Shown piece after piece: positions 1 through 64,000 of a stretch of DNA of 64,000 bases; within the stretch, counting starts at the first letter, position 1; every line of letters starts with the position of its first letter. Source of the DNA: Rhizoclosmatium globosum (Eukaryota > Chytridiomycota > Chytridiomycetes > Chytridiales > Chytriomycetaceae); the NCBI GenBank assembly GCA_002104985.1, contig MCGO01000030.1, positions 248,001 through 312,000 on the forward strand. The letters are read 5' to 3'. The notes beneath the pieces were generated by a model. That model searched no databases and was not told the DNA's origin. It was given only the letters and a program-made list of their open reading frames with translations. A program made the position numbers and the translations under genes.

Positions 1-223
1 TGGGTTTGACTTACTTTAAATTAAGTAACTGAAACGCCACCGACTCAAACCGCCACCTGAAATTTCTGCAGACTACAGCTCGAGATGTAATAAGCACACA
101 ACCGCCACAGTTTTTCGAATTCATGAATATAATCGAGGCTATTGAGCTTCGCATCTGGCTTCATATGTAGGTTACCAAAAAGTATAACGTAAATTACAAC
201 ACCCCAAATTTATTGCAAATGAG

Positions 224-2017
224 TTATTTGAATGAGACATAAGAGCTCCCATTTGGCACCAACACCTTCACTCCAATCCTCGGAATATACACAGTATTAG
301 GTTCACGCGCGTCCACTTTCGCACCACCAATCTCCTCCAACACATCCAGAGTCGGTACAAACTTGGCTGTCTTGACCGCCATCAAATGTGTAGGCAACTC
401 CAACAAAGCACCCACTTTCCCAGGAAGAATCTGCTCAATAACTGCACGCACGATCGTATCTGTGAGTGAGCTGCATGGTGCAATATTTGGAGTTGGCGAA
501 GACTTGCTGGGACTGGGTGTTGGTGGAGGACTGTTTATGACAGACTTGTAACACGAACAAGACGCGTTAATACGCCATAAGTGTTTCGGATTCATAAAGA
601 GAACTTCAGACAGGACTGCATCTGTCACGCCACAGGGTAAGTCAAGTTCCTCCAAGTTTTTACAATTTGTAAGAAGACTTTCAATAACACCTGGGTGAAA
701 TGTTAGATACAACACATACTGCGTATACTGGTCAATAAACATGCCTGACTTTAACCCTTGCGTATGTCCTGAAATGTCCAAAGCCCGCAAGTCAGGGCAC
801 TTGCTAATGATTTCGAGAAGTCCAGCACTCATTTCATTAGAATCCCATGTTTTCGATAAATCCAATGATGCTCTGTTTGATTGACTCTGCTTGAGATAGT
901 TTGAGACAAGAGACGTAGACTCTTTTGACCCGACTTCAAACGGATCTCCAACAGGTGGTGCATATGAAGCAGGAGGGGTAAGAATCAAATCTTGTAACGC
1001 AGATCCACCTCGTTCCGCAATTAATGAGTATCCTTCTTGATCCAGTTGTGAAATACATCCAGGAAATCGAAGTGATACGAGAGAGTCGCGAGGACATCGG
1101 CGGAGAAAGTCAATGACAAACGAATCAGGGAATACAAGACATCCTGGTCCAATGGTCAAAGACTTGAGATGAGGAAACACGACGCGTTGATCAAGTCCGC
1201 ATGTTCCAGGTTGAATATATTCGGCATTCCTACCAAATTATTGGATTTAATATAGTTGGCATCGCTATATGGCAGATTGATAAACTCCTTAAATTGTCGT
1301 CCACTTGCTTGTTAGCAGTGCCTGCCCAACGCACCTCTCCCATTTTTTCCCTTCATTTAACTTCGCAATTTTACCCAGTATCTCTCTCCTGATGGAATCC
1401 ATACAAGACTAGACTTACCTGAACCGCAAATCCGTAGAATCCAAATAAATCTTCTCAAGCGAAGGAGAAACGCGCCGCATGAGTTCCCGAAACAGATTCC
1501 AAGACTGAAACGGAGTCACTTCGGGTTCATCCAAGACCAAGTCGGCTGCTTCGAGTGTGCGGACATGGGATCGATAGTCAACAAGCGTATTCGATTCAGC
1601 TGCGTGAGACATGAGTTTGAGCAAGCGACGGAGAACGGGCCCTGATGAGCCAAAGAGAGATATTGTCTATTTGTTTCATTAGGTTTGCAGCTGAACATTG
1701 CAAGGGGGTAGACAGGGTCAAACCTGGTAGAGCCTCGCTGTAGCAGCCTGCATAAAGCACCAATTCACTTCGAGACACTGTCGCAGGGTCGCTTCATCGT
1801 CCACATAGCGGAGAATGTTGGGTACAATAAGGGGAAGGTCGGCATCAACGGTCTTGACATACTGAATGACAATCTTTCGTCGCGTGATTGGCCTGAAAAC
1901 ACTTGGGCACTTTGCCTCTGGTTTTGTTGGAACAGTGCCGCATGCAAGTAGGGAGACGTTGGTTGAAAGGGCGGGTTTCTGAGGTGAGAGAGCGGTTGTG
2001 GCTGGTTCCTCTGTCAT
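224..2017 (-). CDS. F-box/leucine-rich-repeat protein (3 exons)
   Basis: Read on the minus strand from the ATG at 2017. Exon 1 (to about 1723) ends in an F-box-like stretch (NILRYVDDEATLRQCLEVN, then FMQAATARLY), the helical Skp1-binding pattern. Exon 2 (about 1690-1421) and exon 3 (about 1217-224) carry degenerate leucine-rich repeats such as FPHLKSLTIG, CPDLRALDIS and CKNLEELDLP. A donor GTAAGT lies at about 1420 and an acceptor TTGGTAG at about 1218. F-box/LRR proteins are substrate receptors of SCF ubiquitin ligases; the substrate cannot be inferred. A Ser/Pro-rich insert (PPPTPSPSKSSPTPN) interrupts the repeats near the C terminus. The F-box is weak by eye, so a plain LRR protein is the alternative. 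Confidence 0.65.
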
Positions 2018-2097
2018 CCTTTTTAGATTGATTTCTACTCCAATTTACTCCTCTATATTCATGTTTACAAAAACAACCAACCAAGCCGAGAAACACA

Positions 2098-5000
2098 TCA
2101 ATGTCGCTGCACATAATTGAACGGGATCCACCCATCCCGTCCATCCACCAAGTTCCTGGCATGCCACCAATCCTCGTTTTCAAAATCCCCATTCCTTCCA
2201 CTGACAGAATCAATCCAAAGGACATCACCCGCTTGCAAGTCAAGTTCATCCTCCACCTCCGCCGTAAACGCATACAATGAAACAACTTCGAATCCGTCAA
2301 CAGTACTTTGCATCAGCGATGAAGTACGTCGACCAATGCTTGATGTCACCACATCATCATCAGTTCTTCCTGACCTCACAGATTCGGCACGAACACTTCC
2401 AGCGCCACCACCGCCGCCACGATGAGACAAATTCCGATTCGATACTGACTTTCCGAACGCGAATCGCCCGCGTTCGTCAGTGTTGTCAATGAATTCATCG
2501 TTGCGCCATACATTTTCCCTCCAGTTCTCGAGCAACTAAAACAACCAACCAATGTCAGAAACCCAAAATCCAAGGTAATTTTAAAAATAACTTACCCCAA
2601 TTTCGTATACACGTCGAGCAACATCCGGATCCGCAGCTGAAGCCGTCTTGAATTCTTCAACAACTCCAGGACCTCCATGCCCTCTTCCCCCAACACTGAA
2701 ATTACCTTCAAAGCTATTCACAACAACCCTCATCTCTCCCAAAACAGCTTCATGTACCCGCCGTTGTACGGCAACAAAGGCGCCTACGACTTTGTCCATA
2801 TACGTCGAAACCAGTTGACTCAGTTTTGGGAGTTCGAGAATAAGTTGGGCGTTAATGGAAACGTATGCTTGACTGCTTTCGTCCAGCGCTTTGTCAACAG
2901 GTTCTCCCTTTGCGTGCATTCGTTTTGCTCGATCGTGGTCCAGAAGTTTCATGTCGCGTTTCTTGATGAGAAGGAGGGGCCCTTTCAGCAGAGAGAGGAG
3001 CGAGTTGATTGCCGGTACTATATTTTGTTTCACTTCTGCTTCCTGTTGTACGTATTATTAAATTATCAGAATTGTTTTGTGGGCCCTTACAGCTTCTTTC
3101 CAGGGTTCATATCCACGTTTGGCGCATATCCGTCGGTACTCAGCAACTGTGATACCATGCCCATTCAATGAAGACGATGACGAAGTCCGTGATCCGTAGT
3201 CATTTGTTTTCCGTTTGAGCGATCCCCACGCAGACAAAGATCGTCCTCCAATGCCTGAAAGCATCCCCGAACTTCCACTGTTTGCTTGAAGAAGCTGAGT
3301 GTTTCCCAGCAGATACACGTCTTCTAATGTTGCTGAAAGGGTATCTTGCGCTTCCAGCGTGTCTTTGACAGTTTTCAGCCATTGATTCAAGTCTCGCGAG
3401 AACGTCATTATTTTGGTGTGCTGGAGCATGAATTTATCGTGAATTTCGGCGTATGTGTCGTCGCGAGTTCCGTCTACAACTTTCGTAACGTGTTTCAGCT
3501 GGGGTATACGTGAGTATATGCCTAGAGACAGTCAATGAAAGAAATGCCGCACCTCCTCAATTCCACGAGCAAATTTCTTGCTGATTCCATGCATCACATT
3601 GATTCCGCCCTTTCCTTCAACATATTTCTCAACTGTATCTTTTCTCTTCTTGACGTCATTAATCTCTTCACTAATTCGTGCCATTTCTGTTGCAGCCATC
3701 TTCAAGCGCTCATGATCCGGATGATATTCATTTGTTTCTTTGAGTAACGACGCTAACAGCAGAGGATACTTGAGTACGCGTTGAACAGGTTTGATAATGA
3801 GTGATGAGAGGTCCCATGCGTTTGTGCGTCCTGCCAGTTGAGATTGGCATTCTTTGAAGAAAGACTGTACAACTTCGGATGCATGCGGTGAAGTATAGTC
3901 AAAGAGACGTGTCATTTGAGTTTCATTATTTTTGCAGTATTGTGAATACGTCTCTTCGATGGCTGGAGCCTGGTACTCTTTGTCAGTACATTATTGATTC
4001 CAATGTCTGACTTGTGCTCATGCTTCTTTCTTGATGTTCGCTGCGCTCACACTTTTGCGCCACATGAGCCGATTCAGGAAAAACTGTTCGCTTCTCTCAC
4101 TATTTTTTCTGCTCGCTACGCTCGCACTTTGATGTTCGTTTTTTTTCTGTTCACTTACGCTCACTCCTTCTTTGTTCGCTATCGCTCACGCTTCATTTTT
4201 GATGTTCGCTACGCTCACTATTTTTTCCTGTTCGCTGACGCTCATACTTTAATTTCCGCTGGGCGCTCACTCTGGGGACACATAATACAAACGCACCATA
4301 TCCAAAAAGGCCTCAGAAACACGATCCTCATTGACTTTCTCCGTCAGAACATCGAGAAAAGAAGACGACAAAGAAATCAAGTCATCGACATTCCCAAAGA
4401 GCAATTTAATTTCAGAGGTAGAAAAGATTGCACGGTTGGTAGCAGGCAGGATATAAACATCTCTAAGGACATTCAAGTCATTCAAGAAGGAGCGTTCAGT
4501 TTCGACCAGTTCTTGTAGAATGCGGTCTCTTTTCGGGATGGAAGCAGAGAAGGAGGAGGAAGAAGATTCGTCGTCCAAGAGTGGAGCACCAAGGGAATGA
4601 GATGGGCGAATGAGAGGAGAATCCGGGGGAGAAGTAGTATGCGATGGACCCGGTTGGACGCCCGCACGGACCGAACCAGAGCGACGTGGCTGCGGCCTCA
4701 GTCGGGCCTGCGGAACGGGCGAGGGCGGGGCCACAGCAACCGATGGATCGAAGGATAGGGACGCGGCCGAGTTTACAGTGTGTTGCGAGTCGAGCGAGGC
4801 CTTTCGTCTGAGCTCTATGTTCTGAGTGTGCGTGTGAGAGTGAGACTGAGTTGGTCGGGGAGGCAGAGGATCCCCGTTCGACTGATTCGACTGATTCAAC
4901 TGATTTGATTGAAATGTTGACGGTGTTGCCGGGCGAGCGAGTTGTCTCCTCGAAGGCGGCGGTGGTGGCGGCGGTGCTGGTTTCCTCGACGGCGACACGG

Positions 5001-5253
5001 GCGTTGGCGTGCTCAGTCGCTTTGTTGAATTCGAATTTGAAGTTGAATTCGGTGGAAGGTCGTCGGTCTTTGTCGAAGCAGCGTCGTTCAAGTTGAGTCC
5101 AAGTGCTGCGATTCGAGAGGCGATGCTTCCGGAGGCTCGGGCTGCCCGCGCCGCATCGGTTGCGCTGAAACTGTTGTCGCTCGACTCAATTGGAAGCGCA
5201 CTGAGACTCTTGGGCTTTGCAGGAGGCGGTGGTGGGGGCCCTCGGCTGCTCAT
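2098..5253 (-). CDS. Rho guanine-nucleotide exchange factor, DH-BAR-SH3 (Tuba/DNMBP-like)
   Basis: Multi-exon gene starting at 5253. The N-terminal ~200 residues are proline-rich and low complexity (PPPPPPAKPKS, APPPPPPPS), likely SH3 ligands. A Dbl-homology domain follows: RDRILQELVETERSFLNDL, then after a long intron YQAPAIEETYSQYC and the signature SSLIIKPVQRVLKYPLLL. A helical BAR-like region occupies about 3430-2581 (FSRDLNQWLKTVKDTLEAQ). The C terminus is an SH3 domain (VVSLYAFTAEVEDELDLQAGD, then EDWWHARN and GWIPFNYV). DH-BAR-SH3 order is that of Tuba/DNMBP, Cdc42 GEFs linking membrane curvature to actin. No PH domain is seen, which fits the family. The intron at 3976-4296 is filled by a repeat (separate entry). 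Exon limits are by eye; the domain calls are strong. Confidence 0.85.
3976..4296 (-). repeat. Intron filled with GTGAGCG(T/C)AGCGAACA repeats
   Basis: Intron of the RhoGEF gene, donor GTGCGT at 4296 and acceptor AAAGAG ending at 3976, phase 0. On the gene's sense strand it holds about eight imperfect copies of GTGAGCGTAGCGAACA followed by an A-rich spacer, spaced roughly 25-50 nt. Variants include GTGAGCGATAGCGAACA, GTGAGCGCAGCGAACA and GCGAGCGTAGCGAGCA. Every unit begins with GTGAGC, which resembles a strong 5' splice site, so the array is a run of donor-like sites just downstream of the inferred donor. Confidence 0.8.
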
Positions 5254-5287
5254 TGCTTATTTGCTCAACCAAAATGAAATCAATTTA

Positions 5288-5563
5288 CAGCCGTTTCCCC
5301 AAAACCTTGCACTAGAAATTTTCACATTTCTTGTTTTTTCTTCCAGTTTTGTTCCGACACCTCCAATCCTGACACTCGGGACAACAAAGCTTGGCCATGC
5401 CTTGAGTACGTCTTCACAGCTTTAATGGTTTGACTCCATCAGCGTGCTAACTAGGACTTGTTCATTGAGTTGGGAGTTGGTATGGTTGTGTTGTACTTGG
5501 GAGCAAACCACAAAAAACATGTGTGAAATTTTGTTGGAGTGCAAAGTTTTGGGGAAACGGCTG
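5288..5563. mobile_element. 276-bp non-coding inverted-repeat element (Tc1/mariner-like MITE)
   Basis: The two ends are inverted copies starting CAGCCGTTTCCCCAAAAC and continuing to TTGCACT, about 25 of 26 positions matching. The element is flanked by TA on both sides (5286-5287 and 5564-5565). TA duplication and a CAG start are typical of Tc1/mariner ends. The interior has no convincing reading frame, so a transposase would have to come from elsewhere. It lies 35 bp upstream of the RhoGEF start codon and 100 bp past the end of the first channel gene, and may contribute to the RhoGEF promoter or 5' leader. Confidence 0.7.
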
Positions 5564-5663
5564 TAACATAACACTGCCAACCTCATATATCGGAATAACG
5601 GACACAGACAGCAATTAAAGAAAAGATTGCCAGTGTATTTCGATTCGGATGGCTTAATTAGCA

Positions 5664-8600
5664 TTATGAACGTTTCTCCAATGCTACAGCACCAACTTTC
5701 ATCAACATCCTTTCCCTTTCTTGAGCTAACTCTGCAATACGAGCCTTGATATCGCTAAATTCATTTATCACAGTATGAAAGTCTTGATACGTGAGGCGAT
5801 ACAACACACTGGGCATTTTCGCTTGTACCGTTGCAGTTCGCAACACTTTGTTGATGAGCGCAACTTCTCCAAAGTACGCTCCATCATAGAGTGACTTGTA
5901 CACTTCTCCTCCAATCACAATATCAAGCTTTCCACTCAGGATAAAAAACATATCGGCTCCACTGTCACCTTCTTTCGTGACACAATCACCCGCAATATAG
6001 TATCGTATATGTAAAAACGATGCGATTCTTGCATAGAATATTTCATCGCGTCCATCGCCTGCTGACCGCCGCAAGAAAGGTACTTTGGTTATCAAATCAA
6101 ATGTGTTGTGCAAAGCAATCTCGGTCCGCAACGCTTCGTTCATATCCCCCAACAGCGTGTCTTCTTCAAAGTATTTTCCACGATACTTGGTTTCGTAGTA
6201 ACTGATCAATTTGTCTTTGGTTTCGTTGTTTAACTGCCTCCATGTTATATAATCTTTCAATTCTTCCATTTTCTGATTGTAAAGTCGTCCTGAGTTATCT
6301 ACGGATATCGCAGCACTTGAGATATATCCGACAAGGACAGCGTAGACTCCAGCTCCGACGAAAATAAATAAAATAGCAAAAAATTGTTCCATCTTAGTTT
6401 GTGGCCTGTGGATATTTAATAAAACCAACACAGTGCCCAAAAGAAGGAAAGAGAAGCTCACTTGTATGACATTGGAAACAGATTCCCAACCGCCAACACG
6501 AAACACCACAAATAACTATCCCAAACCGTCTCAGTCTGCGTCTGCACCCAATACTGACTCCATCCAAGAAATCCATTCATCTGACCCGCATAGAAAATCG
6601 CACATGCGTTGTAATGGAGAAACACTATAATTCCGATTCCGATTGGCAAGATTTTAGCCGACGCGACTCCAATCCGTTCCTCCACGAACAGTTTCACACG
6701 TGTAAAGATTGCACACCGGGTTGTGATTTGGCCGAGCCGGAGAATTCTTACAAGACGGAGGAGACGTAGCCACGACGTGTCTTGGCCCAAGATGGCACAA
6801 AATGGGATCTAAGAAATTGTAAAAAAAAAAAAAGCCATCATGCAAGGAGGAGGGGAAAGAACTTACAATTGAGACAAGGTCGAGGAGTAGGTACGAAGTG
6901 AGCCACTCCCGTATCCAAGCTTTGAGAAACGGTCGCAATGATTCGTATTCTCGGATGCTGTAGATTGTTGTCTTTCCGATATGAGAATTTGGCGTTGATA
7001 GTTGAACAAGCGAGTCCAGACAAAACACGACAGTGATGCTATGAAAGCACATTAATTTCAAATAAAAGTTGAATATGTATAACATACATGATACTAAAGT
7101 ACTTTCCATAAAAATCTGGCAACACGCTATTAAACCCAATAACAAACGGAACTTCTGCTAAACATGTTACGTACACAATTACCATAAAAAAATCAACGTA
7201 AGTTATCAAAATCGACTTGGGATGCAACCCATTTGTTCGGAACGAGATTCCATCGAAATCAGAGCTATCAAACTGATCCAACGTAATTCTTCTCCCTTTG
7301 CTATCATACGCCGGAATCAAGCAAGAATACGAAAAAATATCGTAAATCAACCCGGAAAGCGTTGTTTTAGGCAAGGCATCAGGTTCATTTCCCGAATTAA
7401 TTGAAAACGTCATTGTACTTGCAACGGGAGGTGCTCGATGCACCGATGATTGATTCGTGACGTTAGCATATTTGATTGAACTAGGCAACAGCTTTGTCCT
7501 CTCCAGAGTCGCGTAAGGACTTGCAACATCAGTGACTCTTGAAATAACTGACTCTCGTGGGGATGTGGGACCAAGCGGCTTCTGGTCATATGAACCTCTC
7601 CGTGATGCTACAGCTTTCTTCTGGGAATGTTCGTCTGTAGGACCGGCGGCCTTCATGGCTTGTACTTCATGAATGAAATCTTGCATTTCTTGAGAGTTGA
7701 AGGATCCAACTGACGCGTTTGCGTCGAGTGATGAAACTGATGACAGTTGGATCTTGGATTCTGGAGGATGTGAATTGTGCGGGAGAGTAGTGTTGGGCTG
7801 GGATATTACTTCTGTGACTGAAATACGGGGCGCCATAGAAACTGCGTCAATTAGCTCATCTTGCGGGAATATGTTCACTCCAGTCCCTCCATGGTTCACC
7901 AGAGTCCCATAGTTGTTCAATGTCCCTCTTCTATCAAGAGAAGCAACTCCTCCGGTTCCATCCGATTGCAAGCTGTGACTCTGCTGAAGACTATTCATTG
8001 TATTCAAGTCCTGTGTTTTGATTTTGTTCACGGCTCGATTCAATGAAGATGACTGAGTCGAATCTTTCTTGTTTAAGCCACTGGTATTACTTGCTTGTAA
8101 AAGTGCTTGACTTCGCAACGAATCAATGCGTTCACTTGACGGACTCAAAATTCCCGAATCGATCGTCTTCAAATCCACAGGACCCATATGTTTACGTACC
8201 AGTAAAGGCGATTTCGCACGTCGTTCAACTTGGGAGGATGCAATAGATGTGGAAGATCCTTGTTTCTTTTGTCGAAACGCTGCAAACTCGGGAATATGCG
8301 TTCCTGAACCTCCGGTTGCAGACCTTTTCGTGATTGATAACGAGCTGATATTAGCAGAGGTACTAGTTTTTACTTTAAATAATGGCGGTGGGGCAGAGTT
8401 GTTGACTTCTGTTGGAGCAGCGAAATCTGCAATATCCCACCTAAGCCCAAAGTCCAAGTGATTTGATTTTAGGGACGTGCTGGAGATTTGTACAGGTCGT
8501 GGAATGACATGAAGTTCTGTATTATGGTTTAAAGGGCGTTGTCGTGCAGAAGTAGATGAAGGGAAAACTTGATGAAGAAGAATAATCAGCTTATCAGCTT

Positions 8601-8673
8601 TGGTATTGACTTCGGACTTAAGCTCTAATATACTTTGGAGTAGGGCAGAGTGAACTGCGGTGTTGTCTATCAT
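5664..8673 (-). CDS. Cyclic-nucleotide-gated / HCN-like cation channel, copy 1
   Basis: Exons 8673-7088, 7038-6867, 6808-6462 and 6405-5664. The first ~400 residues are a Ser/Thr-rich cytoplasmic region. Six TM segments follow, including an S4 with Arg every third residue (LRLLRLVRILRLGQ) and a pore then S6 (LWCFVLAVGNLFPM, FAILFIFVGAGVYAVLVGY). A C-linker and a cyclic-nucleotide-binding domain close the protein; the phosphate cassette is YFGEVALINKVLRTATVQA with the expected Glu and Arg. The layout matches HCN/CNG/EAG channels. The filter position reads VGNLF where K+ channels have GYG, so ion selectivity is unclear. The start at 8673 (MIDNT) is chosen because it aligns with the start of the neighbouring paralogue; an ATG at 8703 is upstream. 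Confidence 0.9.
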
Positions 8674-8873
8674 TGATGTTTTCAGGCGACGATAATGGTT
8701 CAACCTGTAAATCTTTCCTCACAGCACGTCAGCACGGAAAAGCAATAAAAACCGGCACTAACAGGCTACTTATTATTAAATGTTGAAATGTTAATTCAAA
8801 CGGATAATTGTCGCTTTCCATGTTTAAGGTTGTCTTATAAAACATTTGCCAAGAATCATTATAATATTGATGT

Positions 8874-11859
8874 TTATTTCAAGTTTGATTCATGTATGAG
8901 GGTTCCTGACCGTTTCTCTGTGGCCATAGCAGCTACTTGCATCAATATTCTTTCTCTTTCCTGCGACAAATCCATAACACGAGCCTTGATATCACTAAAC
9001 TCATTAATAACAGCATGAAAGTCTTGATAAGTGAGTCGATACAAAACGCTGGGCATTTTAGCTTGTACCGTTGCAGTTCGCAGCACTTTGTTGATGAGTG
9101 CAACTTCCCCGAAGTACGCTCCATCGTATAGTGACCTATATACTTCTCCTCCAATGACAATATCAAGTTTTCCACTGAGGATAAAAAACATATCGGCTCC
9201 ACTGTCACCTTCCTTTGTGACACAATCACCCGCAATATAATATCGAATGTGCAAGCACGATGCGATTCGAGCGTAAAATATTTCGTCGCGCCCGTCGCCC
9301 ACTGTTCGCCGTAAGAAAGGAACTTTTTTAATCAAGTCGACTGTGTTATGCAGAGCAATCTCAGTTCGCAATGCTTCGTTCATATCTCCCAGCAGAGTAT
9401 CTTCTTCAAAGTACTTTCCACGATATTTGGTTTCATAGTAACTGATCAGCTTATCTTTGGTTTCGTTGCTTAGCTGTCTCCATGTAATATATTCTTTCAA
9501 TTCTTCCATTTTCTGATTGTAGAGTCGACCTGAGTTATCCACAGAAATCGCTGCACTGGAGATGTATCCGACAAGAACAGCGTAGACTCCAGCTCCAACG
9601 AAAATGAATAATATAGCAAAAAGCTGCTCCATCTTTGTTTGTGGCCTTTAATACAATGCGTCAGCCCATTTTCTCCGTTATGCGTATAAACGGAACTCAC
9701 TTGTATGACATTGGGAACAAATTTCCAACAGCTAATAAGAAGCACCAAAGATAGCTGTCCCAAACAGTCACACTTTGCGTTTGTCCCCAAAACTGGCTCC
9801 ACCCAAGAAAGCCATGTAGCTGACCCGCATAGAAAATTGCGCACGCGTTATAATGCAAAAATACAATAATCCCGATTCCAATGGGAAGAATTTTAGCGCT
9901 CACGACTCCAATCCTTTCTTCCACATATAGTTTAACTCGCGTAAAGATGGCACAGCGGGCCATGATTTGACCAAGTCGAAGGATTCTCAGCAAGCGAAGT
10001 AACCTCAACCAGACTATATCAGAGCCTACTATGGTACTGAATGGAATCTATGAAAGATAGAGTTTAAAGATTTAAGTTCAAAGAACATGCATCGAAGTTA
10101 CAATGGAAACTAGATCGATGAAGAGGTAAGACCAGAGCCATTCGCGAATCCAAAGGGCAAGAAAAGGCCTTAACGATTCGTACTCTCGGATGCTGTAGAT
10201 TGTCGTTTTTCCAATTTGCGAATTAGGTGTCGATATTGCAACGAGTGATTCAATAGAAAACACGATAGTAATACTACGCAATAAACTTTTAATACAAAAT
10301 AGAAATACCCTGATACTTACATTACGCTGAAGTACTCTCCATAAGAATCCGGTAGCACACTATTAAACCCAATAATGAATGGAACTTCCGCCAAACAAAT
10401 GATGTTGGCAAGCACTGTTATTACGTCGAAATAAGTAATAACTATCGACTTTGGATGCAATCCGTTCCTCAGGAACGATATTTCGTTGAAATCAGAAGCA
10501 TCAAATTGGTCCCAAGTGATTCGTTTCCCTTTACTATCATACGCTGGAATCAAACAATAATACGAGAAATAGTCAAAGAACCATTCTAAAAACGTCGTTG
10601 GTGGTGAAACTTCCAGTATATTTTCCGAATTTACTGTAGGTGCAGTTGCGCTCGCCACAGTTGGAAGTCGACGGAGATGCTGACGCCTTGTGACTTCTGT
10701 TTTCTTAATTGTGTTCGACCGAAGTTTTGATCTTTCTAAAGTTCCATGGGGACTAGCAACATCAGTCACATTTGACGCGTCAGATTCTCGTCGAGACGTG
10801 GAATCAAGTTGCGTCTTGTCAAAGTCGTCATTTGGTGGTACGCCAACTGTCCGTGCATGAATTTCTTGGATGAAATCTCGCATATCCTGAGACTGGAATG
10901 AATCAGTGGATGCATTTGCTTCAAGCGATGTTGTTGAACTCAATTCGATCCTTGTGTCTGCTGGAGTTAAATTTGATGGTCCGCTTTTTGGAAGCACTTC
11001 AGTGACAGACGCTCGCCGTGCATGAAGATCTTGAGGGTCTGAAATTGTCTGGTTTTTCGGAAATACATTTCCCTCCTCATGATTCACCAGGGTTTCGAAG
11101 TTTTTCATTGTTCCCTTTCTATCGAGTGAAAAAGAACCCCTTTTTGCTGGTAAGTCGTGGTTTCGTTTAAGACTGCCAGAGTGAATGGCTTCAATTGTCT
11201 TTGTCGCTCGACCCAATGACGCAGGCCGCGCTGCATCTTGCTGACTCACATTTAAACCTCCTGTGCTATTTGGTTGCAACAGAGGTCGAATTTGAGACGT
11301 GTCCATTCGTTCAGGGATAGGAGGAACAAATGTTGAGTCGATGGTGGTCGCATCTGCAGTCTGACGTCGCCGTTGAAATGGAGACTTAGCGCGTCTTGTA
11401 ACTTGCGGAGATGGGGACGAAATATTGACATAAGACCCCTGCTTTTTTGTTGAAACGCAAGAAAATCAGGAATCTGAGCTTCGGGAGTTCCAGCACTGCG
11501 TCTTCTCGACATTGATAACGTGCTTATGTTTGCAGATTTGCCTGCTTTTACGTTGAAGAGAGGTTGAGGGACAGAGTTGTTTACTTCTGCTGGAGTAGTG
11601 TAATCTTCAACGTCCCACCTGAGACCAAACTCCAAATGAATCGATTTCATGGAAGGATTTGACATTTTATCGGAAAGCTGGAGGAGGCGATGGTAAGTAC
11701 TTTGATGACAAGGTCCTGTCTTACGGGATGAGGATTTGAGGACGGACTAACAGATTGCTGCAGAAGAGCAATAAGCTTATCAGCTTTGCTGTTCATCTCG
11801 GACTTGAGCTCCACTATGCTCCGGAGAAGGACAGTGTGAAGGTTGAGATTGTCGGTCAT
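8874..11859 (-). CDS. Cyclic-nucleotide-gated / HCN-like cation channel, copy 2
   Basis: Tandem paralogue of the preceding gene, same strand and same exon plan. It starts at 11859 (MTDNLNLHTVLLRS), with the S4 at about 10008-9960 (MRLLRLLRILRLGQ), pore LWCFLLAVGNLFPM and a CNBD ending at 8874. The region from pore to CNBD is nearly identical to copy 1, while the N-terminal Ser-rich region has diverged, indicating a fairly old duplication with the channel core conserved. The VGNLF filter is shared. Near 11443 the frame breaks in an A-run (about one base missing); the frame after it aligns with copy 1 (QGS, RRAKSP), so a sequencing deletion is more likely than a real lesion. Exon limits in the N-terminal part are approximate. 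Confidence 0.85.
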
Positions 11860-12032
11860 ATTTTTTCAGATGCCAATCCGATGGAGTCAATCACCACATC
11901 CACCGAAACATTGGGATTTCAAACAACTCGGCACTTCTTTACGCTAAAACACTGAGTAACCCAAAACTTAAATAATCAAATCGGATTGCATCTCTAGAAA
12001 GCCAATTTCTGCCTTGATCAGTCAAAATTAGC

Positions 12033-12953
12033 CTAAACTTTATTCACGAAGAAAAGGTTAATGCTGACAGTCAGCCTCAAATCCTCCCCGTCACTTGATC
12101 TACTATAGCCCATTATTGGAATTTTGCGAACCAGAGACCCACTATGTCTCCCCTCACTACTTCGATTCTTGAACGTGTCTCGCATTTTCTTCTTCAAACT
12201 AGATTGGGAGGAAGTCCAAGACATTGAGCGCACTGAACTTCTATTAGAAGATCCTGATCCTTTAGGGACAGTGAATTCTTTGATAAAGCCAGTTCCATCA
12301 AATTCACACGTAGTGACAGTCTTTTGCACAAGAATGTGCAAAATCAAACGCGTAAATTGTGTACCAAATAGGCGGTGGCGATACCTGACTTGATTGTAAA
12401 GAAAGTCCAGAAGACGAAACAGCACATTCCATGAGCAGTTCGAATTCTCTACAGAGTTGCTTGAGAATGTACTTTTTTGTGACCAAATCTTCCTCGATTC
12501 TTTTCTTGGATTCTTGCAAATCCACTCTATACCCACTTCGACAACCCAGCTTTTAACCCGCGACATCCAGTGTATGAGAGTGCAACAAAGCCTTAATCAA
12601 TCCATTGAAGAGCATGTCAAACAGCTTCGCGTGGCAGAGGATGATCTTGTGCAGTTTGAATTCGCGACCCGCAGAGATAGAGACATCTGAAAAGACGCCT
12701 GAGTCGACTAACAACAAACAACAAGAAAACATCAGTATTTAAGTACTTATTAATTAGTTAATCAAGTTAACTAACAAGATTCAGCCCATTCAGACGCGTC
12801 TCCTTCATTGGTTCGTTGGTTTGATTCAATTTCGTAATTGGCTTCCTTCGACTCAGCGGCATTTGATTCACCTGCAAATCCAAAAGAGAGAGGCGACTGT
12901 TGGACGGTACCTGTGTTTTGTTGGCTAGGACGCCGAGGCTGCATGGCTGACAC
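12033..12953 (-). CDS. BTB/POZ-domain protein (micro-exons)
   Basis: Not visible as one frame; reconstructed by splicing. Exon 1 starts at 12953 (MSAMQPRRPS) and ends at a GTTAGT donor near 12775. An acceptor TTGTTGTTAG near 12713 joins in phase to give SFDSGVFSDVSISAG, then REFKLHKIILCHAKLFDMLF, the classic BTB core (SDV followed by F-x-x-H-K-x-x-L and FxxMF). A further short intron (about 12585-12526) leads to QESKKRIEEDL, and another (about 12378-12325) to a basic Ser-rich tail ending at 12033. BTB domains dimerise and often recruit Cullin-3; no Kelch or MATH domain is present. The BTB call is firm; the second and third junctions are less certain. Confidence 0.65.
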
Positions 12954-13047
12954 TTGAAATCATTTTGATGCTGACAATCTGCACTCTAAAACAAGGTTGA
13001 ACAAACAATAGCAATGTATTTATTATAGTGAATATAAACGACAGAAT

Positions 13048-16000
13048 TTAACTAGTTGGAAGGTTGTATTCAATCGCGGATTGATTGAATGGCGTCTGTT
13101 CTTCCATGTTGATGGTTCTGCGGGACGTCGCCATACTTCTCAGCCCACTTCGTGTACTTGCATTCAGCTTTTCAATAGACCCTTTCATTCCAGAGGCAAT
13201 ACGTGAACGAGATGATGTTGCCGTGGCCGTTTGGCTGGCTGTTTGAGATTGTGTTTGACTTTTCACAGACCCACTGCCTTTCAAACTGTTTTTGCGAATC
13301 ACATTATGAATCACCTCTTGATGCTTAATGTAGTTTTCTTTGGTCCAACGTAAAATGTGGAACAATGGTGGCAAGAATATTGCAATTCCAATTTCAACCA
13401 ATGCAAACGTTGTAACACCATACATATCAGTATATTGGCGAAGCGCTATCATTGCGAGAATGCCTAACGCAATCTCGCGATTCAAATACGCCTCCAAGTG
13501 GTTGGAGTACGGCTGCCAATAAATTCTAGTTCCACACAACGTGGCCAAGACCATAATGTATGTGTTGGTTTGAACCATATCTATAAATAAATTATTACGG
13601 ATTTGTCTTAAAAGTAAGTTGTTTCAAACTCACAGCTGTATTTTGACATGGTGGAGAAGAGAATGGATACCACTCCTTTCTCAATGATGGTAATAGGCAT
13701 CATAAAATACATTTCCGGTTTGAAGATAATATAGAGACATTGAAAGAGTTTTTGAATTGGGGTAAGACCTTCTTCATCGTATCGAATCATATCATGTTTG
13801 TCAAGATGATAAAGAGTAAATCCCAAAAGAGCGGGGAGCACACCAAGCATAATAATGATAATAATGATTGCTAAAGCTGCTGCTGGTGCATGACGTGATC
13901 CAAAACATTCGACTTGCGGAACTTGACTCAGCACATACTTTCCCTCAATGGTTGTACACTGAAGCAATAATAAACTGCTGTCCACAAGCGGCATGATTAC
14001 AAATGTCATGACAATAATAATAGCGCGAAAGCAAATCAAACTGATTGAATCTCCGTATAGATGTTTCGGCAAATACTGCATAATCACAGTATGAGTAGCT
14101 GGAGAGTACGTCTGAAGCATTCGAAAGCCAAAATAAAGTCCAACAATATAAGCAACAATTAGTGTCGGCAAGAAGAACCTAAACAACAGCTTCGCCACTC
14201 CTGAAATAGGTAAAGCACAATCACTGACAAAGCCGTCAACATTCAGAGACGTGATTGCTAAAAACGTGCTGATTCCCGGAACTTTCAAGATTCCGTTCAC
14301 TTGACTCTCAAAAACATAACGAGAGACCTGAAAGTAGAAAAAGAGCAGCTCGACCGTTGGTGCCTCCTCATAAGGAAGTAGCAAGAGTGCAAAAGCACAC
14401 ACAAACGCAATATCAGAGTCATATAGAAACTCAGTCCGCCTCCAGATCCACAGGTATGGCAATCACCACCCCACAAAAACTTGCCAGGCTCGTTACATTC
14501 AGTGCACAGAAGTCCTTTGAATTGTGGAGCACAGCTCAGAGCTGGACAACTATAATTTGTGCAGCAGGCTTCATGCATAGGGCAAATATAGGAAATAGGA
14601 GTCGTTGAGGCAGGTAGCGGCATCCAAAGACCTTCAGCACGTTCACAGTAGCTCCACCAGGACATTCGAATTCGTTTGGGCAAGGCTGTAAGAACGTAAA
14701 TAACATGTGAAGACAAGTTGGAACTTACTGTGCACTGCTGCGTATTATTCCCGATCCAGTTATAACTTCCAGCAGGACAAGCTATGCACGAGTACGTTGC
14801 ACCTGTCAGATAACGACCAGTTCCCACAGGACACGAGACTATCCCAAATAGAATCAAATTACTTTCATTTAATAAAAAAAACGCTCACCAACGGATTTCG
14901 GAACATCTGGAACCCAATCTCCCCAAACAGCCTGATTCTTCTTAAACCAATCGCATGAAGCTTCTGCCGCAGACCACCCATTATGCGCCATATTCTTGAG
15001 CATCAGATTAATTTGATCATCCGGCATTTGATATTTTGTTGCAAACGACTGAAGCTCAGGAAAATCGGCAACAAACTTATTCGATGCGAGCTTCTGAAGG
15101 ATACTGCTCTGAGGATCCGTTGTCAAGAGCTTACTGTTATCTATTTCATGTTTAGCATTGGTGGTTCAAATGAGCGGCTCAAACCTTTCGCGAAAGCCGC
15201 GTATTGCGTGGGGTTATTGCTCGGAAACAAGACCTTAGTGAAATTGTTGTTTGCAACGAATGAAGTCGGAGTCCAGTTGTAAAACAGAATGGCTTTCTTT
15301 CGATCAATCGCGTCTTGAATTGTGTTCTGAGCTTCTCCAAAACTCAAGAAATTGATGGTGACAGGTAAATTAAGTCCATCTATTAAGCGTTGATATATGT
15401 TGCTCGAATATCCTAGATACTAAGTCGTGAGCAGACTTTGAGCAATGCGTTTATTACCTGGATCGTAATGCCACATCTCAATGCATTTGCTATTCGCCGA
15501 ACTACATTGAGCAGGAATATACGTTCCATTCATACACAGCCCTGGAGTTCCATCACATTCCGGTTCCCCATTCACAAGAATTCTTGGCCCAGTCCCAGAA
15601 GCTGGAAAAATGGAGCGATACTCTGGATTGAGAAGAAATCTCCAAAAATCAAACGACCAATCTGGATATTGATCGAACAAATAGCTTGGAACGTATAGTC
15701 CTATGTTCCCGTTATATCTATTGAAAGAATTAACTTTTTTCGCACAGTAGTCTCGAATTGCTCTCACCCAATCGCGCCAAGATTTATTGCGGCCTTATCT
15801 ATTTGAGTCACTTGAGCAAAGGAAGTTCCAAAGTCTTGCGGCCCTGTTTTTAAAAGCTGTAGATTTACCAAATGATCTGGCGAAATGGGAGGATTTTACA
15901 CACAAATCTCAAGTTCCAAATCAACTGCGTTATTATAAAACTCAATTCCGAGGACATAGTTGATTCTCTAATTTTTTGTTATGTTGTGATCCATTGACTC

Positions 16001-16380
16001 CAAAAACTTACAGTCACAACTTCAACTCTGTTAAACAGCAGATCAGAAGAAGAAAACAACAAAACATCTTCTTACCTATACCCCATTGCCTCCAAAATAT
16101 ATTGTGTCAGAAACGCATTGAGCATACTGCTGTCCCAACCATCATACAAAAGAATGATCGGCCGTTTACTGTGAGTGTAAAAGCTCCCATCCTGGTTTTT
16201 AAGCATATTCCACCCCAGATTATTATTTGGCAGCAAACAGGACGGTGCGTTGTAGAAAGACGAGCCGTTTGTATCAATATTGAAAGCACTGAAGTTGAAA
16301 GAAGCCTGTTCAATCGCCGCGACTGTCGGAAAAGCCGTTATGATCCAGACAGATACCGTTGCGATCATTCGCAGCCACAT
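13048..16380 (-). CDS. Receptor-like protein: signal peptide, binding-protein-like ectodomain, Cys-rich region, multi-TM domain
   Basis: Multi-exon gene starting at 16380. The first ~22 residues are a signal peptide (ATVSVWIITAFPTVAA). The ectodomain resembles type-2 periplasmic binding proteins of the glycine-betaine (OpuAC) kind: an AMGYR segment, a central KKAILFYNWTPTSF stretch, and a closing CDWFKKNQAVWGDWVP. A cysteine-rich, ephrin-receptor-like (GCC2/GCC3) region follows (CIACPAGSYNW, then CTECNEPGKFLWGGDCHTC). About eight TM helices occupy roughly 14460-13300 (LIVAYIVGLYFGF, LAIIIIIIMLGVLPALLGF). The tail is cytoplasmic, Ser/Thr-rich and basic. Binding-like ectodomain, Cys-rich linker and TM bundle in this order recall class C receptors, but the TM region looks more like the one in protist ephrin-receptor-like proteins. 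Ligand and signalling mode are unknown. Confidence 0.7.
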
Positions 16381-16571
16381 TTTCCTTTTGAGGATAGAAG
16401 TATGGATGCGTCGGAGGTTGGAGTGGTTTCAGCCCTTCGCGGCCGATTTTCTTTCTCTGACAATTCTTGTATCCACTTCAAAAATCAGAGCGCCTCTACA
16501 GAAATCAGAGTGCCTCTGCAAAAGAATTCAAATAAGCTTTAATATATTTTCCATTGAATGAAGAAAATGGT

Positions 16572-18703
16572 TCATCCCTCACTCCTCCATGAATCAAACA
16601 TCCCCTTCATCATTTCATGTTTCGAAATATTCACCGTGGGTATAATCTGCTCGACATTCAAGGCTTTCACAAACGCTTTTAACTCTGTGAAAGACGAATG
16701 CTCTGAATATGGAATAGGTATCACGTGAATGTTGTGTGCGAGGCGAGTTGGTTTGATTGATTGAAGTGTGAAACCTGCTGGTTCGTCGGACTGTTGACCA
16801 GGTTTCGCTGGCGCCGCGCGAGGGTGGTGAGTCCAACCAGTCGGTCGAATGGCGATGATGCGGGCGTATTTGGACGCGACAGAGTTCAGTTTGGTTTCTA
16901 GGAACTATATGCACAATATCTATAAGCTTATCAAAGTGAGAGAAGTCAACGTCACAAACCTCTTTGTTCAATTGCCCGATTTTGATTACATGGACGGCAG
17001 CATCTAAAGGATTCGTAGTGATCATACTGTCCAGCTCCTCATCTTCCAACTGTGACAGTATTCGTCGTTTCGCGGTCTCTGCAAACACTTTGCAATTCAG
17101 AGCCTTCGCCAGACCTTTCAATGTGCGTCAATACGGACTCATCAAAAGGAACATTATACTCAACTCTTGAACACTCGCTCTTTTCCAATCGTGTAAGTCC
17201 CTACACAAACAAGAGCCCCTTTCGGCCACTCCAACCCCTAATAGGTTCAGGACACTACTAGCCCCTCCCCCACCCATTTCCAGAAACTGCCTCATCATAT
17301 TCCGCCCTGCACTTTCACCAGCGACGACTTCTTCCAGTTTCCGTCCTTTAACGACAACATCTAAAATAAACTGCTGAACGACTTCCAGGACAAGTTGTTG
17401 GTTAGGAAACGCGTATCGCGCGTCACAATAAGTCGTATCCAAATAAACGGATTTGAGTCGAGTGTTTTGAAGGACCGGATGAGCAGTATGAAACGGAAGA
17501 AGGGCTCGAAAGTCGCCAGTGTGCAGATGCTTCACGTTATTCACGTTGAAAAGAAAGAGGACGCACCAGGACAGTGGTTAGCATCTAGAACGTTGATGAG
17601 GACCAATCCACAGTATAAAACTTTGACTAACATACCAATCAATGTGACTGTCACTCCTTGAACTTCAATAGGAGTCTCCATGGGCAACTCCTTGATATAT
17701 TCAGCATCCACGCGCAGCTGCGATTTAACTAAATTGGCAGTAACTTTCGAGCAATAGATGGGACCAGCAGTGAATTTGGAGGTGAGACCGCCATAATGGT
17801 CAGAATGGAAATGACTGAGGAAGTACGCACTGCACCCTTCAATTGCACCGTAACTGAATGCATCTATTGTGAATCCGGTGCCAGGCAGTTTCTTGTACCA
17901 AGGACATTCACGTTTTGAATTTGAGTAGTAAGATGAACGAGATGGTATCGAATTTGTGGAATTTGTGTTGACAGCTTCATTGACAGCCACATCAATGTTT
18001 AGATTACTCACGACGGAATCATCTCGAGATAACGACGGCTCTAGGTTATATTCTTCATCCAGACCAATATTATCATCGTCACGATCATCATTGAAGTCGT
18101 TTTCAAGGAGAGTGTTCGTAGGTTCGGCAACCTTGCAGTCTAGTCCAACATTTTCTTGTACTGATTCACAAGAGAGAGGTTTGGCCAAGTTGTGATTTGA
18201 TAGGTTCGATGGAATCGACGTTGGAAATGAAATGCTTTGCTGCACTTGTTGTTTCTGTTTTGGGATTGTGGCCGGTTTCTGCTTCTTTTTTGCAGATTCT
18301 ACCGTCTTTGATTTTGAGAATCGTTTCTTTGATGGTACTGACTTTGACGAAGCGAGTTGAGGTGAATAAGTTGAAGTTGCAGAGCTGAAGAGCGGATGCT
18401 GTTTCTGCGTTGAAGACGAGCCGCGAATTGGCAACGGGGCATTTGTTGAAACTCTGCCGATCGAATCGAGGCATTTGTTTGCGTGGACTTCGGCGGCCTT
18501 TGTCGATTTGAAGTTAACTTTGTTTGAACTGGTCAAGAGTCAAGACGCACCTGCGAATCAAACAACTTCAGCGACACGCCACACACGGGACATTCAGACA
18601 ATGTCCGCGATTCGTGCGAGTCGAAGCTCTTTTGTTTCGGGGTTGGTCGCGGCGGAGGTTGCCGAATCGCCTCAAACACATCGTCGTCGCTTTCAATCGA
18701 CAT
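16572..18703 (-). CDS. PSO2: DNA interstrand-crosslink repair nuclease, SNM1/PSO2 family
   Basis: Starts at 18703. Exon 1 encodes [14 protein letters not shown] and exon 2 EVHANKCLD, together a UBZ4-type ubiquitin-binding zinc finger as in Pso2/DCLRE1A. After a low-complexity linker comes the metallo-beta-lactamase core: [12 protein letters not shown], the zinc motif [29 protein letters not shown] and [15 protein letters not shown]. The DRMBL end reads [18 protein letters not shown] and [10 protein letters not shown], finishing at 16572. The family consists of 5' exonucleases that digest past crosslinks. The junction between exons 1 and 2 is odd: the only obvious intron there is 33 nt and leaves the frame one base out, so an undetected splice site or a missing base is likely. 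Confidence 0.88.
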
Positions 18704-18869
18704 TGTGCTTGAATTTTCGGACGTTTTACCCTTTGTGGTTGATCCAATGTTTTAATGGATCATACACTACTGATTGCTGATGAATATGCCGAGTATTCAA
18801 ACGTATTTATTCTTTCTGTTTTAGTTTTGTTCACAGTCAACCTGCTCCCACACCCACTGTTCCATAGCC

Positions 18870-21658
18870 ATGGGCCGCCTCAAACTCTTCAATCGCAGTG
18901 TTCACCTTGCTCCAGATGATGTTTATGTTCCTGGTATTTATGGCCTGATATCACATTCAATCTGGTAGGTTGCTGTTGCCTGTTGCTCTGATCGCTGCCT
19001 TAATTGCTTCTTTCCATACAACTTCCACTAACTTTACCTTCAAGGCTCATATTAACGTCAATTGCATACGCTGCTCTACGAAACGAATGCAATGTCAGCA
19101 GTGTGCTACTGGATTACCTCCTCATCCTCATTTTCGCCCTGTCCGCCAGCGTCATCCTTGACGCTATCATCATAAACCTTTCCATGAGTGGTACAGTAGC
19201 AAGAGAAGGCCTCCGACAATACGTGGGGTGAGTTTGAGATTTGAAAGTGTTGGTTGGCACATATGGGGTTACACGGCACAGCCACAAATTGATCTTGTAA
19301 TTTTTCTAAATCAGCCGCGTTGTCCAAATATCTTTCTTGCTTCGTGTTTGGGAACTCGGAATGTCTTCTTACGGAATATACGTTACGTACGGACCGGAAA
19401 ATTACCTCCAACCAGTTGACACGCCTGATTGCAAGCGGACACCGGATTTGAATATCCCAACCATTATTCAAATAGTCGTAGTTTGGTCATTTACGGCCAT
19501 GATCTTCTATTTCCTCACAATGGGGGTTTTGTTGGCCAACTCTGACCACAAGTCTGGTGGCAAAGTGGATCGACACGCGAAACTATGGCAGTCGCGATTG
19601 AATTTTGCTTTAGGCACGGGTGGATTGGTCGAATCCACTATTTTACAAGATTTGTCGAGTGACTTGGCTGAATTCTTTAAAGGTGTTTGGTATTTGACAA
19701 CAGCTTCCGTTTACTTAAACAATATTATAGACTTTGATTGGGCACCGTCAGACGTTGCTGTGGCTCTGATTTATTGAAGCGCGAACAACGTCGAATCACA
19801 GAACTCAAACAAACCCGCCGTCTCATCCTTGAACAACCCGCTGGATTCTCAATCCCTTCTCTAGAAGACAACTCTGTCCGCCGGAGCTCGCAGAAGCACA
19901 CGGAGAAGACGAAGGCAGACGCACAATCTTCATGAACGGCCGAAAACCAACCTTCATGGACCCAAAACCCAAAACCCCCTCCAAAAAGGCATCAAACCCA
20001 CAAGCAAAAATCCCATCCCCCAACACACCCTTAAAACCTTTCCAATTCCGCAAACAAAGACAACTAGGCCACCACCGCCGCCCCCAACCCTTCAACAACG
20101 GCACAATCCACCGCGAAGACATTGACGACATCCTCCATTTCGCACGATACGCCAAAATCGTATACACACCAGACGAAGTCAACCAAGTCTACTCAGACCG
20201 ACTCCGCTTCCATTCCTCCGCAAACAACCTCTACCAAGCACCCTACCTCATCATCCACGACGCCGAAACCGATTCCCTCGTGATTGCAATCAGGGGCACA
20301 CAAACACCGACGGATATACTTGTTGATTTGGAGTTGGAGGTGACTGAGTTTCGGATTTGGAGTTGGAGGGGAAGGGGGATGGGGAGGAGGTGCATTATGC
20401 GCATGTTGGGTTTATGAAGACGGCGAGGAATGTTGTGGATGATATTAGGGAGTTGGGGATTTTGGGGCCGTTGTTGAATCAGCCGGGGAGTAAGTTTTAT
20501 GGGTGTGGATTGGTTGTTACGGGGCATTCTTTGGGAGCTGTGAGTTTGTTACCCTGTTTTTTTTTGAGGAAGGGGGGTTTGGAAATTAATCTTTGGGATA
20601 GGGTGTCGCTGCGTTGGTTGCTCATTTCCTTCGGTCTGAGTTTCCATCGACTTGTTGTTACGCGTATGAAGCTCCTGGATGTGTCGTATCAGGAAAAGCT
20701 GCCAAGTACTTTGAGCAATTTTGTACCAGTGTCGTGATGGGTGACGATGTAGTCGCGCGATTGTCGAGAAACACGATTGAATTACTCAAGTTTGATATCA
20801 TTCGACAACTCGAGAACTGCCATGAACCAAAGTGGAAAGTTCTTAGTTCTGTCATGGGGATTCGGCTTGGTTGTGGATCCAAGAAAGTTGGATCGGACAA
20901 GGACAATTTGTTGATTCGCACTACAACTGTTGGTCGCTTAGACTCTGTGACCTTGGATACTCTTAAACGAAAAGCAGTAAGCTTCCGTGCTGGAATGGGT
21001 ACAGAAGAAAATCCGTTTGCAGAGCTGGAGCTTCCTGCACCACCAATGTATATTCCTGGAAAGATTCTCCACATTGAAAAGCTCCGCCGACCACCATTAA
21101 AATTGAATCAAAAGTTCACGCAGCAAATCCAGCGACTGAAAACTGCTGCTAGGATGGACAGTGGATCGCGCCATGATTCTGATATCTCTCGGAAAGCAAT
21201 CGATTGTTCCTCGAGCACATTCAGATGCTGTTTCATCTCAATCGATTACAGGTCGAGTGGCTACGGTCGAATCAGCCATCATAGAAGAAGAATCGGACGT
21301 AATTGATGATGAAAAGGAATCACTTCCAAATCGCACCGATACAATTCAAACACAGTTCAATCCTACTGAGAATGAATTTGTTCACGACAAGCAAGCACCA
21401 ACAGTCATGGACACGAAATTGAACGTGCTAGATGGATCAAACCAATACAGAAAGTATCATTATGTTCCACGATGGGCGAGGAAAGAAGAGTTTCAAGAAA
21501 TCATCATCAGTCGGAGCATGTTTTCGGACCATTCTCCCTTTGAAGTTCTGGAAGAGGTAAGCGCGTTTTCATTATAATGAGAATGCGTTTACTTAATGAT
21601 GCAATAGTTCCAAAATGCACCTGCTGGATCTGTAATTGGTGTAGTTACACGTGATTGA
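18870..21658 (+). CDS. sn-1-specific diacylglycerol lipase-like protein (class 3 lipase)
   Basis: Starts at 18870 (MGRLKLFNRSVHL). The first exons encode several membrane helices (LLDYLLILIFALSASVILD, IIQIVVVWSFTAMIFYFL). The cytoplasmic lipase domain has the family order HFARYAKIVY, the oxyanion region VIAIRGTQTPTDILVDLE, the nucleophile elbow VTGHSLGA (Ser near 20528) and, after an intron (about 20538-20601), GVAALVAHFLRSEFP and EAPGCVVS. The C terminus is ISRSMFSDHSPFEVLEE plus a last exon ending at 21658. DAG lipases release 2-monoacylglycerol. Two one-base frame breaks occur, at about 19770 (a T-run) and between 20345 and 20415 (G-runs). Both sides are well conserved, so sequencing deletions are likelier than a pseudogene, but this is unproven. 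Confidence 0.8.
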
Positions 21659-21790
21659 CCTCTTAAATTGAGCCGTAGTGAGCAGGCACAAGTAGTAGAA
21701 AACGAAATTAAGTCATAGAGATGCGATAGAATTAAGATAGCAATAAACATAGTATTAACTCTTTGTGTCCGAAGAAAGAGTCTCCCAGAA

Positions 21791-22657
21791 ATGCTCGATC
21801 CAGCCCTTCTGTCGCGCACCATCACCGCAGGTCCGCACACTTTGGATCTCACCAAAGACGAGCTCCCAGCCGTTGTTTCGCCGCAGTTGATGCAAGCAAT
21901 GCGCAAGCGGATCCTCGACTTGATCGCGTTCGCCGAAGCAAACTCTGCCTCGACTTTGGCGCTCGAACCAACGCCAAAGAAACGCAAGGCCGACGAAAAA
22001 GAAAATGCGAAAGAAGAAAAGGCGGCGCAAAAGGCGGCGGCAGCGGTTAGTTCAAAGAGGCTACTTTCTCAAATGAGACACTGACTTCACACTGACTTAA
22101 CACTGAACAGACAAAGAAGGCCCACTTGACTGCAATCACGAAACAGCTTCAAACTGACTTGAAGGCAAAGACCGGGAAATCAAACTTGTCTGGTGGGAAG
22201 GTGTACGCTCAACTTTCTGTCTCTGCTGCGGAGTTTGGAACCTTGTTTGGCTCGTTTCCCGACTACCCAGGTGAAAAGGAGTCCAAAGTCGTCATTCGAA
22301 AACTCTTGAATGAAGAACACATCAAAACTCTTTTTCAGGGTATCAAAGCTGCAGAATCGTTTACTGCAAATGTCTGTGAGTTCCAATTTCGAGAGTGCTT
22401 TTTCGCATCTAACTCAGAAGACAGTTGGAAGTCGCGGAGCTTTCCAGCCATCACAAAAGATTGGAACACGCAAGTTCGAAATGAATAGTATTGACATCAA
22501 GTATTCGCGTAACACTTTGATTGCCAAGTTTAGCGTATCGCTTGAGGACAAGGGATTTTCCGAAAAGGAGTCCGCCGCTGACCGTGAAATGTCCCACCTT
22601 GACTTTATCCGTGGATTGGGTTATCGTCACGGCTACGAAGACTTCTGGGACTCTTAG
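21791..22657 (+). CDS. Unknown protein with a basic, Lys/Ala-rich linker (3 exons)
   Basis: Start 21791. Introns at 22046-22110 and 22376-22424 restore one frame of 250 residues. The N terminus is helical (LPAVVSPQLMQAMRKRILDL). A highly charged Lys/Glu/Ala segment (PKKRKADEKENAKEEKAAQK) could act as a nuclear localisation signal. The C-terminal half is a mixed fold ending SHLDFIRGLGYRHGYEDFWDS. I recognise no family. It sits 59 bp upstream of HEN1 on the same strand. Confidence 0.65.
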
Positions 22658-22716
22658 AGCTCACATTCTTTGTTGTTTTAAGTTCATTTAACGGGGTAAA
22701 ATAAGAATTACATTTA

Positions 22717-23992
22717 ATGTTTTCACCACCACTTTGGCTTCAGCGTCGCACTCAAATTCTTTTGCAACTGGATCGCTTCCAACCAGAAAGCGTGTGCGAC
22801 ATTGGAACTGGTCCCGGATCGCTGCTTGGCCCTCTGCTTTCACGACCTGGAATCCGCAGAATCGCGGCCGTTGACGTTGACCGCGAATCGCTTGAGCTGG
22901 CGCGAAAACTTTGTGAACCACGAATCGGTGAGGAGTTGAGAGAAGAAAAGACTGTCGTTGAGCTGTGGGAAGGTGGAGTGGAACCATTCTCTCCTTCCAA
23001 TGCTAATTTGATCCAAAGGATCTGTCGAACACGCTGATGGACGACTCAAAGGCTATGACGCTATAGTTTGTGCCGAAGTAATTGAGCACCTGGATCCCGC
23101 TCCACTCGAGAGTTTCCCACGAGTTGTTCTTGGCCACTACAACCCGCGAATCATTATTGTCTCCACTCCAAATGCAGAGTTCAACGTCAACTTTCCAGAC
23201 CTGAAATACGGGACTACATCAGCGACACTCCGAATCCCCGATCACCGCTTCGAATGGACACGCGTTGAGTTTCAGTCTTGGGCAACAACTATTGCCCAAG
23301 AATACAGATATTCAGTCGAATTTACTGGCGTCGGTCTGTTGCTTTCCTCCCCATACGATGTCGGCTTTTGCACTCAAATCGCAACCTTCACTCGCCTTCC
23401 CCACTCTATTCTAAACAATATCGACGCTTCAATCTCAGAAACGCCATATACACTTTACTCTACCATCACGTTCCCTTACTGTACCGAGCCCCAATATCCT
23501 GCACATCAAGTCCTGCCCGAAATCCTGGCATACCTTCAATCGAAAATATACAACGAGACAGTATCGATTTGCCTTCCACTCGTGACGCCAACCATGACTG
23601 ACTTGGAATTCAACGCGCTTGTTATTCAAAAGTGGCCGGTTCCAGGAAGTTTAATTGTATCCACGGACGAGCTTTGGAATGATTCCTTACGGCTCCGTCA
23701 TATCTGCAAGTCCAAGGAGTATCTATTCAGTGTCATATCAGAGGCAGTGGATATGTTTGAATGCGTTGTTCGGGATGGCGATGTGTCCTTGGGGAGTACT
23801 ATGCGGTTACTGGTTCCGATTCCATTGCCGGATATCTTGTTGGAGACTTCAACCGAAGAAAGCGATTGCTTCGTCAGCTTCGAATGTGAAAGCAAGTCTG
23901 TCTCTGATTTTGGAGAGTTAGATTCTGGATTTGTCGATTCTGAAGAAATGAGTGAGGAATGTGGTATTGAGGGGCCTGAGATAGAGGCATGA
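22717..23992 (+). CDS. HEN1: Small-RNA 2'-O-methyltransferase HEN1
   Basis: Start 22717. A 46-nt intron (22973-23018, with a GCTAAT branch-like site) joins ELWEG to SVEHADGRLKGYDAIVCA in frame. The SAM site is VCDIGTGPGSLL. The diagnostic HEN1 metal motif EVIEHLDP is followed by FPRVVLGHYNPRIIIVSTPN, EFN and HRFEWTRVEFQSWA. HEN1 enzymes methylate the 3'-terminal ribose of small RNAs (single-stranded piRNA/siRNA in animal- and fungal-type enzymes), protecting them from tailing and decay. No dsRNA-binding or La domains of the plant type are present. The acidic C-terminal ~150 residues are not recognisable. Its presence implies a small-RNA silencing pathway in this organism. Confidence 0.88.
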
Positions 23993-24049
23993 GTTTAGCT
24001 TTACATCAATGAATCCATTAAATTAATAAACTGTTTAACAGTCAGAACG

Positions 24050-25255
24050 ATGCCGCCGAAGAAGCGCCCTCAACTAACGACTTCCCCTGGCACCACAACT
24101 GTCCTCGTCTTCAAAACCCTCGGCCTCGAACGCGATGACGAGGCCATGAAGCTCCTCCGCAAAGTCGCCACGCTCGTGCAACCACTCATGACCAAACGCA
24201 ACTGGGTCCTTCCGCTTCTCCGCGAATTCGCACCAGACCAAAAGAACCTTCTCGGCGTAAACATTAACCGCGGAAAAGAGATCCGCATCCGCCTGCGCTT
24301 TCCGGACTCGGTCGGCGCCTTCTTCGACGAGGCCTTTGTCCTCGGAACAATGCTCCACGAACTGACACACAACATCCGCGGCCCGCACGATAAAGAGTTT
24401 TACAGCATCTTGGATTTGCTGACTAAGGAGCATGAGGATAATGTGGCGAAGGGGTGGACGGGCGAGGCCTTTGATGGCGTTGGCATTCGACTTGGTCACG
24501 GTGTTTCGCACGACTTGGATCCGGCGAGAGCAAAGGAGGTTGCCCTCAAGGCGGCAGAACAGAGAGCGAAACTGAATCGGATAATGTTGCCGGCAGGTGG
24601 GAAGAAGTTGGGCAGTGGAAGCAACTCTGACCTGAAGATGCTTGAGAAGGTGCTTTCACCACGAGAGATGGCTGTCTTGGCCGCGGAACGACGAATGAAG
24701 GATAGGATATGGTGTGGGAGTTCTGAAGAGGCAGGTGATACTCATGCAAGGTCTGGAAGCATAGAGAGTACAAAAACAGGTTCAGCTTCCTCGTCGAAAC
24801 CAACACCACAAGTTTATTCGATAGATTCGGACGAAGATTTCGAGGAAGATGATGTGCAACTCACGAAAAAGAAACGTCCACGCAGTCCTTCTGTTGAATT
24901 CGTTTCCTCTTCCTCCAACCTCAATCTCAAACCAACAGCAACAATTAAATCTTCAAAGCATTCCGTTTCTTCAGCTTCATCCATACCCTCAAATTCCACA
25001 ACAACAATGTGGGAATGCATCTCATGTACTTGGCCACGAAATGACACTAAATCATTATCATGCGAAGCCTGCCTTTCTCCCAAACAAGTTCCTAATCAGT
25101 CCAGTCACAACGAAAAGAACTCTGATGCTAGGCCGATTTTATCAAGTGGTGTTTGGATTTGTGTCTCTTGTTCTCTTGTAAATGAACCAGCCTCAAAGAT
25201 ATGTGAAGTATGTGAGCGACCATCGCCGGAGTTTTTGAAAGAGTTAGAAGGATAA
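24050..25255 (+). CDS. WSS1: WLM-domain metalloprotease, WSS1-like DNA-protein crosslink protease
   Basis: Single exon of 401 residues starting at 24050. The N-terminal WLM domain (about residues 15-165) includes LLGVNINRGKEIRIRLR and the zinc-protease motif MLHELTHNIRGPHD (HExxH). The C terminus has two RanBP2-type zinc fingers, WECISCTWPRNDTKSLSCEAC and WICVSCSLVNEPASKICEVC. Between them and the protease is a Ser-rich acidic linker with a possible SUMO-interacting stretch (VYSIDSDEDFEEDD). Wss1 removes proteins covalently trapped on DNA in a SUMO/Cdc48-dependent way; it is commonly annotated with one RanBP2 finger less. The first 120 codons are C-rich and the rest G-rich on the sense strand. 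Confidence 0.85.
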   Translation: MPPKKRPQLTTSPGTTTVLVFKTLGLERDDEAMKLLRKVATLVQPLMTKRNWVLPLLREFAPDQKNLLGVNINRGKEIRIRLRFPDSVGAFFDEAFVLGTMLHELTHNIRGPHDKEFYSILDLLTKEHEDNVAKGWTGEAFDGVGIRLGHGVSHDLDPARAKEVALKAAEQRAKLNRIMLPAGGKKLGSGSNSDLKMLEKVLSPREMAVLAAERRMKDRIWCGSSEEAGDTHARSGSIESTKTGSASSSKPTPQVYSIDSDEDFEEDDVQLTKKKRPRSPSVEFVSSSSNLNLKPTATIKSSKHSVSSASSIPSNSTTTMWECISCTWPRNDTKSLSCEACLSPKQVPNQSSHNEKNSDARPILSSGVWICVSCSLVNEPASKICEVCERPSPEFLKELEG

Positions 25256-27002
25256 ATGTTTATTTATTCCATAAAGTGTGTGTGCATATGCTGAAGCTCG
25301 AAAGAACATCTAGTCCGACATCGACATCAATTTGTTCCAGCGGCAATGTGCGTCTTGAGGCGTCGCGAAGTCATGACCAAAAAAGAAAGTCAACAACCCA
25401 TGTGCATTGAAGGTGGTAAAACCCTACGGACCAGCCACAACCAGCCTGAGCCAGCCCGAAAAACCAGCCACAATTGAACAAACAAAAACACAAACCAGTT
25501 CTTAGATCAGCACCCACCAAACAACATCGAAAAATATGGAATCAAAGCCAAATCCAGAAGAAGAACGAATCCTCCTACCAACTCTCACTACCAACTACGG
25601 AACCTCTCCGCCAAATGTCAAAGAACCCTCAAAACAAACCTTCTATATTGAATCCTCCAAAGACTCCGAAGTCTCTGTTCCACTACCTCGAGTCCAATTC
25701 ATTCTAGCCATAGCTTCTCTATTCATTGCCATCTTCCTTGTCTCCCTTGACAACACAATTGTGTCAACAGCTTTGCGAGGGATGATTATGGATCTGGGGA
25801 AACAAGAACTGGCACCGTGGGTTGGCAGTGCATACATGGTAACTAGTGCCGGTTTCGCAACACTCTATGGACGTTTTGCAGGTAAGCTTAAGCGTTGTCC
25901 GCACTTGGATTGAGTGTTGACTAAACTTGCTTTCTCAACAAGATATATTTGGTCGAAAGTGGGTGTTTATGTTCGCGATGGCAATGTTTGAGATTGGGTC
26001 TTTGATTTGCGGAGTTGCTCAGACGATGGAGACTTTGATTGTGGGTCGTGCCATTGGTATGTGCCGTCTGCACTCAACGCCCCCAAAAAACTAATCAGAC
26101 CCTCTCAGCTGGAGTCGGAGGTGGAGGAATGAACGCGATGGTCTTAATTATGATTTCAGATATTGTTTCGATCAGAGACCGTGGGTAAGCAACCGCCGAT
26201 CTCTCTTTTGAATGAAAGTTGACAAATTCCTAGAAAATACCAAGGTCTTGTTGGAGCGGCAGTCGGTGTTGCGAGTATTTTGGGTCCCATTGTTGGTGGT
26301 GCCTTTTCTGATTCCTCTGTTTCTTGGCGATGGTTTGTGCCTGGGTGTATCTTTTTTGACGATGGTAACATGTTTTACCTAGGTGCTTCTACATCAATAT
26401 TCCCTTCGGAATGGTAGCTATGGGTGTGGTTTCATTACTCCGATTCCCTCCTTTCACTGGTAATATGGCGGAGAAGTTGAAGCGAATCGACTACTTTGGC
26501 GCCCTCACAATATTCCTTGCCATCCTCTGTCTCATTTGTCCACTTCAACTGGGAGGCTCTACGTGGGAATGGAACTCGGCACCAGTTCTTATCATGTTTC
26601 CTCTTTCCGCTGTTTTCTTTGCGATCTTTGTCTTTGTCGAGTTACGTATGGCGAAAGATCCAATTGTTCCAGCAGGAATGTTTGTCAATCAAAACGTTCC
26701 TACCTTATTGGCATATGCCATCAGCTTGGGAGCTATTTTCTTCAGCGCAATATACTTCATCTCGTGAGTCCTGGTTTAAAATCTCTTGCAAAGACTCTAA
26801 CTCAATTATTAGAATGTTCTTCCAAGTTGTATTCAACAATACAGCAACTCAAGCAGGAGTCTCAACCATACCGCTTGTCCTTGGAATGGTTGTGACAACG
26901 ATTGGATCTGGTATATTTGTCTCAAAGACTGAGAAATATGTGCCCTTGTTGTATGCCGGTCCAGTCTTTATGGTCATCGGAGCTACTTTGACAGCATTCC
27001 TC

Positions 27003-27007
27003 GATGG
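27003..27007. repeat. Target-site duplication GATGG, left copy
   Basis: GATGG directly precedes the left LTR. The second copy is 34007-34011, directly after the right LTR. Five bases is the usual duplication for Ty1/copia integrases. Confidence 0.93.
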
Positions 27008-27396
27008 TGTTGGTGTCTATGGGCTTACCATAGGTCCCATTCCTTGAGTGGATACAATGTCAATAAACTGATTACCTTGTGATGTATGTCAGCGGTAGCG
27101 AGACACGATTAAGCCAATTCGCCGAAAGCGGTTAGTGCGCGATCAGATGATTGATGCGTGACTTACGCTTTTGGAAGAACTGACGCTGGAGCTTGGGTGT
27201 TCGGCTTAACGCTCGTGTCTTGTCCAAGTCCGATTACGGCTTGGGTGTGCCGGTAGTTGTGTGTTCGGTCTTTGATGTTGACAAACCGGATCGGAGAATT
27301 TCGTGATTCCGACAATGTGAAACACATGTCGGTTTTCCTCTTTTCTTCCGAACGGACGAATTCTCGTGCAATTACACATCCCGGCAGCAGTTAACA
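27008..27396 (+). repeat. Left long terminal repeat, 389 bp
   Basis: Starts TGTTGGTGTC and ends CAGCAGTTAACA. It matches the right LTR at every position I compared. It should carry the element's promoter and polyadenylation signals; CAATAAAC at about 27050 is a candidate core. Confidence 0.95.
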
Positions 27397-27439
27397 CAAA
27401 AGCGTTCGTCTTAGCATCCTCATCACCGTCGTCCCAGAA

Positions 27440-29114
27440 ATGAACAACTTACAGAAAACTGAACGCAAAGCGGATACTGGTGTTAAACGTCCTCCTAAAG
27501 TGAGTGGCGAAGAACCCGCAACCGTAGGCGAACAGTTGGACAAGGTTGGAAAATTTCTGCGAGCTAGCGGCCTGGGATACAATTTAGACAATGACGTAGT
27601 GAAAACTCACCCGAGCCCTGTGACGGCAAAGAATCCGCATCCAAGACCTGTCTATCCTGCTGCTCCTGATTATACGAATATGGATGATGCTGCCAAGGCA
27701 GAAGCATTCACAAAGTATTCGACGGATCTAAATCAGTTTAGATTGGATTTGGAGGGTTATGATTTCTCCGAAAAGAGCATCTGCTACGAGTACGAAACCT
27801 ACTCCAAGGAGTTGGCTGAGTACAAAGAGTGGAGAGCCGAAGAAGACATAGCCCAAAGTGCCTTTGAGACTTTCATTCCTGAATCTAGATGGAATGAAAT
27901 CAAGGGTTCGGTTGAGTACAAAGAAAAGCCAAACTTATACACCGCTTTCCGTGTGGCCAGAAAACTGATGGCAAACTTGGAAGGAAGCGGTAAGTGACGT
28001 TGGTCTTTTCAAATCGGAATTCGAAACTAATGGTTCTTTATTCAAAGGACTACAGTTTCACCACTGGTTCGCTCGGGTTTTCAAAACAACGATAAGCCCA
28101 AAGGAGAGACACCAGACCAAAGCCTGGAGAAAGTTTGTAGGTGATTGGAGGAAGGTGATCCGAAACTGTTCCATCCTTGACTCGAGAGTCAAGAAAGGAC
28201 TCGGTGACGTTCCAGACGCAGACAAACTTGCATCCACTTTCATTGGAATCCTCGTCAAGGAGCTGTTACAGAGCCAAGCCTTGCTCTCCCTTCCTGACGG
28301 ATCGACTTCTTTTGGATTAAGGTGAAATTTAAACTCTAAAATTATGGTGTAGCGAGGCGTTCCACGCCTCACGGAACTATCTGTTTTGAAACGTTTCTAA
28401 ATCTGTTTAAATCAACATAGATTCGTTCCGATACGCCAGAAGATGGAATCAAACGACTTTGCCGCCAACTTTGGTACGTGTGACAGCTTGTTGGACGAAC
28501 TCCAAACCCTTTGTACCAACGAGGAACTGACAGCGGGTGCCCAACAATCCGAAATCACTTCGACAAGTGAAAAGGAAAGGAAGGAAACCGCTGCAGCTGC
28601 TCAGGCTGCAAAGAAACAAGCCCAACAGCAAGCCAAAGCTGACGCCAAAGCCAACCAAGACGCTACAGCAGCCGCGATGTCAGGGAACAAGAGAGGAAAT
28701 GGGGGAAACAATCCGAAAGCACCAAAGAAGGCCAAATTTGAGCCTTGCCAAGCTTGCGACGATGGTTCCACTCACGGATTCACAACCTGTCCAAAGTTGC
28801 TACAAAGTATGCAGACTGGTAACAAGAACGCTTTATTCGAGATCATGCAGAAGCGAATGGGAGTTTCCCAAGGCCAGTCCTCTCAAATGAACACTGGTGA
28901 TGCAACTGGAAAGGGTCTCGGAATTCATAAGAAGCAAGTAGCAAACGCTGCGAAGAACCTTGCCAATGTGAGTTTTGCTGTTTGAAAGTTTCGAAACTGA
29001 AACGCCTCCCTCCTTGAAACACAATCTAAACAGACCTTTGGGCAACCGCTCTTTGGTTCACCATTTAACTCTAGTTCCTCGACGACTCAACCGATATCTG
29101 AATGGATCAAATAG
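27440..29114 (+). CDS. gag: Copia gag protein (4 exons, 483 aa)
   Basis: Exons 27440-27989, 28048-28321, 28421-28967 and 29034-29114. Phases match at every junction (1, 2, 0), giving 483 residues. The N-terminal half is helical and charged, as in copia capsid proteins (FSEKSICYEYETYSKELAEY, then FHHWFARVFKTTISP and AWRKFVGDWRKVIRN). Near the C terminus a Gln/Lys/Ala-rich segment leads to a zinc-knuckle-like CQACDDGSTHGFTTC, which is CX2CX5HX4C rather than the usual CX2CX4HX4C. The last exon ends SEWIK and its stop codon overlaps the pol start by 13 nt. Start chosen as the first ATG after the LTR. Confidence 0.88.
27990..28047 (+). other. gag intron 1 (58 nt)
   Basis: Donor GTAAGT, branch-like ACTAAT, acceptor TTCAAAG. 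It falls after codon position 1. Reading through meets a stop three nucleotides after the donor (GGT AAG TGA). Confidence 0.9.
28322..28420 (+). other. gag intron 2 (99 nt)
   Basis: Donor GTGAAA preceded by AAG, branch-like TTCTAAAT, acceptor AACATAG. It falls after codon position 2. Reading through meets TGA at once. Confidence 0.85.
28968..29033 (+). other. gag intron 3 (66 nt)
   Basis: Donor GTGAGT, branch-like ATCTAAAC, acceptor AACAG, phase 0. Unspliced reading stops within six codons. Confidence 0.9.
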
Positions 29115-32100
29115 CGGGAATGAGTGAAGATGGTATTTGTGTTGCAAGAGGAATGAAAGTGGCAAAGAAAGGAGATAATAAAACGGGTGTGGTTGGGATG
29201 ATGGACTCGGGGGCAACAAACCTGATGACTGATTCGCTGGCGCGCTTTAATCGTGAAACTTTCGAATTTTTGGATAACGAATTTGTTTACCTTGGGGATG
29301 ATTCGCCTGTACCGATTAAAGGGAAAGGATGGATCACTCTCAATTTGGGTGGAGTAAAGAGGGAAGTCTCTGCGTTCTGGGTCCCAGCGCTTGCGGAAAC
29401 ACTGATTTCGATCAGCCAGCTTGTGAAGGGAACAGATGATTATGTCATTTTCGGCGATTCGGCAGTCTACTTGTACCTGAGAAAGACAGACCGTACGTTG
29501 AAGATTGGACGACGCATTGGAAACCTCTATTACTTGGACTTGATGGAAGGAACCCCTCCTGCAATCGCACCCAAGATTAAGGCAAACACATTGGGTACAA
29601 AAACATTCACTGGAAAATCGAAACACGTTCCGTACCTTACCTGGCACAATCGCTTGGGCCACGTTGGAATGGAGATGGTGAAAAGAACGTTGAAGATGGC
29701 TGGCATTTCGTACAACTTCAAGAACGACCCAACCGACTGCTTAGTGTGTCAATTGGTGAATTTCAGAAGGCGGAAGACAGGATCTGTAGGCTCAGTACCA
29801 ACCCGGCGTTTCCACACCATCTCGGAAGATTCGTTTCAGCTGAAAAGTCGAGGACGAAATGGAGAGACTAACTGTTCATTCATCTACGACAAATATACTC
29901 GAAAGGCCTGGTGTCTGTTCCTCAACGGGATGGATACGTTCAAATCAGCTTTCATTTCGTTTTGCAAAACCAAAGAAGTTGAATTGGAAGAGAAGTTGGT
30001 CGTGATTCAAGGAGATGGAGGCGAGCTCAAGTGCAAAGAGATTGAAGAATACTGTCGCACTCATGAGCCAAACCAGATCTCAATGAAATTGTCACCAGCC
30101 GATACACAGGCATTGAATGCTGCAGAGAGACCCCTTGGGATTTATCGCGAAAGAGCTCAATGCTTTCTCTCAGTAGCTGGACAGAAACAACTGTGGTTTC
30201 CATACGCGATGAGATATTCTTGTCTGATTGGAACCATGATACCTTTTGGAAACGATGGCAAATCTCCCCATGAACTGGAAACAGGCGAAAAACCGAAACC
30301 AGAATTGGTGAGAATCTTTGGTTGTCTTGTAGCCGTCTTTGTACGCAAGGAGAAACGTAGTAAGCGCTGCCAGCCAGGGCATAAGGCTGAGCCCGCGTTC
30401 TTCCTTGGGTGGATCGATCATAAAGCGCGAATCGCGTATGTCTATAAGTACCGCACTCGAAAAGTTCACAAGGAATTTCAAATCCGACTCTTGGAGTCAA
30501 TTCTGCCTGGTCAAACTCTGAAGCCTGCCTATTTGAACCCGTTCACAAACTTGAATTGGGAACCAGAAGAAAATGCGGAGGCATCAGAACCAATCGACGA
30601 CGATTCAGATGACGAGGATGGCGAAACCGTTCTTGCAGACGATGAGTTGATTGAAGATGACGGACAAATTGAATTTGAGGGTGAAGTCCTTGAGAAAGTG
30701 CCGGAACTGTTGGGTGAGTGGATGTCCCTTATCCAACAGCTGTTGATAACAGATTATGACTTACGACAACTGCAAATAGATGAGTCCGATGATGATGGTG
30801 ATGATCAACGGACTACACCTGTGACCAGTAAGACAGTTGATGGTGACTTGGAATCTGTCGATGATGGTAAGATCCGTAACAACGAATCAGCCCAATTACC
30901 ATCTGATCCAACCACTATATCAATACATAGATCCTGACTCCGATGCTGAGGAAGAAGAAACCCTCCTCGCAGCGGCGCCGTCAAACAAGAAAACGGGCTT
31001 AGATGGATCGCACTGGAAGGATGACAACTTAGCACCCACAAGTGATGGATATCGACTGCGGAAACGTACTCGAGCTGCGCTTGCGAAAGGGGAAGTCGTT
31101 GATTCGGACATACTGAAGTTGATCTATCACCGAGCCAACCTGGTAACTAATGTGACCAAAAACCGTGAAAAACTGGAAGCGATTGACGCTATTCTTGCAC
31201 TGAACTCCACTGTGGAGCAAGCAGAAGTAGGATCCCCTCTCGCTAATGGTAAATAACTTGAACTCAACGGATTTGAGTCCAACTAAACCCATAAATGTCC
31301 AGATCACCGTCAACGAGGGTTATTAGCGTTCGAAAACATAAGTACAGTCTCTGACTCAGAAGTTCAATCTCACCTAGACAAGAGGATGCTCGAGGTCGTT
31401 GGAGAAATTGAATCTGAAATTGATGAGTTCTATGCAATCAGTGACTTGATCGATTCCGTGAAGGGAGTGCGCCATCCTCATTTGGAGAAGAAGCGTGACA
31501 AAGCTCTGGAAAAGATTGACAAACTATTCGACGGGAAATTGAGCAAGTTGGAGGAAGATCGCGAACGAATTAACCGGGCGCGTCTCCCGCCTCTTCAGTT
31601 TGATTGGGACGAAGCTGCAGAGTCTGATATCCCAACTGAGGAGATCCATATCTCATCAGCCCCTCCAGTCCCGAAAAATGTTCGACAAGCTCTTGAAGGT
31701 CGATTCAGAAAGTATTTCCTACGTGCGATGCTCGTGGAGATAGAGTCAATCCGGAATAGAGGAGTGTATACAGTGGAACCCTTGCCGAAAGGGAGACGGG
31801 CCATTGCGTCTAAGTGGGTCTTCGATTACAAAATCAACCCGTATGGATTCATTGACCGTTTCAAAGCAAGACTGGTCGCTATGGGGAACTTTCAAGTACC
31901 TGAAGTTGATTTTAACTCTACACACTCACCTGTCGTGAAAGCCAAAGTGGTCCGTATCCTACTGGCCATGAGCGCTGCTTTTGGACTTACTGTTGAACAA
32001 CTTGACGTTAAGACTGCATTCCTGTACGGCACACTTTCTGAAACGAATTGGATGAAAATGCCCCAAGGATTCGAGGAATTCGCTCCCGATGGAACACCAC

Positions 32101-33362
32101 TGTACGCAAAACTGATCAAATCCCTGTACGGATTACATCAGGCTGGGCGTGAATGGTGGAAAGTACTCGACGCGTTCTTCATTGAACAAGGATTCACTCG
32201 AATGAAGTCTGACTCTTGCACCTACCTTAAAATCGATCCGGAAACACGAAAACTGATTCTTGTCGTGACGTACGTTGATGATATCCTCGTTGCATGCAGT
32301 GACAAGGAAGTCATAAAGAAAGTCAAAGACTCAATCCGTGCTCGTTTCGAAATTAAGGACTTAGGCGTTGCTCAATGGATTTTGAAGATTCAGGTTGAAC
32401 ATACGAAAGATGGGATCTGGATTGGACAACCAAACTACATTCGTTCTTTACTGGAAGAGCACAACGTGTGGGATATTCCTGAAGAGAAATGGAAGGAGAC
32501 TCCTATGGCGACAGATTGGAAACATGATCCGAACAGTCAACACCTCGGACCTGAAGAAACATCAGTGTACGTGGGACTTATCGCGAAATTGTTGTACTTG
32601 GCGATGCAAACTCGTTTAGACATTCTGTATTCCGTTAACACATTGGCTCAGTACCAGAAATCACCTCCGTGTATTCATGATATGAAAGCTGCGCTACGTG
32701 TTCTATTATATCTTCGAAAAACTCACGATCTTGGGTTATTCTTCCGAAAATCCGCGTCTCCTGAAATGATTGTATTCGACACTGCTGTGGAGGATCTTAA
32801 TCAAGAACGTCGGATGGTGTTACCTGAAGGAATGAGGGAAGTCGGATATACAGACGCTAGTTACGGTCAGGAAGACGATCGTAAATCTCGCAGTGGATAC
32901 ATCTTCATGTTGTTTGGTTGCCCGATTGTGTGGTTTTCCAAGAAACAAGCTACGACTGCCTTATCTTCGACCGAAGCTGAAATCGGTGCGTTGGTCGAAG
33001 GAATCAAGGAAACTATTTGGTTCAGAGGATTCTTGAGTGAATTAGGGTTCAAGGTTGATACACCTACCACTATGCACCAGGATAATCAATCAGTGATTGC
33101 GATTGCGGTTAATCCAATTCATCACGCTCGTATTAAGCACATGGAAATCAAGACTCATTTCATTCGTGAGAACATTGATAATGCAACCGTGAAGTTGTTG
33201 TGGTGCCCAACAGAGTTGATGTTAGCGGATATCTTGACAAAAGCTTTACCGAGTCCTCAACACCATTATCTTCTCGGTTTACTTGGTATGCGTAGTTTTG
33301 CGGCGGTGAGAGCGGGTGTAGCGGAGCCTTCGACTCTGTCTCAGTCGTTTAGGGCGCTTTAA
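29102..33362 (+). CDS. pol: Copia pol polyprotein (3 exons, 1380 aa)
   Basis: Exons 29102-30866, 30931-31248 and 31303-33362, in phase. Protease: MMDSGATNLM. GAG-pre-integrase zinc region: WHNRLGH followed by CLVC. Integrase catalytic residues: Asp in HTISEDSF, Asp in VIQGDGGELK, Glu in ALNAAERPLG. An acidic spacer with the two introns follows. Reverse transcriptase: RAIASKWVFDYKINPYG, EQLDVKTAFLYG and the active site VTYVDDILVA. RNase H: GYTDASYGQEDDRKSRSGY, LSSTEAEIGA, MHQDNQSV. All catalytic positions are present, so it looks competent. Pol begins in a different frame from gag, its ATG 13 nt before the end of the gag stop, so reinitiation or frameshifting is needed. Confidence 0.95.
30867..30930 (+). 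other. pol intron 1 (64 nt)
   Basis: Donor GTAAGA, acceptor TACATAG, phase 1, located in the acidic spacer between integrase and reverse transcriptase. Unspliced reading stops at 30937. Confidence 0.9.
31249..31302 (+). other. pol intron 2 (54 nt)
   Basis: Donor GTAAAT, branch-like AACTAAAC, acceptor TGTCCAG, phase 1. Although its length is a multiple of three, unspliced reading meets TAA immediately (GGT AAA TAA). Confidence 0.9.
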
Positions 33363-33617
33363 TGGTTTTATTTCTTTCTTCGTTATATACGTTGATTGAT
33401 TTATTTCTATTTAGTGTTCTTATCTAATAAATAGTTTTAAACCCTTAGTTGACATCGCAACAAATACAGTTGGGTTCAATTCCCTTGTCGCACGTCGCGA
33501 GTAGGTCGCCTGTATTTGGGGGTTTAATACGTAATATGAAAACATGATACTTGACTTACAAGGGGGTATAGTCAACTGGTAACATCACAATGCCAACAGT
33601 TTGTTGCCACAAGGGGG

Positions 33618-34006
33618 TGTTGGTGTCTATGGGCTTACCATAGGTCCCATTCCTTGAGTGGATACAATGTCAATAAACTGATTACCTTGTGATGTATGTC
33701 AGCGGTAGCGAGACACGATTAAGCCAATTCGCCGAAAGCGGTTAGTGCGCGATCAGATGATTGATGCGTGACTTACGCTTTTGGAAGAACTGACGCTGGA
33801 GCTTGGGTGTTCGGCTTAACGCTCGTGTCTTGTCCAAGTCCGATTACGGCTTGGGTGTGCCGGTAGTTGTGTGTTCGGTCTTTGATGTTGACAAACCGGA
33901 TCGGAGAATTTCGTGATTCCGACAATGTGAAACACATGTCGGTTTTCCTCTTTTCTTCCGAACGGACGAATTCTCGTGCAATTACACATCCCGGCAGCAG
34001 TTAACA
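33618..34006 (+). repeat. Right long terminal repeat, 389 bp
   Basis: Second LTR copy, preceded by the polypurine run AAGGGGG and followed by the GATGG duplication (34007-34011). The 255 bp between the pol stop and this LTR hold no gene. Confidence 0.95.
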
Positions 34007-34589
34007 GATGGCAACTCGTCAGTCGCTCAACGTATATTCTACTTGTTTTTCTTGGGTATGGGATGCGGTTTTGTATTCCAAACACGAGTGATGGCACTTC
34101 AGTCAAGCGTTCCCGCTCAATATATTGCAGTTGTCACTGCCTTGGCATCAACTTGTTTACTTCTCGGCGGGTGAGTGCTTTTAGTTGATTCTCTTTTAAT
34201 AAAACTAATGAAAACTATTCAGAGCAATCGGTATTGCGGTCACGGGAACGATTTTCAACAACTTGATTGCTTCCAAGACCCTCACCGCCGGAAAACTTCA
34301 GCTCACAGTGGGTATGATTCAAAAAGCTGGTTATAGCGCAGACACTTCTGAAGTAATGGGTCTGCTTGAGCTTATGAAGATTGCTGCCGAAAAATACCCC
34401 CAATATGCATCGACCATTGCAGATGCGAGGATAGAATTGGTCGTTGCATTTAATGATTCATTCAAGATTGCATACTTGAGTATGCTTGCATACCCAATCA
34501 TTTTACTTGTGTTGGCACTGTTTGTCAAACAAATCAATCCTTCCGGAAGCGACCGTTCTCATTCTGCCATGCCTTTATTAGTTGAATAA

Positions 34590-34919
34590 TGCAAATAAAC
34601 ACGTCATATAGGTTGTGACTGTTTTTTATCGGGGCTTGTTGTGGCTTACTCAGAGTGTCACAATTTCAAACTTTGTTCAAACTTTGTCGCAAATGCAGTT
34701 AGAACAGTCCACACAGTCCATGAATTACCATGGACTTTAGCCCAAGGGAGCACGGCAAGAGCTGCTTGGGTCTTGGGATCTCCGCCGTTCTTGCGAGCGG
34801 TTAACATAGCCACATTTCATGCTGTTATACCAGCCTCAGAAAAAGGGGCAGACTAAGTGCACAACAAAAGGAAACAACCAATTTGTTCGTCTCAAACTCG
34901 ACCCCATAGTTAACTGAGA
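34590..34919. other. Intergenic, 330 bp
   Basis: Lies between the MFS1 stop and the MFS2 start. I see no gene, repeat or structured RNA; it should hold the MFS1 terminator and the MFS2 promoter. Confidence 0.6.
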
Positions 34920-36991
34920 ATGAGCAAGAAAGACGACAACATCGAGCTCCTGAAAGTCGGGACTCCTTCTATTTTGGGAAGCCCAACACCGTCACCTCAT
35001 CCAACCGAAGATACATCTGTTCGAGCTGCTATTAGCCGGCTCTCGGTACCTTTACCTGCCTACAAAGGATTGGGCCCTTTCTCTTCAAAGCGAGGCTCCA
35101 AGGCTATTTCCATTTCGGACAACAGTACTCGAGAGCCTGAGGACACTTATGTGGCTATGCCATTATCACGACTTCAATTTGCCATGTGTATCGCAGCACT
35201 TCTAGTGGCCATGATTATGAGTTCCCTCGACAATACAATTGTTTCTACTGCACTTCGTTCAATCATCTTGGAACTTCATCAGCAAGAACTGGCGCCATGG
35301 ATTGGTATAACATTCAATATAAATTTTCTTTATACGAGACTTATTCGTCACAGGTTCTGCATACATGATCACCAGCGCCTCTACTGCCGCGCTTTATGGC
35401 CGTTTCGCTGGTAAGTGACAAAGCTTCTATCTGCTTATGATGCTCAAATTTCCGACGAATAGATACCTTTGGCCGAAAATCGGTCTTCATATTTGCCCTC
35501 ATAGTTTTCGAAATTGGCTCCTTGATTTGCGGCATGGCATCATCCATGGAAATGTTAATTCTTGGTAGAGCTATTGCCGGAGGTAAACGAGACATATTCT
35601 GTGGTTCGAGACTAATTTGCTTCTTATAGTTGGTGGTGGCGGTTTGAATTCCTTGGTTCTGATTATCATTTCGGACATTGTTTCCATCCGCAATCGTGGA
35701 AAGTTCCAAAGTATCGTTGGCGCCGCTATCGGAATCTCTTCCATTTGTGGACCATTGGCGGGCGGTGCCTTCTCAGACCACTGGTCATGGCGATGGTGTT
35801 TCTATGTCAATATTCCATTCGGAGTATTTACTGTCTTGATCATTGCGTTGATTCGTTTCAATGTTGTTGAAGGTAACGTGAAGGACAAGCTTCGTCGGAT
35901 TGATTACATAGGAAGCTTCACTCTCTTGGCATCTGTCACTTCGTTTGTTACTCCACTTGTCAGTGGAGGAACTATTTGGGCCTGGAACTCTGCCCCTGTA
36001 CTTGTCCTTTTCCCTTTCTCGGCCGTCTTCTTTGCTGCGTTTGTTTACAATGAAATCAAAATTGCGAAAGATCCAATTGTTCCTGCCGCCATGTTCGTCA
36101 ATTCAAATGTTGCAGCATTGCTGGGAATCGCATTGAGCTTGGGTTGCATCTTCTTCAGTTCAAGTTACTACATTTCGTGAGTGTATATTGCTTTAAACTC
36201 TAGTCACTTATTTGATACTTAGGTTATTCTTCCAAATTGTATTCAACAACACTGCAACTGAAGGAGGTGTTGCCTCTATTCCAATGATCATGGGAATGGT
36301 TATCACAACTCTTGTTTCTGGTGTTCTTGTCTCGAAAACTGGCAAATACAGGCTCTACTTCTTCATGGGCCCTGCTATTTTGGCTGTTGGTGTTGGATTG
36401 ACGTCATTGCTCAATGGTCGATCAGGAATGGCAGAAAGAATTATCTTTTTGGCTCTGATGGGTTTTGGTGCTGGATTCGTATTCCAAATGAGAGTTGTCG
36501 CCTTGCAAGCCAGTGTTCCAACAAAATACATTGCAGTTGTCACTGCGCTGGCGTCAACGTGTCTTCTTTTGGGAGGGTGAATATTATCTCTTTTTTAAAA
36601 ACGAATTGATCTAATATTGCCTTTCAGAGCTGTCGGTATTGCTGTTACAGGAACGATTTTCAACAATTTGATTGCATCAGCAACTGCTGACAACGAACAG
36701 CTCCAGTTACTTGTTGGAATCCTGCAAAAGGAAGGTTATCCAGCCAGCACTTCTGAAGTTTTGGGATTGTTGGAGATGTTTGCAGGAATGGCGAAGAAGT
36801 ATCCAAAGTTTATTGTAGCTGTGGCAGAATCCTCGGCGCAGTTAGTAACTGCCTTCAACGACGCCTTTAAAGTCGCGTATCTTTCAATGATTGTGTATCC
36901 AGTTATAATGCTCGCCTGTGCGTTCTTTGTTAAGCAAATTGATCCACCAAAATCAGAAGGGGCCTCACCTTCAATCGTTGTAGAAGCTTAG
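34920..36991 (+). CDS. MFS2: 14-TM drug:H+ antiporter-type transporter
   Basis: Intact paralogue on the plus strand, about seven exons. A long N-terminal cytoplasmic tail (Ser/Pro-rich, ~85 residues) precedes TM1 with SSLDNTIVSTALRSIIL. It continues with APWIG, SAYMITSASTAALYGRFA, motif [39 protein letters not shown] and WRWCFYVNIPFG. The C-terminal exon (about 36627-36991) holds VGIAVTGTIFNNLIASATAD and the last helix VIMLACAFFVKQID. Family members export small molecules in exchange for protons; the substrate cannot be told. Its introns fall at the same places as in MFS1. It is the only plus-strand member of the array not broken by a transposon. Confidence 0.9.
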
Positions 36992-37247
36992 TTAAATAGA
37001 TTGCATATACAATTTCCATCAAATAAATCATAAATTACAAACTACCAATTGTTTTTGTGGCTGTCCAGGGAGATCGGATGCAAGAACTTCATATCAAATG
37101 CCTGAGCCTGAATTGAAGGCTGACGTTGAGCAACGCATCCAAGGAAGCGATGCGGCAAAAGAAAGCAAACCATTAGCTGAGATAGTCTTGGAAGATGACT
37201 CTCCAACGAGCGATGTCGCAATGCCTCTTTCCAAAGTCCAATTTGGC

Positions 37248-37255
37248 CTTCTCCT
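37248..37255. repeat. Target-site duplication CTTCTCCT, left copy
   Basis: The same 8 bases recur at 44346-44353 on the other side of the insert. Eight-base duplications are reported for Zisupton/KDZ elements and also for hAT. Confidence 0.88.
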
Positions 37256-37430
37256 GAGGTTAGGGAAGGTGCTTACACCCTCATACTATTTTAACCATGA
37301 GGGTATAGCTTCATACATGGCATGAATGTATGAAGGAATACCCTCATACTTGGGTCAAAGTATGAAGCTAAATCTTCATACTTTGATCCAAGTATGAGCG
37401 TAATTCCTCACACTTTAATAAATGCTTGAA
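37256..37430. repeat. Left subterminal iterons of the KDZ-like element
   Basis: About eight copies in both orientations of CTTCATAC/CCTCATAC (reverse GTATGAAG/GTATGAGG) within roughly 160 bp, for example CCCTCATAC, GAGGGTATAGCTTCATAC and GTATGAAGC. Likely transposase-binding sites. The next 300 bp to the accessory gene hold nothing recognisable. Confidence 0.75.
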
Positions 37431-37744
37431 CCAATTCTTTTTTTATAATTTCAAACAAGTCATAGCATTAAGACACATACTTGCGGCATATGTCCACTGA
37501 TTGCAAAAGGTCCATAATCATTGAGTTTGTATTGAACTGAACTATACAGCGCATCAAAGCAAGAGCAATTAGGCTGAAGGATTCAAATAACAGTGCATGA
37601 TACTTGTGCAGTTGTGCAGTTTTGGCACTTATGGAAATATATTGATTATTGCCATTGACGAATTGTCCAGTGCAAGCCAGCACAACTCAATAAAATTACT
37701 GTCATCATTATTCTTTTCTCTTTCTTTATTTATTGTGAATTTAA

Positions 37745-40254
37745 ATGACAACAACTGAAACAACTGACAAAATGCCTTCCACTCGTAACCTCAATGCGAG
37801 CCACCACAGTGAGCGTATCCTCAGATCAACAAATACTACAAAGCGTAGCATTAAACATACTGGCGGCTCAATAGTGGCCAGCAAGGAAATCATCCGCAAA
37901 ACTAAGAAACCACGAACCAAATCCACAATGAGGAACATTCCTGTCCACACTGAAACAAAATACACATCGGAAAATCATGTGTCTGATGAGGATGAAAGGG
38001 AAGCTGTGTCAACAAGAATCAGGTTTTTACGACGGGAGATTGAACGTGTTGTTCCTCGTCTTCCAGGGGGGATTCCCAAGGACCTGCCGACACTGGAAGC
38101 AATGAGAAACCAAATGGATTTGGTGGCATCTTTCTTTGACAGGATGGGCATGAATGTTTTTACAGCTTTGAGTCAAATCGTTGAGTGTGTCAACAAGTTC
38201 GGAGCAGAGCATGCCCCATTGGATATGTTTACAAGAATGTTGCTTCATGAGTATGGTATGAGTCTTGATTGCGTTGTATACCTGGTTCATTCAACTGTCT
38301 ACATTAGAAACCACGCCATTTTCGGCACGTCAATGTTCACTTGAATTGAATTTGAATCGATTTGAATCTATTGAGGTAGCTTATAGACAAAACAAATCCT
38401 TATCCGACTCAGATTTTTTGGGGCTATTGAACGAGGCGTGTTCTAAATGGAGACAAGGAGGCAGACACACCCAATTTTCACTGGCCATAGGTTTGCAGTC
38501 GTCCACTGTATTTGTACACTCAATATATTGAATTAAACAGATCTTTCGCCTACTCCACGTGCTCTGAATGCAGAGGGCAAATTATTGGATCCTCGTGACA
38601 CAGTTGTTGGTCTCACGAACTGCTGTCGGGAGAGATGCACCGATACATGTCCACAATGCAAGGAGGTCACACATGTATTTCACGACAGGGACGGCAACGT
38701 TGTTGCGCCTGAAATAGACGCTTGCTATAAATGTAATGAATCCTTGTTGCACTCACCAAGACACTAACTCACACTTGCAAGGTCGGGAAATATATGTACA
38801 TGAAACACGAGATCTCTTGACGGGGCAGAGTGTAAACATGTTGATGACACAGTGTCAAAGTGAAAAGGAAAAAAACACGACAGAGCACAATTCCGTGCAG
38901 GATGATATGAACGACTCTGAAGACGAAGAAATACCATTGTCAAAACCAAAGTTGGGAAGGCGGGTCATTGATACAGACAGTGAGGGACGTGAAGAGGAAA
39001 CAAATGACGCAGAGATGGATGGAAATGATATGGTCAGTAACAATGAAATGAATGAAGTGGACGAAATTGAGAATGAGTCTTACTGGGCTGAGCCGAGGAA
39101 AGAAAATGGACGCAGAAGTTCAACAAACAGTGAATTGGAACCTGAAGTCCGCCAAATCAGACCAGGGGCTCACCTTAAGGATGACAAAGCCTTGCGAGTG
39201 GTTTGTGGTAAAGTTGACAATGTTATATACTTTCAAAGTAACCCTTTATTCTCAGAAATTGGACAAACAAAACAGGACAAGCACAAAAAGGCTAAATCGA
39301 GCAGACAAGTAATCAAGTCGAAAAGACGCAATGAATCAAAGCGAAAACGAGTTGTAGGTGATGGATTGGATGGGAAAGGTCAGTGTTGAAAGTTATATTG
39401 AGTTGACACTAACGAGTTTTTACCACAAGATTCTGTCGAAAATTCGGTCGAAAGCAATAATTTAGAACAAACCCCAGAAGTGGAGTCAGAGTCGGAGCCG
39501 GAGATGGAGGATGCAGCGAAACTTGGTATTGATAATGCCAATTTCAGCACACAACCGATTACTCACCACACAACTCAATACTTCAAGTACCTGGCGCATT
39601 TACGATTGGAGTTCCTGACCTGACAAAAGATTCAACAGAACCAGATCCATACAACCCTCAAAGGCGTCGACCGGTTTTATTTTCGCTCAAACCGCTCTCA
39701 CTTAGTAAGTTCCTCCAGTCCTCCCTGTACACCTATAAATTTAATACATTCTGATACATACATCTGATACATACACGTAAACAGAATCGAAGCCATCCGA
39801 GTATAAGTATTCTGGGAGCCGTTCAGAAAAAGGAAAGCAAAATGCTCTCAGCCAACACATGAGGAGCCTCAAAGAATCAGTATTACACAAAGTGAGAAGT
39901 CCTTTAAACATTTTGAAGTTTGATTTATTTCTGGAAACCTAGGTGAATGAATTCAGACGACGTGGGAAAACGGTACTCCTGTATGTTGCAGATGACCATC
40001 GCGGGCCGTTACCATACAGCAACTCTTCAGCATTTGTTATGTATCATACTAGGAACGAGAAGCTGAAGTCAGCGATGGCAAAGGCGGTCCACGAATTGTT
40101 GTACAAACATTGCGAGAAAGCTGAAAAGGGCCCTCCATCTGCGCTGATAAAATTGGCTGCTCTTAAAGATCAAAATCAAAGACAAAGGGAGGAAATGGAG
40201 AAACAGAAGCAAATGATTGAGTCACTCCAGAAACAACTTGCTGCAAAACGCTAA
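37745..40254 (+). CDS. Accessory protein of the KDZ-like element (multi-exon, unknown)
   Basis: Start 37745. Splicing at GT-AG sites near 38256/38307, 38491/38540, 38733/38781, 39380/39429, 39704/39784 and 39896/39942 gives a mostly continuous frame. One junction near 39590 is out by a base and unresolved. The N terminus is basic; a helical region follows (MDLVASFFDRMGMNVFTALS). A cysteine cluster (NCCRERCTDTCPQC, then DACYKC across a splice) probably binds zinc. A long acidic segment precedes a conserved-looking C-terminal block (VNEFRRRGKTVLLYVADDHR) and a coiled coil (QRQREEMEKQKQMIESLQKQ). No family recognised. It could be a DNA-binding partner of the transposase or a captured host gene. 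Confidence 0.6.
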
Positions 40255-40861
40255 TTCTTTCAAAGACTCAAAGAAATGAATGTCGAAACTTGAATAGGAA
40301 CCAAAAAAGCAGATATATTTGATTAAACTACACTGAGTTTTTTTTGAGTTCTTATCCTGTCCGAGTTTCTTCTTTCTCTCATTTGAATCAATCGCAGCGA
40401 CGAATGCTTACATTCGTCCTCGAACGCACATTACATTTGTCTTCAAACGCAAAAGCAACATTGACTGAAAGGCAAGAGGGATAAGGTGGCAGTTAAATGT
40501 AAGATTATGTGCTTAATCTGAAAACCTGGAACTGAGGTGATGACAAAGACAGGAAACAGCCAAGAACGGTGCCAATACAGTCAAAGGATGCTTTATTTCA
40601 TACTCCCGGGAAATATCGAAAGTGTCGAAGGAGTTTGTTGATGTCTCATGAAAGCAGGTAGTTATCGGTGAAAAGTCCCCGCTTTTCCAGACCCTCACTT
40701 TCCAAACATAGACCAACTTCAAAACTCTCTCAATTGTGTGTTTTATCAATAAGGATGTCTCTGAAAGTCGCTTGGTAATATGAAACGGAGTTCAGCACCA
40801 GATGACTCTGTTTCTCCATCGCTTCTGTTTTTCTTCGAAGCCAACAGCCTTGCCACCACGT
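40255..40861. other. Non-coding stretch between the two transposon genes
   Basis: About 600 bp between the accessory gene stop and the transposase start. No supported gene on either strand. It probably contains the 3' end of one gene and the promoter of the next. Confidence 0.5.
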
Positions 40862-43800
40862 ATGAAGCGCAAACATCAAACAGTAGATGAATCAGACTCT
40901 GCTTCATCCGAGTCTGGCTCTTGGGCGCACAAGAGGCAGAAAGATACCAGCATTGCGGTTTGTGTTCGTAATTGTTCCTTCCTCTCCCAATATTAAGTCA
41001 CCTGTCAATATAGGATAGCATAGAATTGTCTGATCCGCCTTTTCCATTATTTAGCCACAGTAGTCCAGTGCGTCTGGATGAAGACTCGATGGCAACTGAT
41101 ACAAACAACATTGCACTGATGTTTCGATCGGATCCAGACGAGAACGAAGACGAAGTAATGGCAGACGTTGACGTTGAAACAGAAGAACGGTGTATCGACG
41201 ACTTTGACGATGAAGGAAACATTGTCTTTGCCTTTCAGGATGAGGACGATACACAAGAAGATGGCATTCATTCAGATACACTCTCCTCCTATACAAGTGG
41301 TATTCCCAGTATGCGGAGAAGACCAGATGGTCTCGTCTACCAGAAGCGTGAGCAACACAATGTACGTTTGTTTCGACTTCAGTATGACCCATATCACTCA
41401 ACAACTCAACAACTATGGACAGGCAATTGACCAATCTGAATATTTACTTGATGACGACGATGATACAAATTGTTCTGGGGCTGAAAACACAGAAGAACTT
41501 GAAAATGCAAAAGCTCTCTTTCATCGTGCATGTATTATGCGAGTTGCGAAACAGGTCTTTGTGCTGGCTGAATTCACGAAAGAGAGTTCGGACTTGCTGT
41601 TTCAAGTGAGTGTTTGCCTATGTTAGTATCATACCTGAACGAGGACCAAGGTGCAACGCTGGGTTCACATCACCTACATATCTGCAAACAGCCAGACCGA
41701 TGTTTTGTGCAGTTGCACTAAGTCAAACGGAGAATGTGATCACTCTCGGACGTTTCGTGCTATCCTCGCAAACCCTCAACTGTTTTCGTTTCCTCCACTG
41801 TTAAATCAAGTCGACTCCCCGCATGACATTGATATTGTTCAGTTTTACACAGACGAATCAACACTTTATTTCTCCGTTGCCCCAGAAGTTAAACAGCTTC
41901 ACCGTGTTGTTGTTACAGCCGAGACAAAGGATCTGATGGATAACAAAATCATTCTCTCGTGTACGAGTTGTCATGTAGGTTGCTGTATCTACCAAGTCAT
42001 GCTAACATTGCTTTTGCGTTTAGTTGAGTGTTAAGCATAAAACTTGTTTCCACACTCGATTGGTTGAAACGGCGCTGTACGAGGATTTGGAGTGTCAAAC
42101 TATCGGTATGGCGAATTGTCGTTTTTTCCTCACTCTAACTTTTTGTAGGACCTCGGCGTCATCTTTCGGCCAGGCATGAAAGAAAGCCAATCTCCTTTTC
42201 GCGTATCCCACCCCCAAAGTCGCTCTTCTTGGATCAGGACGTTGACATATTCGGAGATTTAGCTCATAAATCCCGCGTCTTTGATGATGTGGAACCCCTT
42301 CTTTTGGACAATACTTCTCGGTGTCGTTGTGGAGAACTGTTTGACTCGTGTCGGCCAATAGAAACAATAACTGCTAAACTCTTCACTGAGATTGGAGCTG
42401 TCAATAAGAATGTAGAAGTTCAACGCTGTCCAAAATGTAATCCAAGTGTTAACAGTAATAAGTGGGAAGGTTGGATTGGACCAGATGGTTGCGACCGTGG
42501 TATTTTCAACTGGAATAACCACTTCCTATATACGCATCAGCTTTTAAACGAATACACAATTTCTTTTGCGGAATCGGAAGAAACACTCGGCGGCTTTTGC
42601 AGGAAGATGAAGAGTAAATATGTTGATCAGGGATCTAATTTCGCTTTCACGAACGCCAAGACATTTACAAAGGTAAGCATACACATATGTTCCTAGATTT
42701 GATTTTAACGAACCTTAAGGTCTGGTTTGCGTTTAGAGGAATTCAAAACTTGTCATTGGTGATATGCCCCAAGTGCGGAATCCATCCCAAAATTGTGGTC
42801 GGCGATGGAATCAGTCTTGCATATCCTCTTCGATTCAAGACAGGATTGCTTCATGCACCTACCACGACAAATGAATTTTCCTCCGTTAAACAAAATGTTC
42901 GTCGATGGCCGTCATCTCCTATCTGCAACAGAGAAGTGAGAAAGTGTCTAAGAGTGTCCGTGACACAATTCAAAGCTACTCGGGTGCTGAACATCGACAA
43001 GCTACTTCACAAGCTCAAAGCAAAGGCAAAATGGTGTCAACGAGGAACTGACAATGAAGCCATCACTTTAGTTAAACGCCTTGTCAGGCTTCTCCATCAA
43101 ACAGCAGGAACATTTCTTGTGGATCGAGCTGCATCATATGTCGATATAGTGGAGCTGGTTTGTAGCTCTTTGTGTTTGCTTCCTAACCTGACTGTATTAC
43201 AGATTGCGTGCAACGAATCTATCTTAACTATTCTCAGAGAAGATGTTTCCCAACTCATGATGCGGTTCATAGCGTCCAATGCCAGTGACAGTGTTGAAAT
43301 TCTCAAAAAGTTGGAGCGCGGTTTTCCCGTCTTTGGCAAAGCGCTGCGCTGGCTATTTTTGGATCGTGGCCAGTTCAAAGATCCGTGGTTGGTTGATGTT
43401 GGAAAATGGTTTTTGAAGCGGCGGCATGAGGTCAAAAGCCGAGTTACTTCGTACCTTCCTGATCCTATTCGCGCTAATCTGCCAGACAATTGGCAACAGG
43501 TAAGGATTCTTTCGGTTTTTCTGTATCTTACCACATTCAGTCGTCATCACGGTACTCGATGCCACCAGTGCGTGCACGTCCTGTGTATCCGCAACTTGAG
43601 GAGCAAGAGGTAATAAAGCCGACCGGGGATGGTTGCACAAAACATTTTGCGGATTATGCAATCAGCGGTTTGACTGGCGGCTGCCAAGTTCTTTGTTGTT
43701 CTCACCGGTTCTTCTATGGATTTCACTTTTTTGATTCATTTGAGGGGCGGAATGATATGTTTTCTGCAATATACACAAGGTAAGTGTTCCAATTTATGTC

Positions 43801-44172
43801 AAGTTTTAACACAGACTCAGGTTTCCGACAGCGCCGGAAGTTGTCGTTCACGATTTTGCCTGTGCCCTTGGCGATTATTGCCTGAGCCGCGAGCCACAGT
43901 ACTTTGAAAATACCCTCTTTGTAGTCGATAAATTTCATTCTGGAAACCACAAAGCGTGCACCCAATCGTCAAAGATCTATGCATACGTATCAGATCCAGC
44001 GATCGAAGCAGTAAATTCAAATGCGGCTGAGCATTTAAATTCAGGCCTGAAGCGATTACGTACTTCAATGAGTGGAATGGGAGAATCTCGTTCAATTATC
44101 TATATGAATACGTATGTTTGTGTCCGAAACAGACTTTTGTTGCAAAAGGGAGTTCAAAATGAAATGGGGTAG
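40862..44172 (+). CDS. KDZ-like DDE transposase with CxC5/CxC6-type cysteine clusters (9 exons, 975 aa)
   Basis: Exons 40862-40957, 41014-41361, 41423-41605, 41651-41974, 42024-42105, 42149-42672, 42720-43499, 43541-43779 and 43821-44172. All junctions are GT-AG and in phase, with no frameshift. The N-terminal third is acidic. Then come cysteine-rich blocks (CSCTKSNGECDH, RCRCGELFDSC, RCPKC, GIFNWNNHFLYTHQLLNEY) and CPKCGIHPKIVVGDGISL, holding the likely first catalytic Asp. The second Asp is in VVHDFACALGDY and the Glu in NSNAAEHLNSGLKRLR, with VVDKFHSGNHKAC between them. This arrangement matches the domains annotated in fungi as cysteine clusters associated with KDZ transposases. The exact subfamily is from memory and needs a profile search. 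Confidence 0.72.
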
Positions 44173-44199
44173 TTTTTTGGAAATTATTAAAAGTTAATT

Positions 44200-44345
44200 G
44201 ACCTTCATGCTTTTGCTTAAATATGAAGCTGGAGTTTCATTCTTAATGAAATGTGTGAGGGTACAGCTTCACACTTTGTTTCGAACCGTGAAGCCAGAAC
44301 CTCACACTTAAAAATGTGTGAGGCAAATTCACGTTCCACTATCTG
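44200..44345. repeat. Right subterminal iterons of the KDZ-like element
   Basis: Inverted copies of CTTCACAC/CCTCACAC (reverse TGTGAAGC/TGTGAGG), including TGTGAGGGTACAGCTTCACAC-like hairpins. They parallel the left-end iterons but mostly with CAC where the left end has TAC. The second CTTCTCCT copy follows at 44346-44353. Confidence 0.75.
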
Positions 44346-46237
44346 CTTCTCCTCGTCTGTCTCTTCTGTGTTTGCGTTCTTGCCGCGCTCGACAACCTCA
44401 TCGTTTCAACTGCCATTCGATCAATCGTCATCGATATTGGAAAGCAGGAACTGGCGCCATGGATTGGTACTGGCTGCGATCAACTTAACTTGTGTCTTAT
44501 TCATCTTCGATACCTAAGGTTCCGCATACATGATAACATCTGCTGGCTTGACTCCATTATATGGTCGCTTCGCAGGTTTGAGAGCACCCTTGACAGCACC
44601 CTGGTCTACGACAACCTCAACTCTAAATTATTACTCAATAGATATCTTTGGCCGAAAACCTATGCTTCTGTTTGCAATTGTGTTATTCGAGATTGGATCC
44701 TTGGTTTGCGCTGTGGCTCAATCAATGGAAACGTTGATCGTTGGTCGAGCAATTGGCAAGTTCCTTTTCAGGTGATCATGTTAACTGACGCTTTGCGCCA
44801 GCTGGTATCGGAGGCGGGGGCTTAGGTTCACTTGTCTTGATTATCATGAGTGAGATTGTGACGATACGCGAGCGAGCGTAAGTGTAAAAACGTGCACAGA
44901 AAGCAAATGACTAATAAATCCCAGAAAATACCAAGGCATGTTGGGTGCAGCTATCGGCCTTTCGAGTATAATGGGACCATTGGTTGGAGGATTATTGTGC
45001 GATAACGCAACGTGGAGATGGTTGGTGATTATTCGGGCAGAAATGAACTAAGCGTGTGTACAGGTGTTTTTGGATCAATATTCCATTCGGGGTCCTAGTC
45101 ATTGGCATACTTAGTATGGTTCGGTTTCCTGTTGTTTCAAGCGATAAGAGTTTGCTTGAGAGGCTCAGACAACTTGACTGGTTAGGAGTCATAACGCTCT
45201 TTCTGGCAATCATGTTTTTTGTCACACCACTTCAGCTCGGTGGGTCTCTATGGGAGTGGAATTCCGCGCCAGTTTTGACAATGCTTCCACTCTCTGTCGT
45301 TCTCATAGCCTTGTTTGTGTGGATCGAGAAGAGAGCAAGGAATCCTATCATTCCGTCATCTCTATTTGTACACTCTAATACTGCACTATTATTGGTGTAT
45401 TCTCTTGCTTTGGGCGCCATATTCTTCTCTGGCGCATATTACATCAGTCTTTTCTTCCAAATTGTCTTTGGCAAGTCGGCATCGGACGCTGGTGTTACTG
45501 CTCTACCTTTAAGTTTCGGAATGGTTTCCGCAACTGTCGGCTCCGGTATCGTCGTCTCGAAACGTGGAAGATACATCTCGCTCTTCTATGCGGGACCAGT
45601 TTTCATGATCATTGGTTGCGCTCTGACTTCATTCCTTGACGCAAATTCGCCTCTTATTCAACAGATTGGTGTTATGTTCATATTTGGCTTCGGTGGGGGC
45701 CTTGTCTATCAAACGCGAGTAGTTGCAATGCAACTCAGTGTAAAAACAGAATTAATTGCAGTGGCTACATCTGTATCTACAACCTGCTTTTTGCTGGGAG
45801 GAGCTGTCGGGATTTCAATTACGGGAACAATTATCAACAACCTCATCACCCAAATCACTGACACAATGGAGGACTTGCGTACTGTTATCCAAATTCTTGA
45901 TAAGTTTGGATTCCATGTTTCCACTCGAGAAGTTCTAGCAACGTTGGAATCTCTCGCTCGATTGGCTAAAAAGTATCCTCAATATCTCAGTATAGTTTCG
46001 AAATCAACTTCTGGCCTAATCCAAGCATTTAATGACGCATTTAAAGTCGCTTACCTTTCAATGATCACGTACGCTGTTTTGATGCTCGTTTTGGCATTTG
46101 GTATGAAGCACATTGCACCAACGAAAAAAGTAGATCCAGTTGTAGAGTAGAACCTCAAAATTTCGATTTTCTGACCTCATTAATAGACTAAATTGTAACT
46201 TGAAAACTTCAGATTTATTTTATTCATAATTTCACGC

Positions 46238-48168
46238 CTAATGAGCACCTGCTTCCACATCCTTTGGCATAGCCATCTGTTTCACAAACAAAGCAAAGAT
46301 AAGAATGAGGATTGGGTATGGAAGAAGTCCAAGATACGCGATCTTGAATGCTCCGTTGAATCCATCCTTTAATTCAGTTGTAGCGGCAGCAAGCGTCGCA
46401 TTGAACGCAGCAGCGGCCACAGTATCATTTCTTGGATAGAACTGAGCCGAAGCTTGCAACATTCCAAGGAGTGGCAAAACTTCGGAAGTTTGAGCTGGAA
46501 TTCCTTGGGCGACAAATCTGCTGACCCAGAACTGAAGCTCCTTAGCATCCGCGGTGTTGGACGTAACAATGTTGTTGAACAAAGTTCCAGTGATGGAAAT
46601 CCCAACGGCTGAGCCAAGAGTTTGGCAGGTTTGAGACACGGCTGTAGCGATTGCAATGAGTTCACGAGGAACAGAGGCTTGCAAGGCGATAACACGAATT
46701 TGCTAAAATGGTTTTGTTAGTAACAGATATGCAATATAAAATTTGAGTATTTACCATCATCGAACCAATTCCCAAACCGAAAATCAACAAAGAAAAAACT
46801 TGCTGTACCATAGAAGAATCACCATTGAGGAAAGAAATCGCGATAATTCCTCCAATGGCAACAATAGGCCCGATGAAGAGGAAATGACGGTACGTGCCGA
46901 ACTTGGAAACATAGATTCCAGATCCAATAGTCATCACAACAAGACCTGCAACAATTGGGATGATCTTAAGTCCAGCTGAGGTAGCAGTGGACCCAAAAAT
47001 AACTTGGAAGAACAAAGAGATATAGTAGATTCCTGGCACGAAGCTGGCTCCAAGGCAGAGTGCAATAACCAAAAGAGCCGGGACACTTGCATTAATAAAG
47101 ATAGACGCTGGGATAATTGGCTCCTTGGCAACCTTGAGCTCAATAAACGCCAACACAGCAAACAAGATGGCGGACAAGACGAACAAGACAATAGTTTGTG
47201 ACGCATTCCATTCCCAAAGAGATCCACCAAGTTGAAGAGGAGTCACGAGACAAAGAACAGCCGCGAAGAGAACCAAAGCTCCAAGGAAATCAACTCGAGA
47301 GATTTTATCCTTGAATGAGCCATCTTCAGGTGGAAAGTTGAGGTACATAATAACTGTGAACAAAGTGATGGCTCCCAAAGGCAAGTTGATGAAAAAGCAC
47401 CAGCGCCACAGGCCATTATCACTGAAAGCTCCTCCAACGAGCGGAGCAATCACAGAAGCAAGTCCGAAAACAGCACCAATCAGACCCTGGAACTTTCCTG
47501 TGAGACAACCATTAATTTTTGACTGGAGTAATTGCAAGCCTCAACTCACCTCTGTCACGGATAGAAACGATGTCTGAAATGATAATGAGGACACACGAAA
47601 AGATACCGCCTCCACCAACACCCGCAATGGCACGGCCGACGATCAAGAATTCCATACTAGTTGCAACACCGCAAAGAAGAGATCCAATCTCAAAGACCGT
47701 AATAGCAAAGACAAAAACCCATTTACGACCAAAAATATCGGCAAACTTCCCGTAAAGAGTTCCAAGAGGGGCGGCTGTCATGAGGTATGCAGAACCTGGA
47801 TGAAATGGAGAACCAAGTTAGATATTTTTCATTCACTTGAAAGCGCGGAACGTACCAATCCATGGAATGAGGTTCTGTTTTCCAAAATCAGTAACGATTG
47901 TCTTGAGGGCTGTCGCGACAATAGTTTGATCCAAGGCGGCCAACAGAATTGCTAAATCGAGATCGTGAATATAATAAAGAATACCGGAATGCTCATGCAT
48001 ACCAAGCAACAATCCAATATAAACCAGCACAAACTTGGCTTTTGTGAGTGGTACACGAATGTAATTCGTGCCATCTTCATCTTGCATAACTGCAGCCGTG
48101 CCTTCAGTGCGTTCAGAAAGTACTTCAAGCTGAACGTCAACCTTATTCGAGTTGGTGTTTGAAATCAT
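46238..48168 (-). CDS. MFS4: 14-TM drug:H+ antiporter-type transporter
   Basis: First of six minus-strand array members; its stop lies 88 bp from the MFS3 stop (convergent). Start taken at 48168 ([14 protein letters not shown]), which matches the length of paralogue N termini. TM1 carries [17 protein letters not shown] after removal of a 51-nt in-frame intron (47952-48002). Further landmarks are [81 protein letters not shown] and a final helix [12 protein letters not shown]. The frame is intact throughout. Likely an exporter of unknown substrate. Confidence 0.9.
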
Positions 48169-48497
48169 CTTTTTGTTCCTCCAATTTGCTTCTGCACGTG
48201 GAGGCTTTTCAAGCATCTTTTTGATGACACTCAATTACAAAGAACATTACAAATGTGTCAACAGTTGTTGACATCAAATACTACGGATCAATCCATACCA
48301 GTCCTTGCTGTAGCCCAAAATATAAAGATTGAATGACGATTGGGAGAATACTTTGTGCCTTATGAGTGGACACTGGGGCAACTAACGAGGTCACAGTTTA
48401 TTATCAGTCGGTAAAGCTTACTTTAGGAAAGCAATGCAAACTTTATTCACTCTTTATTTGATCATCTATTTATGCACACACAGCCTAAGAAGATTGC

Positions 48498-50485
48498 TTA
48501 CTCCACCATTGGGGCATCTTTCGCACCGGCGGCCTTAGAAATATCCATCTGCTTAATGAACAAAGCCAAAGTGAAAATGATAACAGGGTAGGGAAGCAAT
48601 GCAAGGTAAGCAGTCTTGAACGCTCCATTGAACCCATTCTTCAGTTCTGTCTCTGCGGCATTCAATGTCGCATTGAACACAGCAGCAGCAGCGGTATTGT
48701 TCTTTGGATAGTATTGCGCGGTACCTTGTAATAGCTCAAGAAGTTGAAGCACCTCGGAGGTCTTGGCTGGAATACCTCGGGTGATAAATTGGGAAACAAA
48801 GTATTGGAGCTCATTATCGTTAACAGTGTTCGAGGTGACTACGTTGTTGAAGATAGTACCAGTGATCGAAATTCCGATGGCGGAACCGAGGGAATTGCAG
48901 GTCTGCGAGACAGCAGTGGCGATTGCGATGAGTTCACGAGGGACGGAAGCTTGCAGTGCAAGGATTCTGATTTGCTAAAAGCCGAGTTGGAGAGTCAGCC
49001 AAAAATTCAGTTCAATGAATAAAAGCTTACAATCAAAGAACCACAGCCAAGGCCAAAGAGAAGCAATGACAAAATTTGTTGTACCACCGGTGAATCGCCA
49101 TTAAGGAAAGAAATAGCAACCATTCCTCCGGCCATGACAACGGGACCAATAAACAGAAAATGACGATATTTGCCACTTTGGACACATAAAGACCAGAACT
49201 GATGGACATGATGACCAAACCAACAACGACAGGGATGATTTCAAGTCCGGCTTGAGTGGCCGATGCATTGAAATAACTTGGAAGAAAAGCGAAATAAAGT
49301 AAACACCAGAGAGGAATCCAGCCCCAAGCAGATTGAGACAGCTAGAAGCGATGGAACGCTCGAGTTGATGAAAATCGAGGCTGGTACAATAGGCTCTTTG
49401 GCAATCTTCAACTCGACGTATGCGAAGATTGCAAAGAAAACAACTGAGAGAACCAAAAGCGCAATAGTTTGTGGAGCGTTCCAGTCCCAGAGAGAACCAC
49501 CAAGTTGAAGTGGGGTAACAAGGCAAAGAATCGCAGCAAAGAGTACCACAGCTCCAAGGAAGTCGATACGGCCAATTTTTTCATTCAAGGAACCTTCTTC
49601 TGGTGGGAAGTTGAGGAATGCAATGACAGTGAAAAGAGTGATAGCACCGAGTGGGAGGTTGATGTAGAAACACCAACGCCACAGGCCATTGTCACTGAAC
49701 GCTCCACCCAAGAGAGGTGCAATGACAGATGCAAGGCCGAATGTAGCTCCGATAAGACCTTGGAACTTTCCTTGAAAATAAGTGGTTGTGAGTGGAGATG
49801 GATTCGAAAGTAAGATATCGGGTACCTCTGTCACGGATAGAAACGATATCGGAAATGATGATGAGGACACACGAGAAGATACCGCCTCCACCAACTCCCG
49901 CAATAGCACGGCCAACAATCAGGAACTCCATACTAGTAGCAGCACCACAGAGAAGAGAACCGATTTCAAAGACAGTGATAGCAAAGACAAAGACCCATTT
50001 GCGGCCAAAGATGTCGGCAAACTTTCCATAAAGAGTTCCGAGTGGAGCGGCAGTCATGAGATACGAAGAGCCTTTGGGTCAAGGTTAGGAGATCGATATT
50101 GAGTCAATCCGTACCAATCCAGGGAATGAGATCCTGTTTTCCAAAGTCATAGACAATCGACTTCAAGGCCGTGCAACAATTGTCTGGTCCAGGGCAGCGA
50201 GCAAGATGGCTTGGATCCAATTGAAGTCAGCTTATCACCCAAAAACCTCAACCAAAGACTACTCACCAAGAAGAAGTCCAATGTAACAAGAACAAACTGC
50301 ATCCTTGAAAGCGGCACTCGCACAAAGTTGCCATGGCCTTCGTCTTCGAGGAACACCACCGCATTCGCATTTGCCTCTTCAATCTCAACTGGTGTCTTGG
50401 TTGCTGCTGCCTCCGCTGCCCTTGCTTGCACTTGTACCATTTCAATAGTCTCTTTTGTTGGAGCTGGATCAGTCTTGGACGCCAT
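48498..50485 (-). CDS. MFS5: 14-TM drug:H+ antiporter-type transporter (frame breaks)
   Basis: Close paralogue of MFS4: near-identical [15 protein letters not shown] and [22 protein letters not shown] blocks, and [15 protein letters not shown]. Start 50485 (MASKTDPAPTKETIEM). Three single-base breaks lie within 170 bp: near 49172 ([14 protein letters not shown]), near 49268 (QVI/FNASATQAGL) and near 49325 (CLG/AGFLSGVYF). Each is explained by one missing base in an A, T or G run, and the protein continues perfectly in the next frame. I keep it as a gene with probable sequence errors; a young pseudogene is the alternative. Confidence 0.78.
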
Positions 50486-50662
50486 TTTTGAATGCCAACG
50501 TGGGTCAAAAAATGATTTGATTTTCTTGCTTGAGTGATTGGCAATCAGGGTTTCTGAGTGGAAAGGGTTTGCCTCATTACACACCCGATTTCAAATCGAG
50601 AAATTGGTTATCCCTCAATTGTTTCAGCTGTACTAACAAAGATGCGATTTATTGAATTGAAA

Positions 50663-52570
50663 TCAAACAGCCATTGCAATTTCCCTCTTTTCACCTTCCT
50701 TTGGTCTGTACTCTGTAATCAAGAAGGCCATGATGAGAATAATGCAAGGATAGGCAATCAGCGAGAGATATGAAAGCTTGAAGGCTCCGTTGAAGATGCT
50801 AATCAAGTTTGCATTGGCCTCTGTTCCGTTCGTGACGAAAGTAATGGTTGGATCAGTCAAAAGACCAGAGAGTGCAAGAACCTGAGTGGCATCAACTGGA
50901 TAGAATTTGTCTTGAAGCTGTTTGATAGCATTCAATAGAACAGGGTAGTTGTTTACATCAGAGGCAATAATGTTGTTGAACATTGCACCACTAATGGCGA
51001 TTCCAAACGCTCCCCCAAGAGGCACCGTTGTTTGAGCAAGGCCAGTCACAATCGCTACATGTTCTTCATCCACAGATATTTGAGCGGCGGCAATAGACGT
51101 TTGGACAATAAGACCAGATCCGATGCCAAAGATGAACAAGTAAAAGATTTGTTGGACGAGTAGAGAGCCGCCATTCAGAGAAGAAACCAAAGCGATACCC
51201 GCAATCATAAACACTGGGCCAATAAAGTAGGCATACTTGTATCTTCCTGTTGTGCTCATGATAATACCAGCAGCGATAGAAAACCCAACGTGTGAGAAAA
51301 CTAGTGGAATTGACTTGACTCCTCCAGCTGTTGCAGAGTCTCCATTGACGATCTGGAAGAACAGAGAAATGTAGTAGATTGCTCCAACAAAGGCGGCACC
51401 AACGGCGAGTCCAGCGCCAAGAATGGCAGACACAGAACGTGACTTGAAAATAGACATGGCACTATTGGCTCGGCCGCGAGAGATCGTTCAACGTAAATGA
51501 ATGCAGCAAGCAAGACGGCGGTAACAATGTACAAAATAATAACTTGTGGGGAGGACCAGGCCCAGACACTTCCACCAAATTGAGTGGGTGTGATGACAGC
51601 AGCGACAATCAAGAAGATGAGGACAGTTCCGAGGATATCGATTCTCTTGAACTTTTCGACAAGGGTTCCTGGAGGACTTGGGAGACGGAGGTACCAAACA
51701 ACGGCAGGGACTGATTTTCAAGACCAGTTAGAATAATACATAGATGTGAAGCGCATACGAAGAAGCTCACCAGCAACCAAGCCCAATGGTAAGTTGATAT
51801 AAAAACACCATCTTGATTACATTTTAGTAAGCTAATAGCTTTTAGTCAAACATACCTCCAAGAAACGTGATCGGAGAACGCCCCACCAGCAAGAGGCCCA
51901 ATAATTGTTGCAAGACCATAAATTCCACCAACCATACCTTGGTATTTTGGACGATCTTCAATGACGGCGCTTTTAACAAAGGTTAAGGACAAATACCGGG
52001 AACCAAAGCAAGAACTCACATATCAGAAATAATGATGAATGCAATCGTGAAGATTCCACCACCACCAATACCAGCCACAGCTCTCCCAAGAATAAGCATC
52101 GACATATCCTTGGCAGCACCACATAGCAAACTTCCGATTTCAAAAACAACCATCGAAAAGACGAAAACCCATTTACGTCCAAACAAGTCAGCCAACTTTC
52201 CGTACAAATACCGAACGGCGCGGAAGTCAGGAGGTAAGAGGATCCGACCCATGGCAAGAGATCTTGTCTTCCAAAGTCACCAACAACAGCTGTCGTAAGG
52301 AACAGTCGATCAGTTATCGTCAGTAATCAAACCTTACACACCTTTCAAGGCGGTCGAGACAATCGTGGCGTCCAAGGAAGCCATCAAAACGGCAAGAGAC
52401 AGACCAATGAGAACGGCGGTGAATTGTTGGTTGCTAAGGACGACTGCTGGGCCCTTTTTCACAGGTGGTTCGATTGCGGCTTCAACAATCTCCTTCAGTG
52501 CTGGATTCTCAGCCGTATCGGTGATGAGCAGGTCAGAGGACGACGATGAAGGCGGGGCAGATGTTTCCAT
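50663..52570 (-). CDS. MFS6: 14-TM drug:H+ antiporter-type transporter (frame breaks)
   Basis: Start 52570 (METSAPPSSSSSDLL). TM1 has LMASLDATIVSTALKGV; motif A is [47 protein letters not shown] and FGIAISGAMFNNIIASDVNN follow, ending at 50663. The break near 52210 is one missing T before LYGKLAD; another near 51460 (after EPIVP) looks like about two missing bases. The N-terminal tail lacks the acidic motif of MFS4 and MFS5. It belongs to the same subgroup as MFS7 and MFS8. Confidence 0.78.
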
Positions 52571-52767
52571 TGGTTTGAGGTGATGTTTCGCAAGATGGGA
52601 CCCTGTTAATTTTTATGAGGAACTTTCGAATTTGTCTCGATGTCGGTTACACATTGTTGCGACAAATTCCTGATCTTCCGATCTCCACTAAATACGATGA
52701 TAGCACAGAAAACGTGTTGGTTTTGTTTACTTTACTAGATGTCAGAAACATAAATATAACGAATTGA

Positions 52768-54756
52768 TTAGGCCTTTCCTCCGAATTTCATTTGGGTGAT
52801 GAAGAAGGTCATGATCAAAATGATGATTGGGTAGACAAGCAAGGTCAGGTATGCGATTTTGTAAGCGTTGTTGAACACAAGTCCCAACTCCTCGCTGGCG
52901 GCCGTGGCGTTCTGCAAGAAACCACTCTCCTTGATCATTCCAGATAGAGACAAAACTTCCGTTGGGTCCGCTGGAATACCATGACTTTGGAGTTGTGCGA
53001 CGGCGGACAATAGGTTGGGATAGTTTGAAACGTCGTTAGACATGACGTTATTGAAAATTGTTCCGCTGATGGCAACACCAATAGCTCCTCCAAGAGTCAT
53101 ACATGTTTGCGAGATAGCAGTTACGACAGCAATGAACTTTGGAGGTACAGATGCTTGGATTCCCAATACACGAGTTTGAACAAGAGAACCACATCCGATT
53201 CCAAAGATGAGGAGGTAGAAAATCTTTTGAGCAGTGTTGCTGTCCTTGTTCAATGTCGAGATGAGCGAGGCTCCAATGATTTGGAAGACTGGTCCGATGT
53301 AGTAGAATCGCTTGTAGTTCCCAGTTTTCGAGATGTAGATTCCAGAAGCGATTGAAAGAATTACGACTCCGAATACGAGAGGAATCGTTTGTACTCCAGC
53401 TGATGTGGCACTGTCGCCGTTGACGACTTGGAAGAATAGGGAAATGTAGTACACTGCTGAGAAGAATCCAGCACCCTTTCGCAAGACTTTAGAATCTCAA
53501 CAAAACACATCTAGAAAACTCACCATGCAAAGAGCAACAACCAACAAAGCTGGTACACTTGAGTTCAAGAACATTCCCGCTGGAACGATAGGGTCCGATG
53601 CAATTCGCAACTCGACATATACGAAAGCAGCAAAGCAGAATGGAAAGAGGACGAACATAATAATTGTTTGTGCAGAGTTCCAGGCCCAAACGGAACCTCC
53701 GAGTTGGAGTGGGGTAATGAGACAAAGGATGGAAGCAAAGAGAGTAATGATTCCGAAAACGTCGATTCTCTTGATTTTAGAGGCCATAGATCCTTCAGGG
53801 ATTGGGAATGGCAAGAATGCAATGACGGTTGCGACTGTGATGACTCCAAGAGGCAAGTTGATGTAAAAGCACCATCTCCACGAGACGTGGTCTGAGAACG
53901 CTCCTCCAATCAATGGACCGATAACGGATGAAAGTCCGAAACATGCTCCAATCATTCCTTGGTACTTTCCTAAATGATTTGATTATGATTACTCCAGAAT
54001 TCAAGCCTACCACCACAAACTCTTAAAACATACCTCTGTCCTGAATAGAAACAATGTCCGAGATGATAATAAGAACGCAGGAGAAGATTCCACCTAAGAA
54101 GGAGCAGTCAGACGACAAGGTTGACAACGGCTTGAGGCAGCACAACTCACCTCCCCGACTCCGGCAACAGCTCTTCCCAAAATGAGAGTAGCCATGTTTG
54201 GTGCGATACCACAGAGGAAACTTCCAAGCTCAAAGACGACGAGGGCGAAAACAAAGACCCATTTACGACCAAAGATATCGGCAAACTTTCCGTATAGGGC
54301 TCCGAAAGGCGCGGCAGTAAACAAATAAGCACTTCCAATCCATGGCACTAAGTCTTGGTGTCCAAGATCGGCAACGACAGCTGAAAACGGAGCTGAGTCA
54401 GCAAACAACACATACACTCGCAAGAACTGATGTGACATACATTTCAAGGCAGTTGAGACAATTGTTTGATCCAGAGCGGCCTATTCGAAATGAGTATTTG
54501 ATTTGAAACGGCTAAATATGGAAGTGTTGCAACATACCATCATAATCCCGAGCAAGAGACCAACAAACACACTAATAAACTGAGCCTTTGATAGCTGTAC
54601 TTTAACTTCAGGTGTTACAGGAGATGGTGGGGTGCTCTTTTCGACATCTGTGATTGGAAGTTCTGTCCGTTCAGTAAGGCTGATGACGGTGCTAGCGGTA
54701 TTGGATGCGGTTGAGACCATGAGGTCTTGTTGCTGGTCAGGTAACTTGGAGGTCAT
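52768..54756 (-). CDS. MFS7: 14-TM drug:H+ antiporter-type transporter
   Basis: Start 54756 (MTSKLPDQQQDLMVS), chosen by alignment with MFS8, although an ATG occurs upstream at 54954. Features: [108 protein letters not shown], and a last helix PIIILIMTFFITQMKF. One base seems missing in the G-run near 54165 at the GVGGGG motif, next to a splice site. Otherwise open. Confidence 0.85.
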
Positions 54757-55043
54757 GGCTGTAGTGTTGATTTCTGGACTTCTTTCTTTTTGATTCTGAA
54801 GCACAATTTCAAAGGCTATTTCAAACATCACAAATGGAGATGATTTGTCAACCCCGATGAGAAATCCAAAACTTACCCACGTTTCATGATTGTAAATCTT
54901 TGATTTCATTGGATGATCCATTCCTTCGCTCCGCAGTTTGCTTGCGTGGGCCAAATGACGTGGATCTCAAGCCCCACGAAAAGCTCAAAGAAATACGTTG
55001 CTTTATTATCACTTCCACTGATAAATACATTCAGTATATAGCT

Positions 55044-57050
55044 TTAATGTCCACCAACAGCGCCTCTTTGTCCCTTCATGTCGAATTGTTTAATGAAGAA
55101 CGTTGAACCCAAAACAGCAATCGGATAGACCAGGAGAGACAAGTAGGCAACCTTGTAAGCGTTGTTGAAAACTTGGACCAACTCATCATTTGCAGTAGTT
55201 GTATTCTGAAGAAATGGGAATTGAGAGCCACTGCGAAGAATTTCGGACAAAGCCAAAACTTGAGTCGGATCCGCCGGAATACCATGACTTTGTAAGTCAA
55301 AAACAGCTTCGAAAGGTTCGGGTAGCTTCCAATGTCGTTTGAAATGATATTGTTGAAAATAGTTCCGCTAACTGCAACTCCAATCGCACCTCCAAGAGTC
55401 ATACAAGTTTGGGAGATGGCCGTCACAACTGCGATAAACTGAGGAGGAACAGAAGCTTGAATGCCGAGAATTCGTGTTTGAATGAGGGATCCGCAGCCTA
55501 TGGAATGGTTGAGCACTGAGAAAAAAAGACTAGAATTCCTCACCAAGACCGAAGATGAAGAGGTAGAAGATTTTTTGTACTGTAGAGCTATCTTTTGTCA
55601 GTGATGCGATTAGGCCAGCTCCGACAGCTTGGAAAACAGGACCAATGTAGTAGAACATCTTGTAGCGCCCCGTTTTAGAGACGACAATTCCAGAAACAAT
55701 AGAGAGGATTACGACACCAAACACAAGAGGAATTGTTTGAACTCCTGCAGAAGTTGCGCTGTCACCGTTGACGACTTGGAAAAGAGCGAGATGTAATAAA
55801 CGGCAGTGAAAAAGCCACCACCCTGACATAATGTTTAACGAACCTCTGAAGTTTAAGAACAAACTTACTACACAGAAGGCGACAAGAAGCAATGCCGGGA
55901 CACTGGAATTCGAAAACATTCCCGCTGGAACGATAGGATCGGAGGCAACTTTCAGCTCGACGTATGCGAACGCAATAAAGCAGATTGGGAATAGGACGAA
56001 CATTGCAATTGTTTGACCAGAATTCCACGCCCAGATGGAACCGCCAAGTTGAAGAGGGGTGATGAGGCAAAGGATGGACGCAAACAGTGTAATGATTCCA
56101 AGGCCATCAATTCGCTTAATTTTCGAAGCAATCGAACCTTCAGGCATTGGGAATGGAAGACATAAAATGACAGTTGCGACTGTAATAGCACCAAGAGGCA
56201 AGTTGATTAAAAGCACCATCTACGAAAATTTAGTTCCGTCAGAATACTCAATGAGCTTACCTCCAAGAAACATGATCCGAGAAAGCACCACCAACTAAGG
56301 GCCAATCACAGAGGAAAGACCAAAGCATGCACCAATAATTCCTTGGTACTTTCCTGAGAATTGAGAAGGTTCAGCTATAATAATTAAATATACACGACCA
56401 ACCTGCTTCCTGAACAGAGACCACATCGGAGATAATGATAGTACACACGAGAAGATTCCGCCTCCTCCCACTCCAGCAACGGCTCTCCGAGAATCAAAGT
56501 GGTCATATCAGGTGCGATTCCACAGAGAAAGCTTCCCAATTCAAACACGACGAGGGCGAAGACGAAGACCCACTTTCGTCCAAAGATATCAGTGAATTTT
56601 CCGTATACTGCACCAAACGGAGCAGCCGTGAATAAGTATGCACTTCCAATCCAGGGAACTAGCTCTTGGTGCCCCAAGTCCTTGATGACAGCTGTATGAG
56701 TACAGTTAGGGACGAATGCATGAATGTACAGCGAAAGCTCATATATACATTTCAATGCCGTGGAGACAATAGTTTGGTCCAGTGCCGCCTTTGAAAGCCA
56801 AAGTGAGTGGCAAATCGGCAAAGTAAGGCGTTCACACCATCATAATTCCCAACAGAAGTCCGAGGAAGACTAGAAAGAATTGGGACTTTGAAAGTTGTAC
56901 TTTGGCACCAACTTTGGGTGGTGCTGGGCCGCTTTCAACGTCGGAGATGGGGAGCACAGCTTCAGCTCGCTCGACGAGTGTGCCGATGGTTGTGGACGAC
57001 TCTGCCTCAGTGGAGGCCACCATGAGATCTGGCTCGGTTAACTTGGACAT
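55044..57050 (-). CDS. MFS8: 14-TM drug:H+ antiporter-type transporter (frame breaks)
   Basis: Closest relative of MFS7, with shared LLLGIMMV, FFQVVNGDSATSAGVQTIPLVFGVVILSI and TIFNNIISND blocks. Start 57050 (MSKLTEPDLMVAS). Missing single bases are apparent in T-runs near 55785 (SLF/FQVV) and 56212 (RWCF/INLPLG), and probably near 55300 and 56480. Because the same positions are intact in MFS7, sequencing deletions are the simplest reading. Confidence 0.78.
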
Positions 57051-57393
57051 TTCAGTGATTGTTTTCAGTGCTCACTTCTTCATTGAAATCGATTTCAAAC
57101 CAGCTGATGATTTGTCAACACTCAATTATTGAATCGAGATCCATAAAACCTAACCCATAGAATTTATCAATTGCAATATTGCAGCCTCATGATGATCCGA
57201 ATACTACATAATCTAGCAGGTACCCACGGCACTGCGGATAAAACGGTGAGCGCAAGAGTCGTTTGAGACTTTAAGACCGAGGAATTTCGAAATATAACAA
57301 AACGCTCAGAACTTGGATGTATTATATGATCAACTAAAGAAACAACATGCATTGAAGGTTATGTAACATGTATCGAAGCTAGATTGCTTAGAT
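57051..57393. other. Intergenic, 343 bp
   Basis: Upstream region of MFS8 and downstream of the small gene at 57394-57603. No gene or repeat recognised. Confidence 0.5.
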
Positions 57394-57603
57394 TCAGTCG
57401 GTTCGGATATTCTCAATCTCAAATTCCGGCCACTTGATTGTCAACGCCTCTTGAGCTGCAGCAAACACTTGGGCAGAGTAAGCAGCGATAGTGAGGCTGG
57501 TTGGTCTTGGAACAACTTGGACTCCGCCTGTCATAACAGGCTTTTGGGGAGTTACTTGGGCACCGGACTGGGTCAAGGCAAGTTGTTCTGTAGTAGATGG
57601 CAT
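57394..57603 (-). CDS. Small protein, 69 aa, unknown
   Basis: Open frame from 57603 (MPSTTEQLALTQSGAQVT) to 57394. The N-terminal half is Thr/Pro/Gln-rich and probably disordered. The C-terminal half is one amphipathic helix (IAAYSAQVFAAAQEALTIKW) ending EFEIENIRTD. No signal peptide or membrane segment. It lies in its own orientation-matched slot between MFS8 and MFS9. Support is the clean frame and a plausible protein composition; I recognise no family. Confidence 0.5.
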   Translation of the reverse strand: MPSTTEQLALTQSGAQVTPQKPVMTGGVQVVPRPTSLTIAAYSAQVFAAAQEALTIKWPEFEIENIRTD

Positions 57604-57735
57604 TTTTTTGTGTTGCTTGGTAATTTGTTTGGTCCGGGCAGCCTTTTTTATGATGACGATGTGACAAAAACACGTGCACGTTCACGATAAGACTGAAACT
57701 AACTCATGGGCAAATAAGATATGATTTCTAAAGAT

Positions 57736-59402
57736 CTATTTCTTAACGTAGTTAAACTCCACGATAAATAACGTCATAACCAAAATTACAATCGGGTACA
57801 CTTCCAAGGTGAAGTATGCCGTTTTGAAGGCTTCACCGAATATACCAATTAGCTCTGCATTTGCAATAGTGCCGTTTGACACAAACGGAGGTGTTGTAGT
57901 GAGCAGTTTGGAAAGCTGCAATACTTGTGTTGCATCGATTCCATAGCCTGCTTCTTTCAGTTCGGAAATAGACTGGGCCAGAACAGGTAACGACGAAGCT
58001 CGAGTGGAAATAATATTGTTGAAGATTGTTCCACTAATTGCTACTCCGACGGAACCTCCCAATGTACCCATCGTTTGCGTGACAGCACTCCCAATTGCAA
58101 TCATTTCTGTCGGAACGGAAAATTGAATCGCAAGCATGCGGACAGACGTCATTACACCAGCTCCCAATCCGAAAATGAATAAGTACAAGATCTTTTCGAC
58201 AAGTAGCGAATCCTTATTCAGCGACGCAGTCAACCCGATTCCAATCACAGATAAGCCTGCACCAATATAAAAGAAGATCTTGTATCTACCTGTCCGAGAA
58301 ACCAAAACGCCGGTCGTGACACTCAGAGCTACCAAGCCAACCACAAATGGAATAGCTTTAACTCCTGCCAAAGTCGCAGTGTCTCCGTTTACAACTTGAT
58401 AGAACAATGCAATGTAATACAGTCCCGCAAAGAAGTATGCACCAAGACAAAATGCACTGAGAAGAATCGCGGGGACACTGGAGTTTACGAATAGGCTCGC
58501 GGGAATCACAGGTTCCGCTGCAATCCGTAGTTCCACGTAAATAAAACAGATGAAGAGAACGATGAATCCAAATAAGAGGCCAATAATAGGAGCCGATGAC
58601 CATGCGTATGTGCTGCCTCCCAATTCAAGGGCAGCAATGAGCATGGCAACACACGTGAAGAGGAAAAACACGTCAAGGACATCAATTCGCTTCACTTTAT
58701 CCATGAACGAACCAGACGGTGATGGGAAATTCATGCATAAGACAGCACCAGTGACGGCAATGAAACCAAGAGGCAAGTTGACATAAAACGCCCAGCGCCA
58801 AGTTGTATAATCCGAAAACAATCCTCCCAAAAGAGGTGCAACGACCGACGCGCCCCCATATACAATAGAAACCAGAGTTTGATATTTGCCGCGATTCCTA
58901 GCAGACACGATATCCGCAATAATTACATACGACATTGTAAAGATGCCTCCACCTCCAAGCCCCGCAACAGCCCTCCCCAAAATCAGAATCACCATAGACG
59001 GCGCAACAGCACAAACAAGACTCCCAACCTCAAACAACCCCAACGCAAGAATAAACACCCATTTCCGACCAAACAGGTCTGCAAACTTCCCATACAACGC
59101 TCCGACCGGCTGCTGCGCACATCAAGTACGCGGAACCGATCCAGGGACGAGGTCTTGGTGTCCGAGGTCTTGGACGATTGAGCGGAGACATGCGCCGACG
59201 ATTGTGGAGTCGAGAGAGGCCATGAAGAGGCCGAGTGCGATTGCGAGGAGGACCATTGTTTTTTGGAGTGGGGCGAGTGGGACTTTTATGATGTCTGATG
59301 GGTTTTTGGGAGTGGGGAGGGTTCTGGTTGTGTATCTACGATTACGAACTTGGCAGGCTCTTCTGCGATTGTATCCGCTTCAATGGTGGAATTTGAGGTC
59401 AT
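57736..59402 (-). CDS. MFS9: 14-TM drug:H+ antiporter-type transporter, largely intron-free
   Basis: Last array member. Start 59402 (MTSNSTIEADTIAEE). TM1 (LGLFMASLDSTIVGACLRS) and motif A (YGKFADLFGRKWVFILAL) are followed by one long exon to 57736 with GRAVAGLGGGGIF, IIADIVSARNRGKYQ, WRWAFYVNLPLG and VGVAISGTIFNNIISTRAS. Other array members need six or more introns, so this copy lost them or derives from a spliced intermediate. Three frame breaks lie between 59100 and 59310 (after PLP near 59307, after DLVP near 59145, and near 59115), all in or beside C/G runs. The most divergent paralogue. Confidence 0.8.
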
Positions 59403-59727
59403 CTTCTGTGGTATTGGTCCACTGCACGAGGTGCGTTGTTTTGAGGTTCTGTTTTTGGATGATTGGACATGAAATATGACATCTCCAACCAAAGTGGGCA
59501 AGCAATCTCAGCTTGATTACTTGACTCCAATGACTTTGTAATGGGTGCTATGCTTCGTGTTTGCCTCTTTGGAATCATCTTTTAGCACTCTAGATATGTT
59601 GCCAATTTGCATTAAATCATCTGGATACTTTTATTGCACACATACATGCATGGTCCTCATTAAACATCAAACGACCAAACTACTCTTCTCATTTTCATCT
59701 GCGGATACAGAATGCACCCAACACAAA
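59403..59727. other. Intergenic, 325 bp
   Basis: Between the MFS9 start and the OXA1 stop. No gene seen; it holds the MFS9 promoter and the OXA1 3' region. Confidence 0.5.
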
Positions 59728-61110
59728 CTATTTCTTGACGGCAGCATCCACAACAGCTTTCCGTCTCTGCGCCTCATCTTTCGCCAATCCCCACGCCTCT
59801 CCAAAATTCATGGGTCGCACTGCAAGCATTCCATCCCTCGCAATACCCGTACTCAAAGCCTTAGCCGGCCCAGACGCATCCCCCTTAATAGCCGGAATCC
59901 CCAAATAATCCTTCACCCGCTGATCCCTCAACAAGAAAAACTGACCCAACGTCAAAAAGTTGGACGTGACCCAGTACGCAAACACAGCCGCGGGCATGGC
60001 CCCCGTGAAGAAGATTGAGAAAAAGAGGAGAGGCCGCATGACGCTCTTGATCATTTGGGATTGAGCTGCGTTCGCGGATGCTTGGGCTTCCATACTGTAT
60101 TCCATGACGACAAGCATTGTTCCTGCGGCTGTGATGGGGAGGATGTAGGTTGGGTCCATGGCGGAGAGGTCGGAGAACCAGAGTGCACCGCCGGTAGAGA
60201 ATCCGGGGACTGGGAGCTCAGCCATTCCCTTCAGACCAAAGAACATGGACATGAAGACGGGGACTTGAGCGAGACCCCAAAGACCGGCAAGTGGGTTAAC
60301 ATTAGCTTCTTTGTAGATAGCTTGGAGTTTTGTGAATGCTGCCATTTGCTTTTCCTTGTTTTTGATGGCTTGAGCCGCTTTCATTTCTTCTTGGATGGGG
60401 AGGATGAGGGGTTTCAGGTTTCCAAGTTGGGCAGCTGCGCGTTGGGATTTGATGACGAAGGGGAATAGGGCGACACGGAAGAGGACTGTTGTTGCTGCAA
60501 TTGTAGCCCACCTTTTGTGTATGTTGGTGAGTCATGTCAGATGAATGAGGTGAATAGAACTGTACCATGGCATGCCTGATGTCAAATAGATTCCCTCCAA
60601 TATTTGCTGAACAATTCCGACAGGTCCCCATCCTCCAAGTCCAAGAGTCTCCAAGTCTCCGACTTTTGTGATTGCAATCATATTCTGAGCTTCTGGGTTG
60701 ACAATGTCAGCAGCACTGTTGATTACTTTGTCGAGATTGAGGGAGAATTCCTGGGAGATTGTCGCATCGATGAGGGCTGGAGCTTCTGTGACTTGCTGTG
60801 ATGTTTGTGTGGCAGCAGCAGCCTGAACAGTTTCCTCAACAGCTTTAGCTTCAACGACAGGAGCCACAGGAACGACAGGAGCTGATGATGGTGCAGCAGT
60901 AGTAGTAGTAGCAGCAGTAGTAGTAGACGGTGGAGCTGGAGTTGGGGCCGAAGCAGCACTGGCAATCAGGGGTCGGTTAAAGAGAAACGAGCGAGTTTGG
61001 ATAGTTGAAAGAGCACCCATTCGATGACTCATCCGCGGGACAGTCCGAATCCCGTTCGAAAGCAGTTGCCGAGAAAGAGACGCGGCCGATCGATTGAGCA
61101 TTTGAAGCAA
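59728..61110 (-). CDS. OXA1: Mitochondrial inner-membrane insertase OXA1 (YidC/Oxa1 family)
   Basis: Start 61110 (MLQMLNRSAASLSRQL); a second ATG at 61101 is equally possible. The N terminus is an Arg/Ser-rich mitochondrial presequence followed by an Ala/Thr/Pro linker. One short intron (near 60565-60512) joins TSGMPW to WATIAATTVLFRVALFP. The insertase core contains KNKEKQMAAFTKLQAIYKE, PLAGLWGLAQVPVFMSMFF, GGALWFSDLSAMDPTYILP and AVFAYWVTSNFLTLGQFFLL, followed by a basic matrix tail that in this family binds mitoribosomes. It inserts mitochondrially made proteins such as COX2 into the inner membrane. Divergent from the MPP-beta gene. Confidence 0.93.
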
Positions 61111-61194
61111 GAAAGAGAGAGAAAGAAAGAGATGTAGTTAGTTTGTTTGTTACTTCTTTCTTTGTCGCTTTTCGTTTTTCTCCTCAAACTTGAA
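61111..61194. promoter_or_regulatory. Shared 84-bp divergent promoter, OXA1 / MPP-beta
   Basis: Only 84 bp separate the start codons of OXA1 and MPP-beta. The interval holds a purine run (GAGAGAAAGAAAGAGA) and a pyrimidine run (CTTCTTTCTTTGTCGC), so both genes see a pyrimidine-to-purine gradient. No TATA box is evident. Both products serve mitochondrial protein biogenesis, making co-regulation likely. Confidence 0.55.
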
Positions 61195-63437
61195 ATGTTG
61201 GCACTTCGCAACGTCTCAAAGGCCGTGGTGAGCACCCACTTGCTTCAGAGTTGCTTGTTAGGAAAGACTGGGCTAGAGGGTTAGGCAGGGTCCGAGGTGG
61301 TGGTGGTGGCTGTCCAAGGGGGCCCAGGCAATCAAGGCCGCGATCTGCTTCCTCAAACACTGAGCTTCATCGACACCGCGATTCACTTGCTGCAATTCAC
61401 GAAGGAAGATCACTGAAACACGGAACAACAACAAACGCGGATCGTCTCTCTTCCAAAAACAAACCTTTGACTCACACACGTCACTAACTCATTTTCTCCA
61501 AAACAACCCAAAAACTGCAAACACACCTTCCTCCAAACAATAAACAGAAGCCTCAATCTCGCTCTATTGCCTCCTCCATCCTCACAACCCCAACCCCTTC
61601 CTCCGCCTCTGTCGCCTACACTTACGCCAACTCCCTCGGAAACACCCCTGCCACTAAGATCACAAAGCTCTCTAACGGCTTCACCGTCGCTACCGAGTCT
61701 AACCCAAACTTCCAAACTGCCACCGTCGGTGTCTGGATTGATGCTGGTTCTCGTTTCGAAAACGAAAAGAACAATGGTACTGCTCACTTCCTTGAGCACA
61801 TGGCTTTCAAGGTATAACTTCTTTTTGATTTTGAGAAGAGTTGGGGGCTGGCGAATAGTGAATTATTAGGGAAGGGTTGGGGGAAGTGACGAAAGTGTGT
61901 GTAGTGTGGGAGTTGCTTTGAGGGCGAGTGAAGTTTAATATCTGGTGAGCGCAGCGAACAATTGACATGATATTCGACGCATGTTCGATGAAGGTGAATG
62001 GAGAGAATGACAGTGATCTAAGCGGTGGTGCCGCGATTGTCGACTTGTCGGCCTATGTGTTGATTGACAAAGTCGAATGAAAATGCCAGTGAGCTTGCAG
62101 CGCAGGAACACTCTCGTCTACGAAATAAGCTCTGTATTCGACATAGTCAATAGTGGATAAGCTTGGAAAAAACGATGGTGGCGGAATCGTTATTCGAAAT
62201 AGCGAATACGGACAAAGTGCTAACGTATCTGAAATATAGGGTACCAAGACCCGCACCCAACTCCAACTCGAGACTCAAATCGAAAACATTGGTGGACACT
62301 TGAACGCGTACACTTCCCGTGAGCAGACCGTCTACTACGCCAAGACCCTCTCCTCTGACGTCAACACTGCCGTCGACATTCTCTCCGACATCTTGCAGCG
62401 CAGCAACTTCAGCGAGGACGCTATCGAGCGTGAGCGTGACGTTATCTTGAGAGAGGCTGAGGAGGTTGACAAACAGAAGGAGGAGGTTGTCTTTGACCAC
62501 TTGCACGCTTCTGCTTTCCAAGGAAACGCGCTTGGTAGAACTATTTTGGGTCCATCTGCTAACATCAAGAGCATCACTCGTGCTGACTTGGTTAACTACG
62601 TTGAGACCAACTACACCCCAGACCGAATGGTCCTTGCTGCTGGTTAGTTTCCTGTTTGAGATCGTTTGATTATTCATGTTTACACTCTCTTAAATAATAG
62701 CCGGAGGTGTTGACCACGATGCCCTCGTCAAGCTTGCCGAGACCCACTTTGGTTCCTTGAAGCCAGCCACCTCCAAGCCAAAGCTTGAGAAGCCAACCTT
62801 CATCGGTTCTGACCTCCGTGCCCGTTACGACGACCACCCAACCGCCCACCTTGCTTTCGCCGTCGAGGGAGTCTCCTGGACCAACCCAGACTACTGGCCA
62901 CTCCTCGTTGCCCAATCCGTCATTGGATCCTGGGACCGCGCTTTGGGTGCCGCTCCACACTTGTCCAACAAGCTCGTTGCCAACCTCAGCAAATACAACT
63001 TGGCCAACAGCTTCATGTCCTTCAACACCTCCTACTCCGACACTGGTCTCTTTGGAATCTACACCGTTTCCGAGAACAGAATGCACTTGGACGACCTTAC
63101 CCACTACATTCTCCAAGAATGGCACCGTGTCTGCATGTCTGTGACAGAAGCTGAAGTCTTCCGTGCCAAGAACCAGCTCAAGACCAGCTTGCTGCTCGCT
63201 CTTGACGGAAGCACTCCAGTCTGTGAGGACATTGGTCGTCAGGTTCTTGTGTATGGCAAGAGATTGACTCCATGGGAGATTGACGGACTTATCGAGTCTG
63301 TGACTGCCGCGGATGTGATGCGTGTTGCCACAAAGTACATTTATGATAAGGAGGTGTCTGTGATTGGTTACGGACCTGTTGAGTCGTTGCAGGACTACGC
63401 AAGAATCAGATCTGCCATGAGCCCAATCTACCACTAA
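61195..63437 (+). CDS. MAS1: Mitochondrial processing peptidase beta subunit (M16 metalloprotease)
   Basis: Exons 61195-61227, 61548-61811, 62240-62642 and 62701-63437, all in phase. The first exon gives only [11 protein letters not shown], the start of a presequence. Exon 2 carries [20 protein letters not shown] and the inverted zinc motif HFLEH; exon 3 continues [11 protein letters not shown] and [20 protein letters not shown] with the distal glutamates ([13 protein letters not shown]). The catalytic HxxEH marks this as the beta (catalytic) subunit, which removes presequences in the matrix together with the alpha subunit. A polyadenylation-like AATAAA lies at 63517-63522. Introns 1 and 2 (320 and 428 nt) are far longer than others in the window. 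Confidence 0.94.
61945..61960 (+). repeat. Single GTGAGCGCAGCGAACA motif inside MPP-beta intron 2
   Basis: Exact match to the consensus of the RhoGEF intron repeat, again on the sense strand of the host gene and inside an unusually long intron. Confidence 0.75.
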
Positions 63438-63638
63438 ACCAATTGTGTTGTTTGTGTAGTTGTGCTGGCATTGGTTTCTTTTTCTTTCGATTCTCTACTC
63501 TTTGGACTTCTTGCGTAATAAACGAGAGTTCTACATTTTCATATTGAAACCCATTTTTGTAAAAAGTGGCTGTGTGGACCAATTCCAAAACCTGCTTGAA
63601 AACATCACACTTGGCAGATCAACAACAACAACAACAAT

Positions 63639-63848
63639 GGAGCAACCTGAAGCCACTACCGCCAACTCTGCTGCCGATATCAAGGACGACACCCCGCAGA
63701 ACCCACCCTCCGAGGACATTGCAGGCGAGACCGAGGAAGTCCCCAAGCTGAATGCGCCAGCGCAACGGCCCAAGTATTCAAGTTTGTCAAGGACGCAACA
63801 GGTGTGAAGATGCCTGACTTTGAGCTCCCTCCCTTGAAGGTTGTGTGA
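63639..63848 (+). CDS. Small unknown acidic protein (one frame break)
   Basis: Starts at 63639 (MEQPEATTANSAADIKDD), acidic and disordered for ~45 residues. One base appears to be missing in the C-run near 63740; the continuing frame reads ATAQVFKFVKDATGVKMPDF and ELPPLKVV to a stop at 63848. This gives about 70 residues with a short folded-looking tail. No family recognised. Confidence 0.45.
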
Positions 63849-64000
63849 TCGAGCGTGTGATAAGCAGAGCGCTCATCACCCTTGTGAGAGCGCCGTTGGT
63901 TCATGTATCATTCCCAATTCAGTATTAGTAGATTCAAACAATAAAGCATTAATAGAACATTGAGTGTACCCAAAGCAAAGGCATTACAACTCTGTTGACA

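What the first reader, a model, noticed from the sequence alone, without database searches (positions are those of the whole stretch)
27008..34006. A young copia retrotransposon interrupted by five spliceosomal introns
Seen: five short GT-AG gaps (27990-28047, 28322-28420, 28968-29033, 30867-30930, 31249-31302) break gag and pol. Each contains an in-frame stop when unspliced, most have a CTAA-like branch site, and removing each restores phase exactly (1, 2, 0 in gag; 1, 1 in pol). The LTRs look identical and the duplication is perfect, so this copy is recent. Known: LTR elements replicate through RNA, so spliced introns should be lost; intron retention is established for Penelope-like elements, and limited splicing is known in copia. 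Inference: unspliced genomic RNA is packaged while spliced RNA is translated, so the element may regulate its own splicing, or need host factors to separate the two RNAs.
Basis: partly seen in the sequence, partly recalled or inferred. Interest (0 to 1): 0.92.

Follow-up and report, generated by a model that had tools for sequence, protein, structure and literature searches.

The report
Copia retrotransposon lineage that keeps introns
In a chytrid-like fungus, a family of jumping genes that copy themselves through RNA carries several ordinary-looking introns, which should vanish at each copying round but have been kept, so the element probably keeps spliced and unspliced copies of its RNA apart.

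Summary
Window 27008-34006 is a Ty1/copia element with identical 389-bp LTRs, a perfect 5-bp duplication and five GT-AG gaps in phases 1, 2, 0 (gag) and 1, 1 (pol). Four of four copies found keep all five. Exon differences are 24-25 synonymous to 5 nonsynonymous (pN/pS 0.06); the gaps diverge at the synonymous rate, about 2%. Three further families (34-42% identical in the integrase part) have five phase-consistent gaps each; one gag intron sits at the same codon and phase in three of the four families. In one of those families a 56-nt intron is present in 11 of 13 copies found and missing, exactly GT to AG, in two: the mark of a splicing event that passed through reverse transcription, or a recent gain. 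Most likely unspliced RNA is replicated and spliced RNA translated. No RNA was seen. This copy is recent but not intact: it is 10 nt shorter than its three siblings at the gag-pol junction, putting pol out of frame. Novelty: a multi-intron variant of the copia superfamily.

The parts
27003..27007 (.). 5-bp target site duplication, left (GATGG)
   Evidence: identical to 34007-34011
27008..27396 (+). 5' LTR, 389 bp, TGTTGG...TTAACA
   Evidence: identical to the 3' LTR; 20 whole or partial LTR matches in the genome
27440..27989 (+). gag exon 1
   Evidence: open frame, ends in phase 1; 99% identical in three siblings, 24% in the C4 family
27990..28047 (+). intron 1, 58 nt, phase 1
   Evidence: same codon and phase in families L032 and L034; kept in 4 of 4 copies
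28048..28321 (+). gag exon 2
   Evidence: tblastn match to L032 and, weaker, L034
28322..28420 (+). intron 2, 99 nt, phase 2
   Evidence: only frame-restoring GT-AG pair there; kept in 4 of 4 copies; not seen in the other families read
28421..28967 (+). gag exon 3, with a zinc-knuckle-like CX2C...H...C stretch seen by eye
   Evidence: open frame
28968..29033 (+). intron 3, 66 nt, phase 0, near the gag-pol border
   Evidence: L032 has a phase-0 intron at its gag-pol border; kept in 4 of 4 copies
29034..29114 (+). gag exon 4, ending in TAG in this copy
   Evidence: 10-nt length difference from all three siblings at this junction shifts gag against pol
29102..30866 (+). pol exon A: protease-like and integrase part
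   Evidence: Pfam Pol_BBD above cut-off, gag_pre-integrs and SH3_retrovirus just below; relatives
30867..30930 (+). intron 4, 64 nt, phase 1
   Evidence: phase-1 introns in the same linker of L032, L034 and L041; kept in 4 of 4 copies
30931..31248 (+). pol exon B: linker with an acidic start, 318 nt, symmetric phase 1-1 exon
31249..31302 (+). intron 5, 54 nt, phase 1
   Evidence: L032 has a phase-1 intron at the corresponding place; kept in 4 of 4 copies
31303..33362 (+). pol exon C: reverse transcriptase and RNase H part, stop at 33360-33362
   Evidence: RVT_2 PF07727, E 4.1e-57, window 31764-32474; RNase H by position only
33609..33617 (+). polypurine-like tract next to the 3' LTR
   Evidence: read directly from the sequence
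33618..34006 (+). 3' LTR, 389 bp
34007..34011 (.). 5-bp target site duplication, right (GATGG)

Best explanation
This is one of four recent copies of a Ty1/copia element belonging to a lineage whose gag-pol gene is interrupted by several real spliceosomal introns. Shown from sequence: the exons are under protein-level selection and the gaps are not; the introns are kept in all four copies found; intron 1 is shared by families only 34-42% identical in the integrase part. Shown in one of those other families: a further intron is present in most copies found and missing to the nucleotide in two. Inferred: the full-length unspliced RNA is packaged and reverse transcribed, while fully spliced RNA is the mRNA for Gag-Pol; RNA that keeps the intron near the gag-pol border would give Gag only; now and then a partly spliced RNA is copied and leaves an intron-loss scar.
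For: Four insertions with four different 5-bp duplications (GATGG, ACGTG, CTTCC, GTACC), identical LTR pairs, and five introns with intact ends in each. Window against siblings: 24, 25 and 25 synonymous and 5 nonsynonymous differences, pN/pS 0.057-0.059; introns 6-7 of 341 nt (0.018-0.021) against pS 0.0195-0.0203. Twenty introns in four families (window, L032, L034, L041), all GT-AG and phase-consistent; in the exons lying between them the script met one stop, in L034, apart from the window's own gag-pol frame break. Intron 1 at the same codon and phase in window, L032 and L034, about 2 nt away in L041; an exact three-way coincidence by independent uniform gain came up in 2 of 200,000 simulations, 111 of 200,000 if only one site in eight is allowed. 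Exact 56-nt presence/absence at GT/AG between copies about 98.5% alike: 11 with, 2 without. The four families fall in one supported RT clade, 98/96. Control: in the related intronless family, L039 and L040 are each one 1958-aa frame from gag to RT.
Against: No RNA was examined, so splicing itself was not seen. Acceptors of introns 4 and 5 are not unique. Four of the 20 introns (L032 i4; L041 INT, i4, i4b) show no CTRA branch motif at all. Intron 2 is in the window's family only. L032 intron 1 is 48 nt, a multiple of three without a stop, so it could be translated. The two copies lacking the 56-nt intron do not differ over the stretch compared and probably stem from one insertion, and the other families lack that intron too, so gain in the other copies is not excluded. 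The linker around introns 4 and 5 aligns poorly between families. No packaging signal was looked for or found. Four copies of the window's family are too few to say that intron loss never happens in it, and the tool calls its counts lower bounds.
Confidence: 0.85

Rival explanations
1. The copy is degenerate and the gaps are frame-breaking insertions or deletions that happen to look like introns.
For: The window copy does carry one real frame break at the gag-pol junction, and sibling L029 has three 1-nt deletions.
Against: Four of four copies share the same five gaps with intact GT and AG. Exons show pN/pS 0.06 in frames that only connect if the gaps are set aside. Other families have phase-consistent gaps, one of them at the same codon.
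Confidence: 0.03
2. Regulated intron retention sets the Gag to Pol ratio: splicing of the intron near the gag-pol border opens Gag-Pol, retention stops after Gag. This would stand in for frameshifting and be the reason why introns are kept.
For: Window intron 3 has a stop inside and lies just before the gag-pol border; L032 has a phase-0 intron with a stop inside at its border; L034 and L041 have introns in the later part of gag with stops inside. In L032 a second AG at 3220-3221 would lead back into the gag frame and a stop, while 3189 leads into pol (by eye). Splicing sets the Gag share in BARE and EVADE (Discussion read; passages).
Against: It explains one intron per element, not the two or three in the linker between integrase and reverse transcriptase. 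No isoform was measured.
Confidence: 0.3
3. Introns disguise the element from host surveillance that silences intronless cDNA copies, as HUSH does in human cells, so daughters without introns are made but die out.
For: In human cells inserting an intron counteracts HUSH repression even without splicing (abstract). Only 2 of 13 copies found of the L041 family lack an intron, just one intron each, and these copies carry stops or breaks.
Against: No such pathway is known to me in chytrids (recall). The intronless L038/L039/L040/L048 family in the same genome has several copies with nearly identical RT.
Confidence: 0.1
4. The introns are recent gains, put in by reverse splicing into the element RNA followed by reverse transcription, rather than old introns escaping loss.
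For: The 56-nt integrase intron is absent from the window, L032 and L034 families and from L036/L037, so by step count a single gain suffices.
Against: Intron 1 is shared across distant families. The most diverged copies of the L041 family, L056 and L057, also have the 56-nt intron. Its 44-nt core matches nowhere else in the genome within 3 mismatches, so no donor was found.
Confidence: 0.12

Closest known systems
Drosophila copia, barley BARE1 and Arabidopsis EVADE (Ty1/copia with one alternative intron making Gag-only RNA)
   Same: Copia superfamily; unspliced RNA is the genome; splicing separates RNA roles (PMC3735527 Discussion; passages of PMC8892269, and PMC12786077).
   Different: There one intron is optional and its removal makes Gag only, the unspliced RNA coding for Gag-Pol. 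Here several small introns must be set aside to open gag and pol, including the pol part.
Plant Ogre elements (Ty3/gypsy)
   Same: Intron-bearing LTR element whose transcripts are spliced between open frames (as cited; original paper not held).
   Different: Gypsy superfamily, splicing between ORFs; here copia superfamily (RVT_2 pol, integrase part before RT) with five introns.
Penelope-like elements with retained introns (recalled, no call)
   Same: Retroelement copies that keep introns despite an RNA intermediate (recalled).
   Different: No conventional LTRs with 5-bp duplications and no DDE integrase (recalled).
Yeast Ty element marked with an artificial intron
   Same: An intron inside a yeast LTR element (passage, which names TyH3).
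   Different: There the intron is lost on transposition; here introns are kept.

Membership tests
Ty1/copia superfamily | LTRs TG...CA and 5-bp target duplication | tested here: met
   4 of 4 copies; 3 of 3 solo LTRs checked are also flanked by 5-bp repeats
Ty1/copia superfamily | RVT_2 type reverse transcriptase | tested here: met
   PF07727 E 4.1e-57
Ty1/copia superfamily | integrase part upstream of reverse transcriptase | tested here: met
   gag_pre-integrs (27.5 bits, cut-off 28.4) and SH3_retrovirus (26.6, cut-off 27) in exon A are just below cut-off, Pol_BBD (35.9, cut-off 27) above; RVT_2 in exon C
Ty1/copia superfamily | single uninterrupted gag-pol frame (usual, not universal) | tested here: not met
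   five gaps; in two of three siblings gag and pol are in one frame at their junction
Spliceosomal introns | GT-AG ends, short length, consistent phase | tested here: met
   20 of 20 introns listed in four families, 46-99 nt
Spliceosomal introns | branch-point motif | tested here: inconclusive
   CTRA in all 5 window introns and in 16 of 20 over four families; strict CTRAY in 2 of 5 in the window
Spliceosomal introns | precise presence/absence between relatives | tested here: met
   56 nt in L041/L042/L043 against L036/L037, in another family than the window's; no such case in the window's own four copies
Spliceosomal introns | removal seen in RNA | not testable with these tools
   no RNA data
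BARE/EVADE type Gag splicing | one alternative intron whose removal yields a Gag-only RNA | tested here: not met
   several introns, two of them in pol, and removal opens rather than closes frames
Ogre (Ty3/gypsy) | gypsy-type pol with RT before integrase | tested here: not met
   RVT_2, integrase part first
Penelope-like elements | no integrase-type domains, no conventional LTR structure (recalled) | tested here: not met
   conventional LTRs and integrase-associated domains

The most novel reading that the evidence does not exclude
A copia lineage with an obligate division of labour: its genomic RNA cannot be translated beyond truncated Gag, and only fully spliced RNA makes Gag-Pol. Packaging or nuclear sorting must therefore exclude spliced RNA so well that introns outlive the divergence of whole families, with rare leaks visible as single-intron losses. 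No LTR element with several obligatory introns through gag and pol, conserved between families, turned up in my searches, most of which I saw only as listings.
Probability: 0.5. Interest if true: 0.9.

Novelty: new variant of a known kind. Interest (0 to 1): 0.8.

Why it matters
Retroelements are expected to lose introns because their RNA is copied back into DNA; loss of an artificial intron was the classic proof of the RNA intermediate (passage). A lineage that keeps several obligatory introns gives a natural system for asking how genomic and messenger RNA are told apart. Its intron presence/absence copies record which RNAs were reverse transcribed. It also warns annotation pipelines: intron-bearing elements can be taken for broken copies or for host genes.

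Tried and rejected
Degeneration was rejected. I looked for relatives with DNA outside this genome: viral contigs twice and genome contigs once; none was confirmed. P0002 seems to run from the linker into RT in one frame, so intron 5 may be variable. Primer-binding site: a 17-base pattern from the stretch after the 5' LTR matches only the four copies, so the primer tRNA stays unknown. Rooting the 56-nt intron polymorphism: L056/L057 carry it and at 26 diagnostic sites share 20 and 21 states with L041, 3 and 2 with L036, 3 each missing, but their stem is full of decay-like changes and stops, and outgroup residues did not settle gain against loss. Literature: phrase searches for intron-bearing retrotransposons gave 2 papers, neither on point by title and abstract; in LTR Retrotransposons in Fungi (PMC3248453) a find for intron and splic gave 0. 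Not every copia family was examined: of 109 RVT_2 matches, stretches of four intron-bearing families, one intronless family and three distant ones were read. The breaks between frames in the distant families L049 and L050 were looked at and not resolved; L033, L044 and L051 were only run through tblastn and frame lists.
Full report
What is there. The window holds a full-length Ty1/copia element at 27008-34006, with LTRs of 389 bp that are identical, ends TG...CA, and a GATGG target duplication. Pfam finds the Pol beta-barrel domain above cut-off, gag-pre-integrase and the retroviral SH3-like domain just under their cut-offs in the first pol exon, and RVT_2 in the last. The element sits inside an MFS transporter gene: the peptide just left of it (open frame 26496-27047) and just right of it both resemble successive parts of the MFS protein at 45056-46150 (comparison by eye). 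That gene seems to have a 52-nt intron at 34171-34222 with GTGAGT...ACTAAT...CAG, so the host appears to use the same signals.

Host. The genome is 56.9 Mb in 420 contigs. A neighbouring WLM protein (24050-25252) is closest to Obelidium mucronatum (56% identity) and Chytriomyces species, so the host is most likely a chytrid of that group; no call names the species.

The five gaps. Two details differ: the fourth gap has its in-frame stop 5 nt beyond the acceptor, and only two introns have a strict CTRAY branch motif. The called GT-AG pairs rank first among frame-restoring pairs at introns 1-3 and share the top score with pairs using other acceptors at introns 4 and 5.

Siblings. DNA searches with the gag part and with the linker part each find four places (the tool calls its counts lower bounds). 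All four copies have different target duplications, identical LTR pairs and all five introns with intact ends. Under the exon model the window differs from the siblings by 24, 25 and 25 synonymous and 5 nonsynonymous changes each, pN/pS 0.057-0.059, while the introns differ at 6, 7 and 7 of 341 positions, the synonymous rate (codons split by introns and those around the gag-pol overlap were left out). Selection therefore sees the exons as protein and not the gaps. Exceptions: the window copy is 10 nt shorter than all siblings at the gag-pol junction, which sets pol out of frame; L029 has three 1-nt deletions; in the other two siblings gag and pol share a frame at the junction.

Other families. 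Three more families in the genome, 34-42% identical in the integrase part, were read by eye and by script. The member read of each (L032, L034, L041) has five GT-AG introns that connect open frames. Intron 1 falls in the same glycine codon in window, L032 and L034 (peptides S-G-LQFHHW, G-G-HAFHNF, S-G-LQFMNW) and about 2 nt away in L041 (G-MNFTTF). An exact three-way coincidence came up in 2 of 200,000 random placements, or 111 of 200,000 if only one site in eight can take an intron (the model assumes 1450 positions). A phase-0 intron near the gag-pol border is shared by window and L032. Phase-1 introns in the linker before RT occur in all four families: before a basic motif (seen by eye) one in the window and two in each of the others, and after it one each in window and L032. 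The linker aligns poorly, so homology there rests on order and phase. Intron 2 is seen only in the window's family. Four of the 20 introns have no CTRA branch motif.

An intron caught coming or going. In the L041 family a 56-nt GT-AG intron (L041 4752-4807) interrupts the integrase region. In L036 and L037, about 98.5% identical, exactly these 56 nt are missing, while L036 keeps the other four introns. In the genome 11 copies were found with it and 2 without. The junction in L036/L037 is the exact splice product. L036 and L037 do not differ over the 2244 sites compared and are likely one insertion duplicated. The other families lack this intron, so a single gain is the shortest account; but the more diverged, decayed copies L056 and L057 carry it, and loss through reverse transcription of a partly spliced RNA is what one expects of such an element. 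I regard loss as somewhat more likely and the direction as open.

Relatives and tree. An RT tree of 54 rows puts the four intron-bearing families in a clade of 26 rows (98/96) together with metagenome-type proteins; the intronless L038/L039/L048 family joins just outside it, at a weakly supported fork (88/43). L039 and L040 read through gag to RT as one frame of 1958 aa, while L038 and L048 have frame breaks; this is a control that the same genome also carries an intronless relative.

How it most likely works. Since all four copies keep every intron, unspliced RNA must have been the template for these insertions. Since gag and pol connect only when the introns are out, spliced RNA should be the message. 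The two pools must be kept apart by nuclear sorting, by a packaging signal that splicing removes or masks, or by timing; none of these was tested. A further likely use is that RNA keeping intron 3 stops soon after the gag part and so supplies extra Gag. In EVADE the intron-retaining RNA is mostly nuclear and the spliced one is translated (passages), a useful precedent for such sorting.

What is known. [quoted passage not shown] A review dated December 2025 says plant LTR elements generally lack introns, with Ogre and EVADE as notable exceptions (passages of PMC12786077). For copia, BARE and EVADE a single alternative intron is described. I found no description of several obligatory introns through gag and pol of a copia element, conserved between families; the searches were made, mostly seen as listings, in an open-access library only.

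Verdict. It is a new variant of a known kind. RNA evidence is the missing piece.

Noticed in passing
26411-27007 and 34007-34222: The element interrupts an MFS transporter gene. MFS genes lie nearby (45056 and 57736 by Pfam; 46662 and 50663 by eye), so this looks like a local cluster.
   Followed up: partly
L032 3144-3221: The border intron of the C4 family has two possible acceptors: one leads into the pol frame, the other 32 nt on leads into the gag frame and a stop.
   Followed up: partly
linker introns of window, L032, L034, L041: The linker introns are all phase 1 and split codons of the form G|A (Asp or Glu), as if an acidic phase 1-1 exon had been duplicated or exchanged.
   Followed up: no
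L056, L057: Two decayed copies share stops and many Arg to Cys or His and Asp to Asn changes, which looks like cytosine deamination or a RIP-like process.
   Followed up: no
L045, L046, L047: Three solo LTRs of the window family, each with a 5-bp duplication, a sign of LTR recombination.
   Followed up: yes
5664-11306 minus strand: Similar open frames in tandem; the one at 8874-9632 has a cyclic-nucleotide-binding domain, the others resemble it by eye.
   Followed up: no
RVT_2 matches such as G000:C361:252498 and C377:479752: A distant copia family lies in open frames of 2600 aa and more in some copies, unusually long for this superfamily.
   Followed up: no
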